Below are positions 1 to 64,000 of a stretch of 64,000 bases of DNA, piece after piece. The stretch's first letter is position 1; each line of letters opens with the position of its first letter. Source of the stretch: Gemmata massiliana (GTDB taxonomy: Bacteria; Planctomycetota; Planctomycetia; Gemmatales; Gemmataceae); the NCBI RefSeq assembly GCF_901538265.1, contig NZ_LR593886.1, forward strand, positions 3,741,738 to 3,805,737, given 5' to 3'. Under the pieces are notes generated by a model. The model worked only from the letters and a program-made list of their open reading frames with translations, was not told the origin of the DNA and did not search any database. The position numbers and the translations under genes were made by a program.

Positions 1-1254
1 GACACCGCGGACCACACCGCGGCGCGGGCGGTGATCGCCTCCCGGTGTGACGTCCAGCACCAGTACGCGCGGCACCTCGGCTTCGACCCGTCCGAGGTAC
101 TACTGCTGAACGAGGAGTGGCTGGTGAACATCGGCCACATGGCCCTTCTCGACCTGTGGGTGAAGATGGCCCGCCTCGGGTGGGGGCAGTGGAAGCACCT
201 CGTTCTGGTCGCCCCTTCGGGGCGCGCCACCTCGGGTTGGACCTCGTGCCGGCGGACCGCGAACGAGGCGTACCTGGACTACTGGAGGGGTCCGTTCACC
301 GCCGTGGTGACCGACCCGGACCTGTGCGAAGCTCTTTACCCCTTTACCCACAACGCCGGCCACACGATCAACACCCTGGTGCCGTTGCCAGACGGGTCGT
401 GCGAGAGCATCTTTTACGCCGGGAGCAAGGTTCAGGAAGCCTGGGAGCGGGAGAACCGCGCTCCGTTGCTGAAGCTCACAGAGGCGGACGCGGCGCGCGG
501 CCGGGACCGGTTGCGCGAAATGGGCCTGCCCGACGGTGCCTGGTACGTGTGCGTTCAGGCGCGGACGCCCGGTTACCACGAGGCGGGGGCGTACCACCAG
601 TCCCACCGGGACGCGGACATCGATAGCTACTGGGGCGCGATCGAAGAGATCACGGATCGCGGCGGCTGGGTGATCCGCGTCGGTGACGCCAGCATGGAGC
701 CGATCTCCCCGCGCCCGCAAGTGATCGATTACGCGGTCGGCCCGCACAAGTCGGACTGGATGGACGTGTTTCTGCTCGGCTCGTGCCGCTTCTACCTCGG
801 GGGCACGTCGGGCCTGTCTCACGTCCCCCCGACGTTTGGCGTGCCGGTCGCTCTGGTCAACTGGATCTCCTTCGTCCTCCCGTTCTACAGCGCCCGCGAC
901 CGGTTCATCCCGAAGCTCATCTGGAGCGAACGGGAGAACCGGCTGTTGACGTTCCCAGAACAGTGCGGGTCTGCGGTTCGTACCGCGTCATACGCGCGCC
1001 CCTACCTCGACCAGCTCGGCTTGCGGGTGGTCGCGAACACACCGGACGAGATCCAGGATCTGGTCGGCGAGATGTTCGACGTGCTCGAGGGGCGGGGCGG
1101 GCACTCGACGGAAGACGAGCACCTCCAGTCTGCGTTCGACGCGGTCGCGGCTGCCGAGGGGTTCGGGCGGACAATGCAGATTGGGGGCGCGTTCCTGCGG
1201 ACCCATCAGGCCCTTTTGCCCGGTGCGGAGTTACTCGTGCGACGGGCCGGGTGA
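1..1254 (+). CDS. TIGR04372-type glycosyltransferase, 5' partial
   Basis: The reading frame is open to the left window edge, so the true start probably lies outside; a GTG at 31 is the first start-like codon inside and leaves 407 residues. The C-terminal two-thirds matches the TIGR04372 family of putative glycosyltransferases. Visible family blocks are a PDGAWYVCVQ-type strand, a stretch reading RDADIDSYWGAIEEITDRGG, a GGWVIRVGDASM segment, and an SDWMDVFLLGSCRFYLGGTSG block that probably forms the nucleotide-sugar site. It shares this core with the larger paralogue at 2562-4226 but lacks that protein's C-terminal beta-rich extension. With the sugar genes downstream it most likely adds a sugar to a surface glycan. 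The substrate cannot be read from sequence. Confidence 0.8.
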   Translation, partial: DTADHTAARAVIASRCDVQHQYARHLGFDPSEVLLLNEEWLVNIGHMALLDLWVKMARLGWGQWKHLVLVAPSGRATSGWTSCRRTANEAYLDYWRGPFTAVVTDPDLCEALYPFTHNAGHTINTLVPLPDGSCESIFYAGSKVQEAWERENRAPLLKLTEADAARGRDRLREMGLPDGAWYVCVQARTPGYHEAGAYHQSHRDADIDSYWGAIEEITDRGGWVIRVGDASMEPISPRPQVIDYAVGPHKSDWMDVFLLGSCRFYLGGTSGLSHVPPTFGVPVALVNWISFVLPFYSARDRFIPKLIWSERENRLLTFPEQCGSAVRTASYARPYLDQLGLRVVANTPDEIQDLVGEMFDVLEGRGGHSTEDEHLQSAFDAVAAAEGFGRTMQIGGAFLRTHQALLPGAELLVRRAG

Positions 1255-1503
1255 GCGCGAGGCTCGCTTGATTTATTCGCCCATTCTGTGTACTCATCCA
1301 CACTTTCCAGCGCCGGGCGCCGTCCCGTGTTTGCCAACTACGACTGACGGGGCACCCGGCGCGGCCGTGGTTCTGGCGCGCGGCCGCTCGCGATAGCCGC
1401 GTGGACGGAACCGCCCGAGGGCGTGTTCGCCCGCGGCGAAACCACACCGTTCCCCGAGGTCGGCTCCGCCGGCGATTCCGACAGGTTCATCCCGGAGTGA
1501 CCG

Positions 1504-2544
1504 ATGCACACTGACGCCGCTGTTCTGGTTGAACTGAACCAACCTTTGCGCCTCTTGCCGCTGGACTTGCCCGACCTGAAGCCCGGGCAAGTGCTGGTGG
1601 ATGTGGCGTATAGCGGGGTGTGCCACAGCCAGCTCCACGAGGTGCGCGGGCGCCGCGGACCGGACCGGTTCCTGCCACACACACTTGGGCACGAGGGCTC
1701 GGGAACCGTCACCGCCGTCGGCCCTGGGGTCGCGAAGGTGCGGCCCGGAGACCGCGTCGTCCTCACCTGGATTAAGGGCGAAGGGGCGGACGTGCCCTCT
1801 GTGTCTTACGAGAGCGTGCTGGGGCGAGTGAACTCTGGGGCGCTCAGCACATTTATGCGGCGCACGGTTACGTGCGAGAACCGGTTGGTGCCGGTACCAG
1901 CCGAGATGCCGCTGCGCGAGGCCGCGCTGCTCGGGTGCGCGCTGCCGACCGGGGCCGGCGTAGTGACCAACACCGCGAACCCGCCCGCGGGCAGCGCGCT
2001 AGTTGTGTTTGGAGCCGGTGGGATCGGGCTCAGTGCGGTCATGGCCGCCCGTCTTCACGGGGTCGGAACTCTGATCGCCGTGGACGTGGTGGAGCAGAAG
2101 TTGGCCGACGCGCGCCGGTTCGGGGCCACGCACACGGTCAATGCCTGCCACTGCGACCCGGTGGCCGCGATCCTGGAACTGACCGGCGGGCGCGGGGCCG
2201 ATTTCGCGGTCGAGGCGGCCGGGCGCCGGGAGACGATGGAGGCCGCGTTCCGGTGCGTGCGCGATAAGGGCGGGCTGTGCGTCCTGGCCGGGAACCTGCC
2301 GCACGGCGAACAGATCTCGCTGAACCCGTTCGACCTGATTCGCGGTAAGCGGATCGTGGGCACCTGGGGTGGGGACACGGTATCCGACCGCGACCTGCCG
2401 CGGTACGCGCGCCTGTTCCTCGACGGCAAGTTGCCGCTCACGGACCTGATCTCGCGCGAGTATCCGCTGAGCGGGGTGAACGCGGCGCTCGACGACCTGG
2501 AGGGCGGGCGGGTCGCGCGCGCCCTGATCGATATGGGCGCCTGA
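1504..2544 (+). CDS. Zinc-dependent alcohol dehydrogenase-family (MDR) oxidoreductase
   Basis: This 346-residue medium-chain dehydrogenase has a GroES-like N-terminal half and a Rossmann NAD(P) domain with the VFGAGGIG fingerprint near residue 165. Catalytic-zinc ligands are visible as SGVCHSQ near residue 37 and GHEG near residue 63. The lobe that normally carries four structural-zinc cysteines reads GEGADVPSV and has none, so the structural zinc appears lost. The ATG at 1504 follows a GGAG ribosome-binding site. It lies between two TIGR04372 glycosyltransferases and ends 17 bp before the second, so co-transcription with sugar genes is likely. It probably oxidises or reduces an alcohol or sugar derivative; the substrate is unknown. 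Confidence 0.85.
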   Translation: MHTDAAVLVELNQPLRLLPLDLPDLKPGQVLVDVAYSGVCHSQLHEVRGRRGPDRFLPHTLGHEGSGTVTAVGPGVAKVRPGDRVVLTWIKGEGADVPSVSYESVLGRVNSGALSTFMRRTVTCENRLVPVPAEMPLREAALLGCALPTGAGVVTNTANPPAGSALVVFGAGGIGLSAVMAARLHGVGTLIAVDVVEQKLADARRFGATHTVNACHCDPVAAILELTGGRGADFAVEAAGRRETMEAAFRCVRDKGGLCVLAGNLPHGEQISLNPFDLIRGKRIVGTWGGDTVSDRDLPRYARLFLDGKLPLTDLISREYPLSGVNAALDDLEGGRVARALIDMGA

Positions 2545-2561
2545 CCAATAAGGGAGATTCG

Positions 2562-4226
2562 ATGCGCGCGGTCATCAGTACCATCGTTTTCCGGCTCGCG
2601 GTACTGGTGTGTCGCGCGCTGCGGGTGCGGTTCCTGGTGAACCCGGCGTTCCCGCCCGCGTTCTCCCGGATCGGGCACCTGGCCGCGGAACCGGACTGCT
2701 TCGTCAAAGAGGGGCTGCTCGGGTTGCGCCCCCGGTGCGTGGGCGTGCTCCTGGTGCCGCGCGACGATGCCGCGAACCCGTGCCTACTCGACTACTGGCG
2801 GCAGCAACTGTGGGTCATCAGTTCGCCGTTCTGGGTGCGCGTATTCGGCCCGCTCGCCGAGATCCCAGCGTTTCGCTACCCGACCGATCCCTACGTGACG
2901 GCCATTAACGATACGGCCACGTTCGGGGCGATCCAGGCCGCCTACGCGGGGCGCCTACCGGTGCTGAAGATCACCGCTGCGCACCGAGTGAGTGGCGAGT
3001 CCGAGTTGCGCAAACTCGGGGTACCAGAAGGGGCCTGGTTCGTTGTCGTTCACTGCCGCGAAGGTGGCTACGACGCCAACGAACCGGGTGCTCGGGCGCG
3101 GAACGTTGCTATCGAAACCTACCTCCCGGCACTGCGCGCCATTGTCGAGCGCGGGGGCTGGTGCGTGCGCGTGGGCGACCCGACTATGACCCCGCTGCCG
3201 CCCATTTCCGGAGTCATCGACTACGCGCACAGCCCGCTGCGGAGCGACCGGATGGACGTGTTCCTGTGCGCGCGGGCGAAGTTCCTGCTCGGGAGCGCGT
3301 CGGGGTTGTCCGTGCTCGCGAGCGTGTTCGGTACCCCGTGTGCGCTCGCGAACCAGTCCCTGCCCGCGGTCGCGTTCCCCTACGGGGCGGCCGACCTGTT
3401 CATCCCCAAGTTGCTCCGCGACTTGCGGACCGGGCGGCTTCTGACACTCGCCGAGATTCTCGGTGGGGCGCTCGGGAACGCGCGCTTCTCGCACTGTTTG
3501 GAACTGGCCTGGGCCGAGACCGAGGACAACGCGCCAGAGGATATTCGCGAGCTGGTACTCGAGATGCTCGACGAGCTGGATGGCACGTTTCGCGAAACCG
3601 ACGAGGACCGCGCGTACCGGATCGCGTACCGGGCGTTGCTCGTCCCCGGGCACTACACGCACGGGGCCGCATCGCGGTTCGGGCGGCGGTTCCTTCGTAA
3701 ACACCGCTGGCTGCTCGACAAACCGGGAGCTTGCGCCCCGGACCCGAACCGCACCGGGTGCGGAACTCTGGCGTGCCCGTGCCTGCGGAACCCGAGATGG
3801 GCCGCCCGCCAGCTCTGCACGGCTCCGGCGCCGACCGCGGTCCGGAGCTTCCCCCAAGATGTCATCGACCCGGCGCTGGACTCCGGCGGCATTTACGACG
3901 ACGGCTGGGTCGCCGGGACTGCCTACTGCGTGCTGACTCAACCGACCGGCGGTGAACTCGTGATTCGGGGGATGTTCCCGCAAATCGGACCGCGACCGGC
4001 CGTGTCGGAGGTGAGCGTCTCGATCGATGGACAGGAAGTGCTCCGGCGAGTACTGCATGCCGGCGCGGTCGAATTGGTCTGTCCGGTTCCGGTCGGTGAG
4101 GGGCGACGAAAGGTCGAATTACAGTTCTCTCTCACCCAGCCACTAACCGCCCCCGACACGCGAACCGTTGGGATGCACCTGACGTTCCTCGGTTTCGCAT
4201 CCACTACGTCCGCTTCCGCAGCCTAA
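2562..4226 (+). CDS. TIGR04372-type glycosyltransferase with C-terminal beta-domain
   Basis: This 554-residue protein carries the same core as the gene at the window start: VPEGAWFVVVHCREGGYD near residue 150, then GGWCVRVGDPTM, then a DRMDVFLCARAKFLLGSASG block. From about residue 420 it has an extra domain beginning DPALDSGGIYDDGWV and continuing as alternating strands to the end, which looks like an accessory beta-sandwich. The N-terminus (VFRLAVLVCRALRVRFLV) could be a membrane anchor or amphipathic helix. The ATG is preceded by AGGGAGA. GmhB follows after 15 bp in the same direction. It probably transfers a sugar in assembly of a surface glycan; donor and acceptor are unknown. Confidence 0.8.
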   Translation: MRAVISTIVFRLAVLVCRALRVRFLVNPAFPPAFSRIGHLAAEPDCFVKEGLLGLRPRCVGVLLVPRDDAANPCLLDYWRQQLWVISSPFWVRVFGPLAEIPAFRYPTDPYVTAINDTATFGAIQAAYAGRLPVLKITAAHRVSGESELRKLGVPEGAWFVVVHCREGGYDANEPGARARNVAIETYLPALRAIVERGGWCVRVGDPTMTPLPPISGVIDYAHSPLRSDRMDVFLCARAKFLLGSASGLSVLASVFGTPCALANQSLPAVAFPYGAADLFIPKLLRDLRTGRLLTLAEILGGALGNARFSHCLELAWAETEDNAPEDIRELVLEMLDELDGTFRETDEDRAYRIAYRALLVPGHYTHGAASRFGRRFLRKHRWLLDKPGACAPDPNRTGCGTLACPCLRNPRWAARQLCTAPAPTAVRSFPQDVIDPALDSGGIYDDGWVAGTAYCVLTQPTGGELVIRGMFPQIGPRPAVSEVSVSIDGQEVLRRVLHAGAVELVCPVPVGEGRRKVELQFSLTQPLTAPDTRTVGMHLTFLGFASTTSASAA

Positions 4227-4241
4227 CAGGGGACGTTCCCG

Positions 4242-4829
4242 ATGACGCTGGGCCGGGCCGTGTTCCTCGACCGCGACGGGGTCATCGTACCCGACAACGA
4301 AGGTGCGTTGCTGGCCCCCGAGGACGTGCAACTCCTCGACGGAGTCGGTCCGGCACTCGCGGCCCTGAAAACGGCCGGGTTCGCGCTGATCCTCGTGACC
4401 AACCAGGCGGTAGTCGCACGCGGGCTGCTCACGGAAGCCCAACTCGATGAGATCCACAACGAACTGAACCGCCGGCTCCGGACAGCGGGCGCTCCGGCAT
4501 TCGACGCGGTGTTCGCGTGCCCACACCACCCGCACGCGAACGTGCCCGCGTACCGGGTCGCGTGCGAGTGTCGCAAGCCGCGCCCGGGGATGCTTCTGCG
4601 GGCCGCCCGCGAGCGGTCGTTGGACCTGTCGGCGTCCGTGATGGTCGGTGATCGGATCACGGACGTACTGGCCGGTGCGCGGGCTGGGTGCCGCACGGTA
4701 CTGGTCGAGGGGCCGCAAACCAGCGCGCCGCCGATCGTAACGTCCGAACCGATCGACCCGTCGGTGCGCGCGGACCACACGTGTACGTCACTGGCAGACG
4801 CGGCCCGCTGGATTCTGGAGAGCCGATGA
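4242..4829 (+). CDS. gmhB: D-glycero-D-manno-heptose-1,7-bisphosphate 7-phosphatase-type HAD phosphatase
   Basis: The 195-residue length matches GmhB. The HAD nucleophile motif FLDRDGVIV places the catalytic aspartates at residues 10 and 12. Later motifs are VTNQ, KPRPGM and the metal-binding MVGDRITD. The GmhB zinc loop is visible as CPHHP followed by CECRKP. The family removes the C7 phosphate of heptose bisphosphate in the ADP- or GDP-heptose pathway; related members act on histidinol phosphate. The TGA stop overlaps the next ATG as ATGA, so GmhB and the nucleotidyltransferase are translationally coupled, which supports a sugar-nucleotide role. GmhA and a heptokinase are not in the window. 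Confidence 0.85.
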   Translation: MTLGRAVFLDRDGVIVPDNEGALLAPEDVQLLDGVGPALAALKTAGFALILVTNQAVVARGLLTEAQLDEIHNELNRRLRTAGAPAFDAVFACPHHPHANVPAYRVACECRKPRPGMLLRAARERSLDLSASVMVGDRITDVLAGARAGCRTVLVEGPQTSAPPIVTSEPIDPSVRADHTCTSLADAARWILESR

Positions 4830-5542
4830 AGGCGATGGTACTGTGCGCCGGGTTCGGCACCCGGCTCGGGGCACTCACCCGAGAAACCCCGAAGCCCATG
4901 CTCCTGCTGGCCGGTCGGCCGGTCCTCGATTACGTCTTGCGCCACCTGGCGCGACACGGGTTCGACGACATCGTGGTGAACTTGCACTTCCGCCCGGAGA
5001 TGATCCGCGATTATTGCGGGGACGGGAGCCGGTTCGGGGTGAAGTTGACCTACTCTTACGAGGCCGAACCACTAGGGACCGCGGGTGCGGTGCGTGCGGT
5101 GGCCGATCACTTCCGTGGCGGCCCGTTCCTGGTGCAGTACGGGGACGTGCTGACCGCCCATGACCTCGGTGCGCTACGGGCCGCGCACGCTGCGCGGGGG
5201 GCGCTGGCCACAATCCTCACGCACCGCCGAGCCGGGTCCAATAGTGTGGTTGTTGTCGGGGCCGATGAGCGCGTGGAGCGCTTTCTCGAACGGCCGACGG
5301 AAGAGGAGCGGCGGGGGGTCGATTCGGACCGCGTGTTTTCGGGCGTGCTTCTGGCCGAACCGGATGTGCTTGACCTGATCCCACTCACTGGGCCGCGTGA
5401 TTTCCCGCGGGACGTATTCCCCGCGGTCGTTGGAGCCGGTCGACTATACGCGCACCCGCTGAACGGGTACCGGTGCGCGATCGACTCCCCCGAACGGCTC
5501 GCGGCGGCCGAAGCCGCCGTGCGAGACGGGCTGGTCGGCTGA
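4826..5542 (+). CDS. Sugar-1-phosphate nucleotidyltransferase
   Basis: I place the start at the ATG overlapping the gmhB stop, giving 238 residues; an in-frame start further upstream would add unrelated sequence. The N-terminus has the NTP-transferase signature AMVLCAGFGTRLGALT followed by TPKPMLLLAGRPVLDYVL, typical of mannose-1-phosphate guanylyltransferase-like, HddC-like and RmlA-like enzymes. EPLGTAGAV near residue 83 and QYGDVLTA near residue 110 (metal site) are also in place. Coupling to GmhB suggests it activates a heptose-1-phosphate, but hexose substrates are equally compatible with the motifs. It ends 7 bp before the stop of a convergent gene. Confidence 0.85.
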   Translation: MKAMVLCAGFGTRLGALTRETPKPMLLLAGRPVLDYVLRHLARHGFDDIVVNLHFRPEMIRDYCGDGSRFGVKLTYSYEAEPLGTAGAVRAVADHFRGGPFLVQYGDVLTAHDLGALRAAHAARGALATILTHRRAGSNSVVVVGADERVERFLERPTEEERRGVDSDRVFSGVLLAEPDVLDLIPLTGPRDFPRDVFPAVVGAGRLYAHPLNGYRCAIDSPERLAAAEAAVRDGLVG

Positions 5543-5549
5543 TCCGGCA

Positions 5550-6563
5550 CTATTCCTTGTGGATGTACTCGGCCGGGGCGCTGCGGAGCGTATCCAGGTT
5601 CTTCTTGGTCCAGGCGATCGTATCTGCGATCGCGTCCGCGATCCCGCGACGCGGTTCCCACTCGAGTTTGGTACGAGCGGCGGTCGAGTCGAGCAGGTAC
5701 GCGGCGTCCTGTCCGAGTCTGGCCCCGACCATCTCGACCGAGTCCTCGAACGGCGCCCCGAGTTGGCGGCACACCTCTTCGACCACGGACCGGATCGTTT
5801 GATTCAGAGGTGTTGATAGGTGGAACACCGATCCCGGTGCCCCGTCACGTGCAGCACGCAGAGTGGCGTCGGACACGTCATCGATGTGAATGAACGAGCG
5901 GACGCTGGTGCCGCCCCCTTCGAGCCGCAGTCGCTTGCCGGTGAGCACGCACAGGACCGTCTTGGGGATGATCCGGTACAGCGCTTGAGCCGGTCCGCAC
6001 ACGTTGGCCGAGCGCGTGAACACCACCGGGAACCCGTAGGCCCGCTGGTACGCGAGCAGGTTCATGTCGCACGCGGCCTTCGAGATCGCGTAGGGCGTGC
6101 TCGGGTTAAACGGGGCGTTCTCGGACACGAGACCGGACGTGTTGCCGTACACCTCGGGGGTCGACGCCTGGACGAACTTCTTGAGGAAGTCCATCGTGCG
6201 CAGGCGCTCGTGCAGCCCGGCCATCGCGACCGTGTTGGTGCGGTACCAGTGCTCGGGATTGGCCCAGCTCTGTGCGACCATGCCCTGGGCCGCGAAATTC
6301 ACCACGAAATCGGGCCGAAACTCCCGGAGCGCCGCGTCGATCGCGTTCAGATCGCGGTTCAGGTCGAGTTGGCGGAACGTGAATCGACTCGCATCGGCCC
6401 AGCGGTACGGCAGGAACACCGGGTCCGCTTCCGGGGACCGGCTGATGCCGAGCACCTCGGCCCCCGCTTTTAGAGCCGATGCGACGAAACTCGCACCGGA
6501 GAACGAGTTGCTACCAATTACACAGAACCGCTCCACACCCGCCCCCATTCTTGGTGCCGTCAC
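5550..6563 (-). CDS. NAD-dependent sugar epimerase/dehydratase (GDP-mannose 4,6-dehydratase-like)
   Basis: This is an extended SDR of 337 residues from a GTG that overlaps the upstream stop as GTGA and has AAGAAGG just before it; an ATG at 6548 is the alternative. Visible features are the nucleotide-binding IGSNSFSGASFV, NFAAQGMV, the active-site PSTPYAISKAACD with its YxxxK pair, and a GTSVRSFIHIDDV sugar-site block. The closest family by eye is the GDP-mannose (or GDP-heptose) 4,6-dehydratase group. It is the second gene of a two-gene unit and faces the nucleotidyltransferase, so it probably modifies the nucleotide sugar that enzyme makes. Confidence 0.82.
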   Translation of the reverse strand: MTAPRMGAGVERFCVIGSNSFSGASFVASALKAGAEVLGISRSPEADPVFLPYRWADASRFTFRQLDLNRDLNAIDAALREFRPDFVVNFAAQGMVAQSWANPEHWYRTNTVAMAGLHERLRTMDFLKKFVQASTPEVYGNTSGLVSENAPFNPSTPYAISKAACDMNLLAYQRAYGFPVVFTRSANVCGPAQALYRIIPKTVLCVLTGKRLRLEGGGTSVRSFIHIDDVSDATLRAARDGAPGSVFHLSTPLNQTIRSVVEEVCRQLGAPFEDSVEMVGARLGQDAAYLLDSTAARTKLEWEPRRGIADAIADTIAWTKKNLDTLRSAPAEYIHKE

Positions 6564-7594
6564 GCGACCTTCTTGTCTTTCATGAGCTTGATGTTGAAGT
6601 ACCGCGGGTCGGTCATCGAGTTCGGCAGCCGCCCGGCGCGGAACGCCCGGATCAGATCGACCGCCGCGTCCTCGATGGTGTGCTTGGGGACGAACCCGAG
6701 CACCCGGCGCACCTTGTCCGCGTTCACGCGGTACGAGCGGATGTCGTCGGACGGCGTGGTGACGATCTCGATCGTGCCGCGCTCGGGCACCTCGCGCTGG
6801 ACCACGCCGCGGACGATCTCGGCCGTCTCCGCGACGGTGTAGTTCTGGTACCCGGCGTTGAAGATCTCGCCCCCGACCTTGTCGTCCGGCGCGGTGAGCA
6901 GCAGCAGGTACAGGTCGATCATGTCGCGGATGTGCAGGTTCGGGCGCATTTGCACCCCACCGAACACGGTGATTTTCCCGTTGTTGATCGCGTGGTTGGT
7001 GAGAATGTTGACCGTCAGGTCCAGGCGCTGGCGCGGCGAGTGCCCGCAGATGGTGGCCGGGCGGACGATCACCGGGACGAAGTCGCGTGTGCCCTCGGCC
7101 AGCAGCACTGGCTCGCACATGGCCTTGAACTTGTTGTACAGCGACACCGGAACGAGCGGGTGCTCCTCGGTCACGTTCGGGGAATCGCTGACGCCGTACA
7201 CGCTGCCGGACGAGGCGAACACGAACCGGCGCACCCCGGCCTCTTTGCACGCCCGGACGAGCGGCCCGAACGAGTCGTAGTTCACCGACTGGCTCAGGCC
7301 CGGGTCCAGTTCGACGCTCGGGTCGTTGGAGATGCAGGCCAGGTGGATCACCGCCGCACAGCCCGCTACCGCGGCCCGAACCGCGGCCAGGTCGCGCACG
7401 TCCCCGGTCACCTCTTCCAGGTTCGGGTGCCCGCGCACGGGGGCCAGTGGCTCGTGCCCGTACAGGTACAGATCGAGTACGCGGACCCGGTACCCGGCAT
7501 CGAGCAGGGCCGGCACCAGAACCGCCCCGACGTACCCCGCGCCACCGGGCACGAACACCATCGGGGCGCCGGCGGGTGAGACATCTGAGCTCAT
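6560..7594 (-). CDS. NAD-dependent epimerase/dehydratase family protein
   Basis: The protein is 344 residues from the ATG at 7594, which follows AAGGGA at good spacing. It is an extended SDR: VPGGAGYVGAVLVP binds the dinucleotide, HLACISNDPS follows, FASSGSVYG holds the active-site serine region, and SLYNKFK supplies YxxxK. It resembles UDP-glucose 4-epimerase-like and NDP-sugar reductase proteins of polysaccharide clusters. The stop overlaps the GTG of the next SDR, so the two are translationally coupled and probably act in succession on one nucleotide sugar. The methyltransferase gene at 7772 is divergent, so the 177 bp between them should carry promoters for both. Confidence 0.85.
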   Translation of the reverse strand: MSSDVSPAGAPMVFVPGGAGYVGAVLVPALLDAGYRVRVLDLYLYGHEPLAPVRGHPNLEEVTGDVRDLAAVRAAVAGCAAVIHLACISNDPSVELDPGLSQSVNYDSFGPLVRACKEAGVRRFVFASSGSVYGVSDSPNVTEEHPLVPVSLYNKFKAMCEPVLLAEGTRDFVPVIVRPATICGHSPRQRLDLTVNILTNHAINNGKITVFGGVQMRPNLHIRDMIDLYLLLLTAPDDKVGGEIFNAGYQNYTVAETAEIVRGVVQREVPERGTIEIVTTPSDDIRSYRVNADKVRRVLGFVPKHTIEDAAVDLIRAFRAGRLPNSMTDPRYFNIKLMKDKKVA

Positions 7595-7771
7595 ATCACG
7601 ATTCCCTTCGACCGGGGGCCGGCGGTCACACACATCCGTGGTTTAATCGGCACCGCTGGGGCGCCACTGTAAGAAACTTCCGCCCTCGGTGACAACGCCA
7701 ATCGCCGGGCACGGGCTTGCTCCCTGGGGCAGGTGCGGGTATAGGTTCGTCGCGCACCTGGAGGGCGAGCG

Positions 7772-8434
7772 ATGGGCCAAGAGATCAACCTGCTGGACCG
7801 GTACCCGAAGTCGAACCGACCGATCGACGACCGCGGGCGCCTCATTACCGAAGCGCACCGGTCCGCGGCGCGCCAGTTCGGGGTCGAATACTTCGACGGG
7901 GACCGGCTGAGCGGGTACGGCGGGTACAACTATCACCCGCGGTTCTGGACCGATACCGTGTGCCGGTTCCGGGACCACTACCAATTGGCGCCCGACGCTC
8001 AGTTGCTCGATGTGGGCTGCGCGAAGGGGTTCATGCTGCACGACTTCAAACTGTTCATGCCTGAACTGCTGGTGGCCGGCGTGGACGTGTCCGGGTACGC
8101 GCTGGAACGCGCCCGCGAGGAAGTGCGCCCGTACTTGCAGCAGGCCAGTGCCGATGCGCTCCCGTTCCCGGACAACAGTTTCGATCTCGTGATTTCGATC
8201 AACACGATCCACAACTTGCCATTGGACCGGTGCAAGCAGTCGCTGCGTGAAATTCAGCGCGTGAGCCGCGGGCGCGCGTTCGTGACGATGGACGCCTGGC
8301 GCAACGACGCCGAGCGCGAGCGCCTGCTCAAGTGGAACCTGACCGCCCTCACGTACATGCACGTAGACGACTGGCGGCGCGTGTTCGATGAGGTCGGGTA
8401 CACGGGCGACTATTACTGGTTCATCGCCGAGTGA
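7772..8434 (+). CDS. Class I SAM-dependent methyltransferase
   Basis: A 220-residue methyltransferase. Motif I is QLLDVGCAKGFMLHDF near residue 80; the acidic residue after strand 2 is in VAGVDVSGYALE; motif IV is FDLVISINTIHNLP near residue 140. The N-terminal 60 residues (DRYPKSNRPIDDRGRLIT) precede the Rossmann fold and may select the substrate. The start follows GGAGGGCGAG. It sits at the end of the sugar gene block and could methylate a sugar or a glycan precursor. It converges on the radical SAM gene with only 50 bp between them. Confidence 0.83.
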   Translation: MGQEINLLDRYPKSNRPIDDRGRLITEAHRSAARQFGVEYFDGDRLSGYGGYNYHPRFWTDTVCRFRDHYQLAPDAQLLDVGCAKGFMLHDFKLFMPELLVAGVDVSGYALERAREEVRPYLQQASADALPFPDNSFDLVISINTIHNLPLDRCKQSLREIQRVSRGRAFVTMDAWRNDAERERLLKWNLTALTYMHVDDWRRVFDEVGYTGDYYWFIAE

Positions 8435-8484
8435 CGCGGGCAGTTGGCCGCATCGTTACGATCCGTGCGGCTTCATCACTTCGG

Positions 8485-10014
8485 TCAATTCAGAGTGGCC
8501 ACGTTTGCCCGCGCGACCCCGGGGCCGAGAACCGGCGTCCGGTCCGGGCGCGGGAACAGGCTCGCGTACCGCCCGAGCCGGTTCTCGACGTGCCGCTGAT
8601 AGAACTCCGGCACCGGTACCCGTTCGCCCTCGTGGAATGCGCGGAACCCGCGGTCCGTTTCGAGCAACCGGAGGATGGCGCGCGTTTCGGCCGCCTGTTC
8701 ACGGAACGAGAGCGTCTGCACCGCGTGCGCGAAGCGGATCGCGAACGGGGCCGCTGGCGCGACCCGGCGCGCCAACGCCGCCCACGACGTGATTGCGGTC
8801 TGGATGCGCACCAGGTGCCGGTAGAACGCGACCGGATCGTAGTGCCGCAAGGTACTTACGAGGTACGGCGCGCAGTAACAGGTCAGCGGCATTCCCGCCA
8901 AAATACGCCCGTCCGCCCGGTACCGGTCGAACAGCGGGGTCGCACCATAGGGCGTCGGGACGTTCACGTTCGGCCACACGAACGGCAGGCGCCGGACGAA
9001 ATCGATGGTCAGCTCGACCGGCTCGGTCCCGCGGTCCGCGTCGGTGCCGAACAGGAAGTTCGCCTGAAGCCCGGGCACGAATCGCCGAAGTGCGCGAAAC
9101 CGCTCGGCCACGAAGTCGAGTTTGGCCGCGCCCTGTTTCTCCCCCGCGAGCGATTTGTTGCCGAAGTCGAACCACGATTCCACCCCGGGCGCGACGTACA
9201 GGCAGTTGGTCCGCGCTAGGCGCGGTAGCCGGTCGTCCCGGAGGACCGAGAGCGAGCACTCCATCACGTACCGGTTCGGCCGCTCCCCGTCCCGTTCCAT
9301 CACGTCCATCGTTTCGTCGAACCGGACCGCGAAGTTCGGGTCGTGGAACGCGACGATGGCGCGCCGGTCCCGGCGGCGCACGAACGCCAGGTCCGCGGCC
9401 AGATCGTCGGCCAGTAGAGGGGCGTACCGCGAGTTCCACTCGGTGCAGAACTCGCACGTGTACGGGCACCCCAGGCTGCTGAACACGGCCACCACGTTGA
9501 ACCCGAACCGGCGCCCCGGGCGGAACCCGGCGGTCACGATGTCCGGGAACCGCTCGGCCACGCCGGGCAGCGCACGCGGGCGCCGGCTGGACACGGACGC
9601 CGGCGGATCGAACCGCTGGGCCAGGATGTCGCCGACGAGTTCCTCGTCGCACTCCCCGACCACGATGTCGAAGAACCGCAGCGCGTCGGCCGGGAAGCAC
9701 TTCGCGTGCGGGCCACCGAGGACCGTTCGCACGCCGCGCCCGCGGTAGTACCGGGCCAGCGCGTAGGCCAATCCGCTCGCCTGTGTTGTCGCCGAGATAA
9801 AGACGATATCGAGATCGTCGGGGAGCAACCGCACCGGGTCGGCTTGCCCGTAGTAGGTCGCGTAATGGGTGCGGTGCCCGCGGCGCCGGCACCACGCGGC
9901 GACCACTTGGGGCATGACGCTGTAGAGCACCTTCCGCATGGCGACCGCGACCGTGTGTCCGCGCCACTCGGGGGGCACCGTATACGCGATCAGTTCGATG
10001 ACGCCGACGTTCAT
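8485..10014 (-). CDS. B12-binding-domain radical SAM protein
   Basis: The 509-residue protein has an N-terminal cobalamin-binding-like fold (DIVFISATTQASGLAYALARYY and VLGGPHAKCFP) and then a radical SAM core with the cluster motif CPYTCEFC, cysteines at residues 183, 187 and 190. The B12 part lacks an obvious DxHxxG motif, as in many members of this class. Such proteins carry out methylations, rearrangements and other radical chemistry, often on lipids or secondary metabolites. Its ATG overlaps the stop of the upstream hydroxylase gene, so they are translationally coupled and may act on the same lipid. The reaction cannot be assigned. Confidence 0.85.
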   Translation of the reverse strand: MNVGVIELIAYTVPPEWRGHTVAVAMRKVLYSVMPQVVAAWCRRRGHRTHYATYYGQADPVRLLPDDLDIVFISATTQASGLAYALARYYRGRGVRTVLGGPHAKCFPADALRFFDIVVGECDEELVGDILAQRFDPPASVSSRRPRALPGVAERFPDIVTAGFRPGRRFGFNVVAVFSSLGCPYTCEFCTEWNSRYAPLLADDLAADLAFVRRRDRRAIVAFHDPNFAVRFDETMDVMERDGERPNRYVMECSLSVLRDDRLPRLARTNCLYVAPGVESWFDFGNKSLAGEKQGAAKLDFVAERFRALRRFVPGLQANFLFGTDADRGTEPVELTIDFVRRLPFVWPNVNVPTPYGATPLFDRYRADGRILAGMPLTCYCAPYLVSTLRHYDPVAFYRHLVRIQTAITSWAALARRVAPAAPFAIRFAHAVQTLSFREQAAETRAILRLLETDRGFRAFHEGERVPVPEFYQRHVENRLGRYASLFPRPDRTPVLGPGVARANVATLN

Positions 10015-10859
10015 TCCTCACCGCCTGCGAGTTTGTGCTGTTGGCGCGCCCGGAACGGGTACGCGAGCAGTCCCAGGAAGCTGCCCGGCGCCTGTTCGTT
10101 CTTCAGGCCGTACACGCGCGGGCGCCGGCCCTCGGGCATGTATTTCGTGCCGAACAGCCGATCCCATAGCACGAATATGCCGGCGAAGTTCGTGTCCAGC
10201 GCTTCCGGTTCCGAGCTGTGGTGCCAGTGATGGTACACGGGACTGACGATGACGTGTTTCAGCGGCCCCCACGTCCACGGCACATCGGCGTGCGTCACCA
10301 CCACGAACACCACAACGACCGGCACCGCGCACAGCACCGCGGCCGGTGCGAACCCGAGCAGCACCAGCGGCACCGCCTGACACAGTCGTGACACGACATC
10401 ATTGACCGGGTGAAACCGCATCGCCGACAACCAGTCCAGGTGTTCGGGGCTGTGGTGTACCGCGTGGAACGGCCACAACCGTGTCGTGTGGAACAGCCGG
10501 TGCGTCCAGTAGAAGATGAAGTCGCACAGGACGACCATTTCGAGCGCCTGGAGCCACAGCGGTTGTCGGCCGACCGGTCCCCACCCGGCGCCCGAGGTGA
10601 AGTCCAGTTCGCGCCCGCTCCGGGCCATCACCCACGACACCACCGCGGTCACAGCAGCGAACGTGATCGCCTTCCCAACGGCCGGGGTAAAGACCCAGAA
10701 TAACAGGTCGGTTTGCAGCCCGGTGCGGGGCCGAGCGCGGCGCCGGTGGAACCACTCGGCCGGCCCGAGGATCACCGCGAACGCGCCGAACCCGAGGACG
10801 GCGGACAGGGCCGTGGGCCAGATCGCCCACTGCGTGAACAGGGGCCACAAGGAACTCAT
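10011..10859 (-). CDS. Sterol desaturase/fatty acid hydroxylase family membrane protein
   Basis: A 282-residue integral membrane protein with several hydrophobic segments. The di-iron histidine clusters of the fatty-acid-hydroxylase superfamily are present: HRLFH, FHAVHHSPEHLD and YHHWHHSSEPEALDTNFAG near the C-terminal third. The family hydroxylates or desaturates lipids at the membrane face using di-iron and O2. The last codons overlap the start of the radical SAM gene. A Ser/Thr kinase ends 51 bp upstream on the same strand, so this gene may be part of an ECF-kinase-lipid enzyme operon. The substrate is unknown; sterols, hopanoids or long-chain lipids are all possible. Confidence 0.87.
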   Translation of the reverse strand: MSSLWPLFTQWAIWPTALSAVLGFGAFAVILGPAEWFHRRRARPRTGLQTDLLFWVFTPAVGKAITFAAVTAVVSWVMARSGRELDFTSGAGWGPVGRQPLWLQALEMVVLCDFIFYWTHRLFHTTRLWPFHAVHHSPEHLDWLSAMRFHPVNDVVSRLCQAVPLVLLGFAPAAVLCAVPVVVVFVVVTHADVPWTWGPLKHVIVSPVYHHWHHSSEPEALDTNFAGIFVLWDRLFGTKYMPEGRRPRVYGLKNEQAPGSFLGLLAYPFRARQQHKLAGGEE

Positions 10860-10910
10860 TTCACCCGCCTCCGCTTCGAGAACGCGACGGCGGGCGCCGA
10901 GGTACGGCCC

Positions 10911-12509
10911 TCACGCCTGGTTCGCACGCAGCGCGTTCAACTGGAACCCGGTTAACAAACAGCACATTGCGATCAGTCCGGCGTACACGAGCGGCGCGGC
11001 GTGCGGGAACACCCCCATCGCGACCGCGGCGCCGGCCCAGGTCAACCCGAGCAGGTACTGGCGCCCGGCGAACAGGCTACCCATCACTACGAACGCCAGC
11101 GCGTTGATCCCGGCGCACCCGATGTACCCGGCCTCGATCCCGCGCGCGAGGTCCGCACCGGCCGCCAGTCGGCTGCCGATCATCACGGCCACGCACGCGG
11201 TCGTTTGCCCGACCCAGGTGGACCACAGGTGGAACCGGGCCGGAGTGTACTGCTCCCGGGCGCACCAGCGCTCGCGCGCCAGCAGCGCGAACAGTGAGAT
11301 GTTGGGCACGAACAGGGCGGCCCACACGAACACTTCGGCGGCGCCAGCACGCAGCAGAGCGAAGACGCTCACGTTCGTCGCCAGGACCAGCGCGGCCTGC
11401 CCGACGAGCCCGGGTGCGAGGGAGCGGAAATCGCCCGCGGCCCGGGCCTCGCGGAGCAAACGGGACACGCGCCCGAGCGGACCGAGCGGGCGCGCCAGTG
11501 GCGGCAACCCCAGACGGAACCGTTCCAGGTCGGCGGCGACATCGGCGGCGGTGGCGTACCGGTCGCCCGGTTCCTTCGCCAAGCACTTCATGCAGATCGC
11601 GCTCAGGTCCGGGTCGACTCGCGGGTTCAGTTGATCGGGTGGGACCGGTGCCGCGAGCCGCACCCGTTCGAGGACCGCGGCGAGCGTCGGTCCGTGTGCC
11701 GGCGGGCGCCCGGTGAGCAGTTCGTATAGGACCGCGCCGACGCCGAACACGTCGGTGGCGACAGTGAACTCGCCGTTCAGTTGCTCCGGGGCCATGTACG
11801 CCGGGGTACCCGCGACGCGCCGGTCTGTTTCAGCGGTCCGGTCGAGGGGTACCGCCAGCCCGAAGTCTGCGACCACCGGTTCGCCCTTGTCGTCGACCAG
11901 CACGTTCGCGGGCTTCAGGTCGCGGTGCAACAACCCGTGCCGGTGCGCGTGGTGGACCGCGCCGGCGATCTTCTCCACTACCACTGCGGCGCGACTCGGG
12001 TGGTGGGCGAACTCCGAGCGGTCGGCGAGTGTCCCGCCCGGGTACCAGTCCATTGTGAAGAACGGCGTTCCGCTCCCGCGCGACACTTCGAGGATACGAA
12101 CGATGTTCGGGTGCCGGAGTCGCGCCATCGCCTCGGCCTCGGTGCGGAACCGTGCCCGGTCACCGGTGCCGGCTCGCAGCAGCACCTTCACGGCCACTTC
12201 GCGCGGCAGGTTCAGTTGCCGCGCCCGGTAAACCGTGCCCATGTTCCCGCCAATTCGCTCCAACAGCTCGTACTCGCCGAGAACGCGCTCGTCGGTCGTG
12301 AGATCGGGTTCCCGTGTCTGGCCGCGAAACACGCGCAGCCCGGCCGCGGCCCCGTCGTCGAGGAATTCGCGCAGTTCCGCAGCGAGGTCCGGGTACCGGG
12401 CCAGCCAGTCGGCCACCGACAGCGGGTGCCCGCTGTCGCGTGCTTCCAGGTATTCGGCCACGGCCGCGCCCACCCGGTCCTCCGCCGGATCGAAGGTGTC
12501 GGTGTTCAC
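10911..12509 (-). CDS. Transmembrane Ser/Thr protein kinase, sigma-factor-coupled
   Basis: The start is a GTG at 12509 overlapping the ECF sigma stop as GTGA, giving 532 residues. The N-terminal region (YLEARDSGHPLSVADWLARYPDLAAELREF) is the short helical domain often found before planctomycete kinases. The kinase has VAVKVL, HRDLKPANVLV, VADFGLA and YMAPEQL. The glycine-rich loop reads IGGNMGTV, one residue shorter than the usual IGxGxxGxV. After residue about 350 the chain has roughly six hydrophobic helices and no extracytoplasmic domain. Coupling to the sigma factor suggests that phosphorylation controls sigma activity, as known for several planctomycete ECF-kinase pairs. Confidence 0.87.
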   Translation of the reverse strand: MNTDTFDPAEDRVGAAVAEYLEARDSGHPLSVADWLARYPDLAAELREFLDDGAAAGLRVFRGQTREPDLTTDERVLGEYELLERIGGNMGTVYRARQLNLPREVAVKVLLRAGTGDRARFRTEAEAMARLRHPNIVRILEVSRGSGTPFFTMDWYPGGTLADRSEFAHHPSRAAVVVEKIAGAVHHAHRHGLLHRDLKPANVLVDDKGEPVVADFGLAVPLDRTAETDRRVAGTPAYMAPEQLNGEFTVATDVFGVGAVLYELLTGRPPAHGPTLAAVLERVRLAAPVPPDQLNPRVDPDLSAICMKCLAKEPGDRYATAADVAADLERFRLGLPPLARPLGPLGRVSRLLREARAAGDFRSLAPGLVGQAALVLATNVSVFALLRAGAAEVFVWAALFVPNISLFALLARERWCAREQYTPARFHLWSTWVGQTTACVAVMIGSRLAAGADLARGIEAGYIGCAGINALAFVVMGSLFAGRQYLLGLTWAGAAVAMGVFPHAAPLVYAGLIAMCCLLTGFQLNALRANQA

Positions 12510-13072
12510 GCCAGATCCTCCGGGGCGGCCAGTAGCGCGCTGAGTCGGCGCTTCCCACGGAACAGTAACCCGCCCACGCCCCGAGTGGTGCGCCCGAGCC
12601 GCGTGGCGGTTTCGGCCAGAGGGAGCTCGAGGATGTAGTGAGCGATCACGGCGTCCCGCTCGGCCTCCGGCAACCGGTCCAGGGCCGCGGCCAGACAGAG
12701 CAGCTCTTCTTTGCGCACGGCCTGGGCACTCGGCCCCGGTTCCGTGGCCGTCAGGTACGCACCCAGCGGAGTCTCGTCGTCGTCGACCGCATCGCACAGC
12801 GTGCGCTCGAGCCCCGGGTCGCGCTTCGCCGCGCTGTGCTCGCGCACCAGGTCGATAACTGTGTGCGCGACGACCTTCTGGAGCCAGCCGACGAGTTCCG
12901 CCTCGCTCCGCCCGCGCACCTGATCGATCCCCCTGAACGCACGCAACAGCGATTCCTGCACCACGTCCGACGAGTCGAACCGGGCGCGGTACAGGCGCCC
13001 CAACTGGAGCTGCCGGACGTGCAGGCGCAGCAGCGGCCGGTAGCGGTCGAGTTCGGTCCCGGTGTCGATCAC
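12506..13072 (-). CDS. ECF-type RNA polymerase sigma factor
   Basis: I choose the GTG at 13072 (188 residues) because AAAGG lies 7 nt upstream and the sequence upstream of it looks non-coding. Region 2 is visible as LYRARFDSSDVVQESLLRAFRGIDQVRGRSEAELVGWLQ, with the usual spacing to region 4: LDRLPEAERDAVIAHYILELPLAETATRLGRTTRGVGGLLFRGKRRL. It belongs to the planctomycete-type ECF group that has no anti-sigma factor beside it and is linked to kinases. The kinase gene follows with a GTGA overlap. A divergent ohr gene lies 254 bp away. Target promoters may include its own operon with the hydroxylase and radical SAM genes. Confidence 0.87.
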   Translation of the reverse strand: MIDTGTELDRYRPLLRLHVRQLQLGRLYRARFDSSDVVQESLLRAFRGIDQVRGRSEAELVGWLQKVVAHTVIDLVREHSAAKRDPGLERTLCDAVDDDETPLGAYLTATEPGPSAQAVRKEELLCLAAALDRLPEAERDAVIAHYILELPLAETATRLGRTTRGVGGLLFRGKRRLSALLAAPEDLA

Positions 13073-13255
13073 GGGCGCACCTTTTGGGGGTTCACATGGG
13101 ATACCGCCAACAATGACACCCGGGTGCGGTGCGGAAGGCAACCGGCAACAAACCGAATTGCGCCTCTCACTTCACACCCAGACGGAAACGGGCGCGAGAT
13201 GACCCGCGAAATAATCCGCCCGTGGGAAGTAGAGTGGGGAAATCTTTTAGATTGG

Positions 13256-13286
13256 TTGCAAGATGAAACCGAGTTCCCAGTATATT
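13256..13286 (+). promoter_or_regulatory. Possible ohr promoter
   Basis: TTGCAA at 13256-13261 and TATATT at 13281-13286 resemble -35 and -10 boxes, with a 19-nt spacer that is slightly long. They lie 40 bp before the ohr start in a locally AT-rich stretch. This is motif matching only. Confidence 0.3.
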
Positions 13287-13326
13287 CGGTCAGTTACGAA
13301 CGCAAGCAGTTGAAAAGGAGCCAGTC

Positions 13327-13743
13327 ATGTCCGCAACCGAAAAAGTGCTCTACACCGCGAAAACTCACACCACCGGCGGCCGAGATGGTGCGGCCCGCAG
13401 CTCGGACGGCCGACTCGACATCAAACTCACGTCCCCAGGCGCCGCGGGCGCTGGCACCAACCCGGAGCAACTGTTCGCCGCCGGTTGGTCGGCTTGCTTC
13501 ATCGGGGCTTTGGGGCTGGCGGCTTCCAAGTTGAAGGTCACGCTCCCGCCCGATCGGGCCGTCGATGCCGAAGTGGATCTGGCCACGGCAGATGGTGGGT
13601 ACTTCCTGCGGGCTCGCCTCAATGTTAGCCTGCCGGGTGTGGACCGCGAGGTCGCGAAGGAGCTGGTCGAAGTCGCCCACCAAACCTGCCCGTACTCCAA
13701 GGCCACTCGCGGTAACATCGCTGTCGAAATCAACCTCGTATAA
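13327..13743 (+). CDS. ohr: Organic hydroperoxide resistance protein, Ohr family
   Basis: At 138 residues it has the family length. The two redox cysteines are Cys57 in GWSACFIGAL and Cys121 in HQTCPYSKATRGN; catalytic Arg19 and Glu47 (NPEQLFAAGW) are in place. Ohr reduces organic and fatty acid hydroperoxides in the cytoplasm with lipoylated protein as electron donor. The ATG is preceded by AAAAGGAG. No OhrR regulator is adjacent. The SDR gene starts 77 bp downstream on the same strand. The upstream region is AT-rich compared with its surroundings and holds a possible promoter. Confidence 0.93.
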   Translation: MSATEKVLYTAKTHTTGGRDGAARSSDGRLDIKLTSPGAAGAGTNPEQLFAAGWSACFIGALGLAASKLKVTLPPDRAVDAEVDLATADGGYFLRARLNVSLPGVDREVAKELVEVAHQTCPYSKATRGNIAVEINLV

Positions 13744-13820
13744 GCTGAGCCGACGCGCCAGCCTCGTGCGGGCGCGTCTCTACATCCGAGAACAGCCACT
13801 TCGAGTTAAGGAGAATCGCC

Positions 13821-14537
13821 ATGAGCATCGAACGCAAAGTTGCCGTCATTACCGGCGCGTCACAGGGGATCGGGGCCGGGTTGGTCCGCGGGTTCCTTGA
13901 TCGCGGGTACCGCGTTGTTGCTAACTCCCGTTCGATTAAGCCCGATACTTCGGCGGACGTACACGCTGTCGCGGGGGATATCGCCGATCCTGCCGTTGCC
14001 GACCGTGTGATCGGCGAAGCGGTCGCAAAGTTTGGCCGGGTGGACAGTCTGATTAACAATGCGGGGATGTTCATCGCCAAGCCGTTCACGGAATACACGC
14101 GGGAGGACTTTGCCACCAAGATTTCGCTGAACCTGGCCGGGTTCTTTTACGTGAGCCAGCGGGCGGTTCGGCAGATGCTCGCGCAGGGTAAAGGTGGCCA
14201 CGTCGTGAACGTCACGACAACCCTCGTGGGCCAACCCGTGAAGGGTATACCATCGGCGCTGGCATCGCTCACTAAGGGCGGACTGGACGCGGTCACGCGG
14301 TCACTGGCGATCGAATACGCGGATAAGGGGATTCGCGTGAACGCGGTGGCGCCGGGCGTCATCGAAACGCCGATGCACAAGCCCGAGACGCACGCCTTCC
14401 TCGCCGGGCTGCATCCGGTGGGGCGCATGGGCACGGTGCAAGAAGTGGTTGATGCGGTGCTGTACCTGGAATCGGCCGGATTCGTGACCGGCGAGACGCT
14501 ACACGTCGACGGCGGCGCGCACGCCGGTCACTGGTAA
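13821..14537 (+). CDS. SDR family oxidoreductase
   Basis: A classical 238-residue short-chain dehydrogenase. The TGASQGIGAG dinucleotide motif is near residue 11, NNAG near residue 80, and NVTTT follows. The C-terminal GFVTGETLHVDGGAHAGHW closes the fold. The usual active-site YxxxK is not obvious: the corresponding region reads PSALASLTKGGLDAV, with Ala-Ser-Leu-Thr-Lys, so the lysine is kept but the tyrosine appears to be replaced. The ATG follows AAGGAGAATCGCC. It may be co-transcribed with ohr. Altered catalysis is possible; the substrate is unknown. Confidence 0.85.
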   Translation: MSIERKVAVITGASQGIGAGLVRGFLDRGYRVVANSRSIKPDTSADVHAVAGDIADPAVADRVIGEAVAKFGRVDSLINNAGMFIAKPFTEYTREDFATKISLNLAGFFYVSQRAVRQMLAQGKGGHVVNVTTTLVGQPVKGIPSALASLTKGGLDAVTRSLAIEYADKGIRVNAVAPGVIETPMHKPETHAFLAGLHPVGRMGTVQEVVDAVLYLESAGFVTGETLHVDGGAHAGHW

Positions 14538-14561
14538 CCCAATGTGGTGAAAGCCTCGTCC

Positions 14562-16472
14562 CTATTTCTGCTCCACCAGTTCTTCGATTCCCGCCGACTC
14601 GATGCGAATGAAGCCGCTCTTGATCTCGACTCGGAGTTCGGTCGTTCGCAAGCCCTCGGCGGGGGTGCTGCCGAGTAACTGACGGTTGAACCACGCCGTC
14701 AGCGTTCCGCCCGCGCGCTCGTACCTCAGTTGCATGTACGGCGGGAGCCCTTCATCCGCTCGATCCTTTGCGGTCGGTAGGGCAACTGTACTCCCAACCG
14801 ACTCGAACGCTCCGGTCGGTCCCGCTCGCTTGCCGAACGCAACTCCGGTGGTGTGGTCGAGGCGCACGAGCCACTGAACCGTGGAGCCCTCAGTGGTGGC
14901 GAGTACCAAATCAACAGTTGGTGCGTCGTGCGGGCAGAGGTCGAGCGTCGCGTTGAAGTTCGCGAGTTCCGGTAGCGTGCGGGTCATCGTTCCGCGCCCG
15001 GTCAGAACGGGCTTATTTTCCGCGTCCGGTTCAATGTCCAGGTTCTTTCCGCTCCAGGGAAGCACGGTCCGGCCGTCGAACAGTGCGTGGTGAATCCCGG
15101 CGGTGTAAGTCGCGGGTGGCGCCGGTTGTATCGGTGCGGTTCTCGGGGCGCGAGTGAACGCGCCAGTTAGAGCCGCGATGCCCACCGCGATTCCGAGAAG
15201 GAGCACACCGGCTACTCCGACGATGAATCCGCGTTTGCGCTTTGGGGCCGGGGGAACGAGTGCGATATCGGGACTGGAAGCGGGGCGCGGGGTCACCGCC
15301 GAGAAGCCGGTTGCGCTGAACGCGCCGTCGAGGCAGGGCAGGGCATCAATGCGAGTAATCAGCTCCTTGTAACTGGCCGGGCGGTCCTTGGCGTCGGGGG
15401 CCATCAGTGCGGCCACGAGATCCGCTGTCGGCTCGGAAATTGGCGCGGTCAGGCGCGGGAGCGGACCGACCTTCTGAGCCATTACGTCGAAAACGGTTTG
15501 GCCGTCGAACGGAATCCGGCCCGTGAGTACGTGGAATACCGTCACACCCAGCGAGTACATATCGGCCAGCGCGTCGACCGGGCCGCCGCGGAACTGTTCC
15601 GGCGCCATGTACACGGGTGTGCCGATGATAAGCCCCGCGCTCGTTTGCGAGGGCTCGGTTTCGTCCGGTCCGCGCTGCGTGAGCGCGAGCCCGAAGTCGG
15701 TTACTTTCACCATCGGTACGCCGGTCGGGAGCGGGAACCCCGTTGGCGGCGGCACCAGGAACAGGTTCGCCGGCTTCACGTCGCGGTGAATCACGCCGTG
15801 TCGGGCCGCGTGGTCGAGCGCGGCGGCGGTTTGGCGCGCCACGAGCCACGCGGTGCGCTCGTCGAGCGGGCCGTCGTGTGCGAGGCGCTGGCTCAGATCC
15901 TCGCCGTCGAGCAGCTCCATCGCGAAGAACGCGCGCCCCTCCGTGTGCCCGCAGTCGTACACGGCGACGATGTTCGGGTGCTGCAACCGGGCCAGCGACA
16001 CCGCTTCCTGCTCGAACCGGGCGATCACGTCGTCGGTGGTCCCGCGCGCCATTAGCACAGTTTTTAGCGCGACTACGCGGTTCAGCTTCTTCTGCACGGC
16101 GCGGTACACGATCCCGCACGCGCCGGTGCCGAGCGTGCCCTGTAGCTCGTACCCCGGAACGGAATCGAGCGGCGCGAACGCTTGGTCCTCACTTGAAGAA
16201 TCGAGCAGGTCGCTCGACGCGGACACGACCGTCTCGATGAGCGGGCGCACCGGCGCGGAACCCGTGAGAAGGGGAGGGGAGGGGGCCACGATCGTAACAA
16301 GTTGCGGGAACGCCAGCCCCGGAACGGTTTCCGCCGTGATCCACGTCCGCCGGTCCCGGCTGACGCGGTCGGCCGGTCGCAGCGCGCCTGCTACGGCCCG
16401 GCGGCGCAACTCGTCGTCGGAGAAGGGGCCGTCCGTTCGACCGCTCGCGTCGATGTACCACTCGTTCGCCAT
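14562..16472 (-). CDS. Ser/Thr kinase with N-terminal GYF_2 and C-terminal LamG-like domain
   Basis: A 636-residue protein. Residues 1-50 (WYIDASGRTDGPFSDDELRR) form a GYF_2 domain. The kinase spans about residues 105-370 with LGTGACGIVYRAV, VALKTVL, VIHRDVKPANLFLV, VTDFGLAL and YMAPEQFRGG. One transmembrane helix (GFIVGVAGVLLLGIAVGIAALTG cut near residue 430) separates it from a C-terminal exported part of about 180 residues that reads as a jelly-roll: LFDGRTVLPWSG, FNATLDLC and MQLRYERAGGTLTAWFNRQL, similar to DUF1080/LamG-like sandwich domains. The outer domain probably senses a glycan or envelope ligand. It lies downstream of a redoxin lipoprotein on the same strand. Confidence 0.87.
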   Translation of the reverse strand: MANEWYIDASGRTDGPFSDDELRRRAVAGALRPADRVSRDRRTWITAETVPGLAFPQLVTIVAPSPPLLTGSAPVRPLIETVVSASSDLLDSSSEDQAFAPLDSVPGYELQGTLGTGACGIVYRAVQKKLNRVVALKTVLMARGTTDDVIARFEQEAVSLARLQHPNIVAVYDCGHTEGRAFFAMELLDGEDLSQRLAHDGPLDERTAWLVARQTAAALDHAARHGVIHRDVKPANLFLVPPPTGFPLPTGVPMVKVTDFGLALTQRGPDETEPSQTSAGLIIGTPVYMAPEQFRGGPVDALADMYSLGVTVFHVLTGRIPFDGQTVFDVMAQKVGPLPRLTAPISEPTADLVAALMAPDAKDRPASYKELITRIDALPCLDGAFSATGFSAVTPRPASSPDIALVPPAPKRKRGFIVGVAGVLLLGIAVGIAALTGAFTRAPRTAPIQPAPPATYTAGIHHALFDGRTVLPWSGKNLDIEPDAENKPVLTGRGTMTRTLPELANFNATLDLCPHDAPTVDLVLATTEGSTVQWLVRLDHTTGVAFGKRAGPTGAFESVGSTVALPTAKDRADEGLPPYMQLRYERAGGTLTAWFNRQLLGSTPAEGLRTTELRVEIKSGFIRIESAGIEELVEQK

Positions 16473-16522
16473 GCGAGAATGTTACCCACCAGGTCCGTCG
16501 GTCGGGTTCATGTGCGGTCATT

Positions 16523-17167
16523 TCATTTCTTGCCGTTCAACTTGTCCAGGCGGTCGAGGAGCGACTTGACCGAGGGCCGGTCCGTGGTGTCCTCGCCGAC
16601 GAACGCGAACACCGCGTTCCCCTTTTTGTCCAGAATGTACGTCGAGGGCTTCGCGAGATCGCCCTGAATGCCGAGCGCGTTGACCGTCTTCAGGTCCGTA
16701 TCGAGGAGCAGCGCGAACGGCACACTCGGGTTCCCGCCCTCACCGTCCACCTTTCCGTCGTGGAGGAATTGCGGCAACTTGTCCTTCGGACCGGGGAACA
16801 CCATCAGGATTTCTGCGTTGCGCTTCTTGAACTCGTCGTGGTTGGCGGTCAGCGCGTTCACTTGCGCCAGGCACCCGGGGCAGAACAGCCCGCCGGGGTA
16901 CCGGGGCATGCCCTTCACCACGACCAGTACCACGTTCGACTTGCCGCGGAACGAGGTGAGATCGACTTCTTTCCCGTTGGTGTCAACGAACTGGAGCGGC
17001 ATCTGCTCGCCGGACACGGTCCGGTTCGAGTCCTTGCTGTGGAACCGACCCGCGACCGCTTTCAGATCTGGGGGGCCGTACATCGGTGCGGGCAGGTCCG
17101 ATGAGCTACCGCACCCGGATAGTACAGCGAGGAGGATGAAAAGCCCGGCGGCAGTGAGGTAGCGCAT
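16523..17167 (-). CDS. Redoxin (AhpC/TSA-like) lipoprotein
   Basis: The 214-residue protein starts with a lipoprotein signal (LFILLAVLSGCGSS; lipobox LSGC, cysteine near residue 19). The mature part is a thioredoxin-fold peroxiredoxin-like domain with LTSFRGKSNVVLVVVKG, then a CPGC dithiol in GGLFCPGCLAQVNAL, and ending in KPSTYILDKKGNAVFAFVG. It likely sits on the periplasmic face of a membrane as a thiol oxidoreductase. The kinase gene follows 50 bp downstream in the same direction, so they may share a transcript. Confidence 0.85.
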   Translation of the reverse strand: MRYLTAAGLFILLAVLSGCGSSSDLPAPMYGPPDLKAVAGRFHSKDSNRTVSGEQMPLQFVDTNGKEVDLTSFRGKSNVVLVVVKGMPRYPGGLFCPGCLAQVNALTANHDEFKKRNAEILMVFPGPKDKLPQFLHDGKVDGEGGNPSVPFALLLDTDLKTVNALGIQGDLAKPSTYILDKKGNAVFAFVGEDTTDRPSVKSLLDRLDKLNGKK

Positions 17168-17288
17168 ACCGACCCCGAAATAATGAGCGACCTTGCCCTT
17201 TATCTATACGTCCGGAACGCGGTTGCGGTTTCCCGGGCGCTCGTTTCGGTCGCCGGCTGTAAAGGGCCGAGCCTCTTCAAGTTCGGCG

Positions 17289-20200
17289 CTACTTCGACAC
17301 ATCGAGCATGTCGCGCACCTTGGACACTAACATTTGGGGCGAAAACGGCTTCTGGAGGAACGCTTCGGTGCGATCGCGCCGGAGCACGACTTCGTCCGTG
17401 TAGCCGCTCATGTAGAGCACGCGCAAATTCGGGAGTCGCCGGTGCAACACTTCCGCGAGTTGCCGACCGCCCATTTCCGGCATCACGACGTCGGTCACGA
17501 GCAGGTCGATTCGGCCCGTGTGTTTTTCTACCGCGCGAATCGCTTCCGCTCCGCTCCCCACCGCGAGCACTTTGTACCCTTGGCCCGTGAGCGAGAGCCG
17601 CGTGATCGAGCGGACCGCGTCCTCGTCTTCGACCAGGAGGACCGTTTCGGTCCCGCCGGTGGGCGCCGGGATCGCTGCAGGCGCCGTCTCCGGCGCTGCT
17701 GAGACGGCCGGGAACAGGAGAGTGAACGCGGTACCGACCCCGAGTTCGCTCGTCACGCTGACGTGCCCACCGCTCTGCTTCACCGCGCCGTGAACGACCG
17801 CGAGCCCCAACCCCGTTCCCTTCCCGACGCCCTTGGTGGTGAAGAACGGCTCGAAGATCTTGGCCCGCACTTGTTCCGTCATCCCGGCCCCGGTATCCGT
17901 TACCGTGAGCCGGACATACGGTCCCGGTTTCAGGTCCGGTTCGTCGGTCCAGTCGTCGGCCCCGAGCGAGATGTTTTGCGTTTCGATCGTCACGCGGCCG
18001 CCGTTGGGCATCGCGTCGCGTGCGTTCACGACGAGGTTCAGCAGCACCTGCTCGATTTGCCCGCGGTCGGCCCGGATTCGGGCGAGCGCCGGGTCCAGAA
18101 CTGTCGCGACGATGACGTCCTCGCCGACGAGCCGGAGCAGTTTGAGGGACTCGGTCACGAGTTCATTGAGGTCGAGAACCTTCGGCTCGATCATTGCCTT
18201 GCGACTGTACGCGAGCAACTGGTGCGTGAGGCGCGCGGCCCGGTCGCCGGCGGCCCGGATCTCCATTAACGGGAGCCGGTGCGAGTCCGCTTCACCCGTA
18301 TCGCGCAAGATCAGATCGCTGAACCCGTTGATGACGGTGAGCAGGTTGTTGAAGTCGTGTGCGATCCCGCCCGCGAGTCGGCCCACGGCTTCCATCTTCG
18401 CCGCCTGCTGGAACTGAGCCTCCAGGCGCTTTCGGGCCGTGATGTCCTCGGTCGACATCACCAATCCGCCGACTTCGCCGCCGGGTAGGTACCAGGGGCG
18501 GACCTCCCAGCGGACCCACTGTATACTCCCGTCGGCCCGCTCGAACCGGTCCTCGTCGCACCGCTCCACGGCCCCGGCCAGGCACCGCTTGTGGGCCTCT
18601 TTCCACCGGTCCGGGATCTCGGGGAACACGTCGTAGTGGCACAGCCCGGTCACGTCGGGGAGCGCCACGTGGTAGTCGGTGAGCCAGCGCCGGCTCACGT
18701 GGATGTAGCGCATCTCGCGGTCCACCATCGCGATCGGCGCCCACACGTGGTCGACGAACAGCCGGAGCTGCTCCTCGCGCTCGCGCAGGGCGCGCTCGGC
18801 GCGCTGGTGCTCGGTGATGTCGATCGCGACCCCGCCGACGAGGGCCGGGCGCCCGTCCGGTCCCGGGATCGGGAACTTGCCCGAGAGGAACGTGACCTCG
18901 GCCCCGTCCGGTGCCGTCAGTGTTTCGACGACCTGGAGCCCTGCCCCGCTCGCCAGCACGCGCTGGTCGTTTCGCTGGAACTGTTCGGCCGCGCGCGCGG
19001 GCGCCACGTCGCGGTCGGTGCGGCCGCACAGGTCGGCCGGGGCGACCCCGAAGAGGTGACCGATCGTGCTGTTGGCGTACACGTACCGCCCGTCGGCGTC
19101 CTTGATCCACGCCAGCCCCGGCAGGTGTGCCATAAAGCGCGTGAACCGGTCCTCGCTCTCGCGCAGGTCGCGCACCGCGCGGTCGCTCTCGATCGCGATA
19201 CTGGCGAGGTGCTCGGCCCGTTCGATGAGTTCCGCGAACCGCGGGTCCGGGGCGCTCGGCTCGCGCGCGTACACGGCGAACGTGCCCAGCACGGTTCGCG
19301 GCGCCGGTCCGCGCGGGGCCGCGAAGATCGGCACGGACCAGCACGCGCGCAGCCCGTGCCCGAGCGCGAGGTGCTTGTAATCGGCCCACAGCGGGTCGGT
19401 GGCGATGTCGTTCACGAACACGGGTTTGCGGCTGAACGCCGCGGTACCGCACGACCCGACGCTCGGGCCGATCGCGAACCCGTTCACGCCCGCGTTGTAG
19501 TCCGCCGGGAGGTTCGGGGCGGAGCCGAGCCGGAGGTGGACCCCGTCGCGGTCCAGTAGCAGGACCGAGCAGGCGACCCCGGGGAGCTGGTCCTCGACGA
19601 TCCGAACGATCTCGTCGAGGACCACGGGGAGCGGGGCGCCACTCGCGATCCGTTCCAGTACCCGGTTCTGGTGCGCCAGGAGCGCTGTCGCGCGCTTCCG
19701 CTCGGTGATGTCCCGGGACAGAATCTGCATTCCCGTTACGCCGTTGACCACGCACGGCCCGGCACACGTCTCCACGTCGATGACCACCCCGTCGAGGCGC
19801 CGGATGCGGACCTCGCGCGGCCCCATCGTCACCCCGTCGCGGAGGATCAGGGCCTGCCGCGTGACGCTTTCCGCTACCTCGTCCGGGTGGAGCCGGGAGT
19901 TGATTTCCAGCCCGATCAGCGCGTCCGTCGAGGGCGCCTTCATCATCCGGGCGGTGGCCGGGTTCGCGAACACGATGCGCCCGTCGCAGACGATGATGAT
20001 CGACTCCGGCGCCAGTTCGACCAGCGCGCGGTACCGCTGCTCGCTGTCACGCAGTTCCGCTTCCGCGCGCTTGCGGTCGGTGACGTCGCGCGCGGTCCCG
20101 ATCACCCCGACGGTGCGCCCGGACTCGTCCCGGTACGGGATCTTGGTCGAGAAGTACGTTCGCGGACCCAGGGCCGTGCCGAGATCCGTTTCCCAGGTGC

Positions 20201-20657
20201 GCAGTTCCCCGGATTCGATGACCGCGCGGTCCTGGTCCACCAGGCGCCGGGCCGTTTCCGGGTCGAACAATTCGGTATCGTCTTTCCCGACTGTCTCTTC
20301 GATCGACTTTCCCGCGAACCGCGCCGAAGGCCCGTTCAACAGGAGGTAGCGCCCTTTGAGATCCTTGACGAACACCGCGTCCGTGGTGCCCTCGGTGACT
20401 GACCGGAGGAGCCAGATCGCGCGCACCAGGGCGCGGACCTCGCGGCGCACCATTACGTACAGGAGGGCGGACGACAGCGCGACGAACGCGGTGCCCTTCA
20501 GGGCCGAGGCCCAGAACGTTTCGACCGGGTCCACGCCCATCAGCAGGAGGGCGCGATCGGACAGCCAGATCCAGGCGAGCGCGAATAAAAAATACGCCCC
20601 TGCGACGCGCGCGGGCGACGCGCGGTGGGTCGGGGCGGGCAGAAGTGTGTGGCCCAT
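17289..20657 (-). CDS. Hybrid histidine kinase with four PAS, one GAF and a receiver domain
   Basis: A protein of 1122 residues from the ATG at 20657, chosen because AGGGGC precedes it and hydrophobic helices begin directly after. Two N-terminal transmembrane helices (about residues 18-36 and 50-68) are followed by PAS 1 (about 85-200), PAS 2 (205-325), a GAF domain (about 345-500; VGSCGTAAF, FVNDIATDPLW), PAS 3 (515-635) and PAS 4 (640-760). HisKA has GGIAHDFNN with the phospho-histidine. The ATPase region shows NLVVNARDAM, DTGAGM and GTGLGLAVV. The receiver at the C-terminus has LLVTDVVMPE with the phospho-aspartate. No separate output protein is adjacent, so it may feed a phosphorelay elsewhere. 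Confidence 0.93.
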   Translation of the reverse strand: MGHTLLPAPTHRASPARVAGAYFLFALAWIWLSDRALLLMGVDPVETFWASALKGTAFVALSSALLYVMVRREVRALVRAIWLLRSVTEGTTDAVFVKDLKGRYLLLNGPSARFAGKSIEETVGKDDTELFDPETARRLVDQDRAVIESGELRTWETDLGTALGPRTYFSTKIPYRDESGRTVGVIGTARDVTDRKRAEAELRDSEQRYRALVELAPESIIIVCDGRIVFANPATARMMKAPSTDALIGLEINSRLHPDEVAESVTRQALILRDGVTMGPREVRIRRLDGVVIDVETCAGPCVVNGVTGMQILSRDITERKRATALLAHQNRVLERIASGAPLPVVLDEIVRIVEDQLPGVACSVLLLDRDGVHLRLGSAPNLPADYNAGVNGFAIGPSVGSCGTAAFSRKPVFVNDIATDPLWADYKHLALGHGLRACWSVPIFAAPRGPAPRTVLGTFAVYAREPSAPDPRFAELIERAEHLASIAIESDRAVRDLRESEDRFTRFMAHLPGLAWIKDADGRYVYANSTIGHLFGVAPADLCGRTDRDVAPARAAEQFQRNDQRVLASGAGLQVVETLTAPDGAEVTFLSGKFPIPGPDGRPALVGGVAIDITEHQRAERALREREEQLRLFVDHVWAPIAMVDREMRYIHVSRRWLTDYHVALPDVTGLCHYDVFPEIPDRWKEAHKRCLAGAVERCDEDRFERADGSIQWVRWEVRPWYLPGGEVGGLVMSTEDITARKRLEAQFQQAAKMEAVGRLAGGIAHDFNNLLTVINGFSDLILRDTGEADSHRLPLMEIRAAGDRAARLTHQLLAYSRKAMIEPKVLDLNELVTESLKLLRLVGEDVIVATVLDPALARIRADRGQIEQVLLNLVVNARDAMPNGGRVTIETQNISLGADDWTDEPDLKPGPYVRLTVTDTGAGMTEQVRAKIFEPFFTTKGVGKGTGLGLAVVHGAVKQSGGHVSVTSELGVGTAFTLLFPAVSAAPETAPAAIPAPTGGTETVLLVEDEDAVRSITRLSLTGQGYKVLAVGSGAEAIRAVEKHTGRIDLLVTDVVMPEMGGRQLAEVLHRRLPNLRVLYMSGYTDEVVLRRDRTEAFLQKPFSPQMLVSKVRDMLDVSK

Positions 20658-21137
20658 TATAAGAGCCCCTGGAACGCAAACGGCGGAACCCGACCGGTAC
20701 CGGGCACCGGTCGGATCCCGAACGAACTGTTGTGGTACCCTCGAGCCTCCGCGGACCGGCGGAAGGCGATCACCGTCACGTGGTTGATCCCGCAACGCCA
20801 ACGCACCCGAACACTCATGCCCACCCGGGCAGCCATTGTGAACATACAACGGCTAGCGCCTGGAAAGGCTATTCAAACCATGCGACCAGAATATTATCGA
20901 AGCGTTGCACACGGTATTGTCCACCGGACCGGAATAAACGTCCGTTTCTCGATCTGCGGACCGCTCACTGGCCGAAGTGCCGGCCACGACCAGTTTCAGC
21001 CGATATTGGGGCGATGGCGACTGCCTTTCGACCGGTCTCAATATTGTATCCCTCCGTGGAACATCGGACCGCGTCGCGGAAATTACCGTGTCCGAAACTC
21101 CAACGGTCTCTCCACTCGGAGTCGCTAACATACCCCC
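20658..21137. other. Intergenic region between divergent genes
   Basis: These 480 bp separate the histidine kinase (minus) from threonine synthase (plus) and must hold both promoters. Apart from the stem-loop at 20690-20714 I see no gene, RNA structure or strong promoter motif. Open frames crossing it have no recognisable domain and are rich in arginine and proline, as expected for chance frames in high-GC DNA. Confidence 0.6.
20690..20714 (-). promoter_or_regulatory. Stem-loop in histidine kinase leader
   Basis: CCGACCGGT at 20690-20698 pairs perfectly with ACCGGTCGG at 20706-20714 across a 7-nt loop. It ends 33 nt upstream of the kinase start on the minus strand, so it would fall in the mRNA leader if the promoter is further upstream, or could be an operator. 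Confidence 0.35.
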
Positions 21138-22361
21138 ATGAATCACTACGTTTCGCACCTGGAAGCCGCGATCGACGGCACCGTGCTACCGTTCGGCCAA
21201 CTCGCCAATATGCACAACGCGCGCCCAATTTGGGTGCGGTACCACCTCGATCAGATCAAAACCGCGGTCACGCCTGCTCAGATTGCCACCCGCGCCCCGT
21301 CACTGTGGCGCTACCGCGAACTGCTCCCGCTGCCGCTCGATGAAGCGCCGGTCACGCTCGGCGAGGGCATGACGCCCCTTCTGCACTGCGCGCGACTCGG
21401 TACGCAACTCGGGCTGTCGCAACTGTTCGTGAAAGACGAATCGCAGCTCCCGACCGGCAGCTTCAAGAGCCGCGGAATGGCCGCGGCCGTGAGTATGGCA
21501 AAGTGGCTCGGGGTGAAGCGCGTCGCGCTCCCGACGGCAGGGAATGCGGGCGGGGCGGCAGCTGCGTATGCGGCCCGGGCGGGGCTGGAGTGCTTCGTCT
21601 TCATGCCGCACGACACGCCCGTCGTGAACCAGTTCGAGGCCCAACTCTACGGCGCGAAGGCGTTCCGGGTGAACGGCCTGATCAACGATTGCGGCAAGAT
21701 CGTGAAGGACGGCGCGGAGCGCATGGGGTGGTTCGACCTCTCTACCCTCAAGGAACCGTACCGGCTCGAAGGCAAGAAGACGATGGGGCTGGAGCTGGCC
21801 GAGCAGATGCAGTGGGAACTGCCGGACGTGATCTTCTACCCCACGGGCGGCGGCACCGGGCTGATCGGCATGTGGAAGGCCTTCGCGGAACTGAAGGAAC
21901 TGGGGTGGTTGCGGGGCGGGGAGTTCCCTCGACTCATTTCGTGCCAAGCGGAAGGGTGCGCGCCGATCGTGCGCGCGTTCGAGAAGGGCGAGCGGTTCGC
22001 GGACCTGTTCCCGAACGCCCACACGGTCGCGAGCGGGCTGCGTGTGCCTGTCGCGGTCGGTGACTTCATGATGCTCGACGCGATCCGCGCGAGTGGCGGG
22101 AAAGCCGCTGCCGGGAGCGAGTCCAAGATCGGTGCCTGGATGCAGCGCGCGAGTTCCGCAGAGGGGATCAGCGTCTGCCCGGAAACCGCGGTGTGTTTCG
22201 ACGTTCTCGAACGCATGATCGCCGCGGGCGAAGTGAAGCCCGACGAGCGCGTGGTGGTGTTCAACACCGGGGCGGCCCCCAAGTACCTCGAAGCGATGCC
22301 CTACGCCCTGCCCGCACTCGACAAAGACCGGGTGGACTGGGACGCGATCGTCCGGGCGTAG
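21138..22361 (+). CDS. thrC: Threonine synthase
   Basis: A 407-residue PLP enzyme of fold type II. It converts O-phosphohomoserine to threonine. The PLP lysine is Lys110 in QLPTGSFKSRGMA; the phosphate-binding motif is TAGNAGGAAAAYA, and PTGGGTGLIGMW is the cofactor-binding glycine loop. VTLGEGMTPLL in the N-terminal part is also characteristic. The related diaminopropionate-lyase and cysteate-synthase families share this fold, but motif match and length favour threonine synthase. No other threonine pathway genes are adjacent. The start has no clear Shine-Dalgarno sequence. Confidence 0.87.
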   Translation: MNHYVSHLEAAIDGTVLPFGQLANMHNARPIWVRYHLDQIKTAVTPAQIATRAPSLWRYRELLPLPLDEAPVTLGEGMTPLLHCARLGTQLGLSQLFVKDESQLPTGSFKSRGMAAAVSMAKWLGVKRVALPTAGNAGGAAAAYAARAGLECFVFMPHDTPVVNQFEAQLYGAKAFRVNGLINDCGKIVKDGAERMGWFDLSTLKEPYRLEGKKTMGLELAEQMQWELPDVIFYPTGGGTGLIGMWKAFAELKELGWLRGGEFPRLISCQAEGCAPIVRAFEKGERFADLFPNAHTVASGLRVPVAVGDFMMLDAIRASGGKAAAGSESKIGAWMQRASSAEGISVCPETAVCFDVLERMIAAGEVKPDERVVVFNTGAAPKYLEAMPYALPALDKDRVDWDAIVRA

Positions 22362-22450
22362 GGCCGTTTGACCCGGCGCCTGGAAGAGCGCGGGCCGGTC
22401 CGTATGAAGGCGAAGGGGCTTGTCGCGTTCACATCGAGAGGGATCGCGTC

Positions 22451-23287
22451 ATGAGAACGGTGCGCGTCGGGGCTGTCGGGTTCGTCGTCGTTGCCCTGAT
22501 CGGGGTGGCGTGTGCCCAGGATAAGAAGCCGGCCGTTATCACCATCACGGTTCCGGAGCGGGGGTACAAGGAAACCGTCGTCAAGGTGGACGGGGACGAG
22601 GTCATCGGGACCGGCGCCACCCGGACGTTCACCACGCCGGCCCTCGAGGCCGGCAAGGAGTACACGTTCAAGATCGAAGCGCTGATCGAGCCGAACAACT
22701 ACACGAAGATCACCCGGCCGCGCGAGATCAAGGTCAAGGCCGGCGACGCGGCGAAGATCGACCTCACGACCGAGGACAAGAAACTGGACAAGATCGTCGT
22801 CCGCTGGGTGCCGACCCCCGTCGACATCGTGGACGAGATGGCCAAGCTCGCCAAGATCGGGAAGGACGACGTGATCTTCGATCCGGGGTGCGGCGACGCG
22901 GTCATGCTCATCCGCCCGGTCAAGGAACTCGGGGCCAAGAAGGGGATCGGCATCGACATCGACCCGAAGATGGTGGCCGAAGCGAAGACCAAGGCGAAGG
23001 CCGAGGGGGTCGCGGACAAGGTCGTCATCACCGAAGGCGACATTCTCAACGAGAAGGACATGGCCGGCGCTGCCGAGGCGACCGTGGTCCTCGTTTACAT
23101 CGGCGACGACCTCGGGGCGCGCATGAGCCCCGTGCTCCAAAAGCTACTCAAACCCGGTGCCCGGGTCGTGTCGCACCGGTTCAAACTCGGCGACTGGAAG
23201 CCGGACCGGACCGTGACCGTGAAGGGAGCGGACGGTGACGATTACGTCCTTCACCTGTGGACCGTAAAGGAAAAAGAGAAGAAGTAA
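22451..23287 (+). CDS. Exported TIGR03000-domain/SAM methyltransferase fusion
   Basis: I start at the ATG at 22451, which begins a signal peptide (RVGAVGFVVVALIGVACAQ) and gives 278 residues. Residues about 28-105 match the planctomycete TIGR03000 domain: ITITVPERGYKETVVKVDGD, then TGATRTFTTPALEAGKEYTF. From about residue 115 a class I methyltransferase follows: VDEMAKLAKIGKDDVIFDPGC holds motif I, GIGIDIDPKMV the acidic residue, and VVITEGDILN a later motif. The signal peptide would place a SAM-dependent fold outside the cytoplasm, where SAM is not expected. Either export does not occur or the fold has another role. Confidence 0.82.
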   Translation: MRTVRVGAVGFVVVALIGVACAQDKKPAVITITVPERGYKETVVKVDGDEVIGTGATRTFTTPALEAGKEYTFKIEALIEPNNYTKITRPREIKVKAGDAAKIDLTTEDKKLDKIVVRWVPTPVDIVDEMAKLAKIGKDDVIFDPGCGDAVMLIRPVKELGAKKGIGIDIDPKMVAEAKTKAKAEGVADKVVITEGDILNEKDMAGAAEATVVLVYIGDDLGARMSPVLQKLLKPGARVVSHRFKLGDWKPDRTVTVKGADGDDYVLHLWTVKEKEKK

Positions 23288-23305
23288 CGAACGCAAACGC
23301 CTCTT

Positions 23306-23407
23306 GGCGAACGGCCGGTGTGAGCCGGCCGGTAGGGGCTTGAAGTTGATCGTGCTCGCGACTGCTCACTGCGGGTTTCACCGGCCGGCTCACACCGGCC
23401 GTTCGCC
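23306..23407. repeat. REP-doublet-like inverted repeat A
   Basis: A 28-nt arm at 23306-23333 (GGCGAACGGCCGGTGTGAGC and so on) is repeated in perfect inverted orientation at 23380-23407, separated by 46 nt. Each arm has an internal GGCCGG/CCGGCC hairpin. It lies between two convergent genes, so it could also end transcription from both sides. The arm is related to that of the inverted repeat at 35134-35201 (19 of 28 positions identical without gaps). Confidence 0.75.
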
Positions 23408-23445
23408 TCCTGGAACCGTGGGTGGGCGCACTGTGACGGTTCGCT

Positions 23446-26166
23446 TCACTTCACCGGATCGGCTTCCAGGATCTCGACCGTTCGCACCGCGAGTTGGTTA
23501 CCCTCGCCGACCGTATTGTTGAGGACGCACACGTCGATCTTCCCACCGGTCGAGCGCTGGAACGTCAGTTCAATGGTCTTCCACTTTCCGTCGGTCCCTT
23601 CCAGCCGGGCTTCGGAGAGGACGGGGTATTCCCCCTCCTTCGGGTTCCGGATCTGCGCGACGCCGTGGGCATCGTTCGTCGTCCGATATTCCACGGACAC
23701 GCGGTATTTTTTCCCGGGTAGCACCGGTAGGTTCAACCCTTCATCGAACTGGAACAGTATCTGACTCGAGACCTCGGTGTTGAGGTTCGTGAGACCGATC
23801 CACGAGCGCCCTTCGGTTACTTCACCGCGGAACTCGGCTACCGACTCTTTCTTCCAGCAGTGCAGGTAAATCCCCTTTCCGGTCAACTCCGACGCGTGGG
23901 TGTCGCCGTGCTCGCCGTCCCGGAACGTGGACTTGAACAGCATGTTTTGAGGGAACTGGAAGCTGTAAACGAGCGGGCCAACGGGGGCTGGCGGGAGGGG
24001 CCAGATGCGCACGTTGTGGTCGCGCCCGCCGGCCACCGCGAACCGGCCGTCTCGGGAGGGCATGATGCTGATCAGGTCGGCCCACACGCCCCCGCGCCAG
24101 CACGTAAGCTCTCGGCCGGTCAGCGTGTCCCAGACTTTGACGGTCCCGCCCTCGCCGGTCGGCTTGACGTCCTGCATCGGGCCGCCGCACGTGACCATGC
24201 GCCGCCCGTCGGACAGGAAGCGGACGCGCTCGACGATCCCGTCGTGCGCATCGATACTGCGGATCTCCGTGCCGGTGTTCAGGTTCCACAGCCGAATGGT
24301 GCCGTCGAACCCGCCCGAGGCGAGGGCCTGCCCGTCCGGGCGGAACTCGATCGCCCGGACCTCCCCTGTGTGACCGGTCAATCGGTTCAGTTCGCTCCCG
24401 TCGGCCGTCGCCCACACCTTGATGAAATTCGATTCGTTGGGGATCGGCCCTTCGCCGCACCCGGCGGCGAACTTCGTGCCGTCCGGGGAGAACGCAACGG
24501 CCCAGACCTGTTTGGCCGAGAACTCGAACCGCCGCACTTCGTCGCCACTGGTCATATCCCGGAGGATCACGGTACCGTCGGCCCCGCTGGTTAACAGGTA
24601 CTCGCCACCGGGGGACACCGCGAGCCCCCAAGTCGCCTTCTCGTGTGCCTGGTACGCGCGGACCTCGCGCCCGGTCTCCCAGTCGAAGACCAGGATCGGC
24701 ATGCGCTCCCCGGCGACGAGCAGGTGGCGCCCGTTCGGGGTGGTCGCGCAGACCAGTCCGCGCGCGCCGGGGCGCGTCGGCGGGTTGTGGAGCCGGGCGC
24801 CCGTTTTGGCGTCCCAAATGAACAACTTGCCGTCCCAATCGACGGACGCGCACCGCGTTCCGTCCGGTGAGAGCACAATGTCGTTTACGGGGGTGGTGTG
24901 ACCGGACAGGATCTGCGCTTCGGTGGCCAGCGAGTACTGAGGGTCGGCGCCTTCACCGGATTGCGGGTGGGCCGATTTCGCCCCGAGGACCGCGTACAGG
25001 AGGCCGGCGACGAGGACCGGCGCGCACCAGACGGCGCGCCGGATCGTGCGCGAGTGCAGGGCGCGCTGGAGTTTCGTCCGCCGCGCTTGTAAAGCGGTCA
25101 GGTTCACGGCCGTCGTGTCATTGCCCCGGAGCACGCTCGTGATCCCGCTCGGCATGTCGACCGGGAGCCACGGGCCGAGCGCGACGAGTACCTCGCGCGC
25201 CGATTGGTACCGGTCCCGCGGGAGCTTCGCCATCATGCGCGTGACGACGGCCGCCAGTCCGGGCGCGACGTCGGGCCGGATCTTGCTCACGTCCGGCGTC
25301 GCCGCCATTTGGTGCTGGGCCACTTTCTGCGCGGTCGACCCCTGGAACGGCGCGCGCCCCGTGAGCAGCGCGAAGAACGTCGCCCCGAGGCTGTAAATGT
25401 CGCTCCGGGCGTCGAGGTCCGCGTTGAGGGCCTGTTCCGGGGAGAGGTAATCCGCGGTCCCGACGATGACGTCTTCGTCCAGAGTGGCGGTGAGCGAATC
25501 TTTTGGGTTGCAGACGGACCGGGCGAGCCCCATGTCGAGCACCTTCACGGTGCCGTCGCTCGCCAGGATCAGGTTCGCGGGCTTGACGTCGCGGTGAACG
25601 AAGCCCTTGCCGTGGGCGTGCCGCAACCCCGCCGCGGCCTGGGCGATGTAGTTGGCGGCGCGCTCGGGGAGTAGAGGGCCAGACTTGTCGAGGATCGCCT
25701 GGAGGTCGACACCGTCCACGAATTCCATGACCAAAAAGTGCGTCCCGGCCGCCTGGGTGATGTCGTGCAGCCGGACGATGTTCGGGTGGTCGAGGGCCGC
25801 GACCGCGCGGGCCTCGCGGAAGAATCGCTCCAGTCCGAGTTTCTCGCGGGCCTGTTCCTCGTTCAGCACCTTGATCGCAACCTTGCGCCCAAGGTCGACG
25901 TGTTCCGCGAGGTACACGACGCCCATCCCACCCTTACCCAACGGGCCGAGCACCCGGTACTGCCCCAACACCAGCCCGCGCACGCGGCCCGCGAGGATCT
26001 GCTTCGCCTGGAACGGCGTGAGCACCTCGGCACTTACTAGTTTCTCTGCGCACGCGATCGGTTCCGCCGGGAACTCGTCGGAGACGCGGGCGAGGGTATT
26101 TTCGTCGATTAGACCGCTCGTGCGGACTAGGTCGAGGAAATCGGGAGTGGTCATGGGCGCGGCCAT
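23446..26166 (-). CDS. Ser/Thr kinase with WD40 repeats and C-terminal beta-sandwich
   Basis: A protein of 906 residues from the ATG at 26166 (an ATG at 26154 is also possible). Kinase features: LGKGGMGVVYLAEHV, VAIKVL, FVHRDVKPANLIL and YLSPEQALN; the DFG motif reads DMG in VKVLDMGLARS, a variant common in planctomycete kinases. A single transmembrane helix (residues about 380-400) follows. The exported part has about six WD40 blades (for example ILSGHTTPVNDIVLSPDGTR, LTGHTGEVRAIEFRPDGQ and IRLWNLNTG) and, from about residue 750, a beta-rich domain reading KYRVSVEYRTTND and GKWKTIELTFQR, similar to carbohydrate-binding sandwich modules. It probably couples an extracytoplasmic ligand to phosphorylation. 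Confidence 0.9.
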   Translation of the reverse strand: MAAPMTTPDFLDLVRTSGLIDENTLARVSDEFPAEPIACAEKLVSAEVLTPFQAKQILAGRVRGLVLGQYRVLGPLGKGGMGVVYLAEHVDLGRKVAIKVLNEEQAREKLGLERFFREARAVAALDHPNIVRLHDITQAAGTHFLVMEFVDGVDLQAILDKSGPLLPERAANYIAQAAAGLRHAHGKGFVHRDVKPANLILASDGTVKVLDMGLARSVCNPKDSLTATLDEDVIVGTADYLSPEQALNADLDARSDIYSLGATFFALLTGRAPFQGSTAQKVAQHQMAATPDVSKIRPDVAPGLAAVVTRMMAKLPRDRYQSAREVLVALGPWLPVDMPSGITSVLRGNDTTAVNLTALQARRTKLQRALHSRTIRRAVWCAPVLVAGLLYAVLGAKSAHPQSGEGADPQYSLATEAQILSGHTTPVNDIVLSPDGTRCASVDWDGKLFIWDAKTGARLHNPPTRPGARGLVCATTPNGRHLLVAGERMPILVFDWETGREVRAYQAHEKATWGLAVSPGGEYLLTSGADGTVILRDMTSGDEVRRFEFSAKQVWAVAFSPDGTKFAAGCGEGPIPNESNFIKVWATADGSELNRLTGHTGEVRAIEFRPDGQALASGGFDGTIRLWNLNTGTEIRSIDAHDGIVERVRFLSDGRRMVTCGGPMQDVKPTGEGGTVKVWDTLTGRELTCWRGGVWADLISIMPSRDGRFAVAGGRDHNVRIWPLPPAPVGPLVYSFQFPQNMLFKSTFRDGEHGDTHASELTGKGIYLHCWKKESVAEFRGEVTEGRSWIGLTNLNTEVSSQILFQFDEGLNLPVLPGKKYRVSVEYRTTNDAHGVAQIRNPKEGEYPVLSEARLEGTDGKWKTIELTFQRSTGGKIDVCVLNNTVGEGNQLAVRTVEILEADPVK

Positions 26167-26515
26167 TGGGCAATAGCTCGGCAGCGGGAGGGACCGTGAA
26201 AACGGTTCGATGGGAACTGTAGGACGGATTCTCACCGATTTCCTAGGGTATTCCCGCGTTCTCGTGTGGGGCGGGAATTGCGACCGAGCAGCAATTGCCG
26301 AGGCAATTTGATGCCAATCCTGGCCTCCGAAATCGCGCCTGCAGCGAGTTCTCGTGCCAGAACATGAGAGATATGTGATCGCTTTTCATAATGATCTCAT
26401 CAGCGCCGGTCGCGCATCGACGATATTTGCCCGTCCGGGTGTCGAATCACTCATAAATGGTCGCTCGCGCTTCCTCGGGGCGGTCAACCGAAGCGAATTC
26501 GCGCGCGAGGCGCCC
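26167..26515. promoter_or_regulatory. Divergent intergenic region with a palindrome
   Basis: 349 bp between the WD40 kinase (minus) and the HExxH protein (plus). AATTGCC at 26293-26299 and GGCAATT at 26302-26308 form a 16-nt near-continuous palindrome that could bind a dimeric regulator of either gene. An open frame from 26354 runs into the gene at 26516, but its first part has no family similarity that I recognise. Confidence 0.4.
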
Positions 26516-26914
26516 ATGCTGCGGCTCTTAACGCTCCCGTTCCGCTACCTGTGGGCGCTCCCGGTAACCCTGCTGGGGGTGCCGGTGGTCCCACTCACAC
26601 TCGTGACTGGTGGCCGCGTGCGTGTTGAACGCGGCGCGCTGGAGGTCTACGGCGGGTTCGCCCGGTTCTTCCTGCTCCGGTGTCTGGTGATCAAGGCTTC
26701 GGCGATGTGTCTGGGGCACATCATCCTGGGTCAGGACCGCGAGAGCCTCGACCACTCGCGCGACCACGAGCACGTTCACGTGCGCCAGTGCGAGCGCTGG
26801 GGGGCGTTCATCGTCCCGGCATACCTGCTGTCCAGCTTCCTGGCGTGGCGCCGCGGGGGGCACTTCTACTTCGACAACCGGTTCGAGCGCGAGGCCTACG
26901 GTTTGGACCGCTGA
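26516..26914 (+). CDS. Small membrane protein with HExxH motif
   Basis: 132 residues from the ATG at 26516, which has GAGG 6 nt upstream. The N-terminus is hydrophobic (YLWALPVTLLGVPVVPLTLV). A second hydrophobic stretch ends at LGHIILGQD. Next comes RDHEHVHVRQCERWG with HEHVH at residues 84-88, an HExxH zinc motif, and then FIVPAYLLSSFLAW. The C-terminal NRFEREAYG could supply a third ligand, as in gluzincin peptidases. Similar short proteins with RDHEQVHVRQYERWG are known as conserved hypotheticals in other bacteria. It could be a membrane-bound peptidase; activity is unproven. DUF3303 follows in the same direction. Confidence 0.72.
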   Translation: MLRLLTLPFRYLWALPVTLLGVPVVPLTLVTGGRVRVERGALEVYGGFARFFLLRCLVIKASAMCLGHIILGQDRESLDHSRDHEHVHVRQCERWGAFIVPAYLLSSFLAWRRGGHFYFDNRFEREAYGLDR

Positions 26915-26962
26915 GCAAAAGCAGGGATCGTGCCGTTGGAAATGATTTCGAGAGGAAACTCG

Positions 26963-27247
26963 ATGTTGTTCATGGTTATCGAGCGGTTCAAGAACCGCGA
27001 TCCCGTGCCTATCTATCAGCGGGTCCGCGAATCGGGGCGCTCGCTCCCCGACGGGCTGCGGTTCGTGAACAGTTGGATCGAGGTCAACTTCGACCGCTGT
27101 TTTCAGTTGATGGAGTGTGCCGACGCTCGACTGTTGATGCAGTGGATTTTGCAGTGGCGGGATCTGGTTGAGTTTGAAGTGGTCCCGGTCTGTCCGTCTC
27201 AAGAAACGCGCGAGTTAGTTGCGGGGCCGGGCGACCGACCGGTGTGA
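26963..27247 (+). CDS. DUF3303 family protein
   Basis: 94 residues from the ATG at 26963, which is preceded by AGAGGAAA. The start MLFMVIERFKNRDPVPIYQR and the following LPDGLRFVNSWIEVNFDRC and WRDLVEFEVVPV match the DUF3303 family of ferredoxin-like small cytoplasmic proteins with unknown function. It starts 48 bp after the HExxH gene and is probably co-transcribed. A terminator-like hairpin lies just downstream. Confidence 0.83.
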   Translation: MLFMVIERFKNRDPVPIYQRVRESGRSLPDGLRFVNSWIEVNFDRCFQLMECADARLLMQWILQWRDLVEFEVVPVCPSQETRELVAGPGDRPV

Positions 27248-27262
27248 TCTACTGGTGAGAAG

Positions 27263-27281
27263 CCGCACACCACGTGTGCGG
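27263..27281. terminator. Hairpin between convergent genes
   Basis: CCGCACA at 27263-27269 pairs with TGTGCGG at 27275-27281 across a 5-nt loop, 15 bp after the DUF3303 stop and before the end of the convergent protease gene. There is no T-run, so it is only a possible bidirectional terminator. Confidence 0.4.
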
Positions 27282-27331
27282 AACCGCTCACGTGGTGGCA
27301 CACTGATCGGTCGAGGGCTGTTCGACAACGG

Positions 27332-28573
27332 TCACACACCGCCGACGGTGACCGGGATTTCGAGTTCGTTCGGGTACCGCTGGACCTTCACCGTGACCGT
27401 AGCGCCCGGTTGCAATTCGCGCACGACGCGCTCGTAGTCCTCGACGTTGTCGATCGTCTGCCCGTTAATGGCAACGATGAGGTCGCCGGGTTGAGTCACG
27501 GCCCCGCGCTGGCCGAAGACGCAGCCGCGTAGCCCGGCGCTCTCGGCCGGCCCTTTCGGGACGAGCCGCTCGATCATGACGCCGTGGTCGTAACGTGCCT
27601 GACGCAGCCGGCGCTCGTCGATCAGTTTCACGCCCAGATCCGGCCGGAGCGAGCGCCCCGACTGGATCAGTTCGGTCACCACGCGGTTCACCGTGTCGAC
27701 CGGGATCGAGAATCCGATGCCCACGTTCCCGCCGTTGGGGGTCGCGATCGAGGTGTTCACACCAATCAACCGCCCCGTTTTGTCGAGCAACGGGCCGCCG
27801 CTGTTTCCGGGGTTGATGGCCGCGTCCGTTTGAATCACCTTCGGGATCTTGATCCCGCTCGGTGACTCGATGATGCGGTTCAGCGAGCTAATCAGCCCCT
27901 TCGTCATGGTCAGGCTCAGCCCGAACGGGTTACCGATCGCGTAGGCCTTTTGGCCCACTTTCAGATCGTTCGACGTCCCGACCGTGATGGGCTTCAGTTT
28001 GTCCTTCGGGGCCGAGATCTGGATGACCGCGAGGTCGCTGTCCTCGGCCGTTCCGAGCAGCACCGCGCTGTACGCGGTACGGTCCGCGAGAACCACACGC
28101 AGTTCCGTGTTGGGCTTCTTTCGCACCTCCGCGACCACGTGGTAGTTCGTCACGATGCGGCCGGACGTGTCCCAGATGAAGCCCGACCCGCCGCTGGTCT
28201 GGAGTTCGGTGGCTTGTTCGTCCCACCGGCCCTGTTTCACCATCACGACATCTACGTTCACGACGGAATCTTTGACGGTCTCGAAAAGTGTAACCGCTTC
28301 GTTCTCTTCGGGATCGAGCGGGGCCGCGGGGACCGTGGTGCGGAGCTGGGCGTTCGGGTCGAGCCCCGGGCGCTCGCCGCGGAACTTGTTCACGAGGTGC
28401 GACCCGCCCCACAACCCGACCGCGCCGAGCAAGACCCCGGTCACCAGGAACATCCCGTACCACGCGGGGCCGCGCGCGGGTTCGGGGCGATCGTACCGGT
28501 TGCGGGGACTGGGCCGCGGGCGCCGGTCGTCGCGGTCATCGTCGTAGCGGTCGTCGAGTTCGTACTCTCGCAT
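27332..28573 (-). CDS. HtrA/DegP-family (S1C) serine protease
   Basis: 413 residues with an acidic, arginine-rich cytoplasmic N-terminus, a transmembrane helix near residues 38-58 (WYGMFLVTGVLLGAVGLWGG), a trypsin-like protease domain and one C-terminal PDZ domain. The triad is His in TNYHVVAE, Asp in AEDSDLAVIQI and Ser258 in GNSGGPLLD. The PDZ starts near residue 300 and ends in GDLIVAINGQTIDNVEDYE. HtrA proteases degrade misfolded envelope proteins. The single PDZ and membrane anchor make it DegS/PepD-like in build, so a regulatory role is possible. No anti-sigma factor is adjacent. Confidence 0.93.
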   Translation of the reverse strand: MREYELDDRYDDDRDDRRPRPSPRNRYDRPEPARGPAWYGMFLVTGVLLGAVGLWGGSHLVNKFRGERPGLDPNAQLRTTVPAAPLDPEENEAVTLFETVKDSVVNVDVVMVKQGRWDEQATELQTSGGSGFIWDTSGRIVTNYHVVAEVRKKPNTELRVVLADRTAYSAVLLGTAEDSDLAVIQISAPKDKLKPITVGTSNDLKVGQKAYAIGNPFGLSLTMTKGLISSLNRIIESPSGIKIPKVIQTDAAINPGNSGGPLLDKTGRLIGVNTSIATPNGGNVGIGFSIPVDTVNRVVTELIQSGRSLRPDLGVKLIDERRLRQARYDHGVMIERLVPKGPAESAGLRGCVFGQRGAVTQPGDLIVAINGQTIDNVEDYERVVRELQPGATVTVKVQRYPNELEIPVTVGGV

Positions 28574-28854
28574 GGGTTACGCCCCTCGTCTCGGGTCCGT
28601 TACTTATACGATATCGCGAATCCGGGCCGGGATTCGCGCGAATCGAATTCGCACGCAAAACACAGGCGAAATTTCGGTCCGGGCCGATCGGACACGTTGG
28701 GCGCTCCGGATCGTAGTGGCCCGAAACGGATTAAAACGGCCGGGCGAATAAAAATCAGTCACTCGTTCACGGCTCTTGATCCGTCGGTTACACTGTGCGG
28801 GTAACCCCGCGACCGGGGTTCCGCTTCACGTCCTTTGTTTCTAAGGGGTTAGCC

Positions 28855-29598
28855 ATGCGGGCGCGTATTCTGATGGCGGTGCTTGTGCTGGCGGGGACCG
28901 CCGGTCTGTCGCGGGCGGACGAAAAGGCGCCCGCGGCGCTCGAACGAGGCGAACTGGACAAGCGCATTGTCGCCGTCGTGTACGAAGCGGCGGTGCTCGG
29001 TACGGACCTGTTCAACCCCCCTCGGAGCAACCACGACGGGTGCGCGCGCTTGTATCAGGGCACGCTGTTGGCCGTGATCCCGCTGCTCGACCACCGGCCC
29101 AAGTTGCAGACCGCGGCGAAGGCGCGGTTGGAACGCGCGCGCGGGATGAAGCCGGTTGATGCGGCGACCGAACTGCGGGTCGCGCTGGACGAGATCCAGA
29201 ACGAGATCGCCCCGCCGAAGAAGGACTCGACCACCAAGACGAGTTTGTGGGAGCGGCTCGGCGGCGAGAAGGACGTGCGGACCCTGGTCCGCGCCGCGTG
29301 GCTCAACGCCGCCGAGAGCGCGGCCCCGTTCCGCGACAAGAAGGTCGATGCTGCCAAAGTCGAACAGGCGCTGGTGGCGTTCGTGAGCGCGAATTCGGGC
29401 GGGGCGCTCAAGTACAGCGGCGCGGACCTGAAGTCGGCGCTCGGCGGCGTGGCTTTCACCGACGCGGACTTCGACACGCTCAGCGACAAGATGGTCGAGC
29501 AGTTGAAGAAAACCAAGCTGACCGAAGTGGACCTCGCGGCCCTCGGCAAGGCGTGGGGCGGGGTCCGCAAGGACTTCGTCGAGAAGCCGAAGAACTAA
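28855..29598 (+). CDS. Exported truncated-haemoglobin-like protein lacking the proximal histidine
   Basis: 247 residues from the ATG at 28855, which follows AAGGGG. A signal peptide (ILMAVLVLAGTAGLSRA) is followed by a helical domain of about 110 residues of unknown family. From about residue 130 the sequence TSLWERLGGEKDVRTLV, then SGGALKYSGADLKSALGGV and TDADFDTLSDKMVEQL, aligns with group I truncated haemoglobins. In those the proximal haem ligand is the His in MKxxHxG; here the same place reads LKSALGG, so Leu replaces His. Haem binding is therefore doubtful. It may be a structural descendant of the globin fold working in the periplasm. Confidence 0.75.
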   Translation: MRARILMAVLVLAGTAGLSRADEKAPAALERGELDKRIVAVVYEAAVLGTDLFNPPRSNHDGCARLYQGTLLAVIPLLDHRPKLQTAAKARLERARGMKPVDAATELRVALDEIQNEIAPPKKDSTTKTSLWERLGGEKDVRTLVRAAWLNAAESAAPFRDKKVDAAKVEQALVAFVSANSGGALKYSGADLKSALGGVAFTDADFDTLSDKMVEQLKKTKLTEVDLAALGKAWGGVRKDFVEKPKN

Positions 29599-29626
29599 TC
29601 ATTTGCTACTGGTCGAAACGATCGCA

Positions 29627-29660
29627 CGAACGGGGGGCCGCGCCTCCCGTTCGGCTTTTT
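29627..29660 (+). terminator. Rho-independent terminator
   Basis: CGAACGGGGGGC at 29627-29638 pairs with GCCTCCCGTTCG at 29642-29653 (12 bp with one G-T pair and a 3-nt loop), followed by GCTTTTT. It ends the globin-like gene and separates it from argJ. Confidence 0.85.
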
Positions 29661-29704
29661 GGCGCGGCCCTTCTCCGACTTGCCCCCGCCGATAGGATTG
29701 GGAC

Positions 29705-30883
29705 ATGAGCGAATGGCACTTGGCCCGCGGCTACCGGTTCGCGGGGATTGTGAGCGGACTGCGCACGGAACCGGACCGGCGCGACCTGGCCGTCATCGTG
29801 AGCGATTCTCCGGCCGCGGCCGCGGGCGTCTTCACACAGAACCGGGTGTGCGCGGCCCCGGTGCAGGTGAGCCGCGAGCGGCTCCCGCGCCCGGACGCGC
29901 GCGCGATCGTAATCTGCTCGGGTAACGCGAACGCTTGCACCGGCGAACAGGGGCTCGCCGACGCCCGGCGCATGACCGAACTGGTCGCCGCCGAACTCGG
30001 GTGCCCGCCGGAACAGGTACTGGTCGCGTCGACGGGCGTGATCGGGCGCCCGCTCCCGATGCCCGTGCTCGAAGCCGGCGTGCCCAAGGCGACCCGCGAG
30101 GTCGCGCCCGGGCGCGACGCCTTCTCGAACGCGGCCCACGCGATCCTCACCACCGACACCGGCATCAAGATCGCGACGCGCCGGCACGCCGGGTTCACGG
30201 TTACCGGGTTCGCCAAGGGCGCCGCGATGATCGGCCCGAACATGGCGACCATGCTCGGGTTCGTGCTCACGGACGCCGCGGTCGCCCCCACAGACCTGCA
30301 GCGCATTCTCAAGATCGCCGCCGAACAGAGCTTCAACAGCATCTCCGTCGAGGGGCACACCAGCACCAACGACACGGTGTTCCTGCTCGCCAACGGGAGC
30401 GGCCCGCCGCTCGCGGGCGCGGAACTGGACGCCTTCGCCCACGAGGTGCGCCACGTCTGCATCGAACTCGCGCGCAAGATCATCATCGACGCGGAGGGGG
30501 CGGAGCACCTCGTCACCATTGATGTCGAGGGGTGCCGGACCGACGCCGAGGCGAAACAGATCGCGAAAACGATCGCCGAGAGCGCGCTGGTGAAGACCGC
30601 GGTGTTCGGCGCCGACCCGAATTGGGGGCGAGTCGTCTCCGCTGCCGGGTACTCTGGAGTGGCATTCGAGGAAAAAGACCTGTCGCTGTGGATGGGCGAC
30701 ATGCTGCTCTACCGGTCCGGGGCGCCGTTGCCGTTCGATGCCGCCGCCGCGTCCGCGTACCTGAAGCACAACCGCGAGGTCCACTTCAAACTGAAGTTCA
30801 CGCTCGGTTCCGGCCGCAGCACGTTCTACACCAGCGACCTCACGACCGAGTACGTGCGCCTGAACGCGGACTACACCACCTAA
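29705..30883 (+). CDS. argJ: Bifunctional glutamate N-acetyltransferase/amino-acid acetyltransferase
   Basis: 392 residues. ArgJ transfers the acetyl group between acetylornithine and glutamate in the cyclic arginine pathway and can also use acetyl-CoA. The N-terminus shows VIVSDSPAAAAGVFTQNRVCAAPV. The self-cleavage site is in IGPNMATMLGFVLTDA: Thr182 would become the N-terminal nucleophile of the beta chain. The C-terminal DPNWGRVVSAAGYSGV is also family-typical, and the final VRLNADYTT matches the usual ArgJ end. No other arg genes are adjacent; the genes downstream encode an ABC exporter. Confidence 0.95.
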   Translation: MSEWHLARGYRFAGIVSGLRTEPDRRDLAVIVSDSPAAAAGVFTQNRVCAAPVQVSRERLPRPDARAIVICSGNANACTGEQGLADARRMTELVAAELGCPPEQVLVASTGVIGRPLPMPVLEAGVPKATREVAPGRDAFSNAAHAILTTDTGIKIATRRHAGFTVTGFAKGAAMIGPNMATMLGFVLTDAAVAPTDLQRILKIAAEQSFNSISVEGHTSTNDTVFLLANGSGPPLAGAELDAFAHEVRHVCIELARKIIIDAEGAEHLVTIDVEGCRTDAEAKQIAKTIAESALVKTAVFGADPNWGRVVSAAGYSGVAFEEKDLSLWMGDMLLYRSGAPLPFDAAAASAYLKHNREVHFKLKFTLGSGRSTFYTSDLTTEYVRLNADYTT

Positions 30884-30888
30884 TGGTG

Positions 30889-30912
30889 CCCCCCGACCGC
30901 AAGGTCGGGGGG
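30889..30912 (+). terminator. Terminator-like hairpin after argJ
   Basis: CCCCCCGACC at 30889-30898 pairs perfectly with GGTCGGGGGG at 30903-30912 around a GCAA tetraloop, 6 bp after the argJ stop. Only a short, interrupted T-stretch follows. Confidence 0.7.
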
Positions 30913-30993
30913 TGCTTGTATGGTGTCCGGTAGGGCGAGGGCCGCACAATCAATCTACCCCCAGCCTTGCGGCCGGGGTTCACCAAAGCATCC

Positions 30994-31923
30994 ATGCCCC
31001 TCATCGAACTCAACGCCGTGACACGCCGGTTCGGTGCGTTCACCGCGCTGAGTGACGTCACGTTGTCGCTCCCGCAGGGGCGCATCGGGCTGCTCGGCCC
31101 GAACGGGGCCGGGAAATCCACGCTGCTGAAGATTCTGATGGGCCTCATTCCGCCGTCGAGCGGGACCGGTCGCGTGCTCGACGAGACGCTCGGTGGGGAC
31201 CGCGACGCGGAAGGGAACTGGCGCTTACGGCGGCTCATCGGGTTCATGCCGGAAGCCGATTCGCTCGTTCCCGGTTTGACCGGGGTCGAGTACGTCAGCC
31301 TCGCCGGGGAGCTGTACGGGATGCCGCGGCGCGAAGCCACTCGGCGCGCACACGAAGTGCTCTCGTACCTGGAACTGGAAGAAGCGCGGTACCGGTGCGT
31401 CGAGGAGTATTCCGCCGGGATGAAGCAGCGGGCGAAACTGGCCCAGGCGCTCGTTCACGACCCGCCCGTACTGTTGCTCGACGAGCCGACCTCCGGTCTC
31501 GACCCCGCGGGCCGCGACGCGATGCTCCGGCTCATCAAGGCGCTGGGGATCGACCACGGCAAGTCGATTTTGCTCTCCACGCACCTGCTCGCGGACGTCG
31601 AAGCCGTGTGCGAGCGGGTCGTCATCGTAGCCGGCGGCCGGGTGCGCGGGCAAGGCACGGTCGCGGAACTGTGCGCGCGCCGACAGGACCGGTTCCGGGT
31701 GCGCGTGCAGGGCGATTTCTCCGCGTTTCGCGCGGACATCGAGGGTGCCGGCGTGAAGTTCGTCGGCGACAACGGCCAGGGCGAGTGGCGCGTAACGGTT
31801 CCGCCCGGGTGGTCGAACCTCACGTTCTTCCAGCACGCGGACGCGCGAGGTGTGGTCATTCGCGCGCTCGTTCGCGACGACGAAACGCTTGAGGAGTTGT
31901 TCCTGCGCGCGGTGAGCAACTGA
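30994..31923 (+). CDS. ABC transporter ATP-binding protein
   Basis: 309 residues from the ATG at 30994 (an in-frame earlier start would add a non-family extension). Walker A is GPNGAGKST, the Q-loop lies before GFMPEADSL, the signature is YSAGMKQRAKL, and Walker B is VLLLDEPTSGLDP, followed by the switch histidine in LLSTHLLADV. About 80 residues follow the ATPase domain, as in exporters of the ABC-2 class. It is the first gene of a unit with an unknown 130-residue protein, a permease and a second ATPase. Substrate unknown. Confidence 0.9.
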   Translation: MPLIELNAVTRRFGAFTALSDVTLSLPQGRIGLLGPNGAGKSTLLKILMGLIPPSSGTGRVLDETLGGDRDAEGNWRLRRLIGFMPEADSLVPGLTGVEYVSLAGELYGMPRREATRRAHEVLSYLELEEARYRCVEEYSAGMKQRAKLAQALVHDPPVLLLDEPTSGLDPAGRDAMLRLIKALGIDHGKSILLSTHLLADVEAVCERVVIVAGGRVRGQGTVAELCARRQDRFRVRVQGDFSAFRADIEGAGVKFVGDNGQGEWRVTVPPGWSNLTFFQHADARGVVIRALVRDDETLEELFLRAVSN

Positions 31924-31926
31924 ACT

Positions 31927-32319
31927 ATGGAGCCGCCGATCCTTTTGTCTCTTATCAATCTGATCGCCAGCCCCGAACGGTACGACGGGAAACAAGTGGC
32001 CGTGGAGGGGTTTCTCAGTCTCGAACTGGACGGGACGTATCTTTTTCTTCACCGCGAGGATTGGGAATACGGACTGTTCCAGAACGCCTGTTGGGTGAGC
32101 ATCCGGTACGGGGAACTCACACTGGAGCGCGCGAAACAGTTGCACCACCAGTACGTCCGGCTCGAAGCGACGTTCCGCCGGGAAGCGGTCGGCCACATGG
32201 GGGTGCAGGTGAACGGTACCCTTTGCGACGTCAAAAAGTACGACGTTTGTCCGCGTGCCCGGGACGTGAGTTTCCCTCTGCTCACCACAACGGACGAGCC
32301 AAAAGATGGCGCAAACTGA
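31927..32319 (+). CDS. Conserved hypothetical protein within an ABC operon
   Basis: 130 residues, starting 3 bp after the ATPase stop and overlapping the permease gene by 14 nt. The sequence SLINLIASPERYDGKQVAVEGFLSLELDGTYLFLH suggests a small beta-barrel, perhaps OB-like. There is no signal peptide or membrane helix, so it is cytoplasmic. I recognise no characterised family. Its tight placement between ATPase and permease suggests that it is an accessory part of the transporter or a passenger gene that depends on translational coupling. Confidence 0.7.
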   Translation: MEPPILLSLINLIASPERYDGKQVAVEGFLSLELDGTYLFLHREDWEYGLFQNACWVSIRYGELTLERAKQLHHQYVRLEATFRREAVGHMGVQVNGTLCDVKKYDVCPRARDVSFPLLTTTDEPKDGAN

Positions 32320-33238
32320 CACACTCCTCCGCTACCGGCCGTGGCGCGGAACCCCGCGCGGGCCGCTGTTCGCCTCGACCGCGCTGGCCCGCGCCTCGCT
32401 GAAACTGCTCCTGCGCCGGCGGCTCATGTGGGGGCTGTTCGCGCTCGCGCTGCTCGTGTTCTTTTTCTTCTTTTACGCGCAGTACCTCGTGGTGTGGATC
32501 GCGAACCAGCTCGCCACCGAGACGGTCCGGTTTGCCGGGATTCCGGTCAACGCGCGCAACATCACGCGGTTCCTCGACCGGCTCGCGCTCAACGGAACCG
32601 ACCACACGTTCGGGAACTTCATCTGGTACCAGGGGTACGTGCTCGTCATCGTGCTCGCGCTCGCGGGGTCGGTGCTGGTGGGCAACGACTTCTCGCACGG
32701 GAGCCTGCCGTTTTACCTCTCGAAACCGATCGGGCGCTGGCACTACGTTCTGGGGAAGTGTCTTGCGATTGGCGCGCTTATCAACCTGTTGACCACGGTG
32801 CCGGCGATTGTCCTGTGGCTCGAAGCCGGGCTGCTCTACGATTGGAAATCGTACTACCTCGAAAATTTCACGCTGCTCCTGGGTATCATTGGGTACGGGT
32901 TCGCGCTCACGATTACACTGAGCCCGCTCACCGTGGCGACGGCCGTACTCGTCCGGCGCACGGTGCCGATGGCGATGATCTGGATGGGCCTGTTCGTGCT
33001 GCTCCCGATGCTCTCCGGTTGGCTCGTGGAGACGCTGAAAGACGAGCGCTGGCGGCTCATCGATTTGTGGAACGATCTCTATTTGTGCGGCTTGTCGTGC
33101 CTGAGCGCGGACCCCGCGAGCATCCGCCCGCAACCGCAGCCGGAATACTGGCAGGCGTGGGTCGCAACGGGCGCCGTTGTGGCCGCGTGCGTGCTATACC
33201 TGCGTCGGCGGATTCAGGCGGTGGAGATCGTACAGTAG
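32306..33238 (+). CDS. ABC-2-type transporter permease
   Basis: 310 residues with six probable transmembrane helices, starting at LMWGLFALALLVFFFFFY and ending AWVATGAVVAACVLYL. The segment LVGNDFSHGSLPFYLSKPIGR between helices 2 and 3 is the typical ABC-2 block that contacts the ATPase. The start overlaps the upstream hypothetical gene. Only one permease is encoded between two different ATPase genes, so either a homodimer works with both or the ATPases form a heterodimer. Confidence 0.85.
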   Translation: MAQTDTLLRYRPWRGTPRGPLFASTALARASLKLLLRRRLMWGLFALALLVFFFFFYAQYLVVWIANQLATETVRFAGIPVNARNITRFLDRLALNGTDHTFGNFIWYQGYVLVIVLALAGSVLVGNDFSHGSLPFYLSKPIGRWHYVLGKCLAIGALINLLTTVPAIVLWLEAGLLYDWKSYYLENFTLLLGIIGYGFALTITLSPLTVATAVLVRRTVPMAMIWMGLFVLLPMLSGWLVETLKDERWRLIDLWNDLYLCGLSCLSADPASIRPQPQPEYWQAWVATGAVVAACVLYLRRRIQAVEIVQ

Positions 33239-33278
33239 AACACCGAAAGCGAGCTGCGGAGCGGTGAGAGAATCAGCC

Positions 33279-34307
33279 ATGATGCGCACCGAGTCGGAAC
33301 TCGTCGCTCCCCCGCGCACGCACGCGGTCGTACCCCCGCCTCCACCCGTGCCCGCAGCGCGCCCCCCTTTGCTGCTGTTCGAGCAAGTCTCCAAGTGGTA
33401 CGGAACCGTCCTCGCGCTGAACCAGGTGACGCTCGAACTGACGGGCGGAATCACGGGATTGGTGGGCGCGAACGGAGCGGGTAAATCGACGCTGCTCCGG
33501 ATGGCGAACGGGCAACTGAAGCCGACGCTCGGCCGCGTCAGCGTGCGCGGGATCGATTCGTGGGACTGGCGCGCGCGGCGGTTGGTCGGGTACTGCCCGG
33601 ATATCGATGCGTTTTACGAAGACCTGTCCGGCCGGCGGTTCGTGTGGGTGATGGCCCGGTTGTGCGGCTACACGCGCTCCGAATCGACCCGGCGCACGGA
33701 AGCCGTCCTCGGCCGCGTCGGCATGACCGACCGCGCCGACCGCAAGCTCCGCGGGTACTCGAAGGGCATGCGCCAGCGCATCAAACTGGCACAAGCGCTG
33801 TTACACGATCCAGAACTGCTAATACTCGACGAGCCGCTCTCGGGCATCGACCCAATTGGTCGCCAAGAGCTACTCGAACTCTTTCAGGCGCTCGCGGCGC
33901 AGGGGAAGTGCCTGCTCATTTCGAGCCACGAACTCGAAGCGCTGGAAAAGCTGACGAACCACGTCGTCATCATGGCGCGCGGTCGGGTCGCGGCGGTCGG
34001 CACGCTCCAGCAGATCCGCGATCTGCTCGACGACCACCCGCTCTCCGTGCGCATCGACGTGGACCGCCCGCGCGAGGTCGCCCGCCTGCTGCTTGAGACA
34101 CCGGAAGTGCTCGCGGTGGACGTGGAGCCGAAACTCGCGGATGGCGTCGCGGCGCTGGTGGTGAAGGCCCGCAACCCGAAGCGGTTCTTCGAGCTGTTCG
34201 GCCGGCTCGCGGTCGAGCACCGGCTCGAAGTTCAGCGCCTCGAACCGCTCGACGAATCCGCCCACGCGATCCTGGGCTACCTGCTCGGCGGCTCCGGGAA
34301 GACGTGA
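33279..34307 (+). CDS. ABC transporter ATP-binding protein
   Basis: 342 residues from the ATG at 33279. The N-terminal 30 residues are proline-rich (HAVVPPPPPVPAARPPLLL) before the ATPase begins. Walker A is GANGAGKST, the signature YSKGMRQRIKLAQ, Walker B LLILDEPLSGIDP and the switch SSHEL. It differs considerably from the first ATPase of the operon, so it is not a recent duplicate. It closes the four-gene export locus. Substrate unknown; related ABC-2 systems move lipids, antibiotics or polysaccharides. Confidence 0.9.
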   Translation: MMRTESELVAPPRTHAVVPPPPPVPAARPPLLLFEQVSKWYGTVLALNQVTLELTGGITGLVGANGAGKSTLLRMANGQLKPTLGRVSVRGIDSWDWRARRLVGYCPDIDAFYEDLSGRRFVWVMARLCGYTRSESTRRTEAVLGRVGMTDRADRKLRGYSKGMRQRIKLAQALLHDPELLILDEPLSGIDPIGRQELLELFQALAAQGKCLLISSHELEALEKLTNHVVIMARGRVAAVGTLQQIRDLLDDHPLSVRIDVDRPREVARLLLETPEVLAVDVEPKLADGVAALVVKARNPKRFFELFGRLAVEHRLEVQRLEPLDESAHAILGYLLGGSGKT

Positions 34308-34435
34308 TTGAATTTGATTCGCACCTGTGAGTTTCTGGAGAGGGATAAGGAAGGTTTTTGTATCGCGTCCAGTTCAGACGGACGTGCCGCCACCCTAACA
34401 ACCAACTCGGCGAGAGCCGTCGAAGGACGGGACGA

Positions 34436-34936
34436 ATGCAGGTGCGTGAGGCGACCATCGCGGACGCGGCCGAGGTGTTGGCGTTCGTGCGCGCGAAAGC
34501 TCAGTTCGACCGAGAGTTGGGTGCCTTCACCGGCGAGTTGGGCACAAGTGAGGAACTCATTCGTCTGCACCTCTTCGGCCCGCGACCGTTCGCGTTCGCT
34601 TTGCTGGCGGGTGGACCGGGTCCGGCCGTCGGGTTCGCCCTCTATTATTTCCGCTACTCGTCCTTTCGGGGGCGCCCGAGTGTCTGGCTGGACGACCTTT
34701 ACGTTCACCCGGCTGCCCGCCGACAAGGGGCCGGGCGGGGGTTGATGGGGCGGCTGGCGGAACTGGCGACCGCGGCCGATTGCACACACATCGCCTGGGT
34801 CGCCAGCGCGAGCAATACGGCCGCCATGAGCTTCTATCAACGGCTGGGAGCCGCCGCGGTCCACCAGACCGGAGATGCGGTAACTCTCCAGATCGAGCCG
34901 GCCGGATTGCTGGCCGCGATAAGCTCCGCCGAATGA
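34436..34936 (+). CDS. GNAT family N-acetyltransferase
   Basis: 166 residues from the ATG at 34436, preceded by GAAGGA. The start MQVREATIADAAEVLAFV is characteristic. The acetyl-CoA motif is YVHPAARRQGAGRGLMGRLA, and the C-terminal block is ASNTAAMSFYQRLGAA. The VWLDDLYVHP stretch resembles diamine and amino-acid N-acetyltransferases. The acceptor is unknown. It lies 128 bp after the ABC genes and converges on the small membrane protein gene across the inverted repeat at 35134-35201. Confidence 0.88.
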   Translation: MQVREATIADAAEVLAFVRAKAQFDRELGAFTGELGTSEELIRLHLFGPRPFAFALLAGGPGPAVGFALYYFRYSSFRGRPSVWLDDLYVHPAARRQGAGRGLMGRLAELATAADCTHIAWVASASNTAAMSFYQRLGAAAVHQTGDAVTLQIEPAGLLAAISSAE

Positions 34937-35133
34937 GGTGCGTTATTCGGGTAGTGTTTGCACGATTTCTCTCTTGCTGTGAGGCAAGGAACTGCAAGCC
35001 GGTGTGCAAGTGACGAGCGCCTCGGGTGCTAATCAAATACCGAAGAAGAAGCATTTTTGACGGGATTAACCGGATCGACGGGATTCAGAAGGTCAATCGT
35101 TTTGGGAGCAGGGCCGTTGAGTTCTGGTGGTTA

Positions 35134-35201
35134 CACCCGCTCGTTAGCACTCGCGGTTCGCCAAAAGATTTAGGCGAACCGCGAGTGCTAACGAGCGGGT
35201 G
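35134..35201. repeat. REP-like inverted repeat B / bidirectional terminator
   Basis: A perfect 29-bp stem: 35134-35162 pairs with 35173-35201 across a 10-nt loop (AAAAGATTTA). It is followed on the plus strand by TGTTTT. It sits between convergent genes (GNAT on plus, microprotein on minus), so it may end both transcripts. Its arm shares 19 of 28 positions with the arm of the repeat at 23306-23407, in the opposite arrangement (GGCGAAC ends facing inwards rather than outwards). Confidence 0.8.
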
Positions 35202-35212
35202 GGTGTTTTAAA

Positions 35213-35335
35213 TTAGAACGACATATAGATAAAAGGCTCGATCGGCAGAGTCATGCGGAACAGCGCGTAGTGTAGGACCACCGCGACACCGAGCCCCAGC
35301 ACGAACGAAAACAGGTAGCGAGCGTACCGGATCAC
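35213..35335 (-). CDS. DltX-like microprotein with C-terminal FIYMSF motif
   Basis: A 40-residue protein found by translating the minus strand. The GTG start overlaps the SGNH stop as GTGA and has a perfect AGGAGG (35343-35348) 7 nt upstream. It has one membrane helix (YLFSFVLGLGVAVVLHYALF) and a short tail ending FIYMSF directly before TAA. This fits the C-terminal FxYxxF pattern of DltX and other microproteins that work with MBOAT and SGNH proteins, where the tyrosine is implicated in acyl transfer. Length, topology, gene order and terminus all agree. No homology search was done; this is by motif and context. Confidence 0.8.
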   Translation of the reverse strand: MIRYARYLFSFVLGLGVAVVLHYALFRMTLPIEPFIYMSF

Positions 35336-36582
35336 GGTTGGGCCTCCTCAAGGTAACCGAGCTGAGCGGCTTTGCGGCGCACGATCGGGGCGAGTTCTGC
35401 GGCCATCCGCCGGCCCCCGGCGACCGTGAGGTGAACGTGGTCGTAGTAGTCGTCGGCCCCGTAGCCCCGGCCCACCTCGACGACCGACACCCCGGCCCGC
35501 TCGTAGATCGCGCTCATGGCCGGCCCCATCGCGTCGTGCGTGAGGCGCTCGTCGGGGGACAGCAGGTTAATAAAGTGCGGGTGCAAACGAGAAGCGACCA
35601 CGATCAGCCGTTCGCGCATCGGGGCCGGGAAATCGTTGCGCAGCCCGGACTCTGCCGGGAACGTCCCCCCGAGTTCGTGGGGCGGGATCACTTCGCCCGA
35701 GGGCCGGCGCAGCACCGGGCGCAACGAGTTGATAATCGCCTGGGTGTGCGGCATGACTTGTGGTTGTAACCTCTCCAAGAGGGCCATCGCTGCGGGGGGG
35801 CAGGTCGGGTCCGGGTCCGGATAGGTCTTCCGGGCGCGGTACCACGTTTTCGCGAGCGGTTTGCACCACACGGACACGGCGTACTCGTACTCGAACCCGT
35901 TCCAGAGGTCGCGGTAATTCAGCCAGCGGTCGAGTCGGGCCTGGCGCTCCATCTCGTCGCGCCGGTTCTGATCCTTTGCACCGGGGGCGCCCGCGTCCGC
36001 CCGTTGGTCCAGTGGCAGCGCGAGGCGCGTGACGCGCTCCGGGGACTCGAGCAACCGGTCGCGGTAATAGGCGTCCCAGAAGAACCACTGGGTCGTCGGG
36101 CGCCCATCCGGTTCGCCGAGCGGGCTGGTCGGCGCGAGCCACATGTTCGTGAGGACGATCATCCGGTGGTGGCCGTCGCGGTACATCATCTCCGCGGCCA
36201 CGGTGCCGAACTCCTGGGGGTCCAGGCCGGGCAGCGCCAGGTTGATGACCTTGTACCGGTCCCCGAGTGCGGCCTGGAGCGCCCGGGTCCACACGCCGTC
36301 CGGCCCCTGCCCGCTGCCGAGGAACACCGAGTTCCCGCCCACCACGACCACGATTTGGTCGGGGCGCGCGGTTTCGTGCATTATCGCGCGCACCTGGTTC
36401 GCGCCGACCTGGTAATTGCTCCGGTAGTCCGTTTCCGCCGTGAACCGCTCGAAGTTCCGGAATATGTTGGTCCGCCCGACCGTGTGCCCGCCCCAGGCGC
36501 AGGCCGCGAATCCGACCACCACGCCGGCCAGCAGCGGCACCGGACTGATCACCCGATCGAGCAGACCATCGAACCGGGGCAT
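35332..36582 (-). CDS. SGNH-type hydrolase/acyltransferase of an O-acylation operon
   Basis: 416 residues with an N-terminal membrane anchor (PVPLLAGVVVGFAACAWGG). The extracytoplasmic part is an SGNH fold: Ser85 in VVVGGNSVFLGSG, and Asp381 with His384 in YYDHVHLTVAGG. This DltD- or AlgX-like arrangement serves to move acyl groups onto cell-surface polymers. It starts 4 bp after the MBOAT stop and its own stop overlaps the microprotein start, so all three are coupled. Target polymer unknown; planctomycetes have no teichoic acid. Confidence 0.85.
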   Translation of the reverse strand: MPRFDGLLDRVISPVPLLAGVVVGFAACAWGGHTVGRTNIFRNFERFTAETDYRSNYQVGANQVRAIMHETARPDQIVVVVGGNSVFLGSGQGPDGVWTRALQAALGDRYKVINLALPGLDPQEFGTVAAEMMYRDGHHRMIVLTNMWLAPTSPLGEPDGRPTTQWFFWDAYYRDRLLESPERVTRLALPLDQRADAGAPGAKDQNRRDEMERQARLDRWLNYRDLWNGFEYEYAVSVWCKPLAKTWYRARKTYPDPDPTCPPAAMALLERLQPQVMPHTQAIINSLRPVLRRPSGEVIPPHELGGTFPAESGLRNDFPAPMRERLIVVASRLHPHFINLLSPDERLTHDAMGPAMSAIYERAGVSVVEVGRGYGADDYYDHVHLTVAGGRRMAAELAPIVRRKAAQLGYLEEAQP

Positions 36583-36586
36583 GGCG

Positions 36587-37783
36587 TCACACCTTTACGA
36601 AGAGGAGCCGGGCCATCTTCATCGCCTCCGGCGCCGGGTAGAAGAACAACAACCAACCGATGGCGACGAACCCCATCGTGAGAACCCAGCCCACGAGCGG
36701 AACCCGGTCGAACACGAAGCCGATCCCGCGCCCGAGCGGTCCCAGTACGTCCCGGTACGTGGAGGCGACGGCGATGCCGACCCCGTGGTACAGGCCCCAC
36801 AGGAGGAAGTTCCACCCCGCGCCGTGCCACAGGCCGCAGATCGCGAACGCGATCAGCCCGTTGACCACCTTGCGCGCCACCCCGCGGCGGTTCCCCCCGA
36901 GGGCGAAGTAGATGTAGTCCCGGATCCACAAACTCAGGGAGATGTGCCACCGCCGCCAGAAGCTCGTGACGCTCCCGGCCAGGTAGGGCCAGCAGAAGTT
37001 CGCGGGGAGCCGGATCCCGAACATCCGGGCGAAGCCGATCGCCATGTCGGAGTAGCCGCTGAAGTCCCACAAGATGCGCAGCGCGAGGAGCCCCAGGAAC
37101 TGCCAGCGGTCGAGGACCGTCATTCCCGCGTAGAGCGGGGCGGAGTAGGCGATCCAACCGGTCAGGTTGTCGGCGGCGAACTTCTTCACGAGCCCGATCG
37201 CGACGCGGACCAGTCCGACCGCCACGTCCTGGCTGTTCACGCCCCCGGCGCCGCACCGGAGCGCTTCAAAGAAGTGCTGGTACCGCTTGACCGGACCGGC
37301 CACGATCGACGGCCAGAAGACGGTAAACAGGGCGAAGTCGAACGGGCTCCGGATCGGCCGGTCGCCCCGGCACACGTCGATCAGGTAGTGGACGAACTCG
37401 AACACGAAGAAGCTGATCGCGAGCGGGGCCGTGATCGCGCGGAGCCCCTGGGCGTGGGCCTCCACGAAGCCCGCCGCACCCGGCCACACCGACACCAGCA
37501 CCTGCGTGGCGAGGAACGTGGCGTACTTGTAGTAGATCAGCGCCAAGCAGCTCGCGGCGATGCCCGCGTAACACGGCCCGCGCCAGCGCGTGAGCCCCGC
37601 CAGATAGACGAACGTCCCCAGCACGACGATCGGAACGACCCCGGCCGGACCCGCGAAGTGCGTGTGGAACGTGACGCTACCGACGAGTAGGATCAAGCGG
37701 CGAAACGCCGGGAATGGGCAGAACCAATATACCGGGTAAAGTGAGACAATGAAAAATACGAACCAATAAGTCAAGAACAACAT
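36587..37783 (-). CDS. MBOAT family O-acyltransferase
   Basis: 398 residues with about ten membrane helices, homologous by motif to DltB and AlgI. FWRRWHISLSLWIRDYIYF and the active-site CGLWHGAGWNFLLWG are visible, with His320 as the catalytic histidine. MBOAT proteins pass an acyl group across the membrane to a partner on the outer face. It is the first gene of the MBOAT-SGNH-microprotein operon. The ATG at 37783 has no strong ribosome-binding site that I can see; a promoter should lie in the 581-bp region upstream. Confidence 0.93.
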   Translation of the reverse strand: MLFLTYWFVFFIVSLYPVYWFCPFPAFRRLILLVGSVTFHTHFAGPAGVVPIVVLGTFVYLAGLTRWRGPCYAGIAASCLALIYYKYATFLATQVLVSVWPGAAGFVEAHAQGLRAITAPLAISFFVFEFVHYLIDVCRGDRPIRSPFDFALFTVFWPSIVAGPVKRYQHFFEALRCGAGGVNSQDVAVGLVRVAIGLVKKFAADNLTGWIAYSAPLYAGMTVLDRWQFLGLLALRILWDFSGYSDMAIGFARMFGIRLPANFCWPYLAGSVTSFWRRWHISLSLWIRDYIYFALGGNRRGVARKVVNGLIAFAICGLWHGAGWNFLLWGLYHGVGIAVASTYRDVLGPLGRGIGFVFDRVPLVGWVLTMGFVAIGWLLFFYPAPEAMKMARLLFVKV

Positions 37784-38364
37784 AGGGGTCGCCCCAGACC
37801 AGTGATTCGCAGACTTTTTCAGTACCCGTATCGGCCCGTCACGAGCCTCGACTGCAACATTTTCGCCGCATGATTGTCAGGTCGTTAGGCGAGTAATGCC
37901 CGATCTGTTCTGGGAGCGGAGGGGTAGAAAAGATCGTACGGGGGCGAAACCTCACGTCGCGCGATTCGCCGGAATCCGGTCTTTACAAATACTGAACATA
38001 AGTTTAAAATTCATCGAGGTGAATCGGCCCACGGCGTGCGTGGTCGTGAGGCGCTTTGCGGTTACGAAGCGGGCAAGAAATGGAGAAAATGGCGGAGGAT
38101 GTTAGCCGAATCAGCGCCGGGAACGTCTGCCGAGTAGCATAACCTCCAGGAAAATGGAGAAAATGATACAAGATGTTACGGCCGAAACGGGGAACTGGTC
38201 ACGTATCGGCACAGGTTCGCAAGAAATCTCAGTCGTTAATGTGTTTCTCAGCGGGGGCACTGGCTCCCGGACCCGAAAACGTTAGCAATTGTTAGCAGGG
38301 CTTCCCGAGGCCCATTACAAGTGGGGTGGTTCGTGGAAGAACGTCAACGCGGATTGATGCGCGA
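37784..38364. promoter_or_regulatory. Divergent intergenic region with repeats
   Basis: 581 bp between the MBOAT gene (minus) and an ABC permease (plus), AT-rich for this genome. AAATGGAGAAAATG occurs twice, at 38078-38091 and 38152-38165, each followed within 9 nt by ATGTTA. GTTAGCAATTGTTAGC lies at 38281-38296; its first 14 nt recur at 62549-62562. No gene supported; a 69-codon frame at 37896-38105 has no features of a real protein. Confidence 0.5.
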
Positions 38365-39417
38365 ATGAGTAACGAACCACTGACCGCGCTTGAGAGCGGC
38401 CCGCGCACGGCGCCCCCCGATCAGCTCCCGAGTGTGCTCCGCGCGTGGGTTGTGCTCGTCGTGCAGAGCTTTCAGCGGCACTGGCGCGTGCGGCAGATGG
38501 GCTGGGTGTCGGTGGCGCTGCTCGGGCTGGTCGTGTTGTGGGTTTCGGTCGTCACGGTTCGCGGGGGCTGGGATCTCGCGAATCAGAGGGCGCGCCGGAG
38601 TGCGAACACCAACGCGGAAGAGGCCGCGCGCCTCACCCCCGGTTACCGTTACCGCGCCCTCGACGCGGATGAAATGCTGTTCTTCCGAATGCACGAGGTT
38701 CCGAACCCGCTGAACCCGACCGAAGACGCACTGACCTCGCTGATGCTGTCGATCCCGCAAGCCGCGATGCGGTCCGAAGCGTTCCTCAAGAGCTGGGCCT
38801 TCATGACCTACTCGCGGTGGGTCATCATGCTCGTGTTCATGGGGTTCATTTTGCCACTGTTCACGCTCTCTTACGCGAGCGGGGCGTTCGGCACGGATCG
38901 CGAGAGCCGCTCGCTCGTGTGGCTCATGACGCGGCCCATCCCGCGGAGCGGTATCTACTTAGCGAAATTCCTCGGCACGCTCCCGTGGTGCGTTTCGTTC
39001 GGCGCGGGCGGGTTCGTGGCGGTGTGCCTTGCGGCGGGCGACATCGGGCGCGAGGCGCTGACGCGGTACTGGCCCGCGGTCGCGATGGGAACGGTCGCGT
39101 TCTCGGCGCTGTTCCACCTGATCGGTGCGATCTTTCGCCGACCGGTTGTGGTGGGGCTCGTGTACGTGTTCTTTTTCGAGACGGTGGTGGCGGCCCTGCC
39201 GGGCAGTTTGAAGTTACTGAGCCTGACCTTTTACGTTCGCTCGTTGATGTATAATGAAGCCGTGGCCGCGGGGCACCCCGGTGACATGCTCCCCGCGATC
39301 ACCAGTCAGGCCGTCTCGTCTGAAACCGCGTGGGCGGTGCTGGCCGCAGCGCCGGTTGTTATTACGATCATCGGTATGTGGCTGTTTTCCCGGTCCGAGT
39401 ACCGCGACGATATTTGA
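38365..39417 (+). CDS. ABC-2-type transporter permease
   Basis: 350 residues from the ATG at 38365. Six membrane helices: one near residue 50, then a soluble loop of about 80 residues, and five from about residue 155 on (for example WVIMLVFMGFILPLFTLSYA and TAWAVLAAAPVVITIIGMWL). The block GTDRESRSLVWLMTRPIPRSG after helix 2 is the ABC-2 coupling motif. No ATPase gene is adjacent; it may pair with one of the ATPases at 30994-34307 or with one outside. Cytidylate kinase-like follows 50 bp downstream. Confidence 0.85.
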   Translation: MSNEPLTALESGPRTAPPDQLPSVLRAWVVLVVQSFQRHWRVRQMGWVSVALLGLVVLWVSVVTVRGGWDLANQRARRSANTNAEEAARLTPGYRYRALDADEMLFFRMHEVPNPLNPTEDALTSLMLSIPQAAMRSEAFLKSWAFMTYSRWVIMLVFMGFILPLFTLSYASGAFGTDRESRSLVWLMTRPIPRSGIYLAKFLGTLPWCVSFGAGGFVAVCLAAGDIGREALTRYWPAVAMGTVAFSALFHLIGAIFRRPVVVGLVYVFFFETVVAALPGSLKLLSLTFYVRSLMYNEAVAAGHPGDMLPAITSQAVSSETAWAVLAAAPVVITIIGMWLFSRSEYRDDI

Positions 39418-39467
39418 CCCGGTACTCGGCCGGTGCCTGCCGGGGTGAGTTACGAACGAAGGTTCCC

Positions 39468-40199
39468 ATGCCCCCGCCTCCCGAATTTGTTCACGCGCCG
39501 ATGCACGGGTACCGCGGCGATGACACCCGTGCGTCACTCACGCACCCGCGCGGGCTGACCGTCGCCATCAGTCGGCAAGCCGGCTCGCGCGGAACCGCCA
39601 TCGCGCACAAAGTTGCGGACATCCTCTCGTGGCAGGTGTTCGACCACGACACGCTCGATTACCTCGTTCAAAACGACACCGCTCGCGCGCAGCTCCTTGC
39701 GGATGTGCCCGCTGACGCGATGCTCTGGGCCGACGCCCAACTCGCGCACCTCCAGCGCGCCCGCAACCTCTCCGGCTCCCCCGACGCGCTCCGCCTCGTG
39801 CGGCTCGTGCTCACGGTGGCCGCGCGGGGGAACGTCGTGATTCTGGGGCGGGCCGCGGGGTTCATGCTCCCACCGGAAACGACGATCCACGTTCGCATCA
39901 TCGCGCCGGACGAAGCGCGGATCGCGTATGTGGCCCAGGAACTCCGCATGACCCGGCCGGAAGCGGCCGAAGAGGTTCGCGCGCGCGACGAGCGCCGGGC
40001 ACTGTTCCTCGACCGCACGCTCGCGCTCGACCCGGCGGACCTGACCGCCTACGACGCGGTGGTGAACTCCGAGCGCCTCGGGGTCGAGGGGACGGCGCAG
40101 TTCATCGGCTGGGCGGTTCGGACCAAGCAGATGTTCACGGAACTGGCCGACGAACCACCCCCACCGTTCACCGATCTTGATGAACTGGCAGGGGCGTAA
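39468..40199 (+). CDS. Cytidylate kinase-like family protein
   Basis: 243 residues from the ATG at 39468 (AAGG upstream). The N-terminal block LTVAISRQAGSRGTAIAHKVADILSW matches the cytidylate kinase-like family: the loop reads GSRG rather than a full P-loop GxxGxGKS and has no lysine in the usual place. VFDHDTLDYL and GNVVILGRAAGFML follow, both typical. The family is thought to phosphorylate nucleotides, but most members are uncharacterised. The stop overlaps the next start as TAATG, which couples it to purine nucleoside phosphorylase and supports a nucleotide-salvage role. Confidence 0.8.
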   Translation: MPPPPEFVHAPMHGYRGDDTRASLTHPRGLTVAISRQAGSRGTAIAHKVADILSWQVFDHDTLDYLVQNDTARAQLLADVPADAMLWADAQLAHLQRARNLSGSPDALRLVRLVLTVAARGNVVILGRAAGFMLPPETTIHVRIIAPDEARIAYVAQELRMTRPEAAEEVRARDERRALFLDRTLALDPADLTAYDAVVNSERLGVEGTAQFIGWAVRTKQMFTELADEPPPPFTDLDELAGA

Positions 40200-40987
40200 T
40201 GCCGGTGCTCGCTGAGTTTGCCGAATTCGCACGCGCGGTCCGCGCCCGGTCTCCACGAACGGCCGTCGTTCTCGGTTCTGGCCTGGGGACTGCGGCGGCC
40301 GCGTTCACCGCTCACGCTTCGATCGGCTTCGGCCACATTCCCGGGCTGGTTCCGCCGTCGGTTCAGGGCCACGGCGGGAGCCTTGCTGTCGGTGAATGGG
40401 CCGATAACCCTGCGCTCCTCTTCTCGGGTCGGTTACACGTCTACGAAGGGCACCCGTGGGATACCATCACGGCTGCCGTTCGCACCGTTGCGGAACTCGG
40501 AGCAACTCGCATTGTGCTGACGAATGCGGCCGGCGGAATCCACCCGGCGCTTCACCCCGGCGGACTGATGGCAATTCGCGGGCACATCAAGTGGCTCGGT
40601 CCGAAGTCGTGGCGTGCGCTCGCGAATAACGCGAACGCTCCGTCGCCATATTCCCCGCACCTGATCGAAGTGCTACACGCACACGAAGTAGCAGCGAAGC
40701 GTGAGCTGCTCGCGGGCGTATACGCGACGCTGACTGGACCGAGTTACGAGACGCCCGCGGAGATCCGCGCGCTAGCCGCAATCGGTGCGGACGCGGTCGG
40801 CATGTCTACCGCGTTGGAGGCAGAAGAAGCGGCTCGCTTGGGTCTGGAAGTCGCTGCGATTTCGTGCATTACGAACAAGGCCGCGGGCCTCAGTGACACG
40901 GCTCTCGACCACACAGAAGTGCTAACGAACGCCCAACTTGCGGTCACCCGAATGGGAGAACTGCTGACGTGCCTCGTTCGCGAATAG
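40199..40987 (+). CDS. Purine-nucleoside phosphorylase
   Basis: 262 residues, close to the family's usual 270. It cleaves purine nucleosides with phosphate into base and ribose-1-phosphate. Family motifs: VVLGSGLG near residue 23 (phosphate site), then GRLHVYEGHPWD, VLTNAAGGIHP near residue 98, GPSYETPAEIRALAAIGADAVGMST near residues 180-205, and CITNKAAGLS. The normal N-base contact region is intact. Start overlaps the cytidylate kinase-like stop. MTA phosphorylases are relatives, but the GMST and CITNKAAG motifs favour PNP. Confidence 0.92.
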   Translation: MPVLAEFAEFARAVRARSPRTAVVLGSGLGTAAAAFTAHASIGFGHIPGLVPPSVQGHGGSLAVGEWADNPALLFSGRLHVYEGHPWDTITAAVRTVAELGATRIVLTNAAGGIHPALHPGGLMAIRGHIKWLGPKSWRALANNANAPSPYSPHLIEVLHAHEVAAKRELLAGVYATLTGPSYETPAEIRALAAIGADAVGMSTALEAEEAARLGLEVAAISCITNKAAGLSDTALDHTEVLTNAQLAVTRMGELLTCLVRE

Positions 40988-41151
40988 CCGGGGTGAAGGG
41001 CCGCGGAGGTTGGGGCAGTTCGTATTCGCGGCATTTTGGGTAACACATTTCCGCGCATTTCGCTTTCCTTCGTGGCGCACATCCGCGGCCTCTGCCCTTG
41101 TGCCTCTGCCGGGATATCGAACATCGCGTAGCGTCGAAAATCGAGGATCAC

Positions 41152-42564
41152 GTGACCCAACCGACTGCGAACCTCGTGGACCAGATCGAGCGCCTTGGCG
41201 GACGACCCGCTTCGACGGGACACCCGCTACTGGACGCGGTGTGGCCGGACGAGTGGTACTACCGGCTCGCACCGGATTTCGGACCGGATCGGCTCAAACT
41301 CGGGCGCGCGACCCCCGGACCCGCGGTCGAAGAAGCACTTCAACCCTACCCCGGGGCCGTTTGCTTCGGCCGAGATGAGTACGACGACTTACTACTCTTG
41401 CTCCTCCCGGACGGTACCTCAATCGCACTAAACACGTTTCTGGAGAGGGCAACTCCAGCAGAATCACCCGCCGAATTGCTCGCCAAACTCGAACTGGACG
41501 TCGCGTCCAGTTCCGTGGCCGTTCCCTGGCACGCGGAACGCTTCTACCGGACCTTTAACGGGAGCGTGGTGTTCTCGATCGCGGTCTACGATGAGTGCCG
41601 GGCCGTGGTTCTGTCTGTGCCCAATGGAACCAATCAATCTGGGCTACCGACCAGCTCCGTATACGAACTGGACCCGGATGGAGCCGTCGGGGTTTTCCAA
41701 TCCCCGGGGCTGCCGACCGAACAGGAGAACTTCCTTTGCTCGAACGCAATGAGCCTGAAAGAAGAACTCGAATTCGGGCTTCCTCCCGCGGCACTTGCGG
41801 CACCACCGAGCGCGCCGCCAGCGTACCCGGGGGAAACGCTCAGCCCCGTCATTCTCCGACACATCTATCGCCTTGGCGGAACACTTCCTCCCCCTTCAAC
41901 GCAGCCCGTTCCAGCAAACTGGAACGGTTTTCCCCTGCCGGAACCGCTTCGGCGCTTCCTGTTCGACACGAAGTGGACTGCCGGGCGTGTGTTTGAGGGC
42001 GATGGCTACCTTCGTGTTTGGTCCTATCAGCCGGCGGTAATGGACCTCGGGAGCGGTTCGTATCCGTTCAACCGAGAGCACCCGGACGCAATCGTGCTCG
42101 GGATCGCAGACGGAGGGAATTACTTCCTTCTGACTTTCGCGAGTGCGCCTGACCCCACCAACCCGCCGGTCTACCGCCTGGACCACGATGAGTACGACGT
42201 GCCGGCCAGTGGACCGATACTGCTCTCGGAGTTTCTCGCGAGCTTGGGATCGGACTTGCGCGCTGAACAGCACCAGCGCGCCCCAGAACTCGATCGGCCG
42301 CCACAATTCGGGCAGGCGCCCGAACTCAACTGCCTCTTTCGCACCACGAACGGGAGCCTCGTCTGGGTGCGGTCTGTCGATGACACGGGAGCCGACGTCA
42401 TAGTCCTGACGGGCGGCCACACACTCGAACGCGACTGTATCCTGGGGCGGTACCCGTGCGAGGTGTATCGTGTGAACGGGCACGGACAGTACGAAGGGCC
42501 GTACATCTGGGATCTCCGGGCGCAACTGTCTTTGGTCGAGTTACTCCCCACTCCTTCCGTGTGA
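41152..42564 (+). CDS. SMI1/KNR4 (SUKH)-like hypothetical protein
   Basis: 470 residues from a GTG at 41152 with GAGG 5 nt upstream; upstream in-frame sequence looks non-coding. No signal peptide or membrane helix. The part around residues 240-380 resembles a SUKH/SMI1-KNR4 domain: PLPEPLRRFLFDTKW, then AIVLGIADGGNYFLLTFA and VYRLDHDEYD. The first 110 residues contain a similar pattern (AVCFGRDEYDDLLLLLLPDG), and another is near the end, so the protein may be an array of three or four related units. SUKH proteins are frequent immunity proteins against toxins, but there is no toxin gene nearby. Function unknown. Confidence 0.6.
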   Translation: MTQPTANLVDQIERLGGRPASTGHPLLDAVWPDEWYYRLAPDFGPDRLKLGRATPGPAVEEALQPYPGAVCFGRDEYDDLLLLLLPDGTSIALNTFLERATPAESPAELLAKLELDVASSSVAVPWHAERFYRTFNGSVVFSIAVYDECRAVVLSVPNGTNQSGLPTSSVYELDPDGAVGVFQSPGLPTEQENFLCSNAMSLKEELEFGLPPAALAAPPSAPPAYPGETLSPVILRHIYRLGGTLPPPSTQPVPANWNGFPLPEPLRRFLFDTKWTAGRVFEGDGYLRVWSYQPAVMDLGSGSYPFNREHPDAIVLGIADGGNYFLLTFASAPDPTNPPVYRLDHDEYDVPASGPILLSEFLASLGSDLRAEQHQRAPELDRPPQFGQAPELNCLFRTTNGSLVWVRSVDDTGADVIVLTGGHTLERDCILGRYPCEVYRVNGHGQYEGPYIWDLRAQLSLVELLPTPSV

Positions 42565-42669
42565 CCGGGTGCCGGCTGGTGCGGTTCCGTTCTGGCTCGA
42601 ACGGCGACGAGTTTGTAGATTGCGACCAGACGCTTACGACGCCCCCGTTTTGATCGCGTTGAGGGACAA

Positions 42670-43374
42670 ATGGCGGATCGGCCCGTTGCTATCGTGACTG
42701 CCGCGAGTCGTGGAATGGGGGCGGCCTGTGCCCGTGAGCTGTCGCGCCGCGGGTACGATCTCGCATTGATGGCCCGGTCTGACGAGATTCACGTTCTGGC
42801 GCGTGAGTTGGGCGCTGTGGCTGTGACCGGCACGGTTACCAGTGAGAGCGACTTGCGCGGGCTTATCGATGTGGCCCTCGGGCGCTACGATCGGATCGAT
42901 GCGGTGGTAAACAACACCGGGCACGCCGCGAAAGGTGACCTCCTCGCTCTCACCGACGACGATTGGCACGCTGGGTTCGACCTGCTGTTCATGAACGTCG
43001 TGCGAGTCGCTCGACTGGTGACGCCGACTCTTGTCGCCCGGAGGACGGGTTCGATTGTGAACGTGTCGTCGTTCGCTGCGGTCGAACCTTCGCTCAAGTT
43101 CCCGGTGTCGTCTTCCGTGCGTGCCGCGTTGGGAGCGTACACCAAACTGTACAGCGAGCAGTTCGCCGGGGCCGGTTTGCGGATGAACAACGTGCTCCCG
43201 GGGTTTATCGACACGTACCCGGCCGACGACGCGACGCGGGCGGCGATTCCGACCGGGCGACAGGGGACGGCCGAAGAAGTCGCCCGGGTCGTCGGGTTCC
43301 TGGCCTCGAACGAATCGAGTTACGTCACCGGACAGAGCTTGCTCGTCGATGGCGGGCTGGTTCGCAGCATGTAG
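42670..43374 (+). CDS. SDR family oxidoreductase
   Basis: 234 residues, classical SDR of the FabG-like group. VTAASRGMGAACARELSRRG binds the cofactor near residue 10, NNTGHA lies near residue 78, and NVSSFAAVEPSLKFPVSSSVRAALGAYTKLYSEQ spans the catalytic part; the usual Tyr of YxxxK is not plainly visible (SVRAALG occupies it), as in some divergent members. SYVTGQSLLVDGGLVRSM ends the protein. Monocistronic as far as I can see; a hairpin follows at 43474-43500. Confidence 0.82.
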   Translation: MADRPVAIVTAASRGMGAACARELSRRGYDLALMARSDEIHVLARELGAVAVTGTVTSESDLRGLIDVALGRYDRIDAVVNNTGHAAKGDLLALTDDDWHAGFDLLFMNVVRVARLVTPTLVARRTGSIVNVSSFAAVEPSLKFPVSSSVRAALGAYTKLYSEQFAGAGLRMNNVLPGFIDTYPADDATRAAIPTGRQGTAEEVARVVGFLASNESSYVTGQSLLVDGGLVRSM

Positions 43375-43689
43375 CCGGTTCCGGGACCGCGGTCGAAGAC
43401 ACGAAATGTCCGCGTTCGCAGTTGACGTGCTCGTTTGCGGCACCTACGATCTTCTTTCAATCCAACTTCTACCCCACCGGGACATCAGCCCTCCCGGTGG
43501 TCGATGCTTCGGCTGATCGACGTGTAGCAACTTTTACACAACAACCCTAGCAATAACCCCGCGCGCACTTTGTGTGCGGGTTACGTGCCCCGTCCGTCTA
43601 TGAGCGGTTCGGGTACCATCAGACCCGCCGGGCCGTGAGCCAAGTCCGGCGGTCGCGTCGCGCGTTCGCGCGGCGAATCGGCTCTTGCG
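43375..43689 (+). terminator. Intergenic region with hairpins
   Basis: 315 bp between the SDR and the zinc-ribbon gene. CCACCGGG at 43474-43481 pairs with CCCGGTGG at 43493-43500 (8 bp, 11-nt loop), and CGCGCAC pairs with GTGTGCG at 43562-43578 around TTT. The first may end SDR transcription, although it lacks a T-run. No gene seen. Confidence 0.35.
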
Positions 43690-43932
43690 ATGTTCGTCTG
43701 TCAGCTCTGCGGCGCGACCGTTCCGCCGCGCACCCCTGCCGTCCGCGTGATCGTGAGCCGGCGGCCCAAGCAGTACCCGTTCCGACCGAACGCGAACGTG
43801 TTTTATCGGCCGGAACCCAGCGGTAAGATCAAGGAACACAAATCCAACGACCCCGGCGGAGTCGGCTGGGAAGTGGCACGAGAGGCGTTCGCGTGCCCGA
43901 CTTGCGCCGCGACCGGTCCAACCAGTAATTGA
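43690..43932 (+). CDS. Small zinc-ribbon protein
   Basis: 80 residues with two CxxC knuckles, CQLCGATVPPR at the start and CPTCAAT near the end, about 65 residues apart, which probably hold one zinc ion. The middle is basic and proline-rich (SRRPKQYPFRPNANVFYRP). No signal peptide. I do not recognise a characterised family; similar short zinc-ribbon proteins occur in other planctomycetes. It converges on the gene at 43946-44593, with 13 bp between the stops. Confidence 0.65.
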   Translation: MFVCQLCGATVPPRTPAVRVIVSRRPKQYPFRPNANVFYRPEPSGKIKEHKSNDPGGVGWEVAREAFACPTCAATGPTSN

Positions 43933-43945
43933 GCGGAATCGGTCG

Positions 43946-44593
43946 TTACGCTTTCGGATCTAGAAGTGCCAAAGCTGTCGGGTGCAGTTCGGGTGCGTAT
44001 CCGCCCCGAATGGCACTCACGGTGAGTTCCGGAGTCAGCACTTGAACTTCAACTTTACTCGGGCGCGTGATCCGATCCGTGTACCCGCTTGCTGACCAGG
44101 ATAAGAGCGCATTTCCCCAAGCCAGAAGCGGGGATTCGCTTGGGGAGGGAAGACGGATAAACGTGCCGTTCGGTAAATCGTTGAGTCGTGCGGTGTGGGT
44201 GCGTTTCGAGCGATCGGGTGCGAGCCGTTCGGAGTGGAGTTGCTCGTCGATTTCGACCGCGGACCGCAGCACGTTCTCGTCGCCGCGGTCGGTTGCGAGT
44301 GCCCGGCGGAAGGCGTTGAAGCGCTCGCGCTGGCACTCGGCACAAGGGCGGTGACCGGCGGCCAGCGCGGTCGGTTCGTCGAGGAAGAATAGTTCGGTGT
44401 AGTGCCCCGGCTTCATCACCTGGCGTTTGCGCCCTTTGAATTCCAGGACGCAAACGATCCAGCGCTTCAATTGCCACGAGCGCAGAACACGCCCGTCGGC
44501 CGAGTGCAAGCACCCGCGGTTCCCCATCAGCGTTCCGCGGCCTGGGACCGCGACGAGTCCCCCGGTCGGCGTCACGCGGTTCTGCCTCGGCAC
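43946..44593 (-). CDS. Conserved hypothetical protein with GHRPCAEC motif
   Basis: 215 residues; no signal peptide or membrane helix. The N-terminal half has GTLMGNRGCLHSADGRVLR, KRWIVCVLEFKGRKRQVM, YTELFFLDEPTALAAGHRPCAECQRERFNAFR: a conserved set of cysteines (GNRGCLH, WIVC, CAEC) that might bind a metal, slightly like the Ada zinc domain. The family is widespread as a conserved hypothetical; I know no function. Downstream of it on the same strand is only the convergent zinc-ribbon gene. Confidence 0.75.
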   Translation of the reverse strand: MPRQNRVTPTGGLVAVPGRGTLMGNRGCLHSADGRVLRSWQLKRWIVCVLEFKGRKRQVMKPGHYTELFFLDEPTALAAGHRPCAECQRERFNAFRRALATDRGDENVLRSAVEIDEQLHSERLAPDRSKRTHTARLNDLPNGTFIRLPSPSESPLLAWGNALLSWSASGYTDRITRPSKVEVQVLTPELTVSAIRGGYAPELHPTALALLDPKA

Positions 44594-44622
44594 GGTGTCC
44601 CTCCGATGGACGCTTCGGCGGC

Positions 44623-47600
44623 CTACTCTTTTTTCGGCGGTTCCTTCTTCGGCAACTCGACCACCACGGCCGAACCGTCCGATAACTGCGTGAGTACGGT
44701 GTTCGCCGCGACGCTACTCGCGGTGGCCGGAACCCCGCCGGGCAACCCGGCGTTCAGACGCGCCAGCGCATCACCGTTCGCGCCGTCAATCAGCACGATG
44801 CGGCCCGCGAGGTCGGTGACGATCCACCGGTTCTCACCGGCCGGTTGCGGCGCCCCCATGATAGCACCGTTCGCGTCGTCACTCGTATGCGCGGTCCATA
44901 GCACGTCTTCATTGTCCGGGTTGAGGGCCACCGCCCACTTCCCATCAATCACGTGTGTAACGACGACCCGGGCTGCGTCCGCGGGTTGGGCCACGAGCGC
45001 GGAACTCGGGCGCCCGGGTTGGGGCGAGCGCCAGCGACGCAACTGCTGTCCGGGTTTATCGGCCGCGAACAACTGCACGCTCCCGCTCGTGTCCGCGACC
45101 ATGAACCGCGGCGGGCCACCAGGCTCGGCAGGGGGAAGTGCGACTCCTGACCCCGCGACGCGCTCCTGAAGTTCCCAGGTACCGGCCGGACTCCATCGCG
45201 CGTTGGCCGCGTTGCCCCACTCCCACCGGTTCAGCTTTTTCCCGCCGTCGGATGTGACGAAGCTCGACTCTGAAACCACCGTCACGGAGCACACCGCGTT
45301 CGCGGGCGGGCGGTCGCTCCGCCACGCCGGACCCGGGGTGAGTGACGCGGGGTTCGCGACCCCGGCACCGGGCGTGAAGCGGTTCACGAACCCGTCTGCG
45401 GTCGGGATGTAGAGAATCCCCCCGACCACTGCCGGTTGACCCGCGAGCGCGGCCGGCGCGTTCACCTCGTCCTGCTGAACCAGCTTCCCACCCGCGACCT
45501 GTCGCACGACGAACTTCGCTCCCTCGGTGCCCGCGACTGGTGTCACCGCGAACACGAGCTTCCCGTCCGCGGTCGAAGCAACGACTGTCGGTCCGGTCGC
45601 GTTCGTTGGGGTGGGTGCGATCACCCACCCATCAGGCGCGGTGAGCGTTTCGCCCAACTGGACGCCGCTCGCGGCCGGGACCACGACAATGCCGCCGTCC
45701 TCGTCCACGAGCACGAAGTTATCGCCTTGCGGGATCGGGGCGACGAACTGTTCGGCCGATGTTTTCGCGGGCACCAAACCGAGTTGGCGCTGCCAGCGAA
45801 CTTCGCCGCTGCGCAGGTCGAACGCGACCGCCCGGCACCCCGACGAGTTCGGCGAGCGCACCACGAAGCACGCTGTGTCCTTGCGTGCGTTGATTTGTGC
45901 CGCGTGGACCGGCTCGCCGACGTTGAGTCGCGGACCCGCGAGTACCACTTCCTGTCCCCGGCTCGGCACCAGTGCCAGTCGCGCTTTCTGAACGTAGCCG
46001 CCCGAGAGCAGCCAGTATTCGGACTCCCCGACGGGAATCACCAGCCCGCGCAACGGTTTGTCGTCCGCGACCGGTGCTTGAGCGGGAGCGGGGAGCGGGA
46101 ACAGCGGCTTGTCCAGGTTCCCCGCTTGGTTCACACCGAAGAGACGGAGTTGGCCCGTGTCAGACGCCACCGCGAGGCGCTCGCCGTCGCTGACCGGCGG
46201 GAACCACACCCACCCGGGCACCGGCAGCGCAACGACGGGGACCGCGGGCGTTTCGGGTACCGTCGAGCCGTCCGCGGGCGGCGGACTAATGGCACCGACC
46301 GAGAACACTCGCAGCTTCGTAACGGTGGTTCCATCAGCTTGAGACAACACCATCCAGCGCTCGGCCGGCTCGATGCCCTCCGGCCCGATGAACAGCGGCG
46401 GAACCTTCAGGGTGCCGGCGAGGTGTCCGGTCGCGATCACCTGCACGCAGCGTGGGTTGATCCGGTTACCGGCATCGTCGCGCCCACCGGCGTCGATCGC
46501 GTACACGCGCCGCGCGTCGGCCGCGACATAGAGGAGGTTCGTTCCGGGGCGGGCCACCAATCCGCGTTCCGCCACCGATTGGCCGAACCGGATGTAGCCG
46601 ATGCGCAGACCCGTTTTGAGGTCGAACTCGTACACGCTCCCGGTCGTATCGCGGAGCGGGACGAAGGCGTGGTTCCCAACGACAACGGCCGGTCCCGCGG
46701 GGGCGGCGGGGAGCGGCTGGTACCACACCAGTTTATTTGCACGCAGTTCGTACCCGACCACGGCTGGGGCGTTCCCCACGTTCGATGTGACCACGGCCAG
46801 ATCGGTCGGGCCGCGCTCGAGGTCCACGCGCGCGACGGGCGGTGGATCGGTCACGTCGGGGCCGACCCGCGTGGCCCAGATGAGTGCCCCAGTGTCCTCG
46901 TTGAAGGCGTACAGAATACCCCGCGCGACGCAGAGGAACACCGTGGTTGCATCGCCCGGTCCCGACTCGCGGGGCTTCATCTTTCCAACGGGCGTGGTGA
47001 ACAGCAGTGACGCGGCCGCGGTGGGCGGCGGCGGTTGCGCGGCGGCGGGTTCTTCCACGAACTGAACGAGATCGAGGAGTTTACCCTTCGCAGCAGCAAT
47101 GAGCTTCTGGGCCTCGTCGTCTTCAAGGAACCCGGCGGTCCTCAGATCCGCTTCCGCGCTCTGGATGAGGGCGTCCGTAGGCTTTTCGAGCTGCGTGCGA
47201 GCCCGGGCGATTGCGGCCGACCGGTCGCGCTCGCGCTTCACGTCTTTTTCGGTCTGATCGAGCGCGGAGCGGATCTTATCGAGCGGCGGATCATCCGGGC
47301 CGCGGAACGGGTCGAGCACCGGTAACAGCTCGCGCCCGTTCGCGATGGCTTTGTCTGCAAGGGGTAGTTCGTCCGATTTCGTGCGGTTCGCCTGGAACGC
47401 TTTGACGCGGTCCCCGGCGAACCCCGCGATGTCCTCGCCGAGCTTCTTGCCCGCTTCGAGCACGTCGTGCCCGTACCCGGTCGCTGGCTTGGCGAGTGGC
47501 GATTCCTTGTGTGCTTCGATGAAGGCGTTGAGGCGCGTGACGGCGGGGGCGTAATCGTTGCGGTTTGTGACTGACCGCACTACCGTTTGCATTTCGGAGA

Positions 47601-48276
47601 GGTCGGCGAAGAACTTGTACTCGTCAATCCGCTTGCTATCGGGGTAATCCTTCGAGAGCTTGTCGTAGAGTTTCGCGGAACTCCCGTAATCGCCCTTCTT
47701 GTACTCCTCGTTCGCTTTGTCCGCGAGTTGAACCTCTTTCAATCTTCCAACACGGTCTATGTATAGCAAACTGAACCCGATCAGCGCGACGATCGTGATG
47801 CCCATGCCCGCGAGGATCATCGGGCGGCGGTTGCTCTTCTTCTTGCGCCGAACGATGAAGTCATCGTCCACGTCGTCGGTGGTATCGGCCTTGAGCGGCT
47901 TCTTGCCTTTCTTCGGGAGCGGTGGCGGTGGGATGTCGGTCCCCTCCGACCACACGACTTCCTTCATCTTCGGCGGCGCGACCACGGCCGCTTCCACGAT
48001 AGTCGCTTCGACCACGCGGGCCTCGACCACGGCCGGTTTCGCGGATTTGGAAGACTTGGCCCGAGGCGGAGGCGGCAAGGGCGCCGGCGATCTGGGCGGC
48101 GCCTTCGGTTCCGGCGGGAGTTCGGGAATGGGCGCGGGCGGGGCCACGGCCTCCATCGCCTGGACCGTGAACACCTGTCGGCATTCGAGGTTCGGGCACC
48201 GCATCGACTTCCCGTTCATCTCCGGCTGTAAGTTGAAGCGCGTTTCGCAGTGTGGGCACTGTGCAACGATCGACAC
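44623..48276 (-). CDS. MJ0042 zinc-finger/transmembrane/PQQ-like beta-propeller protein
   Basis: 1217 residues from a GTG at 48276 preceded by GAGG. Residues 1-38 form an MJ0042-type zinc finger: CPHCETRFNLQ and CPNLECRQVF. A proline-rich linker is followed by a membrane helix near residue 155 (MILAGMGITIVALIGFSLLY). The outer part begins with a helical stretch of about 230 residues (ASAKLYDKLSKDYPDSKRIDEY, TPR-like), then a beta-propeller of PQQ or WD40-like blades from about residue 410 to the end, for example LYAFNEDTGALIWATRVG and LYIPTADGFVNRF. The cytoplasmic zinc finger joined to a periplasmic propeller suggests a sensor or scaffold. Confidence 0.87.
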   Translation of the reverse strand: MSIVAQCPHCETRFNLQPEMNGKSMRCPNLECRQVFTVQAMEAVAPPAPIPELPPEPKAPPRSPAPLPPPPRAKSSKSAKPAVVEARVVEATIVEAAVVAPPKMKEVVWSEGTDIPPPPLPKKGKKPLKADTTDDVDDDFIVRRKKKSNRRPMILAGMGITIVALIGFSLLYIDRVGRLKEVQLADKANEEYKKGDYGSSAKLYDKLSKDYPDSKRIDEYKFFADLSEMQTVVRSVTNRNDYAPAVTRLNAFIEAHKESPLAKPATGYGHDVLEAGKKLGEDIAGFAGDRVKAFQANRTKSDELPLADKAIANGRELLPVLDPFRGPDDPPLDKIRSALDQTEKDVKRERDRSAAIARARTQLEKPTDALIQSAEADLRTAGFLEDDEAQKLIAAAKGKLLDLVQFVEEPAAAQPPPPTAAASLLFTTPVGKMKPRESGPGDATTVFLCVARGILYAFNEDTGALIWATRVGPDVTDPPPVARVDLERGPTDLAVVTSNVGNAPAVVGYELRANKLVWYQPLPAAPAGPAVVVGNHAFVPLRDTTGSVYEFDLKTGLRIGYIRFGQSVAERGLVARPGTNLLYVAADARRVYAIDAGGRDDAGNRINPRCVQVIATGHLAGTLKVPPLFIGPEGIEPAERWMVLSQADGTTVTKLRVFSVGAISPPPADGSTVPETPAVPVVALPVPGWVWFPPVSDGERLAVASDTGQLRLFGVNQAGNLDKPLFPLPAPAQAPVADDKPLRGLVIPVGESEYWLLSGGYVQKARLALVPSRGQEVVLAGPRLNVGEPVHAAQINARKDTACFVVRSPNSSGCRAVAFDLRSGEVRWQRQLGLVPAKTSAEQFVAPIPQGDNFVLVDEDGGIVVVPAASGVQLGETLTAPDGWVIAPTPTNATGPTVVASTADGKLVFAVTPVAGTEGAKFVVRQVAGGKLVQQDEVNAPAALAGQPAVVGGILYIPTADGFVNRFTPGAGVANPASLTPGPAWRSDRPPANAVCSVTVVSESSFVTSDGGKKLNRWEWGNAANARWSPAGTWELQERVAGSGVALPPAEPGGPPRFMVADTSGSVQLFAADKPGQQLRRWRSPQPGRPSSALVAQPADAARVVVTHVIDGKWAVALNPDNEDVLWTAHTSDDANGAIMGAPQPAGENRWIVTDLAGRIVLIDGANGDALARLNAGLPGGVPATASSVAANTVLTQLSDGSAVVVELPKKEPPKKE

Positions 48277-48454
48277 GGTGAACCTCGGGAAGCGAGACCT
48301 GGTGATCGGGAGCCGCGGAACACCGAAAACCACCGCGTCCGATCACTGGGCTGGGACCGGACGAATCACGCCGCGGGAGGGTGCGGATTTGGGGCCTTCG
48401 ATTGCATTCTAATCTAAATGCGTGGCGCGCGGAGAGCGAATGAGGTTTGCGCGA

Positions 48455-48490
48455 GGGATAAAATCGAACGGACGGCCGAAGCCGTCCGTT
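48455..48490 (-). terminator. Terminator after the secretin-like gene
   Basis: AACGGACGGC at 48467-48476 pairs with GCCGTCCGTT at 48481-48490; on the minus strand the loop is TTCG and the stem is followed by CGATTTTATC. It lies 27 bp after the stop of the secretin-like gene and would separate it from the propeller gene. Confidence 0.75.
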
Positions 48491-48516
48491 CCTTGTAACC
48501 GGTTTTGCCGGGCGCG

Positions 48517-51048
48517 TTACTTCGTGAACCACCCGGCCGATCGGACCTCTGGCCCCGAAGCGACGGGTTCCGGAGTGAGGATGACGAGCGTTTCGTACCG
48601 GTTGCCCCAGAGCCAGCGGATCGCGCCGGTGAGCGAGTGATCCGTCTGGTGGGAACCGCAGACCGCAACGAACGTGCCTCCAAAGGCCACGCTCGCGGTC
48701 GTTTCCAGCGTCCTTCGGTGAATCGAAGCGGGAGCATTGGCCGGCGTTACGTTGTTCACTTCCGCGATTTGCAGGTTCGTGCGCAGAAGCACAGACTTGT
48801 CGTCGGGTGCGATTCGAGGCGTGACGCACAACGTGATCGCGTTTTGCGTGATCCCGATCTGGGCTTCCGCCTTCGCGCTCGCGGGCACCACTGCAGCCGG
48901 AGTCTGTCCGACCTGAGCGTAGCCCGTTTGGTTGTCACACACGCAAATTTGTAGGCGCGTCAGCACGTTGCACTCTCCGCGTTCTTTCGCGGCACGGAGT
49001 AGCTCGGTTAGCATGCGCGATTCACGCGGCGAAAGGGTCCAGTTCGTTCCCTCGGTTGTGCCGACGGTCAATCCGGACTGCGCCACGAACCCACGGGGAA
49101 CTTGCACCACCATCGCGCGAACGGCCACCTGCTTCGGCGCTTTGTCAATTGCGGCAAGGGTGTCCATCACCCAGCGGAACGGTTCTGGGTGAGCAGAAAC
49201 GAGCACGCTGTTGGAAACCGGTTCTGCAATGACCGTCGCGCTCAATTTCTTGTCACTCAGGTACGCCTCGATCGCGCGGACCGCGTCCACGGCGCTGACG
49301 TTCCTCAGCTTGTACACGGCGTTCTTGTTGTTGACCGCGGGCGCGGCAACGGGTTGGGGGGGCGCACCTGATTTCAGTGCCGAATCCAGAGCCGATTTGA
49401 CGTCCTTAATCACGCTCACGGTCGCCAGCGCGACCATCTCGAACTCCTTGCCCGGCTTCGCGTTCTTGTCCTTCGGTACTTCGACTTCCTTCCATCCACC
49501 GATCACGAGAGTCGCGCCGGTCGGCACTACGGCCGTCTTCTCGATACGTTCCTTCCGAACGTCCGGTACCTGGAGGAATTGCGTCAGCGGCACCGGGTTC
49601 CCCATCGCCCCGCCCTCGAAGATCGGTGTGATTTGCGTGGTGATCGGGGCCAGTTCGACCGGGCCGGCCAAGTGAGTGTGTGCGAGATCGGCTTGTACGT
49701 AAACGTAGTTGCCTTCGGCCGAAATCCGGCCCTGGAGGGCGAGCACGTCGCCGAGGAAGATCGCCACGTTCTTCGGGACGTAAACGTTCTGACCCTTGAC
49801 CTTCATGATTTCGAGGCCGGTCACAAAGGACTGTTCCTCGCCGATTTTCGAGTGGGCCGTCTGTCCGTCGATCGCGGTGACCTTCGGGAACTGCAGCACG
49901 TTCGCGTCGCGGTTCTCTTGGGCGGCCTTGAGCAGTGCTTGAAACTGGACTGGAGTCAGCGTTGTGTCGCGGGCAACTTTCACACCCGCCTTCTCACAGA
50001 ATCCGACAGGAACCTTCAGCACCCGGACCTCGAAGCACACCGAAACCGAGGTCGGAGCCAGCCGGTGCAGGGCTTCCAGCAGGTCGCTTACTTCCTGGAG
50101 CACGTCCGGGGTGTTCTGCACGACCAGCGACGTGCCGACGTCGAAGTACTCTGCAGTCCCGCGCCCGCCGGCTTCCTTCCACGAATACGGCCGAACCATG
50201 CCGGTCACGAGTTTAACGAGTTCCTCGGTGTTCTTCCGGTACGTGGCTGTGGCCTCACTACCGATGGCCGGCGTCACCAAGTCCATGACACCGAACACGC
50301 GCGTGACCATTTCTGGCAGAGCACGCGGTGCGGGTGCGGGCGCGCCGCCTTCAAGCTTGTTCAGGAGGTCGCGGGCGGGGGCGAAGTTTGGGTCAGCCTT
50401 CACCGCGAGTTGTAGTTGCGTCTTGCTCGCGTTGGTGTGGCCCATGTGGTTGAGCACGCCGGCAAGGTTGTGGCGGGCCTGGGCTTCCGGCATGATCTGG
50501 CACAGTACGGCGAACGCTTCGTCCCGCTTCCCGGCGCAGGCGAGGCAGAACCCGTGCGTTTTCTTGACGTTGTGGTTGTCTGGGGCAATTTTCAGCGCGA
50601 ACTCGCACCACGAGCACGCGCCGGCCCAGTCCTTCCAGCGGGCGTGAGCGACCGCAAGTTCGTGGGCCGCGTCTGCGTCGGTCGGGTAGAGCGTCAAGTA
50701 GGCCTTGTACGCTTCGACGGCCTTTTGTTTCTCGTCGGCACGTGCGTGAACCCGCGCGAGCCCCAACAGCGCACCTTTGTGCTTCGGCTCCTGCTTCAGA
50801 GCCTTCAAGTATCCTTCGCTGGCCAGTTCGAGCAGTGCGCCTTTATTGGTCGATCCGATCTTCTCATCCGTCGCGGCGTCGAGACGCACGTCGGAAATCG
50901 CCACGAGTGCGTCCGCAGATGCCTGTTTGCCGGGCGTTTGGGGCATCGTTGCCGCGGGGGGCAGCGGCACGGGCTGATTTTTCGCACGCGAGAACGCCGG
51001 CAGTGCGAACAGAACAGCCACAATTGCGAGCAAGGTGCGCAACCGCAT
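48517..51048 (-). CDS. TPR protein with two secretin-like modules
   Basis: 843 residues from the ATG at 51048, which has GGAGGT upstream. A signal peptide (RTLLAIVAVLFALPAFSRA) is followed by TPR-type helices at residues about 60-230. Then secretin-like repeats: ATAEYFDVGTSLVVQNTPDVLQEVSDLLEAL (N-domain), NVLQFPKVTAIDGQTAHSKIGEEQSFVTG and GATLVIGGWKEVE. A second set follows after residue about 600: VDAVRAIEAYLSDKKLSATV, NVLTRLQICVCDNQTGYAQVGQ and TASVAFGGTFVAVCGS. Normal secretins have one such core. It may form an outer-membrane ring or a scaffold. No pilus or secretion genes are adjacent. Confidence 0.78.
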   Translation of the reverse strand: MRLRTLLAIVAVLFALPAFSRAKNQPVPLPPAATMPQTPGKQASADALVAISDVRLDAATDEKIGSTNKGALLELASEGYLKALKQEPKHKGALLGLARVHARADEKQKAVEAYKAYLTLYPTDADAAHELAVAHARWKDWAGACSWCEFALKIAPDNHNVKKTHGFCLACAGKRDEAFAVLCQIMPEAQARHNLAGVLNHMGHTNASKTQLQLAVKADPNFAPARDLLNKLEGGAPAPAPRALPEMVTRVFGVMDLVTPAIGSEATATYRKNTEELVKLVTGMVRPYSWKEAGGRGTAEYFDVGTSLVVQNTPDVLQEVSDLLEALHRLAPTSVSVCFEVRVLKVPVGFCEKAGVKVARDTTLTPVQFQALLKAAQENRDANVLQFPKVTAIDGQTAHSKIGEEQSFVTGLEIMKVKGQNVYVPKNVAIFLGDVLALQGRISAEGNYVYVQADLAHTHLAGPVELAPITTQITPIFEGGAMGNPVPLTQFLQVPDVRKERIEKTAVVPTGATLVIGGWKEVEVPKDKNAKPGKEFEMVALATVSVIKDVKSALDSALKSGAPPQPVAAPAVNNKNAVYKLRNVSAVDAVRAIEAYLSDKKLSATVIAEPVSNSVLVSAHPEPFRWVMDTLAAIDKAPKQVAVRAMVVQVPRGFVAQSGLTVGTTEGTNWTLSPRESRMLTELLRAAKERGECNVLTRLQICVCDNQTGYAQVGQTPAAVVPASAKAEAQIGITQNAITLCVTPRIAPDDKSVLLRTNLQIAEVNNVTPANAPASIHRRTLETTASVAFGGTFVAVCGSHQTDHSLTGAIRWLWGNRYETLVILTPEPVASGPEVRSAGWFTK

Positions 51049-51185
51049 GTGACCTCCGGGAACGAGGTAAGATCGTCCGCGGACTAATAGCAAGACATGC
51101 TCGCACGACAAGGCGAACTGCGCAGCGGGCGCGAGCGCAGGCAGGGAGGTGAGCTAACTTCGGGCGTGGCTGTGTTCTGAGTCTG

Positions 51186-51216
51186 GCCCCGCCGCTTCCA
51201 AATATCGCGGCGGGGC
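51186..51216 (-). terminator. Hairpin after the CHAT gene
   Basis: GCCCCGCCGC at 51186-51195 pairs with GCGGCGGGGC at 51207-51216 across an 11-nt loop, 9 bp after the CHAT stop on the minus strand. There is no T-run. Confidence 0.5.
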
Positions 51217-51224
51217 TGGTCACA

Positions 51225-54200
51225 TTAATCCGGCGGGCCGACATAGACGAACGGTGCCCAGAAGAACGGTGCTTCCCAGCCCGGCTTTCCGCGAACCGCG
51301 AGGCGGGCGTTCTTGAGCGCCTCCGGGTACGCAGCACCTTGCCCCTTTTCGGGACGGACCGCGCTAAAGAACGCGGCCATCATCTCGGCGGTGGCTCGGT
51401 CGTCTACCGACCAGCAACTCGCCATGACCCCGCGCGAACCGGCGCCGAGGAACGCCCCGGCGAGCGTAACCCCGGCTTCGAGTGGGCGCTGCGGGCCGAC
51501 GTTCGTGACGCACGCGCTGAGTACCGTGAGTTCACACCCGGTCAGTTTGAGGCGCGAGATCTCGTGCAGCGTCAGGAAGCCGTCGTTGCTCGATTCCTCG
51601 TGTCCCCGCGCGGGCGGCGTGAGGGCAACCGCGGCGAATGCGTTCCCGAATGCCTCGTCCGCGAAGCCGTGGGCCGCGAGGTGAATGAACCGCTTGCCGG
51701 GTAGCGCGGCCACAACGTTCACCTCGGTCGCGTCGGCTTGTTCGAGCGCCGTAACGCGATCAGGCGCGAAATACTGACGCACCTTCTTGCTCTCGGTCGC
51801 GGTGTACGGCAGGCGGGGGAGCGCGCCGCCACGCGAGAGCGGACCGGCCGTGGCCGCGGACTCGGGGTAGGCCGGGTCACCGACCGTGAGGAGCGCTGGT
51901 TCGCCCTCGGTCACGCGCGGGCGGTTGAGCACCACCGCGAGGGCCGCGAGCGACGGCGCGTAGCACACGGCCGGGAGTTCGTCGAGCGCGTATCGCGGTT
52001 CGGGTTCTGCCGAGAGCGTGAGTGCCTCGAACGGTAGTTTGTGAAGCGCGCCGTCGGGAACGAGCACGAGTCTTTTAGCCCGGCTCGCGCGGATCTTCTC
52101 GCGCAATTCGTGCGGCAGCACCGCGTCGCCGAGCGTTTCTGACGCCGCCGCACGAGTGCCTGTGTTCGGCGTGCGTGAAACGAGCGCGATACCCCGCGTG
52201 GGGTTGAACGACGGGTCCGCGATCTGTTGGAGGTAGTGGTTGACGAGCCGCGTTGCGACCGTGTCCGTGAGCGGTACGGATTCGACCTTGGGCGGTGTCG
52301 CTGGGCGGTCCGGCTGCTTCGTATTCGATTTGAGCGCGATCCCGCGGAACCCGGCGCGGGCGACCAGTTCGCCCGACGGGGCGTCACCGATGTCGCTCGC
52401 CACCGCGCGCGGCGCGAACAGGCGGAACACCTGCGGGGCGGCGGTCGGGTCGGTGCAGAGCACCGCGAAACTCGCGTCGCGCCCGACCATGTACGTGAGC
52501 AGCACGCCGCCGGACTTGTGTGTTTCTTTCCGCACTTGCGCGAGGGATGTTTCGGCGAACGCCGGGTCGGTCAGCACGCGCGTGAGCGGGTCCGCGTTGG
52601 CGATCTCGCGCCACGCATCGGCGTAATCTTTTTGGGCCGTTTCGAGTTCGGCGAGGAGCTTTTTTGAGGCCGGCTCGTCGGCTTGATCGCCGGTGATTTG
52701 CATCGCCTGGGTGCGCAAGCGCGACACCGTTCGGCGGGCGTTCGCTTCACGCCCCAGGAGTGCCTCCCGATTGTCCCCGGCGAGGCGCTCACGCGGGGCC
52801 ACGCCGGCGGCGAGCATTTGGTCGAGTAGCGTTCGGCTCCGGCTCCGGGTCACCACACGCAGCACGCCCTCGCCGTCGTTGTCGCGGGCGCACCACGCCG
52901 CGAGCATCTCGAACGCGGGTGCGAATTGCGCGAAGAACTGGGCGCGCTGGGCCGCTTCGCCGAAGGTGTTGAGCCGCGCGCGGTCGGCCACGTCGAAGAC
53001 TTCGGTGAGCAGCTTCTTCGCCTCGTTGCGCTTGCCGGCCTTGTCCGTGAGGACCGCGAGGCGCCAGAGCGTGATCACGCGCGTGACCGGCGGGCACCGC
53101 GGGCGCTCGCTCTGGAACGCCCGAGCCTCCTCGAAGCGCTTGACGGCATCCGCGGGGGAACCGCGCAGTTCCGCGCAAATCCCCAGGAAGTTCAGCGAAC
53201 GGGCCAGTAGGACGTGGCCGTCTTTTCGCTGCGCGTCGGCGAGTTCGGTCCAGATCGCTTCGGCTTCCGCGATTTTTTTCTGCGAGAGCTGGTCGAGCGC
53301 GCGAACGTGCCGCGCGGTGGAGCCGAGGTACCCCGCGCTCCGGCCGTGCTTGGCGCACGCGGCTTCGAGGTTCGGGACCAGTTTGAGCGCCGGGCCGATC
53401 TGCCCTTGCGACAGGAACAGGTCCGCGCGAACCGCGTCAATGAGCGCGGCGCTCAGGTCGTCGTGTTCCCCGCGTGCGAGCACGGCGGACGCGCTCTTGA
53501 GCGACTCTCCCGCCGCATCCGCGTCGCCCTGTTCCTTGTGAATGAGCGCGATGTTGAGCCACAGGTTGAACCGCACCGGTTCGGCGCTGGAGCCGACCGC
53601 GTCGCAGAGTGCGAGGCCGGAACGGAAGTGGCTGATCGCATCGGCGAACGCCCCGCGGCGGCCCGCGGCGACGCCGGCGAGGTAGTCGCACTCGACGCGC
53701 ACGGCGTCCGACGGCAGCTTGTACTTGCGGTACAGTTCGGCGCACCGCGAAAGCAATGGCTCGGCCCGCTCCGGCGCGTCGCACCCGAGTTCTGCAGTCG
53801 CGAGATTCACGAGCACCTTCGGCAGCGTGCGCAGGTTCGGCAGTTCCGCGGTTTCGAGGTCAGCGAGGGCCGGGGCCAACAGTTTTCGCGCGGCCTGGTA
53901 CGAGGAGAGCAGCAACTCTAGCCCGCCGCGGTCGGCCTTCAATCGCGCGTCGAGGAGCGGGTCGCCGGCCCAGCGTTCGCCCGCATTTCGGGCTACGTCG
54001 AGTGCCTGTGTGAACTGCTTCGCGCTGCGGGTGAGGGCCTGGAGGCGCACGAACGCGGCCAGCGCGCCGTCCGCGTCCGTGGCGTCCGGAGGCGCGTCGA
54101 GCGCGGCCCGGTATTCGGTGACGGCCGCGTCGCGGAGCTGTGTCGCGTCCTCGGGCTTACCGGCCGCAAGTGCCGCAGTGGACCACTCCGCGAGCACGTC

Positions 54201-54980
54201 GCCCGCCAGCAGTCGGCGCTTGGGCTGGTTCTTCCGGTGCAGGTCGAGTGCTTCTTGGAAGAGCTTGGCCGCGTTCGCGAACTGACCCTTCGCGGCGAAG
54301 AGCTTCGCGCGCTGGCGCTGAGTGTCGCGCCGGCCGAACGGGTCTTCAAGCTTGTCGTTGAGTTCGGGGACTGGCGCGAGCGCGCTGAGCGCGCCGTCCG
54401 TGTCGCCGAGTCGATAGCGGGCCTCCGCCATCGCGCGCCGGGCGACCACGCGGAGCGCGGTGTCGTTGGTGTTTTCGGCCTCGGTCAGTGTATTTGCCGC
54501 CGCCTTTTCGAGTTCGCCCCAGTGCGATTTCTCGCTGTTATCCTTTTTCTGAATCGCGATCTCGGAGCGGAGCCGGAGTGCATCCAGTCGGCGCTCGGGT
54601 GTCAGTTTCCCCAATAGCGTGGAGGCGAGCCCCTTTTCGGCCGCGTCAACGTACCCGAGTTCGAGCTGACACTGTGCGGTCAGAAGTGCGATCGTGGCTG
54701 CTTCGCTCGTGTCACCGACCTGCTGCAACCACGCGCGGAACGCCGTGCCGGTCGCCAACCCCTTATCCGGGCGGCCGGTACGAACATAGAGATTCATCAG
54801 CCGGTTGTAGGTCTCGCGCTTGAGGAACCGGTCGTCGGTTTCGAGCGCGACCCGGTAGAGCGGTTCCGCTTCGCCGAAGCGCTCGGTCGCGTAGAGGCGC
54901 TCGGCCTGGCGGAAGGCGCCGGCGGGGGAGGTCGCAGCGGGCGGCGCTGCGACCAGGAGAAGGACCGCGGTGGGGAACAT
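51225..54980 (-). CDS. CHAT-domain protease with TPR array
   Basis: 1251 residues with an apparent signal peptide (TAVLLLVAAPPAATSPAGA). Most of the chain, about residues 25-850, is helical repeats of TPR type (AERLYATERFGEAEPLYRVAL at the start, and many others). The C-terminal CHAT domain, a caspase-like fold, has the catalytic pair His1104 in FIHLAAHGFADE and Cys1157 in LTVLSACVTNVG. CHAT proteins are cysteine peptidases that act in bacterial conflict and signalling. The protein starts 21 bp after the kinase gene and is on the same strand, so it is probably in one operon. A signal peptide would put the peptidase outside the cytoplasm; the cleavage target is unknown. Confidence 0.88.
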   Translation of the reverse strand: MFPTAVLLLVAAPPAATSPAGAFRQAERLYATERFGEAEPLYRVALETDDRFLKRETYNRLMNLYVRTGRPDKGLATGTAFRAWLQQVGDTSEAATIALLTAQCQLELGYVDAAEKGLASTLLGKLTPERRLDALRLRSEIAIQKKDNSEKSHWGELEKAAANTLTEAENTNDTALRVVARRAMAEARYRLGDTDGALSALAPVPELNDKLEDPFGRRDTQRQRAKLFAAKGQFANAAKLFQEALDLHRKNQPKRRLLAGDVLAEWSTAALAAGKPEDATQLRDAAVTEYRAALDAPPDATDADGALAAFVRLQALTRSAKQFTQALDVARNAGERWAGDPLLDARLKADRGGLELLLSSYQAARKLLAPALADLETAELPNLRTLPKVLVNLATAELGCDAPERAEPLLSRCAELYRKYKLPSDAVRVECDYLAGVAAGRRGAFADAISHFRSGLALCDAVGSSAEPVRFNLWLNIALIHKEQGDADAAGESLKSASAVLARGEHDDLSAALIDAVRADLFLSQGQIGPALKLVPNLEAACAKHGRSAGYLGSTARHVRALDQLSQKKIAEAEAIWTELADAQRKDGHVLLARSLNFLGICAELRGSPADAVKRFEEARAFQSERPRCPPVTRVITLWRLAVLTDKAGKRNEAKKLLTEVFDVADRARLNTFGEAAQRAQFFAQFAPAFEMLAAWCARDNDGEGVLRVVTRSRSRTLLDQMLAAGVAPRERLAGDNREALLGREANARRTVSRLRTQAMQITGDQADEPASKKLLAELETAQKDYADAWREIANADPLTRVLTDPAFAETSLAQVRKETHKSGGVLLTYMVGRDASFAVLCTDPTAAPQVFRLFAPRAVASDIGDAPSGELVARAGFRGIALKSNTKQPDRPATPPKVESVPLTDTVATRLVNHYLQQIADPSFNPTRGIALVSRTPNTGTRAAASETLGDAVLPHELREKIRASRAKRLVLVPDGALHKLPFEALTLSAEPEPRYALDELPAVCYAPSLAALAVVLNRPRVTEGEPALLTVGDPAYPESAATAGPLSRGGALPRLPYTATESKKVRQYFAPDRVTALEQADATEVNVVAALPGKRFIHLAAHGFADEAFGNAFAAVALTPPARGHEESSNDGFLTLHEISRLKLTGCELTVLSACVTNVGPQRPLEAGVTLAGAFLGAGSRGVMASCWSVDDRATAEMMAAFFSAVRPEKGQGAAYPEALKNARLAVRGKPGWEAPFFWAPFVYVGPPD

Positions 54981-55001
54981 GGGGCACCTCGGGCGGTCTT
55001 A

Positions 55002-56867
55002 TTAGCGGACGCGGAACAGGAGTTCGGCTTCGGACACTAACTCAGTGGTCGATGCCGAGGCGTCGGTCTTCTTGATGACAATGCCGCGGACGGTGGAGGC
55101 CAGTTTCTCGCGGTCCGGCTGAGCCGAATACACGGTGAACCGGCCGCTCTTCATGCCTTCCGGGAACACGGGGCGCGACCCGGTGGTAGCGATCACCCGG
55201 AGCCGTTCCGCGCCCGCGCCCTTTGTCGGCGTCGCGTCGAGGGTGTACTTCGCGTTACCCGGCACCACGCGCTCCTGGTTCGCGGTCAGTCGGTCGTCCG
55301 GTTCGTCGTCGTTGGGGAACAGTCGCACGTAGTCGCCGGCGGGATCGAGTACCCAGACGGACGCGCGGCAATCCTTGTCCGCCTTCAGGTGGATCTCCAT
55401 CGAGGTGCCCTCGGTGAGCTGAATGGTGCCGTCCGCACCCTTCTTCGCGGCCGGGGCAACGATTTCGACTTGCAGACCGAACTCGGCACGCGCGACCGCG
55501 GGCCACGCGGACGGGTCTGCCGGCTTCGCGCTCACATCGGGAGCCGTTTCTTTTTCGGCCACGGGCGGTTTCGTTTTGTCGCGCGTCGCGAGGAACCCGA
55601 CGACGCTCAGGAGCACCGCCGCGAGCGCGCCGAGCGCGATGACCTGCGGCTTGCGGTTCGGAGCCGTTCGTTCGGTAACGGATTCGACCGCAGGCGCGGG
55701 TGCGGGCACTCGCGCGGGGGTGGGAACGGCGACGTTGATCTTGGGAAGCGCGGCCCCGAGCGACGGCACCGAGTCCGCGGAGGCAGAGTTGTTGAACGGG
55801 ATGCTCCCGAGCGACGGCGTCGTTCGCGGCTTCGGGAACGCGATTTTCGCCGCCGAGGGCGTGAGGTTCGCCGAGGGCGTCAGGTACTGGTCCGCGATCG
55901 GGGCGAGGGCGTCCATTAGCCCGTCGGCGTCCGCGAACCGGTCGGCTGGCAACTTCGCGAGGCACTGTAGGCACAGGGCTTCGACATCGGACGGGATTCC
56001 CGGCTGGAGTTGGCTCGGCGGCACCGGCGTTTCCATCACCACCTTGATGAGCAGGTCCGTCACGCTCTCCGCGTGGAACGGCGGGTGGCCGGTGAGCATG
56101 AAGTAGAGGATCGCGCCGAGCGCGTACACGTCCGACGCGGGTCCGACTTCCTTGCTGTCACGGGCCTGTTCCGGCGACATGTACGCGGGCGTACCGACCA
56201 CCTGGCCGGTCGCCGTTAGCTGCGAATCGACCGACGAGCGCTTCGCGAGCCCGAAGTCGGTCACGCGCGGGCGCCCGTCCTTGTCGATGAGCACGTTGGC
56301 GGGCTTGAGGTCGCGGTGAACGATGCCGTGCTTGTGAGCGTGCGCCACACCCGCAACGATCTGCGTGAACAGGGAGACGACGACCGGCACCGGGGGCAGG
56401 TTGTTCGCGTCCACGAACCCGCGCAGGTTCGGCCCCTCAATGAGCGCCATCGTGAAGTAGGGGCGCCCGCCGATCTCGCCAATGTCGTAAATCGGGACCA
56501 CGTTCGGGTGATCGAGCGCGGCCGCCGCGCGCGCTTCCTGGAGGAACCGTTGTGCGGCCTCTTTATCGACTCCGGTGCCCAGGATCATCTTCAGCGCGAC
56601 GAGTCGGTCCAACTCGTGCTGCCGGGCGCGGTACACGACCCCCATGCCGCCGCGCGCGATTTCGCCGACCAGTTCGTACCGGCCGAAGTTCGTGGCGTCG
56701 GCCATTTCGTTCACGGTGACGGCCGACGGCGCGACCCGCACCACGGTCATTTCGGTCGCCTGCGTCGGGGAACTCGTATCCGTCCCCACGTCCGGTTCCG
56801 TGCGACTGAGTGCGGAAGTGGGGACTCGCTGGCTGCGTACAGTCTGGTCGTTTTGATTCGGGGTCAT
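55002..56867 (-). CDS. Transmembrane Ser/Thr kinase with DUF4384 sensor domain
   Basis: 621 residues from the ATG that overlaps the upstream stop (ATGA). A low-complexity N-terminus of about 65 residues precedes the kinase: IARGGMGVVYRARQ, VALKMIL, IVHRDLKPANVLI, VTDFGLAKR and YMSPEQARD, all intact. A proline-rich linker and one membrane helix (VIALGALAAVLLSVVGFLA) lead to a C-terminal extracytoplasmic DUF4384 domain: TSMEIHLKADKDCRASVWVL and YVRLFPNDDEPDDRL. DUF4384 is often linked to caspase-like and CHAT genes, and here a CHAT gene follows directly. Probably it relays an envelope signal. Confidence 0.9.
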   Translation of the reverse strand: MTPNQNDQTVRSQRVPTSALSRTEPDVGTDTSSPTQATEMTVVRVAPSAVTVNEMADATNFGRYELVGEIARGGMGVVYRARQHELDRLVALKMILGTGVDKEAAQRFLQEARAAAALDHPNVVPIYDIGEIGGRPYFTMALIEGPNLRGFVDANNLPPVPVVVSLFTQIVAGVAHAHKHGIVHRDLKPANVLIDKDGRPRVTDFGLAKRSSVDSQLTATGQVVGTPAYMSPEQARDSKEVGPASDVYALGAILYFMLTGHPPFHAESVTDLLIKVVMETPVPPSQLQPGIPSDVEALCLQCLAKLPADRFADADGLMDALAPIADQYLTPSANLTPSAAKIAFPKPRTTPSLGSIPFNNSASADSVPSLGAALPKINVAVPTPARVPAPAPAVESVTERTAPNRKPQVIALGALAAVLLSVVGFLATRDKTKPPVAEKETAPDVSAKPADPSAWPAVARAEFGLQVEIVAPAAKKGADGTIQLTEGTSMEIHLKADKDCRASVWVLDPAGDYVRLFPNDDEPDDRLTANQERVVPGNAKYTLDATPTKGAGAERLRVIATTGSRPVFPEGMKSGRFTVYSAQPDREKLASTVRGIVIKKTDASASTTELVSEAELLFRVR

Positions 56868-59041
56868 GTGGTCCCCTCGGTGCGTGGGTGGGTCGTGGTG
56901 CGGAACAGTCGGCGGACGGACCGGGTCAGGGCCGCGACACGCCCGCGAGCGAGCCATGCGGCCAGAGCGCCGGCTACGGTTCCGGCCGCCAGTGGGTACC
57001 AGTTCGCTGCGCTGATCCCTTCGGATTCGAGTGCGGGGGCGTCACTCGTTTCGGCGGGGGCATTTGTGGCCGTGAGTGCCGCGCTGGTTGAGGCGGGCGC
57101 GCTAGTTTTCGGCGCGGGCGCTGGGGCCGTCGGTCCAGTGCCGAGGAGCAGCACCGTCGGGTGCAACTCGGCGCCGTTCGCGTCGCGGTAGATCAGGTCG
57201 ACCAGTGCGAGGCTGTCACCGGCCGAGTCGCTGAACCCGGCGACGGGCGACGTCTGGTCGAGCGGGAGTACCGGAGGGAGCGGGTGTCGGCCCGCTTCGC
57301 CGGCGAACAGTGGTTGCGTGTCGAGGCGCGCGAACGGTGGGTGGTGCGGTCCGGGGGGCGGCGCGCCGCGGCCCCCACCGGGACCGTGCGGTCCGCTGCC
57401 GGGACCGCCCGCGCCGAGGAACCCGCCGGGCGGAGTGCGCCCCCCGCCCGGGCCGCCGGGACCACCGGGACCGCCCGGTCCCCCGACGCCGTTCGGTGAA
57501 CTGATCCTCCCGAGGCCGCTGGAACCGCCGGGACCACCCGGTTGCCCCCCCGGATCATCTGGCGCACCGGGGCCACCGTTCCCGCCCCCGTCGTTCGATC
57601 CGGGCTGGCCGAAGTTCTTGGAGCTGGAATTCGTGTTCTTGGTCGTTGGGGTCGTTCCCGGTGGGCCGCCTTGCGGGGGGCCGTTGCCCGACGGGGGCGC
57701 GGGCGTGATCGCGATCATGGTGACCACGACCGTGGGCGGCGGGCCGTTGTTCGCGAAGTCGGATGCGTAGTAAGGCGCGGGTTGAGACGGCGAGCGACCG
57801 GGGTGATTCACGAGGCTGAATTTCAGCGCCACGGGGCCGTTGAAGTTCGGATCGTCGACCGTGTAGGTGAAGCTCCCCGGGGTGGCGAGGAATGCGTTGA
57901 TGGCCGCGAGTTCGCCCGTTAGCAACAACGTGTTCCCGTCGCGCCCCACGCTCAGTTGAGGTGGAACTTTCGCGGGATCGAACGTCAGTGCCCCCCGTTC
58001 GGCGGAGATCGTGAGTGTGTGGTAGTCCTCGGGGAGTTCGGCCGGGTCCACCACCGAGTAGTGCCCGCCGAGATCAACCGGCGCGCCGGCCTGGGCCGAT
58101 ACAGGCGGGATCGCGAAGCGCGCTTCCTCGAAGAATCGCAGGTCGATCGATACCGCGGCGAGAGGTTTGGTGTCGGTTAGCATCCCGCTCGGCGAACTGA
58201 ACGAAGCGGTGTCGCGCAGAACCCCGAAGGCGGTGATGCTGATGCGCCCGTTGAAGTTGCTCGGCGGCGTGAGGACCAGCGAGTTGAATAGCGCCTGGAT
58301 CGCGCCGGGGCTCGTGCCGGAAAACACCCACTGGCCCACTTCGACCTGGGTGATCGTGCCGTTTCCGCTGAGCGTGAACTGATCGAGCACCGATGGGTCA
58401 TCGGCGCTGAGTAAGATCGAGACGTCGAGCGCTTCCGAACCGTCCGTATCGGGCCACGGGGTGGCCGAGAGAAAATTCGGCGGGAACGCGAACGGCCCTG
58501 TTCGCAAACCGACTTCGTTCGTCGTGGCCCAATTGAGGGCCGAATTCGATGCGTCCGGGAGCACCGGGAGCACGAACGAACCGGACCCGGAGCCGGGGGT
58601 TTGGAGGTCGATGACCGACAGGTTGATCGGCGCGTCGCCGCTGTAGAAGGCGTTCGGGGTGAATGTGAAACCGGACGACTGGAGGAACGCACTGACCGAG
58701 TTGATCTGGCCGGTGATCGTGACGTTGGCAGTCCCGTTGTTGGCGACAGTGACGCCGAAGCTTGATGCCGCCATCGGATCGACCGAGAACTTCCCGCGCG
58801 GGCTACTCAGCGTGGCGGCGACGTTGTGGTTGCCGACATCCGTGACGTAAAACGACTCACTACTCGTGAAGACGCGCGCGGCCCCTTCGAGCGTAGCCGG
58901 GGGGATCGAAAAAAACGGGGCCGTCACGAGAGGCGCGAGCACCTCGCGCCCTTCGAGTTCTTCGACCAACAACACCGCCCGAACCCGATCGCGCGGGTCC
59001 AGGTCGCGCCAGAACTGGTTCAGGACGTGCCACCGACTCAT
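56864..59041 (-). CDS. Collagen-like planctomycete surface protein
   Basis: 725 residues from the ATG at 59041, which has GAGGG upstream; an ATG at 59077 would add 12 residues. The start contains VEELEGREVLAP, the N-terminal signature of many planctomycete exported proteins. Residues about 50-430 read as beta-rich cadherin- or filamin-like repeats (FTFTPNAFYSGDAPINLSVID and FTYTVDDPNFNGPVALKFSL). Next is a Gly/Pro-rich collagen-like stretch (runs of GGPGGPGGPGG) near residues 490-600. A membrane helix near the C-terminus (NWYPLAAGTVAGALAAWLA) is followed by a basic tail. The stop overlaps the kinase start, so it may be the ligand-contacting partner of the kinase. Confidence 0.82.
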   Translation of the reverse strand: MSRWHVLNQFWRDLDPRDRVRAVLLVEELEGREVLAPLVTAPFFSIPPATLEGAARVFTSSESFYVTDVGNHNVAATLSSPRGKFSVDPMAASSFGVTVANNGTANVTITGQINSVSAFLQSSGFTFTPNAFYSGDAPINLSVIDLQTPGSGSGSFVLPVLPDASNSALNWATTNEVGLRTGPFAFPPNFLSATPWPDTDGSEALDVSILLSADDPSVLDQFTLSGNGTITQVEVGQWVFSGTSPGAIQALFNSLVLTPPSNFNGRISITAFGVLRDTASFSSPSGMLTDTKPLAAVSIDLRFFEEARFAIPPVSAQAGAPVDLGGHYSVVDPAELPEDYHTLTISAERGALTFDPAKVPPQLSVGRDGNTLLLTGELAAINAFLATPGSFTYTVDDPNFNGPVALKFSLVNHPGRSPSQPAPYYASDFANNGPPPTVVVTMIAITPAPPSGNGPPQGGPPGTTPTTKNTNSSSKNFGQPGSNDGGGNGGPGAPDDPGGQPGGPGGSSGLGRISSPNGVGGPGGPGGPGGPGGGRTPPGGFLGAGGPGSGPHGPGGGRGAPPPGPHHPPFARLDTQPLFAGEAGRHPLPPVLPLDQTSPVAGFSDSAGDSLALVDLIYRDANGAELHPTVLLLGTGPTAPAPAPKTSAPASTSAALTATNAPAETSDAPALESEGISAANWYPLAAGTVAGALAAWLARGRVAALTRSVRRLFRTTTHPRTEGTT

Positions 59042-59406
59042 CGCGCCCTCGCGGAAGATTGAGGACCGGCCGAACATCTTCCGCTACAACCTGATCGTTT
59101 CGGGCCGGCGAACCGGTCGAAACCGATGGGCGCGTACACGGGCGAGTGGCCAGTCTCAAGAGGTACGGCAGGAAGATAGCATTTTTTTCAGCGTGAGAAC
59201 GCGGAACCCAACGATCCATCCTGTTGGCATTGTGACGGATGAAGCAACGCCTCGTCCCGTCAGGGATTCGGTACTGCTCCGCCCGCACAATTTCCGCTGT
59301 CCCCGTGGCACGTCGATTGCGTTTTTAGCCATCTCATCCGCAGCGGACTCGCGCTGCGAATCCGGCAGTGAACTGCCGCCTTCATTACGCGATGGGAGAA
59401 TCAATC
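59042..59406. other. Divergent intergenic region
   Basis: 365 bp between the surface protein gene (minus) and the DUF2171 gene (plus). It must hold promoters for the 14-kb minus-strand run and for DUF2171. I find no gene or clear promoter boxes; a stretch GCATTTTTTTCAG at about 59180 is the most AT-rich point. Confidence 0.5.
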
Positions 59407-59781
59407 ATGGCCAATAGCACCAAAGAGAAACTCCAAGAGGTCGGCACCCGGATCGCCGAGAACGTCGGGAACGCGGCCGATTGGGTGAAGGAGAAGACGG
59501 GCGTGGGACCGGGGCGGGCTGAAGGGTCGGACGCGGGGATCGCGGGCATCCGCCAGCACATGGACGTGATCGCGTCGTGCGGCAAGAAGGTCGGTTCCGT
59601 GGATAAGGTGGAAGGAGCCGCGATCAAGTTGACGCGGGACAGTTGTTCCGACGGCCAGCACCATTTCCTGCCGACTTCAATGGTCGATCACGTGGACCGG
59701 CACGTTCACCTGAACAAGAACTCCGAAGAGGCGATGAAGTGGGCCACCACGGACGCTTCAACGTGTGGGGCTTGCGGCTGA
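59407..59781 (+). CDS. DUF2171-domain protein
   Basis: 124 residues from the ATG at 59407, with GGGAGA upstream. The first 50 residues are helical and charged (STKEKLQEVGTRIAENVGNAADWVKEKTG), slightly like stress-related LEA or CsbD-type helices. The DUF2171 part reads MDVIASCGKKVGSVDKVEGAAIKLTRD and ends FLPTSMVDHVDRHVHLNK. Cysteines CSDG and CGACG near the end are extra. DUF2171 is related to the PRC-barrel fold; the role is unknown, with general stress as a guess. Confidence 0.8.
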   Translation: MANSTKEKLQEVGTRIAENVGNAADWVKEKTGVGPGRAEGSDAGIAGIRQHMDVIASCGKKVGSVDKVEGAAIKLTRDSCSDGQHHFLPTSMVDHVDRHVHLNKNSEEAMKWATTDASTCGACG

Positions 59782-59807
59782 GTTGCGTGGCTCACATTGA
59801 TAATCAC

Positions 59808-59845
59808 CGGCCCGGCGCAACATTGGTTGCGCCGGGCCGTTTGCT
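59808..59845 (+). terminator. Rho-independent terminator
   Basis: CGGCCCGGCGCAAC at 59808-59821 pairs perfectly with GTTGCGCCGGGCCG at 59826-59839 around ATTG, followed by TTTGCTTT. It ends the DUF2171 gene. Confidence 0.87.
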
Positions 59846-59958
59846 TTGTGAGGCGCGAGAACTATCGTCGCGCACGAAACTGCTCACGAGCAGAACTCGT
59901 GCTCGTCAATTGCGTTCGGCGCCGTCTGTTAAACTGATACGTGGGCGAGGAACGTGTG

Positions 59959-60522
59959 ATGTTCACCCGAGTCGTCACTGCTATTGCCTTCCTTACTGCC
60001 TGTGGCTGCGCGAAGCCGACTTACCCGGCGCGAGTTATCATCATTCGCCACGCAGAGAAACCGGGCGACGAAAACGAACGCGGTTTGAGTGCCGTCGGGA
60101 AGAAGCGCGCAGACGCGCTCACCGAACTGTTTCAGAAGTCGGACTCGCGCCCGAACCCACTTCCAGCGCCGGACTTCATTTTTGCGTCGAGCGCTTCCAA
60201 ACGTAGCGACCGGCCGATTGAGACGGTCACCCCGCTCGCCAAGAAACTGAAGCTCGACATCGATTCGCGGTTCGCAAACGACGACTACACTAAACTCGCT
60301 GCTGAACTGCTGACGAACCCGAAATACGAAGGCAAAACGGCGTTGATCTGTTGGCACCACGGGAACATTCCGGAACTCGCGGAGGCGCTCAAAGCGCGAG
60401 ATGTTCCGGACAAGTGGAAGGATTCGGTGTTCGATCGCGTGTGGGTGGTGACCTACGAAGCGGGTAGAGGGAAACTCACCAAGCTCCCTCAAACACTGCT
60501 GCCCGGAGATGCTGAGAAGTAG
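59959..60522 (+). CDS. Histidine phosphatase family lipoprotein
   Basis: 187 residues from the ATG at 59959 (GAGGA upstream). The signal RVVTAIAFLTACGCA ends in a lipobox-like LTAC, so it may be a lipoprotein. The catalytic RHG motif appears as IIIRHAEKPGDE, followed by GLSAVGKKRADALTELF, SASKRSDRPIET, and a second histidine in ICWHHGNIPELAEAL. This is the SixA or phosphoglycerate-mutase-like superfamily of phosphohydrolases. The substrate is unknown. It converges with the DUF6891 gene, 12 bp between the stops. Confidence 0.85.
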   Translation: MFTRVVTAIAFLTACGCAKPTYPARVIIIRHAEKPGDENERGLSAVGKKRADALTELFQKSDSRPNPLPAPDFIFASSASKRSDRPIETVTPLAKKLKLDIDSRFANDDYTKLAAELLTNPKYEGKTALICWHHGNIPELAEALKARDVPDKWKDSVFDRVWVVTYEAGRGKLTKLPQTLLPGDAEK

Positions 60523-60534
60523 GCGTCCTGGTAT

Positions 60535-61185
60535 CTATTCGATGTCATCGAGTAGGCCGCGCGACGGTTGGTGGCACCCGAACCGAATTACGGGCCGGCG
60601 GCGCTTCCAGTCGAGCGAAACACCGATTCGGGTGTTCCAGTTCCCGTTCCAATCGGTTTCGAGTCCGTGGGCGTTCAGTACGGAGATCACATCGCGGGCG
60701 ACGGTGAGAGCGGCTTCTTCACCCTCTTCGGTCGCACCGTAACCCAGATAAAGCCCGCCACCGTCGACGGCCGAGTCCGTGTCCTGCATGTGGTAGAAAG
60801 CGTAACCGCGGACCGTCTTGCCCCGATCCCTCGTTGCTCTCATTTCGTCCCAGATCTCGGCGGAGCCACATGTTCCGCAACACGCGAAGTTCTGTCGGCA
60901 GACAATGCCTTTCTCTTCGAGTTCGTCAAACGCCTCGTCGAGCCGGTCGCAGTCGGTGCGGTCGGGCCACTCGGATTGTGTGCGGAAGTGTTCTTCGAGG
61001 AGTTCGTGCGTGAACCGCTTTGCGATCGGCTCAAGGGACGTGGTGTCCACCCCGTCAACAGCGGCGACTTCGATTGCCGACTCGGTAATCCGATCGATTT
61101 CGTCGAAGCCTGCCGCGATTTGTTGGCGGATTTGGTCCCGCATATATTCCACGGCGTCGTCGAATTTTTTGTTTTCAGCAGTCAT
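60535..61185 (-). CDS. DUF6891 family protein
   Basis: 216 residues from the ATG at 61185 (GAAGG upstream). No signal peptide or membrane helix. The block NFACCGTCGSAEIWDEM followed by RGYAFYHMQDTDSAVDGGGLYLGYGA is characteristic of DUF6891, whose CCGTCG cysteines might bind a metal. The function is unknown. Transcription is from the 168 bp upstream, after the Ftr stop on the same strand. Confidence 0.75.
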   Translation of the reverse strand: MTAENKKFDDAVEYMRDQIRQQIAAGFDEIDRITESAIEVAAVDGVDTTSLEPIAKRFTHELLEEHFRTQSEWPDRTDCDRLDEAFDELEEKGIVCRQNFACCGTCGSAEIWDEMRATRDRGKTVRGYAFYHMQDTDSAVDGGGLYLGYGATEEGEEAALTVARDVISVLNAHGLETDWNGNWNTRIGVSLDWKRRRPVIRFGCHQPSRGLLDDIE

Positions 61186-61353
61186 GTCCGGCCTTCAAAC
61201 ACTGTGAATTGGTGAATGGTTTGGGTGATGTGTTGTCCCATTCCCGATTCCATCAAGCAATGTTGGCAGGGATTTTTGCGTGGAAGTGCAGAACTCACCG
61301 TTCTCACTGATGGGTAGTGCCATCTTCAAAGAACGAAGGGGCCGAACAAGGGG

Positions 61354-62256
61354 TTAAACAACAGTCCCCTGGATGAGCTTTGACAGGTGAATGTGGTGCG
61401 GACCGAGCTTCCCACCGTAGTTGCCCGCGGTGATCTGCTTCACTCCGGGGCACCGGGTCGCGGCCAGCATCCCTTCCCACGTCGCGCGTTCGACCGTGGC
61501 GAGGTCCAAGCCGTCGAAGACGAGTTCGTACACCGCGTTTACGCCTTCTGGCAGTGCTGATGGGACCACCCCGCGGAGCGTCGGGCAGTAGGCATCGTTG
61601 GTGCTCGCTTTCAACCCCTTGTACTTGCTTCCCACTTTACTCCCCGAACGCACCACGCCGCCCGGGAAGGGGAGTATCACTCCAGGTAATTGGCGAATCG
61701 CGCCGACAGCGACCTCCGCGGCGGCGAGGGTTTGGGCCTGTGTTTCGCCGAGAATGAGGAAGTTCCCGCCGCCCACGCCCTTCACAGTGCCGAACACGTC
61801 TTCGCACAGAAACTCGCCGTCCATCGTCGGCATGCGCCAGTAGCGCTTGCCGTTAAGTAACTTGCTGATCTGCCGACCGTCGCCGAAGTAGCGCAACGTT
61901 CCGCCGACGCGGATGGTTTTGCCAGGATCACCTTCCAGCCCGTTGAAACACGCGGTCGTTGCGCACGTGAGTACGCACTGCGCAACGCGGTTTACCACCG
62001 CCTTTTGGAGCGCGTCGCGGCTGAAACCGAAGAACAACAGCGATACACCCGGTCGTCCGTCAGGCGTTTCGTTGGGGGAAAGTTCGCGTTCGATTCCGGC
62101 TTCCGCGTCGCAACCGATGACGCTAGCGGCATACCCGGTCGCGGTTTGACCGGCGATGCGCGCCCACCCGATCGTTTCTGCCGTGACCAGCACGCGCGCG
62201 GCCGTCATGGGGAATGCTTCGGCGAACGTGTCTTCAACGGCGACGGAGTTCAGCAT
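61354..62256 (-). CDS. ftr: Formylmethanofuran--tetrahydromethanopterin N-formyltransferase
   Basis: 300 residues, the family length, from the ATG at 62256. The start NSVAVEDTFAEAFPMTAARVLVTAET is diagnostic, followed by VIGCDAEAGIERELSPNETPDGRPGVS, QCVLTCATTACFNG and GEFLCEDVFGTVKGVGGGNF. The enzyme moves a formyl group between methanofuran and tetrahydromethanopterin in C1 oxidation. The tetrahydromethanopterin C1 set is known in planctomycetes as well as methanogens and methylotrophs. The other formyltransferase/hydrolase complex genes (fhcA, B, C) are not in the window. Confidence 0.93.
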   Translation of the reverse strand: MLNSVAVEDTFAEAFPMTAARVLVTAETIGWARIAGQTATGYAASVIGCDAEAGIERELSPNETPDGRPGVSLLFFGFSRDALQKAVVNRVAQCVLTCATTACFNGLEGDPGKTIRVGGTLRYFGDGRQISKLLNGKRYWRMPTMDGEFLCEDVFGTVKGVGGGNFLILGETQAQTLAAAEVAVGAIRQLPGVILPFPGGVVRSGSKVGSKYKGLKASTNDAYCPTLRGVVPSALPEGVNAVYELVFDGLDLATVERATWEGMLAATRCPGVKQITAGNYGGKLGPHHIHLSKLIQGTVV

Positions 62257-62952
62257 CAACAAGGTGCAATGTCTCCGCAGTGGGGTAGTGAATCGTGTAT
62301 TCGTTCGCGCCTGCTGGTGCAATCGGGAACACGTGAGTTAGCGGGTATTTTGATTGCACCGCTTCGTGATCGCAGCGGGCTCATAGGCAAAGTGGCAGAA
62401 TCCGTACAAAATATTTGTATTCTTCTGTTCACTGCGATATGATTTGGTAGTTGTAGTGGACTAAATTATAGTTCATGGGCCGTTGTGGAGTTAGCCATTG
62501 ACCAACTAGGCGGTTACGGCTCGACGGCAGTGGTTTGGGCCACAGAATGTTAGCAATTGTTATCCGTTTTGAAGGTGTAGGAGAAAGGGGAATGTTCCTG
62601 AAGTGATTGTGGTGAAAAGAGTTGGCGCGTTTTAATCGCCGGGGCTTTATCCCGATCGGGAAACGTTAGCGGTTGTCAGTTCGGGTGGTAGATCGCAGCG
62701 GGCGGGAACCGCGGTGTGCGTTCTGTTGAGAAATGGTCGCTGTTGGTATCAACGGGTTCGAGACACCTATTTTGGCACGCGGAGCCTGAGTTCCCTTGAC
62801 TCAATTGGTAAAGGCTCTAACGTGAATGTAATAGATGAGATTCAGTCTCAACCTGCCGCCCCGCCGAGATTGCACCGCCACTGTTCGGGATGCGGCCCTG
62901 CCGCTCACCTCTCGCGTGTCAAGCTTTCGGCCGCTAACACCCGGAGAGTTTC
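62257..62952. promoter_or_regulatory. Long divergent intergenic region
   Basis: 696 bp between ftr (minus) and the DUF1559 gene (plus), AT-rich for this genome. GTTAGCAATTGTTA at 62549-62562 recurs in the region upstream of the permease at 38365; a related ACGTTAGCGGTTGTCAG is at about 62664. The Fur-like site at 62836-62850 is given separately. No gene supported. Confidence 0.5.
62796..62850 (+). promoter_or_regulatory. Possible promoter with Fur-box-like palindrome
   Basis: TTGACT at 62796-62801 and TAACGT at 62818-62823 (16-nt spacer) could be -35 and -10 boxes. TGAGATTCAGTCTCA at 62836-62850 is a 7-1-7 inverted repeat with 6 of 7 pairs, resembling a Fur box, and would overlap the start of transcription. 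The DUF1559 start codon is 100 bp further. Confidence 0.35.
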
Positions 62953-63888
62953 ATGCGCCGCACGCGCCGACGCGGTTTTACCCTCATTGAGTTGCTGGTC
63001 GTGATTGCGATCATCGCGATCCTCATTGGCTTGCTGTTGCCCGCGGTCCAGAAAGTGCGTGAAGCTGCGGCTCGGATGAAGTGTCAGAATAACCTCAAAC
63101 AACTGGGGCTTGCGTTCCACAACTTCGAGTCGGCTCAGGGCGGTTTCCCGTGCGGCAAGCAGAGCATCAACGGGGTGCTCAGTTACTGGGGTGTGCAACT
63201 CCTGCCGTACATCGAGCAAGACAACGTCCGCAGCCAGTACCGGTTCGACCAGAAGTACAACCACTCGACGAACAAGGGTGTGTTGGCGACGCCGATCAAG
63301 ATCACGGTGTGCCCGTCGGCCCCCGCGGACCGGTTCGGCCAGACGAACTCGGCCGACGAGAGCGGCGTGAAGTACCCGGCGGCTGCCTCCGATTACGGCG
63401 GTCACTACGGTCCGAGTAGCCTCTTCTATGTGACGCGAGCCAACGGGTCCGCGGGGAAGGGCTTCATCCCCGGAACCGCGCCCGCAAACACGGACGGGGT
63501 CATTGGGTCGGACACTAATCAGTACGTGCGGGTTACGGCCATCACCGATGGTACCTCGAACTCGATTGCGCTGGTTGAATCGGCCGGGCGCCCGCAGCTT
63601 TGGAAGGCCGGCAAGCTCGATTCCGCAACAACCCCGACGGCCGCGAACTGTGGATGGGCAGTGCCGAACATCTTCGTAATCAACGGTTTCGCCTCGAACG
63701 GAGTGGGGGACGGGAACTGCTTCGTGAATTGCAATAACAATAACGGTATCTACGCCTTCCACCCGGGTGCGGCGAACGTCCTGTTCGCGGACGGTTCCGT
63801 TCGGTCCATCAACCAGTCGATCCGGCCCGAGGTGATCGCTGCGCTTCTCACCCGCGAGGGTGGAGAAGTGATTTCAGGGGACTATTGA
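62953..63888 (+). CDS. DUF1559 pseudopilin-like protein
   Basis: 311 residues, preceded by GGAGAG. The prepilin leader MRRTRRRGFTLIELLVVIAI has the type IV pilin/type II secretion cleavage site before FTLIELL. Following it are LLPAVQKVREAAARMKCQNNLKQLGLAFHNFE and, near the end, YAFHPGAANVLFADGSVRSINQSI, both typical of DUF1559 (the SBP_bac_10-type domain). Planctomycetes carry many copies, thought to be envelope or pseudopilus proteins. The stop overlaps the next gene as TGATG. A Fur-like box lies upstream. Confidence 0.95.
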   Translation: MRRTRRRGFTLIELLVVIAIIAILIGLLLPAVQKVREAAARMKCQNNLKQLGLAFHNFESAQGGFPCGKQSINGVLSYWGVQLLPYIEQDNVRSQYRFDQKYNHSTNKGVLATPIKITVCPSAPADRFGQTNSADESGVKYPAAASDYGGHYGPSSLFYVTRANGSAGKGFIPGTAPANTDGVIGSDTNQYVRVTAITDGTSNSIALVESAGRPQLWKAGKLDSATTPTAANCGWAVPNIFVINGFASNGVGDGNCFVNCNNNNGIYAFHPGAANVLFADGSVRSINQSIRPEVIAALLTREGGEVISGDY

Positions 63889-64000
63889 TGCGCGTTGGTG
63901 TGGTTCTTGTCCTGCTTTCGGCCGGGGTCGTGCTTTGCCAAGACCCGGTCCCTACTCGGCTCCCACCTCGGCCGGAACCGACCGCGGAGCAGGCGAAGGC
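63888..64000 (+). CDS. Exported protein, 3' partial
   Basis: The ATG overlaps the DUF1559 stop (TGATG), so the two are coupled. The 37 complete codons in the window encode a signal peptide (VGVVLVLLSAGVVLCQD) and a proline-rich mature start (PVPTRLPPRPEPTAEQ). The cysteine near residue 17 is not in a good lipobox. Small exported proteins next to DUF1559 genes are common in planctomycetes; too little is visible to name a family. Confidence 0.65.
   Translation, partial: MRVGVVLVLLSAGVVLCQDPVPTRLPPRPEPTAEQAK

Follow-up and report, generated by a model that had tools for sequence, protein, structure and literature searches.

A probable acyl-shuttling microprotein encoded with an MBOAT and an SGNH-type protein in Gemmata massiliana and a few related planctomycetes

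The locus and its three genes

The window analyzed here, a 64,000-nucleotide stretch of the Gemmata massiliana genome, carries on its minus strand a compact trio of genes (35213-37783) coding for an MBOAT, an SGNH-type protein and a membrane microprotein, with the following features:

35213..35335 (-): membrane microprotein of 40 aa with a proposed DltX-like role as acyl shuttle, from its conservation beside the MBOAT in 5/5 genomes
35216..35233 (-): C-terminal motif FIYMSF of the microprotein; Tyr37 codon at 35225-35227
35258..35314 (-): predicted single transmembrane helix, microprotein residues 8-26, from hydropathy
35343..35348 (-): Shine-Dalgarno-like AGGAGG with a 7-nt spacer to the GTG, within the end of the SGNH gene, from the sequence
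35332..36582 (-): SGNH-type transferase, 416 aa, with an N-terminal membrane anchor and a proposed DltD-like role, from invariant residues and VIA-align
36328..36330 (-): Ser85 codon (GGNS), proposed nucleophile, from sequence and alignment
35431..35442 (-): Asp381-His384 codons (DHVH), proposed remainder of the catalytic triad, from sequence and alignment
36587..37783 (-): MBOAT O-acyltransferase, 398 aa, from PF03062, LTA_dltB, the DltB 6bug profile match, Foldseek and alignment
36824..36826 (-): His320 codon, proposed catalytic residue of the MBOAT (LWHGAGW), from sequence and alignment

The elements that an earlier note had read from these letters are all in place: the MBOAT with His320 in LWHGAGW, the SGNH protein with Ser85 and Asp381/His384, and a single-helix protein of 40 residues with its AGGAGG and FIYMSF end, whose GTG start overlaps the stop codon of the SGNH gene (GTGA). 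The same note placed the microprotein (VIRYARYLFSFVLGLGVAVVLHYALFRMTLPIEPFIYMSF) below the usual cut-offs of gene callers; this is doubtful, since the default minimum gene length of Prodigal is 90 nt and the gene spans 123 nt. Positive charges on the N-terminal side (counted in four of the five homologs), together with hydropathy, suggest an N-in, C-out orientation. Pfam and NCBIfam searches with the microprotein returned no match above cut-off, and Pfam DltX (PF12459) was absent from its matches at E <= 10; nor did DltX match anything in the own genome and five relatives, in a search whose controls matched in 2/14 cases. Likewise, Rfam gave no match across 34800-38400, and promoter and terminator scans around the trio found no convincing element. 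The neighbors in the window are mostly ABC transporter genes.

The affinities of the MBOAT are clear at the level of the superfamily: it scores 82.5 bits against PF03062 (curated cut-off 27). Against NCBIfam LTA_dltB, the DltB equivalog TIGR04091, it reaches 153.1 bits, under the cut-off of 375. A profile search of solved structures recovered DltB 6bug with an E-value of 2.6e-31, and Foldseek with the structure model placed DltB best by E-value, with an equally high TM-score for HHAT. His320 is invariant in the alignment of the trio MBOATs (6/6) and aligns with the histidine of GFWHG in DltB; His280 (RRWHIS) is invariant as well.

In the SGNH-type protein, the block I serine and the C-terminal Asp-x-x-His of the SGNH superfamily are recognizable as Ser85, Asp381 and His384, each invariant in the five aligned members. 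Pfam and NCBIfam searches, in turn, yielded no family above cut-off, GDSL_2 being matched by two of the five members with a best E-value of 0.059, under the cut-off; the best solved match in a profile search was the esterase TesA (E 0.056). The structure model has a pLDDT of 63.7, with residues 85-95 below 50. With this model, Foldseek returned 0 matches at E <= 0.001, its best rows being 8zbc (E 4.8e-3), titled as an acyltransferase with selective perhydrolytic activity, and DltD 7dxm (E 0.023). VIA-align gave Z values of 9-11.6 for DltD and GDSL esterases, and its top four rows, which also have the longest alignments, are DltD (Z 10.8-11.6), tied with other SGNH enzymes that lie within 1 of Z (next 10.5). 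The putative SGNH assignment is based on three residues and a medium-confidence model. A tblastn search with the five trio SGNH proteins against the other loci, including the neighborhoods of fused MBOATs, gave one weak match (E 0.013), which is weak evidence because most of these loci were searched with flanks of only 1500 nt.

Conservation of the microprotein gene

A full-length ortholog of the MBOAT was found in five of 95 Gemmataceae genomes; the MBOAT searches also gave partial rows at contig ends (e.g., G204:C132 and G357:C480). In each of the five, an ORF of 39-40 aa ending in PFIYxxF adjoins it, and conservation of the microprotein extends down to 46% identity. A microprotein profile run against 102 genomes of the order matched exactly these five at E <= 1.6e-23. 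Hence, the FxYxxF end, whose conservation in orthologous loci the earlier note had put forward as one point on which its proposal should be judged, is retained in 5/5, with the rest of the 102 reaching no better than E 0.009. At E <= 1, 53/102 genomes gave some match, and those from E 0.009 upward were treated as chance: a pattern search of six weak-match genomes found none, and the 25 weak-match loci L044-L068 have no ORF of at least 25 aa ending in F.Y..F. As for the background, the microprotein is the only one of 671 start-to-stop ORFs of at least 25 aa in the window with an F.Y..F end; in the 30 loci L039-L068 (L042 being the window's own copy), which hold 1048 such ORFs, these ends are confined to the five microproteins. 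A microprotein-like match in G471 (E 2.8e-4) was rejected as chance, there being no motif-ending frame and no MBOAT-like long frame recognized nearby.

The three genes are conserved as a unit while their order varies: with M for MBOAT, S for SGNH and x for microprotein, we observed M-S-x, M-S-M-S-x, x-S-M and M-x-S, which argues for an independent gene kept with the MBOAT-SGNH pair. The same variation led us to reject a fusion hidden by a frameshift in the Gemmataceae trio, because the microprotein precedes the SGNH gene in G041 and sits between the MBOAT and SGNH genes in G048. The microprotein genes of G000 and G011 differ by about six synonymous and two nonsynonymous changes (dN/dS ~0.10), and DNA similarity stops about 10 nt past the stop codon. 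This MBOAT is represented in a sixth genome, G025, by a fragment of 61 residues with a stop, and no microprotein match was obtained there. One might still regard the ORF as a chance reading frame beside an MBOAT-SGNH pair that acts alone, given its mere 40 aa and the want of a family match above cut-off; however, its conservation in all five genomes and across three gene orders, the paucity of nonsynonymous changes and the empty background counts rule this out for practical purposes, and we consider it exceedingly improbable. On these sequence comparisons, the ORF of the microprotein is in all likelihood a genuine gene.

A short MBOAT and its missing tail

In all six trio MBOATs the chain ends 80-83 aa past the last WHG and has no FxYxxF. 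In contrast, 35 of the 37 non-trio MBOAT rows have a terminal motif, 131-179 aa past WHG, the two rows without it being one DltB and the MBOAT of G322; since the rows called fused were labeled by the motif itself, 35/37 is the telling figure. MBOATs of this fused type also come next in closeness to the trio within the family. The tail absent from the trio MBOATs is present on the microproteins: all five have the acyl-shuttle motif at the extreme C-terminus after one transmembrane helix, with F35, I36, Y37 and F40 invariant. Thus, the short MBOAT ends, taken with the longer, motif-bearing fused relatives, suggest that the acyl-shuttle tail comes from the microprotein, much as DltX provides it for DltB.

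Single-helix microproteins frequently serve as scaffolds, and L21-Y23, R27 and L30-P31 are invariant to the same degree as the motif across the five sequences. Both would fit a structural or assembly subunit, with the acyl group going from MBOAT to SGNH protein and no tyrosine intermediate. Yet the microprotein motif is the hexapeptide whose tyrosine, according to PMC12148441, is the acetyl carrier in PatA, and the trio MBOAT is precisely the type that lacks it; hence, we judge a purely structural role to be decidedly unlikely.

Relationship to known acyl-transfer systems

In the MBOAT phylogeny, the trio members form one clade (100/100 support). A clade of these with DltB was not rejected (p-AU 0.32), which, along with the DltB and DltD structures at the top of the rankings and the sub-cut-off match of the MBOAT to LTA_dltB, would be in keeping with a reduced or distant Dlt pathway, in which the MBOAT and the microprotein share descent with DltB and DltX and the donor is a thioester (D-alanine or another amino acid) borne by a carrier protein whose gene lies elsewhere. 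Several observations speak against this: (i) DltA (TIGR01734) drew from the own genome seven weaker AMP-ligase matches, the best at 221.1 bits against a cut-off of 559.85; (ii) the DltX match is absent from this genome and its five relatives; (iii) the MBOAT is nearer other Gemmataceae MBOATs (39-45% identity over the ten rows after the trio) than a DltB (~28%, hit H19); (iv) the 20 neighboring frames scanned include no carrier gene. We therefore regard this account as unlikely.

Compared with the dlt locus (CP052031.1), the trio shares a separate single-helix microprotein with a C-terminal FxYxxF, a short tail-less MBOAT and an SGNH partner, and the solved structures placed highest for its MBOAT and SGNH protein are DltB and DltD, the latter tied by Z with other SGNH enzymes. 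It differs in having no dltA or dltC seen alongside, in gene order and in its host family, the Gemmataceae, and it misses the family cut-offs of DltX, DltB and DltA. With PatA/PatB and AlgI/AlgJ it shares the MBOAT-SGNH pairing, the hexapeptide and possibly the acyl-CoA donor; however, these systems carry the motif on the MBOAT itself, which according to PMC12148441 has two extra helices, whereas the tail of the trio is a separate one-helix gene. The OatA-type AT3-SGNH proteins use a relay from acyl-tyrosine to SGNH-serine (PMC12148441) like the one proposed for the trio, but have AT3 instead of MBOAT, in one polypeptide.

A comparable arrangement occurs in G322, from another class of Planctomycetota, where genes for a short MBOAT and an SGNH protein flank a 57-aa ORF ending in FIYIDF. 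The tree groups this MBOAT with those of the trio (99/96), with long branches flagged, and the arrangement may reflect fission or an assembly error. In the first tree L080 grouped with the trio (99/96) under a long-branch warning, and a later tree dropped it as a long branch. The first tree omitted L015, L026, L084, L087 and L089, which had no frame by the pattern used; the later one added L084 dltB, L087, L089 and L115 DltB. L086 has no usable MBOAT, and L026 lies near a contig end. As to its origin, the microprotein may derive from fission of a fused MBOAT or from kinship with DltB. We tentatively suggest, at somewhat less than even odds, that stand-alone acyl-shuttle microproteins outside Dlt exist in at least two planctomycete lineages (the Gemmataceae trio and G322), and that the shuttle of G027 is a shared hub. 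If true, this one shuttle would work with both MBOAT-SGNH pairs of that genome, the SGNH proteins of which have diverged, and so feed different acceptors. Genes of sugar-nucleotide type were seen in G027 alone among the neighborhoods scanned.

Proposed mechanism and implications

We propose, with a probability of roughly 0.8, that the trio moves acyl groups across the membrane in the manner of DltB-DltX-DltD and is distinct from the Dlt pathway. Briefly, we advance the following scheme. The MBOAT, via His320, would accept its acyl group on the cytoplasmic side, the likeliest donor being acetyl-CoA or a different acyl-CoA, given that the neighboring frames scanned include no carrier-protein or ligase gene. 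It would then load this group at the outer face onto Tyr37 in the FIYMSF of the microprotein, which, once translated and in complex with its partners, would pass it on to Ser85 in the SGNH protein, itself anchored in the membrane; the latter would finally esterify an envelope glycan. The putatively complete acyl-transfer machine for an envelope polymer that the earlier note envisaged is supported in part, by the conserved FxYxxF end, by the short MBOAT end, with its need for a separate shuttle, and by the first rank of DltD (tied in Z) for the SGNH protein. Thus, in a few planctomycetes, a microprotein of 40 residues probably passes acyl groups between enzymes for the decoration of the cell surface.

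A 2025 work (PMC12148441) describes the MBOAT pathways other than Dlt as doing without a DltX-like microprotein, on the ground that their MBOATs bear the motif themselves; as worded there, this restriction of the microprotein to Dlt meets in the trio locus a counter-example with comparative support. Further, the trio would offer an acyl carrier that is natural, small and separable and has no part in the chemistry of teichoic acids, and hence the tyrosine-shuttle model could be tested in trans, by swapping or mutating the carrier or adding it as a peptide with the MBOAT untouched. Finally, it illustrates how the likely function of a gene of 40 codons may be read from its six last residues and its neighbors.

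The three-gene locus

On the minus strand of the window, our reading of the sequence places three consecutive genes between 37783 and 35213:

within 37783-35213, minus strand: MBOAT, 398 aa, first of the trio
minus strand, 4 nt after the MBOAT gene: SGNH-type protein, 416 aa
minus strand, overlapping the end of the SGNH gene: microprotein, 40 aa, C-terminal end FIYMSF

The microprotein gene starts with a GTG within a GTGA overlap on the SGNH stop codon, with a perfect AGGAGG 7 nt before it. Checking the sequence confirms every residue singled out in the earlier note: His320 in the MBOAT, and in the SGNH protein Ser85, Asp381 and His384. Directly past the microprotein gene (window 35130-35206) lies a long, nearly perfect hairpin; BLAST against the same genome, scoring 40 of 117 candidates, returned at least 82 rows for it, with many places matching on either strand, and it therefore belongs to a genome-wide repeat family and is no feature of the trio operon.

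Conservation of the microprotein

Across 95 genomes of the family, the window's MBOAT has six full-length close representatives, itself included, in five genomes: its own (G000), G011 (91% identity), G027 (two copies, 60% and 57%), G041 (57%) and G048 (52%); the next ten rows by score show 39-45% identity. The proposal that short frames ending in FxYxxF, the C-terminal acyl-shuttle motif, should recur in other Gemmataceae MBOAT operons is borne out in all five genomes, where a 39-40 aa frame adjoins the MBOAT and SGNH genes and ends in PFIYMSF, PFIYMAF, PFIYLAF or PFIYQAF. The four other microproteins align to the window's copy at 95, 64, 51 and 46% identity, and 15 columns are invariant among the five, including F35, I36, Y37 and F40. 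A profile of the five recovers the same five over 102 genomes of the order (E <= 1.6e-23; next match E 0.009). Over 392 genomes of the phylum it finds at E <= 0.001 the window's own genome and one further place, which we set aside as apparent chance. Two peptide patterns run over genome_contigs (84,980 species) gave 18 candidate stretches, three of them the relatives in G027, G048 and G041.

Three results argue, at the level of sequence, that the 40-aa frame is a genuine gene: the gene order varies while the trio stays together, nonsynonymous changes are few, and the motif ending is unique among the open reading frames. The order is MBOAT-SGNH-microprotein in G000 and G011, MBOAT-SGNH-MBOAT-SGNH-microprotein in G027, microprotein-SGNH-MBOAT in G041 and MBOAT-microprotein-SGNH in G048. 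Between G000 and G011, whose DNA similarity ends about 10 nt beyond the microprotein stop codon, the microprotein differs by about six synonymous and two nonsynonymous changes (dN/dS about 0.10, from small numbers), with dN/dS of 0.17 for the MBOAT and 0.21 for the SGNH protein. Finally, only one of the 671 frames of at least 25 aa in the window ends F.Y..F, the microprotein itself, as do five of 1048 in the fetched loci L039-L068, all five being microproteins.

The trio also behaves as a unit in its distribution. In G000 and G011 it lies between the genes for an ABC ATPase and an ABC permease; 18 of the 19 genomes of the genus have the permease. In all five trio-less genomes fetched (G009, G024, G026, G010 and G012) the two flanking genes adjoin, those of G009 being separated by a GNAT gene alone; thus, the three genes come or go as one block, microprotein included. 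Compared with the corresponding loci (L128-L132), window 34938-38326 holds the trio as an insertion-like block, present in G011 (permease 91% identical) and absent from G009, the closest relative by the permease (95%), in which some 220 bp correspond to about 2.9 kb of the window.

Two further loci are of note. In G027 (L033, 6360-11339) two MBOAT-SGNH pairs stand in tandem, and the only microprotein comes after the second of them. Identity is 85% between the two MBOATs and only 41% between the two SGNH proteins, which suggests either that one shuttle serves both of the diverged transferases or that the MBOATs have undergone gene conversion. In a sixth genome, G025 (C155, 7523-7705; L037), a fragment close to a contig end matches the first part of the trio MBOAT over 61 residues (74%) and contains an in-frame stop; it is possibly a remnant of the trio.

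A motif carried apart from the MBOAT

Of 25 other MBOAT loci fetched from the family (L008-L032), 24 encode a long MBOAT with its own terminal FxYxxF; L026, which sits close to the end of its contig, is not counted as fused. In our first tree set, the motif closes 35 of 37 non-trio MBOATs at 131-179 residues beyond the last WHG; it is missing from one DltB (which ends after 66 residues) and from the MBOAT of G322, from another class of Planctomycetota (62). The six trio MBOATs end 80-83 residues past this point, and therefore have no shuttle-motif tail of the kind seen in their relatives. Judged by these comparisons, the microprotein bears on one helix the motif that the tailless MBOAT lacks. 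Its hydropathy, together with N-side positive charges next to the helix (counted in four of the five), suggests an N-in, C-out orientation. The annotated DltX of a Staphylococcus record and an unannotated DltX-like frame of a Niallia record, adjoining a DltB-like gene, share this layout of one helix followed by FIYNEF or YIYNDF. The second MBOAT of the window's genome (C1, 7693908-7695077; L082) is of the fused type, ending FIYFQF, so a single genome holds the motif in both fused and stand-alone form.

Relationship to the Dlt system

The trio MBOAT scores over the Pfam cut-off and under the DltB equivalog cut-off; DltB is its best solved relative in a profile search (E 2.6e-31) and the best Foldseek match of its model by E-value (2.4e-8; pLDDT 72.6), with HHAT reaching a TM-score equal to or above that of DltB. 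For the SGNH protein no Pfam family exceeded its cut-off, and Foldseek with its model (pLDDT 63.7) gave no match at E <= 0.001, DltD being fourth (E 0.023). A second structure comparison with the same model placed four DltD structures first (Z 10.8-11.6, alignments of 244-266 residues); the other SGNH-type entries rank below them, are mostly smaller and reach Z 10.5 at most, with alignments of fewer than 200 residues. Since rows within 1 of Z count as tied there, the alignment length is the better argument for DltD likeness. In the window's genome no ligase reaches the DltA cut-off and DltX has no match. The trio therefore resembles DltB-DltX-DltD in layout, yet fails three of the Dlt pathway features tested (DltB equivalog cut-off, DltA cut-off and DltX match).

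Origin of the split arrangement

In the first tree the trio MBOATs group as a single clade with 100/100 support, placed among fused-type MBOATs, and they may have arisen by fission of a fused MBOAT. Alternatively, they may be old kin of DltB: once three DltB proteins are included, a clade uniting the trio with DltB is not rejected (p-AU 0.32).

Among the matches listed for 392 genomes of the phylum there is one other complete, short, motif-less MBOAT, in G322, not counting the short rows of G204 and G357, which lie where their contigs begin; the short frame of G490 was dismissed as a further split case, as it ends in the motif. At the G322 locus (L080, 5315-7635), 5 nt separate a distant short MBOAT from a 57-codon frame that has a single helix and closes with FIYIDF; an SGNH-like gene comes next. 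Of the 11 other matching loci in the class of G322 (23 genomes), eight were readable and all eight end in a fused motif; among the matches listed for 397 class genomes, no other row has a frame below 439 aa. The first tree groups the G322 MBOAT with the trio (99/96), subject to a long-branch warning. This split may share the trio's origin or have a separate one, or it may be an assembly error.

A putative acyl relay

A relay has been established for PatA/PatB, as described in passages of PMC12148441: the tyrosine in the C-terminal hexapeptide of PatA receives an acetyl group from acetyl-CoA, for which the MBOAT histidine is needed, and PatB takes acetyl from an acetyl-tyrosine peptide as donor. 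The same motif is reported, in part of PMC11035591, as conserved and required in DltX. By analogy, His320 of the trio MBOAT would load an acyl group onto Tyr37 of the microprotein, which would pass it to Ser85 of the SGNH protein. Acyl-CoA is the most likely donor, given that a scan of 20 neighbouring frames in the window, G027, G041 and G048 showed neither a carrier gene nor a ligase gene. The genes downstream of the G027 trio, a nucleotidyltransferase and a SIS-domain protein among others, fit a glycan locus.

MBOAT pathways other than Dlt are said, in a passage of PMC12148441, to lack a DltX-like microprotein. The titles and abstract openings listed from the open-licence literature report none outside Dlt. 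A 2023 Nature Microbiology paper on the Dlt mechanism, the presumed source of the statement that other pathways lack the microprotein, reportedly describes fused motifs elsewhere. We propose that these Gemmataceae encode a conserved, stand-alone, putative shuttle microprotein, its chemistry likewise putative, in a non-Dlt MBOAT-SGNH system.
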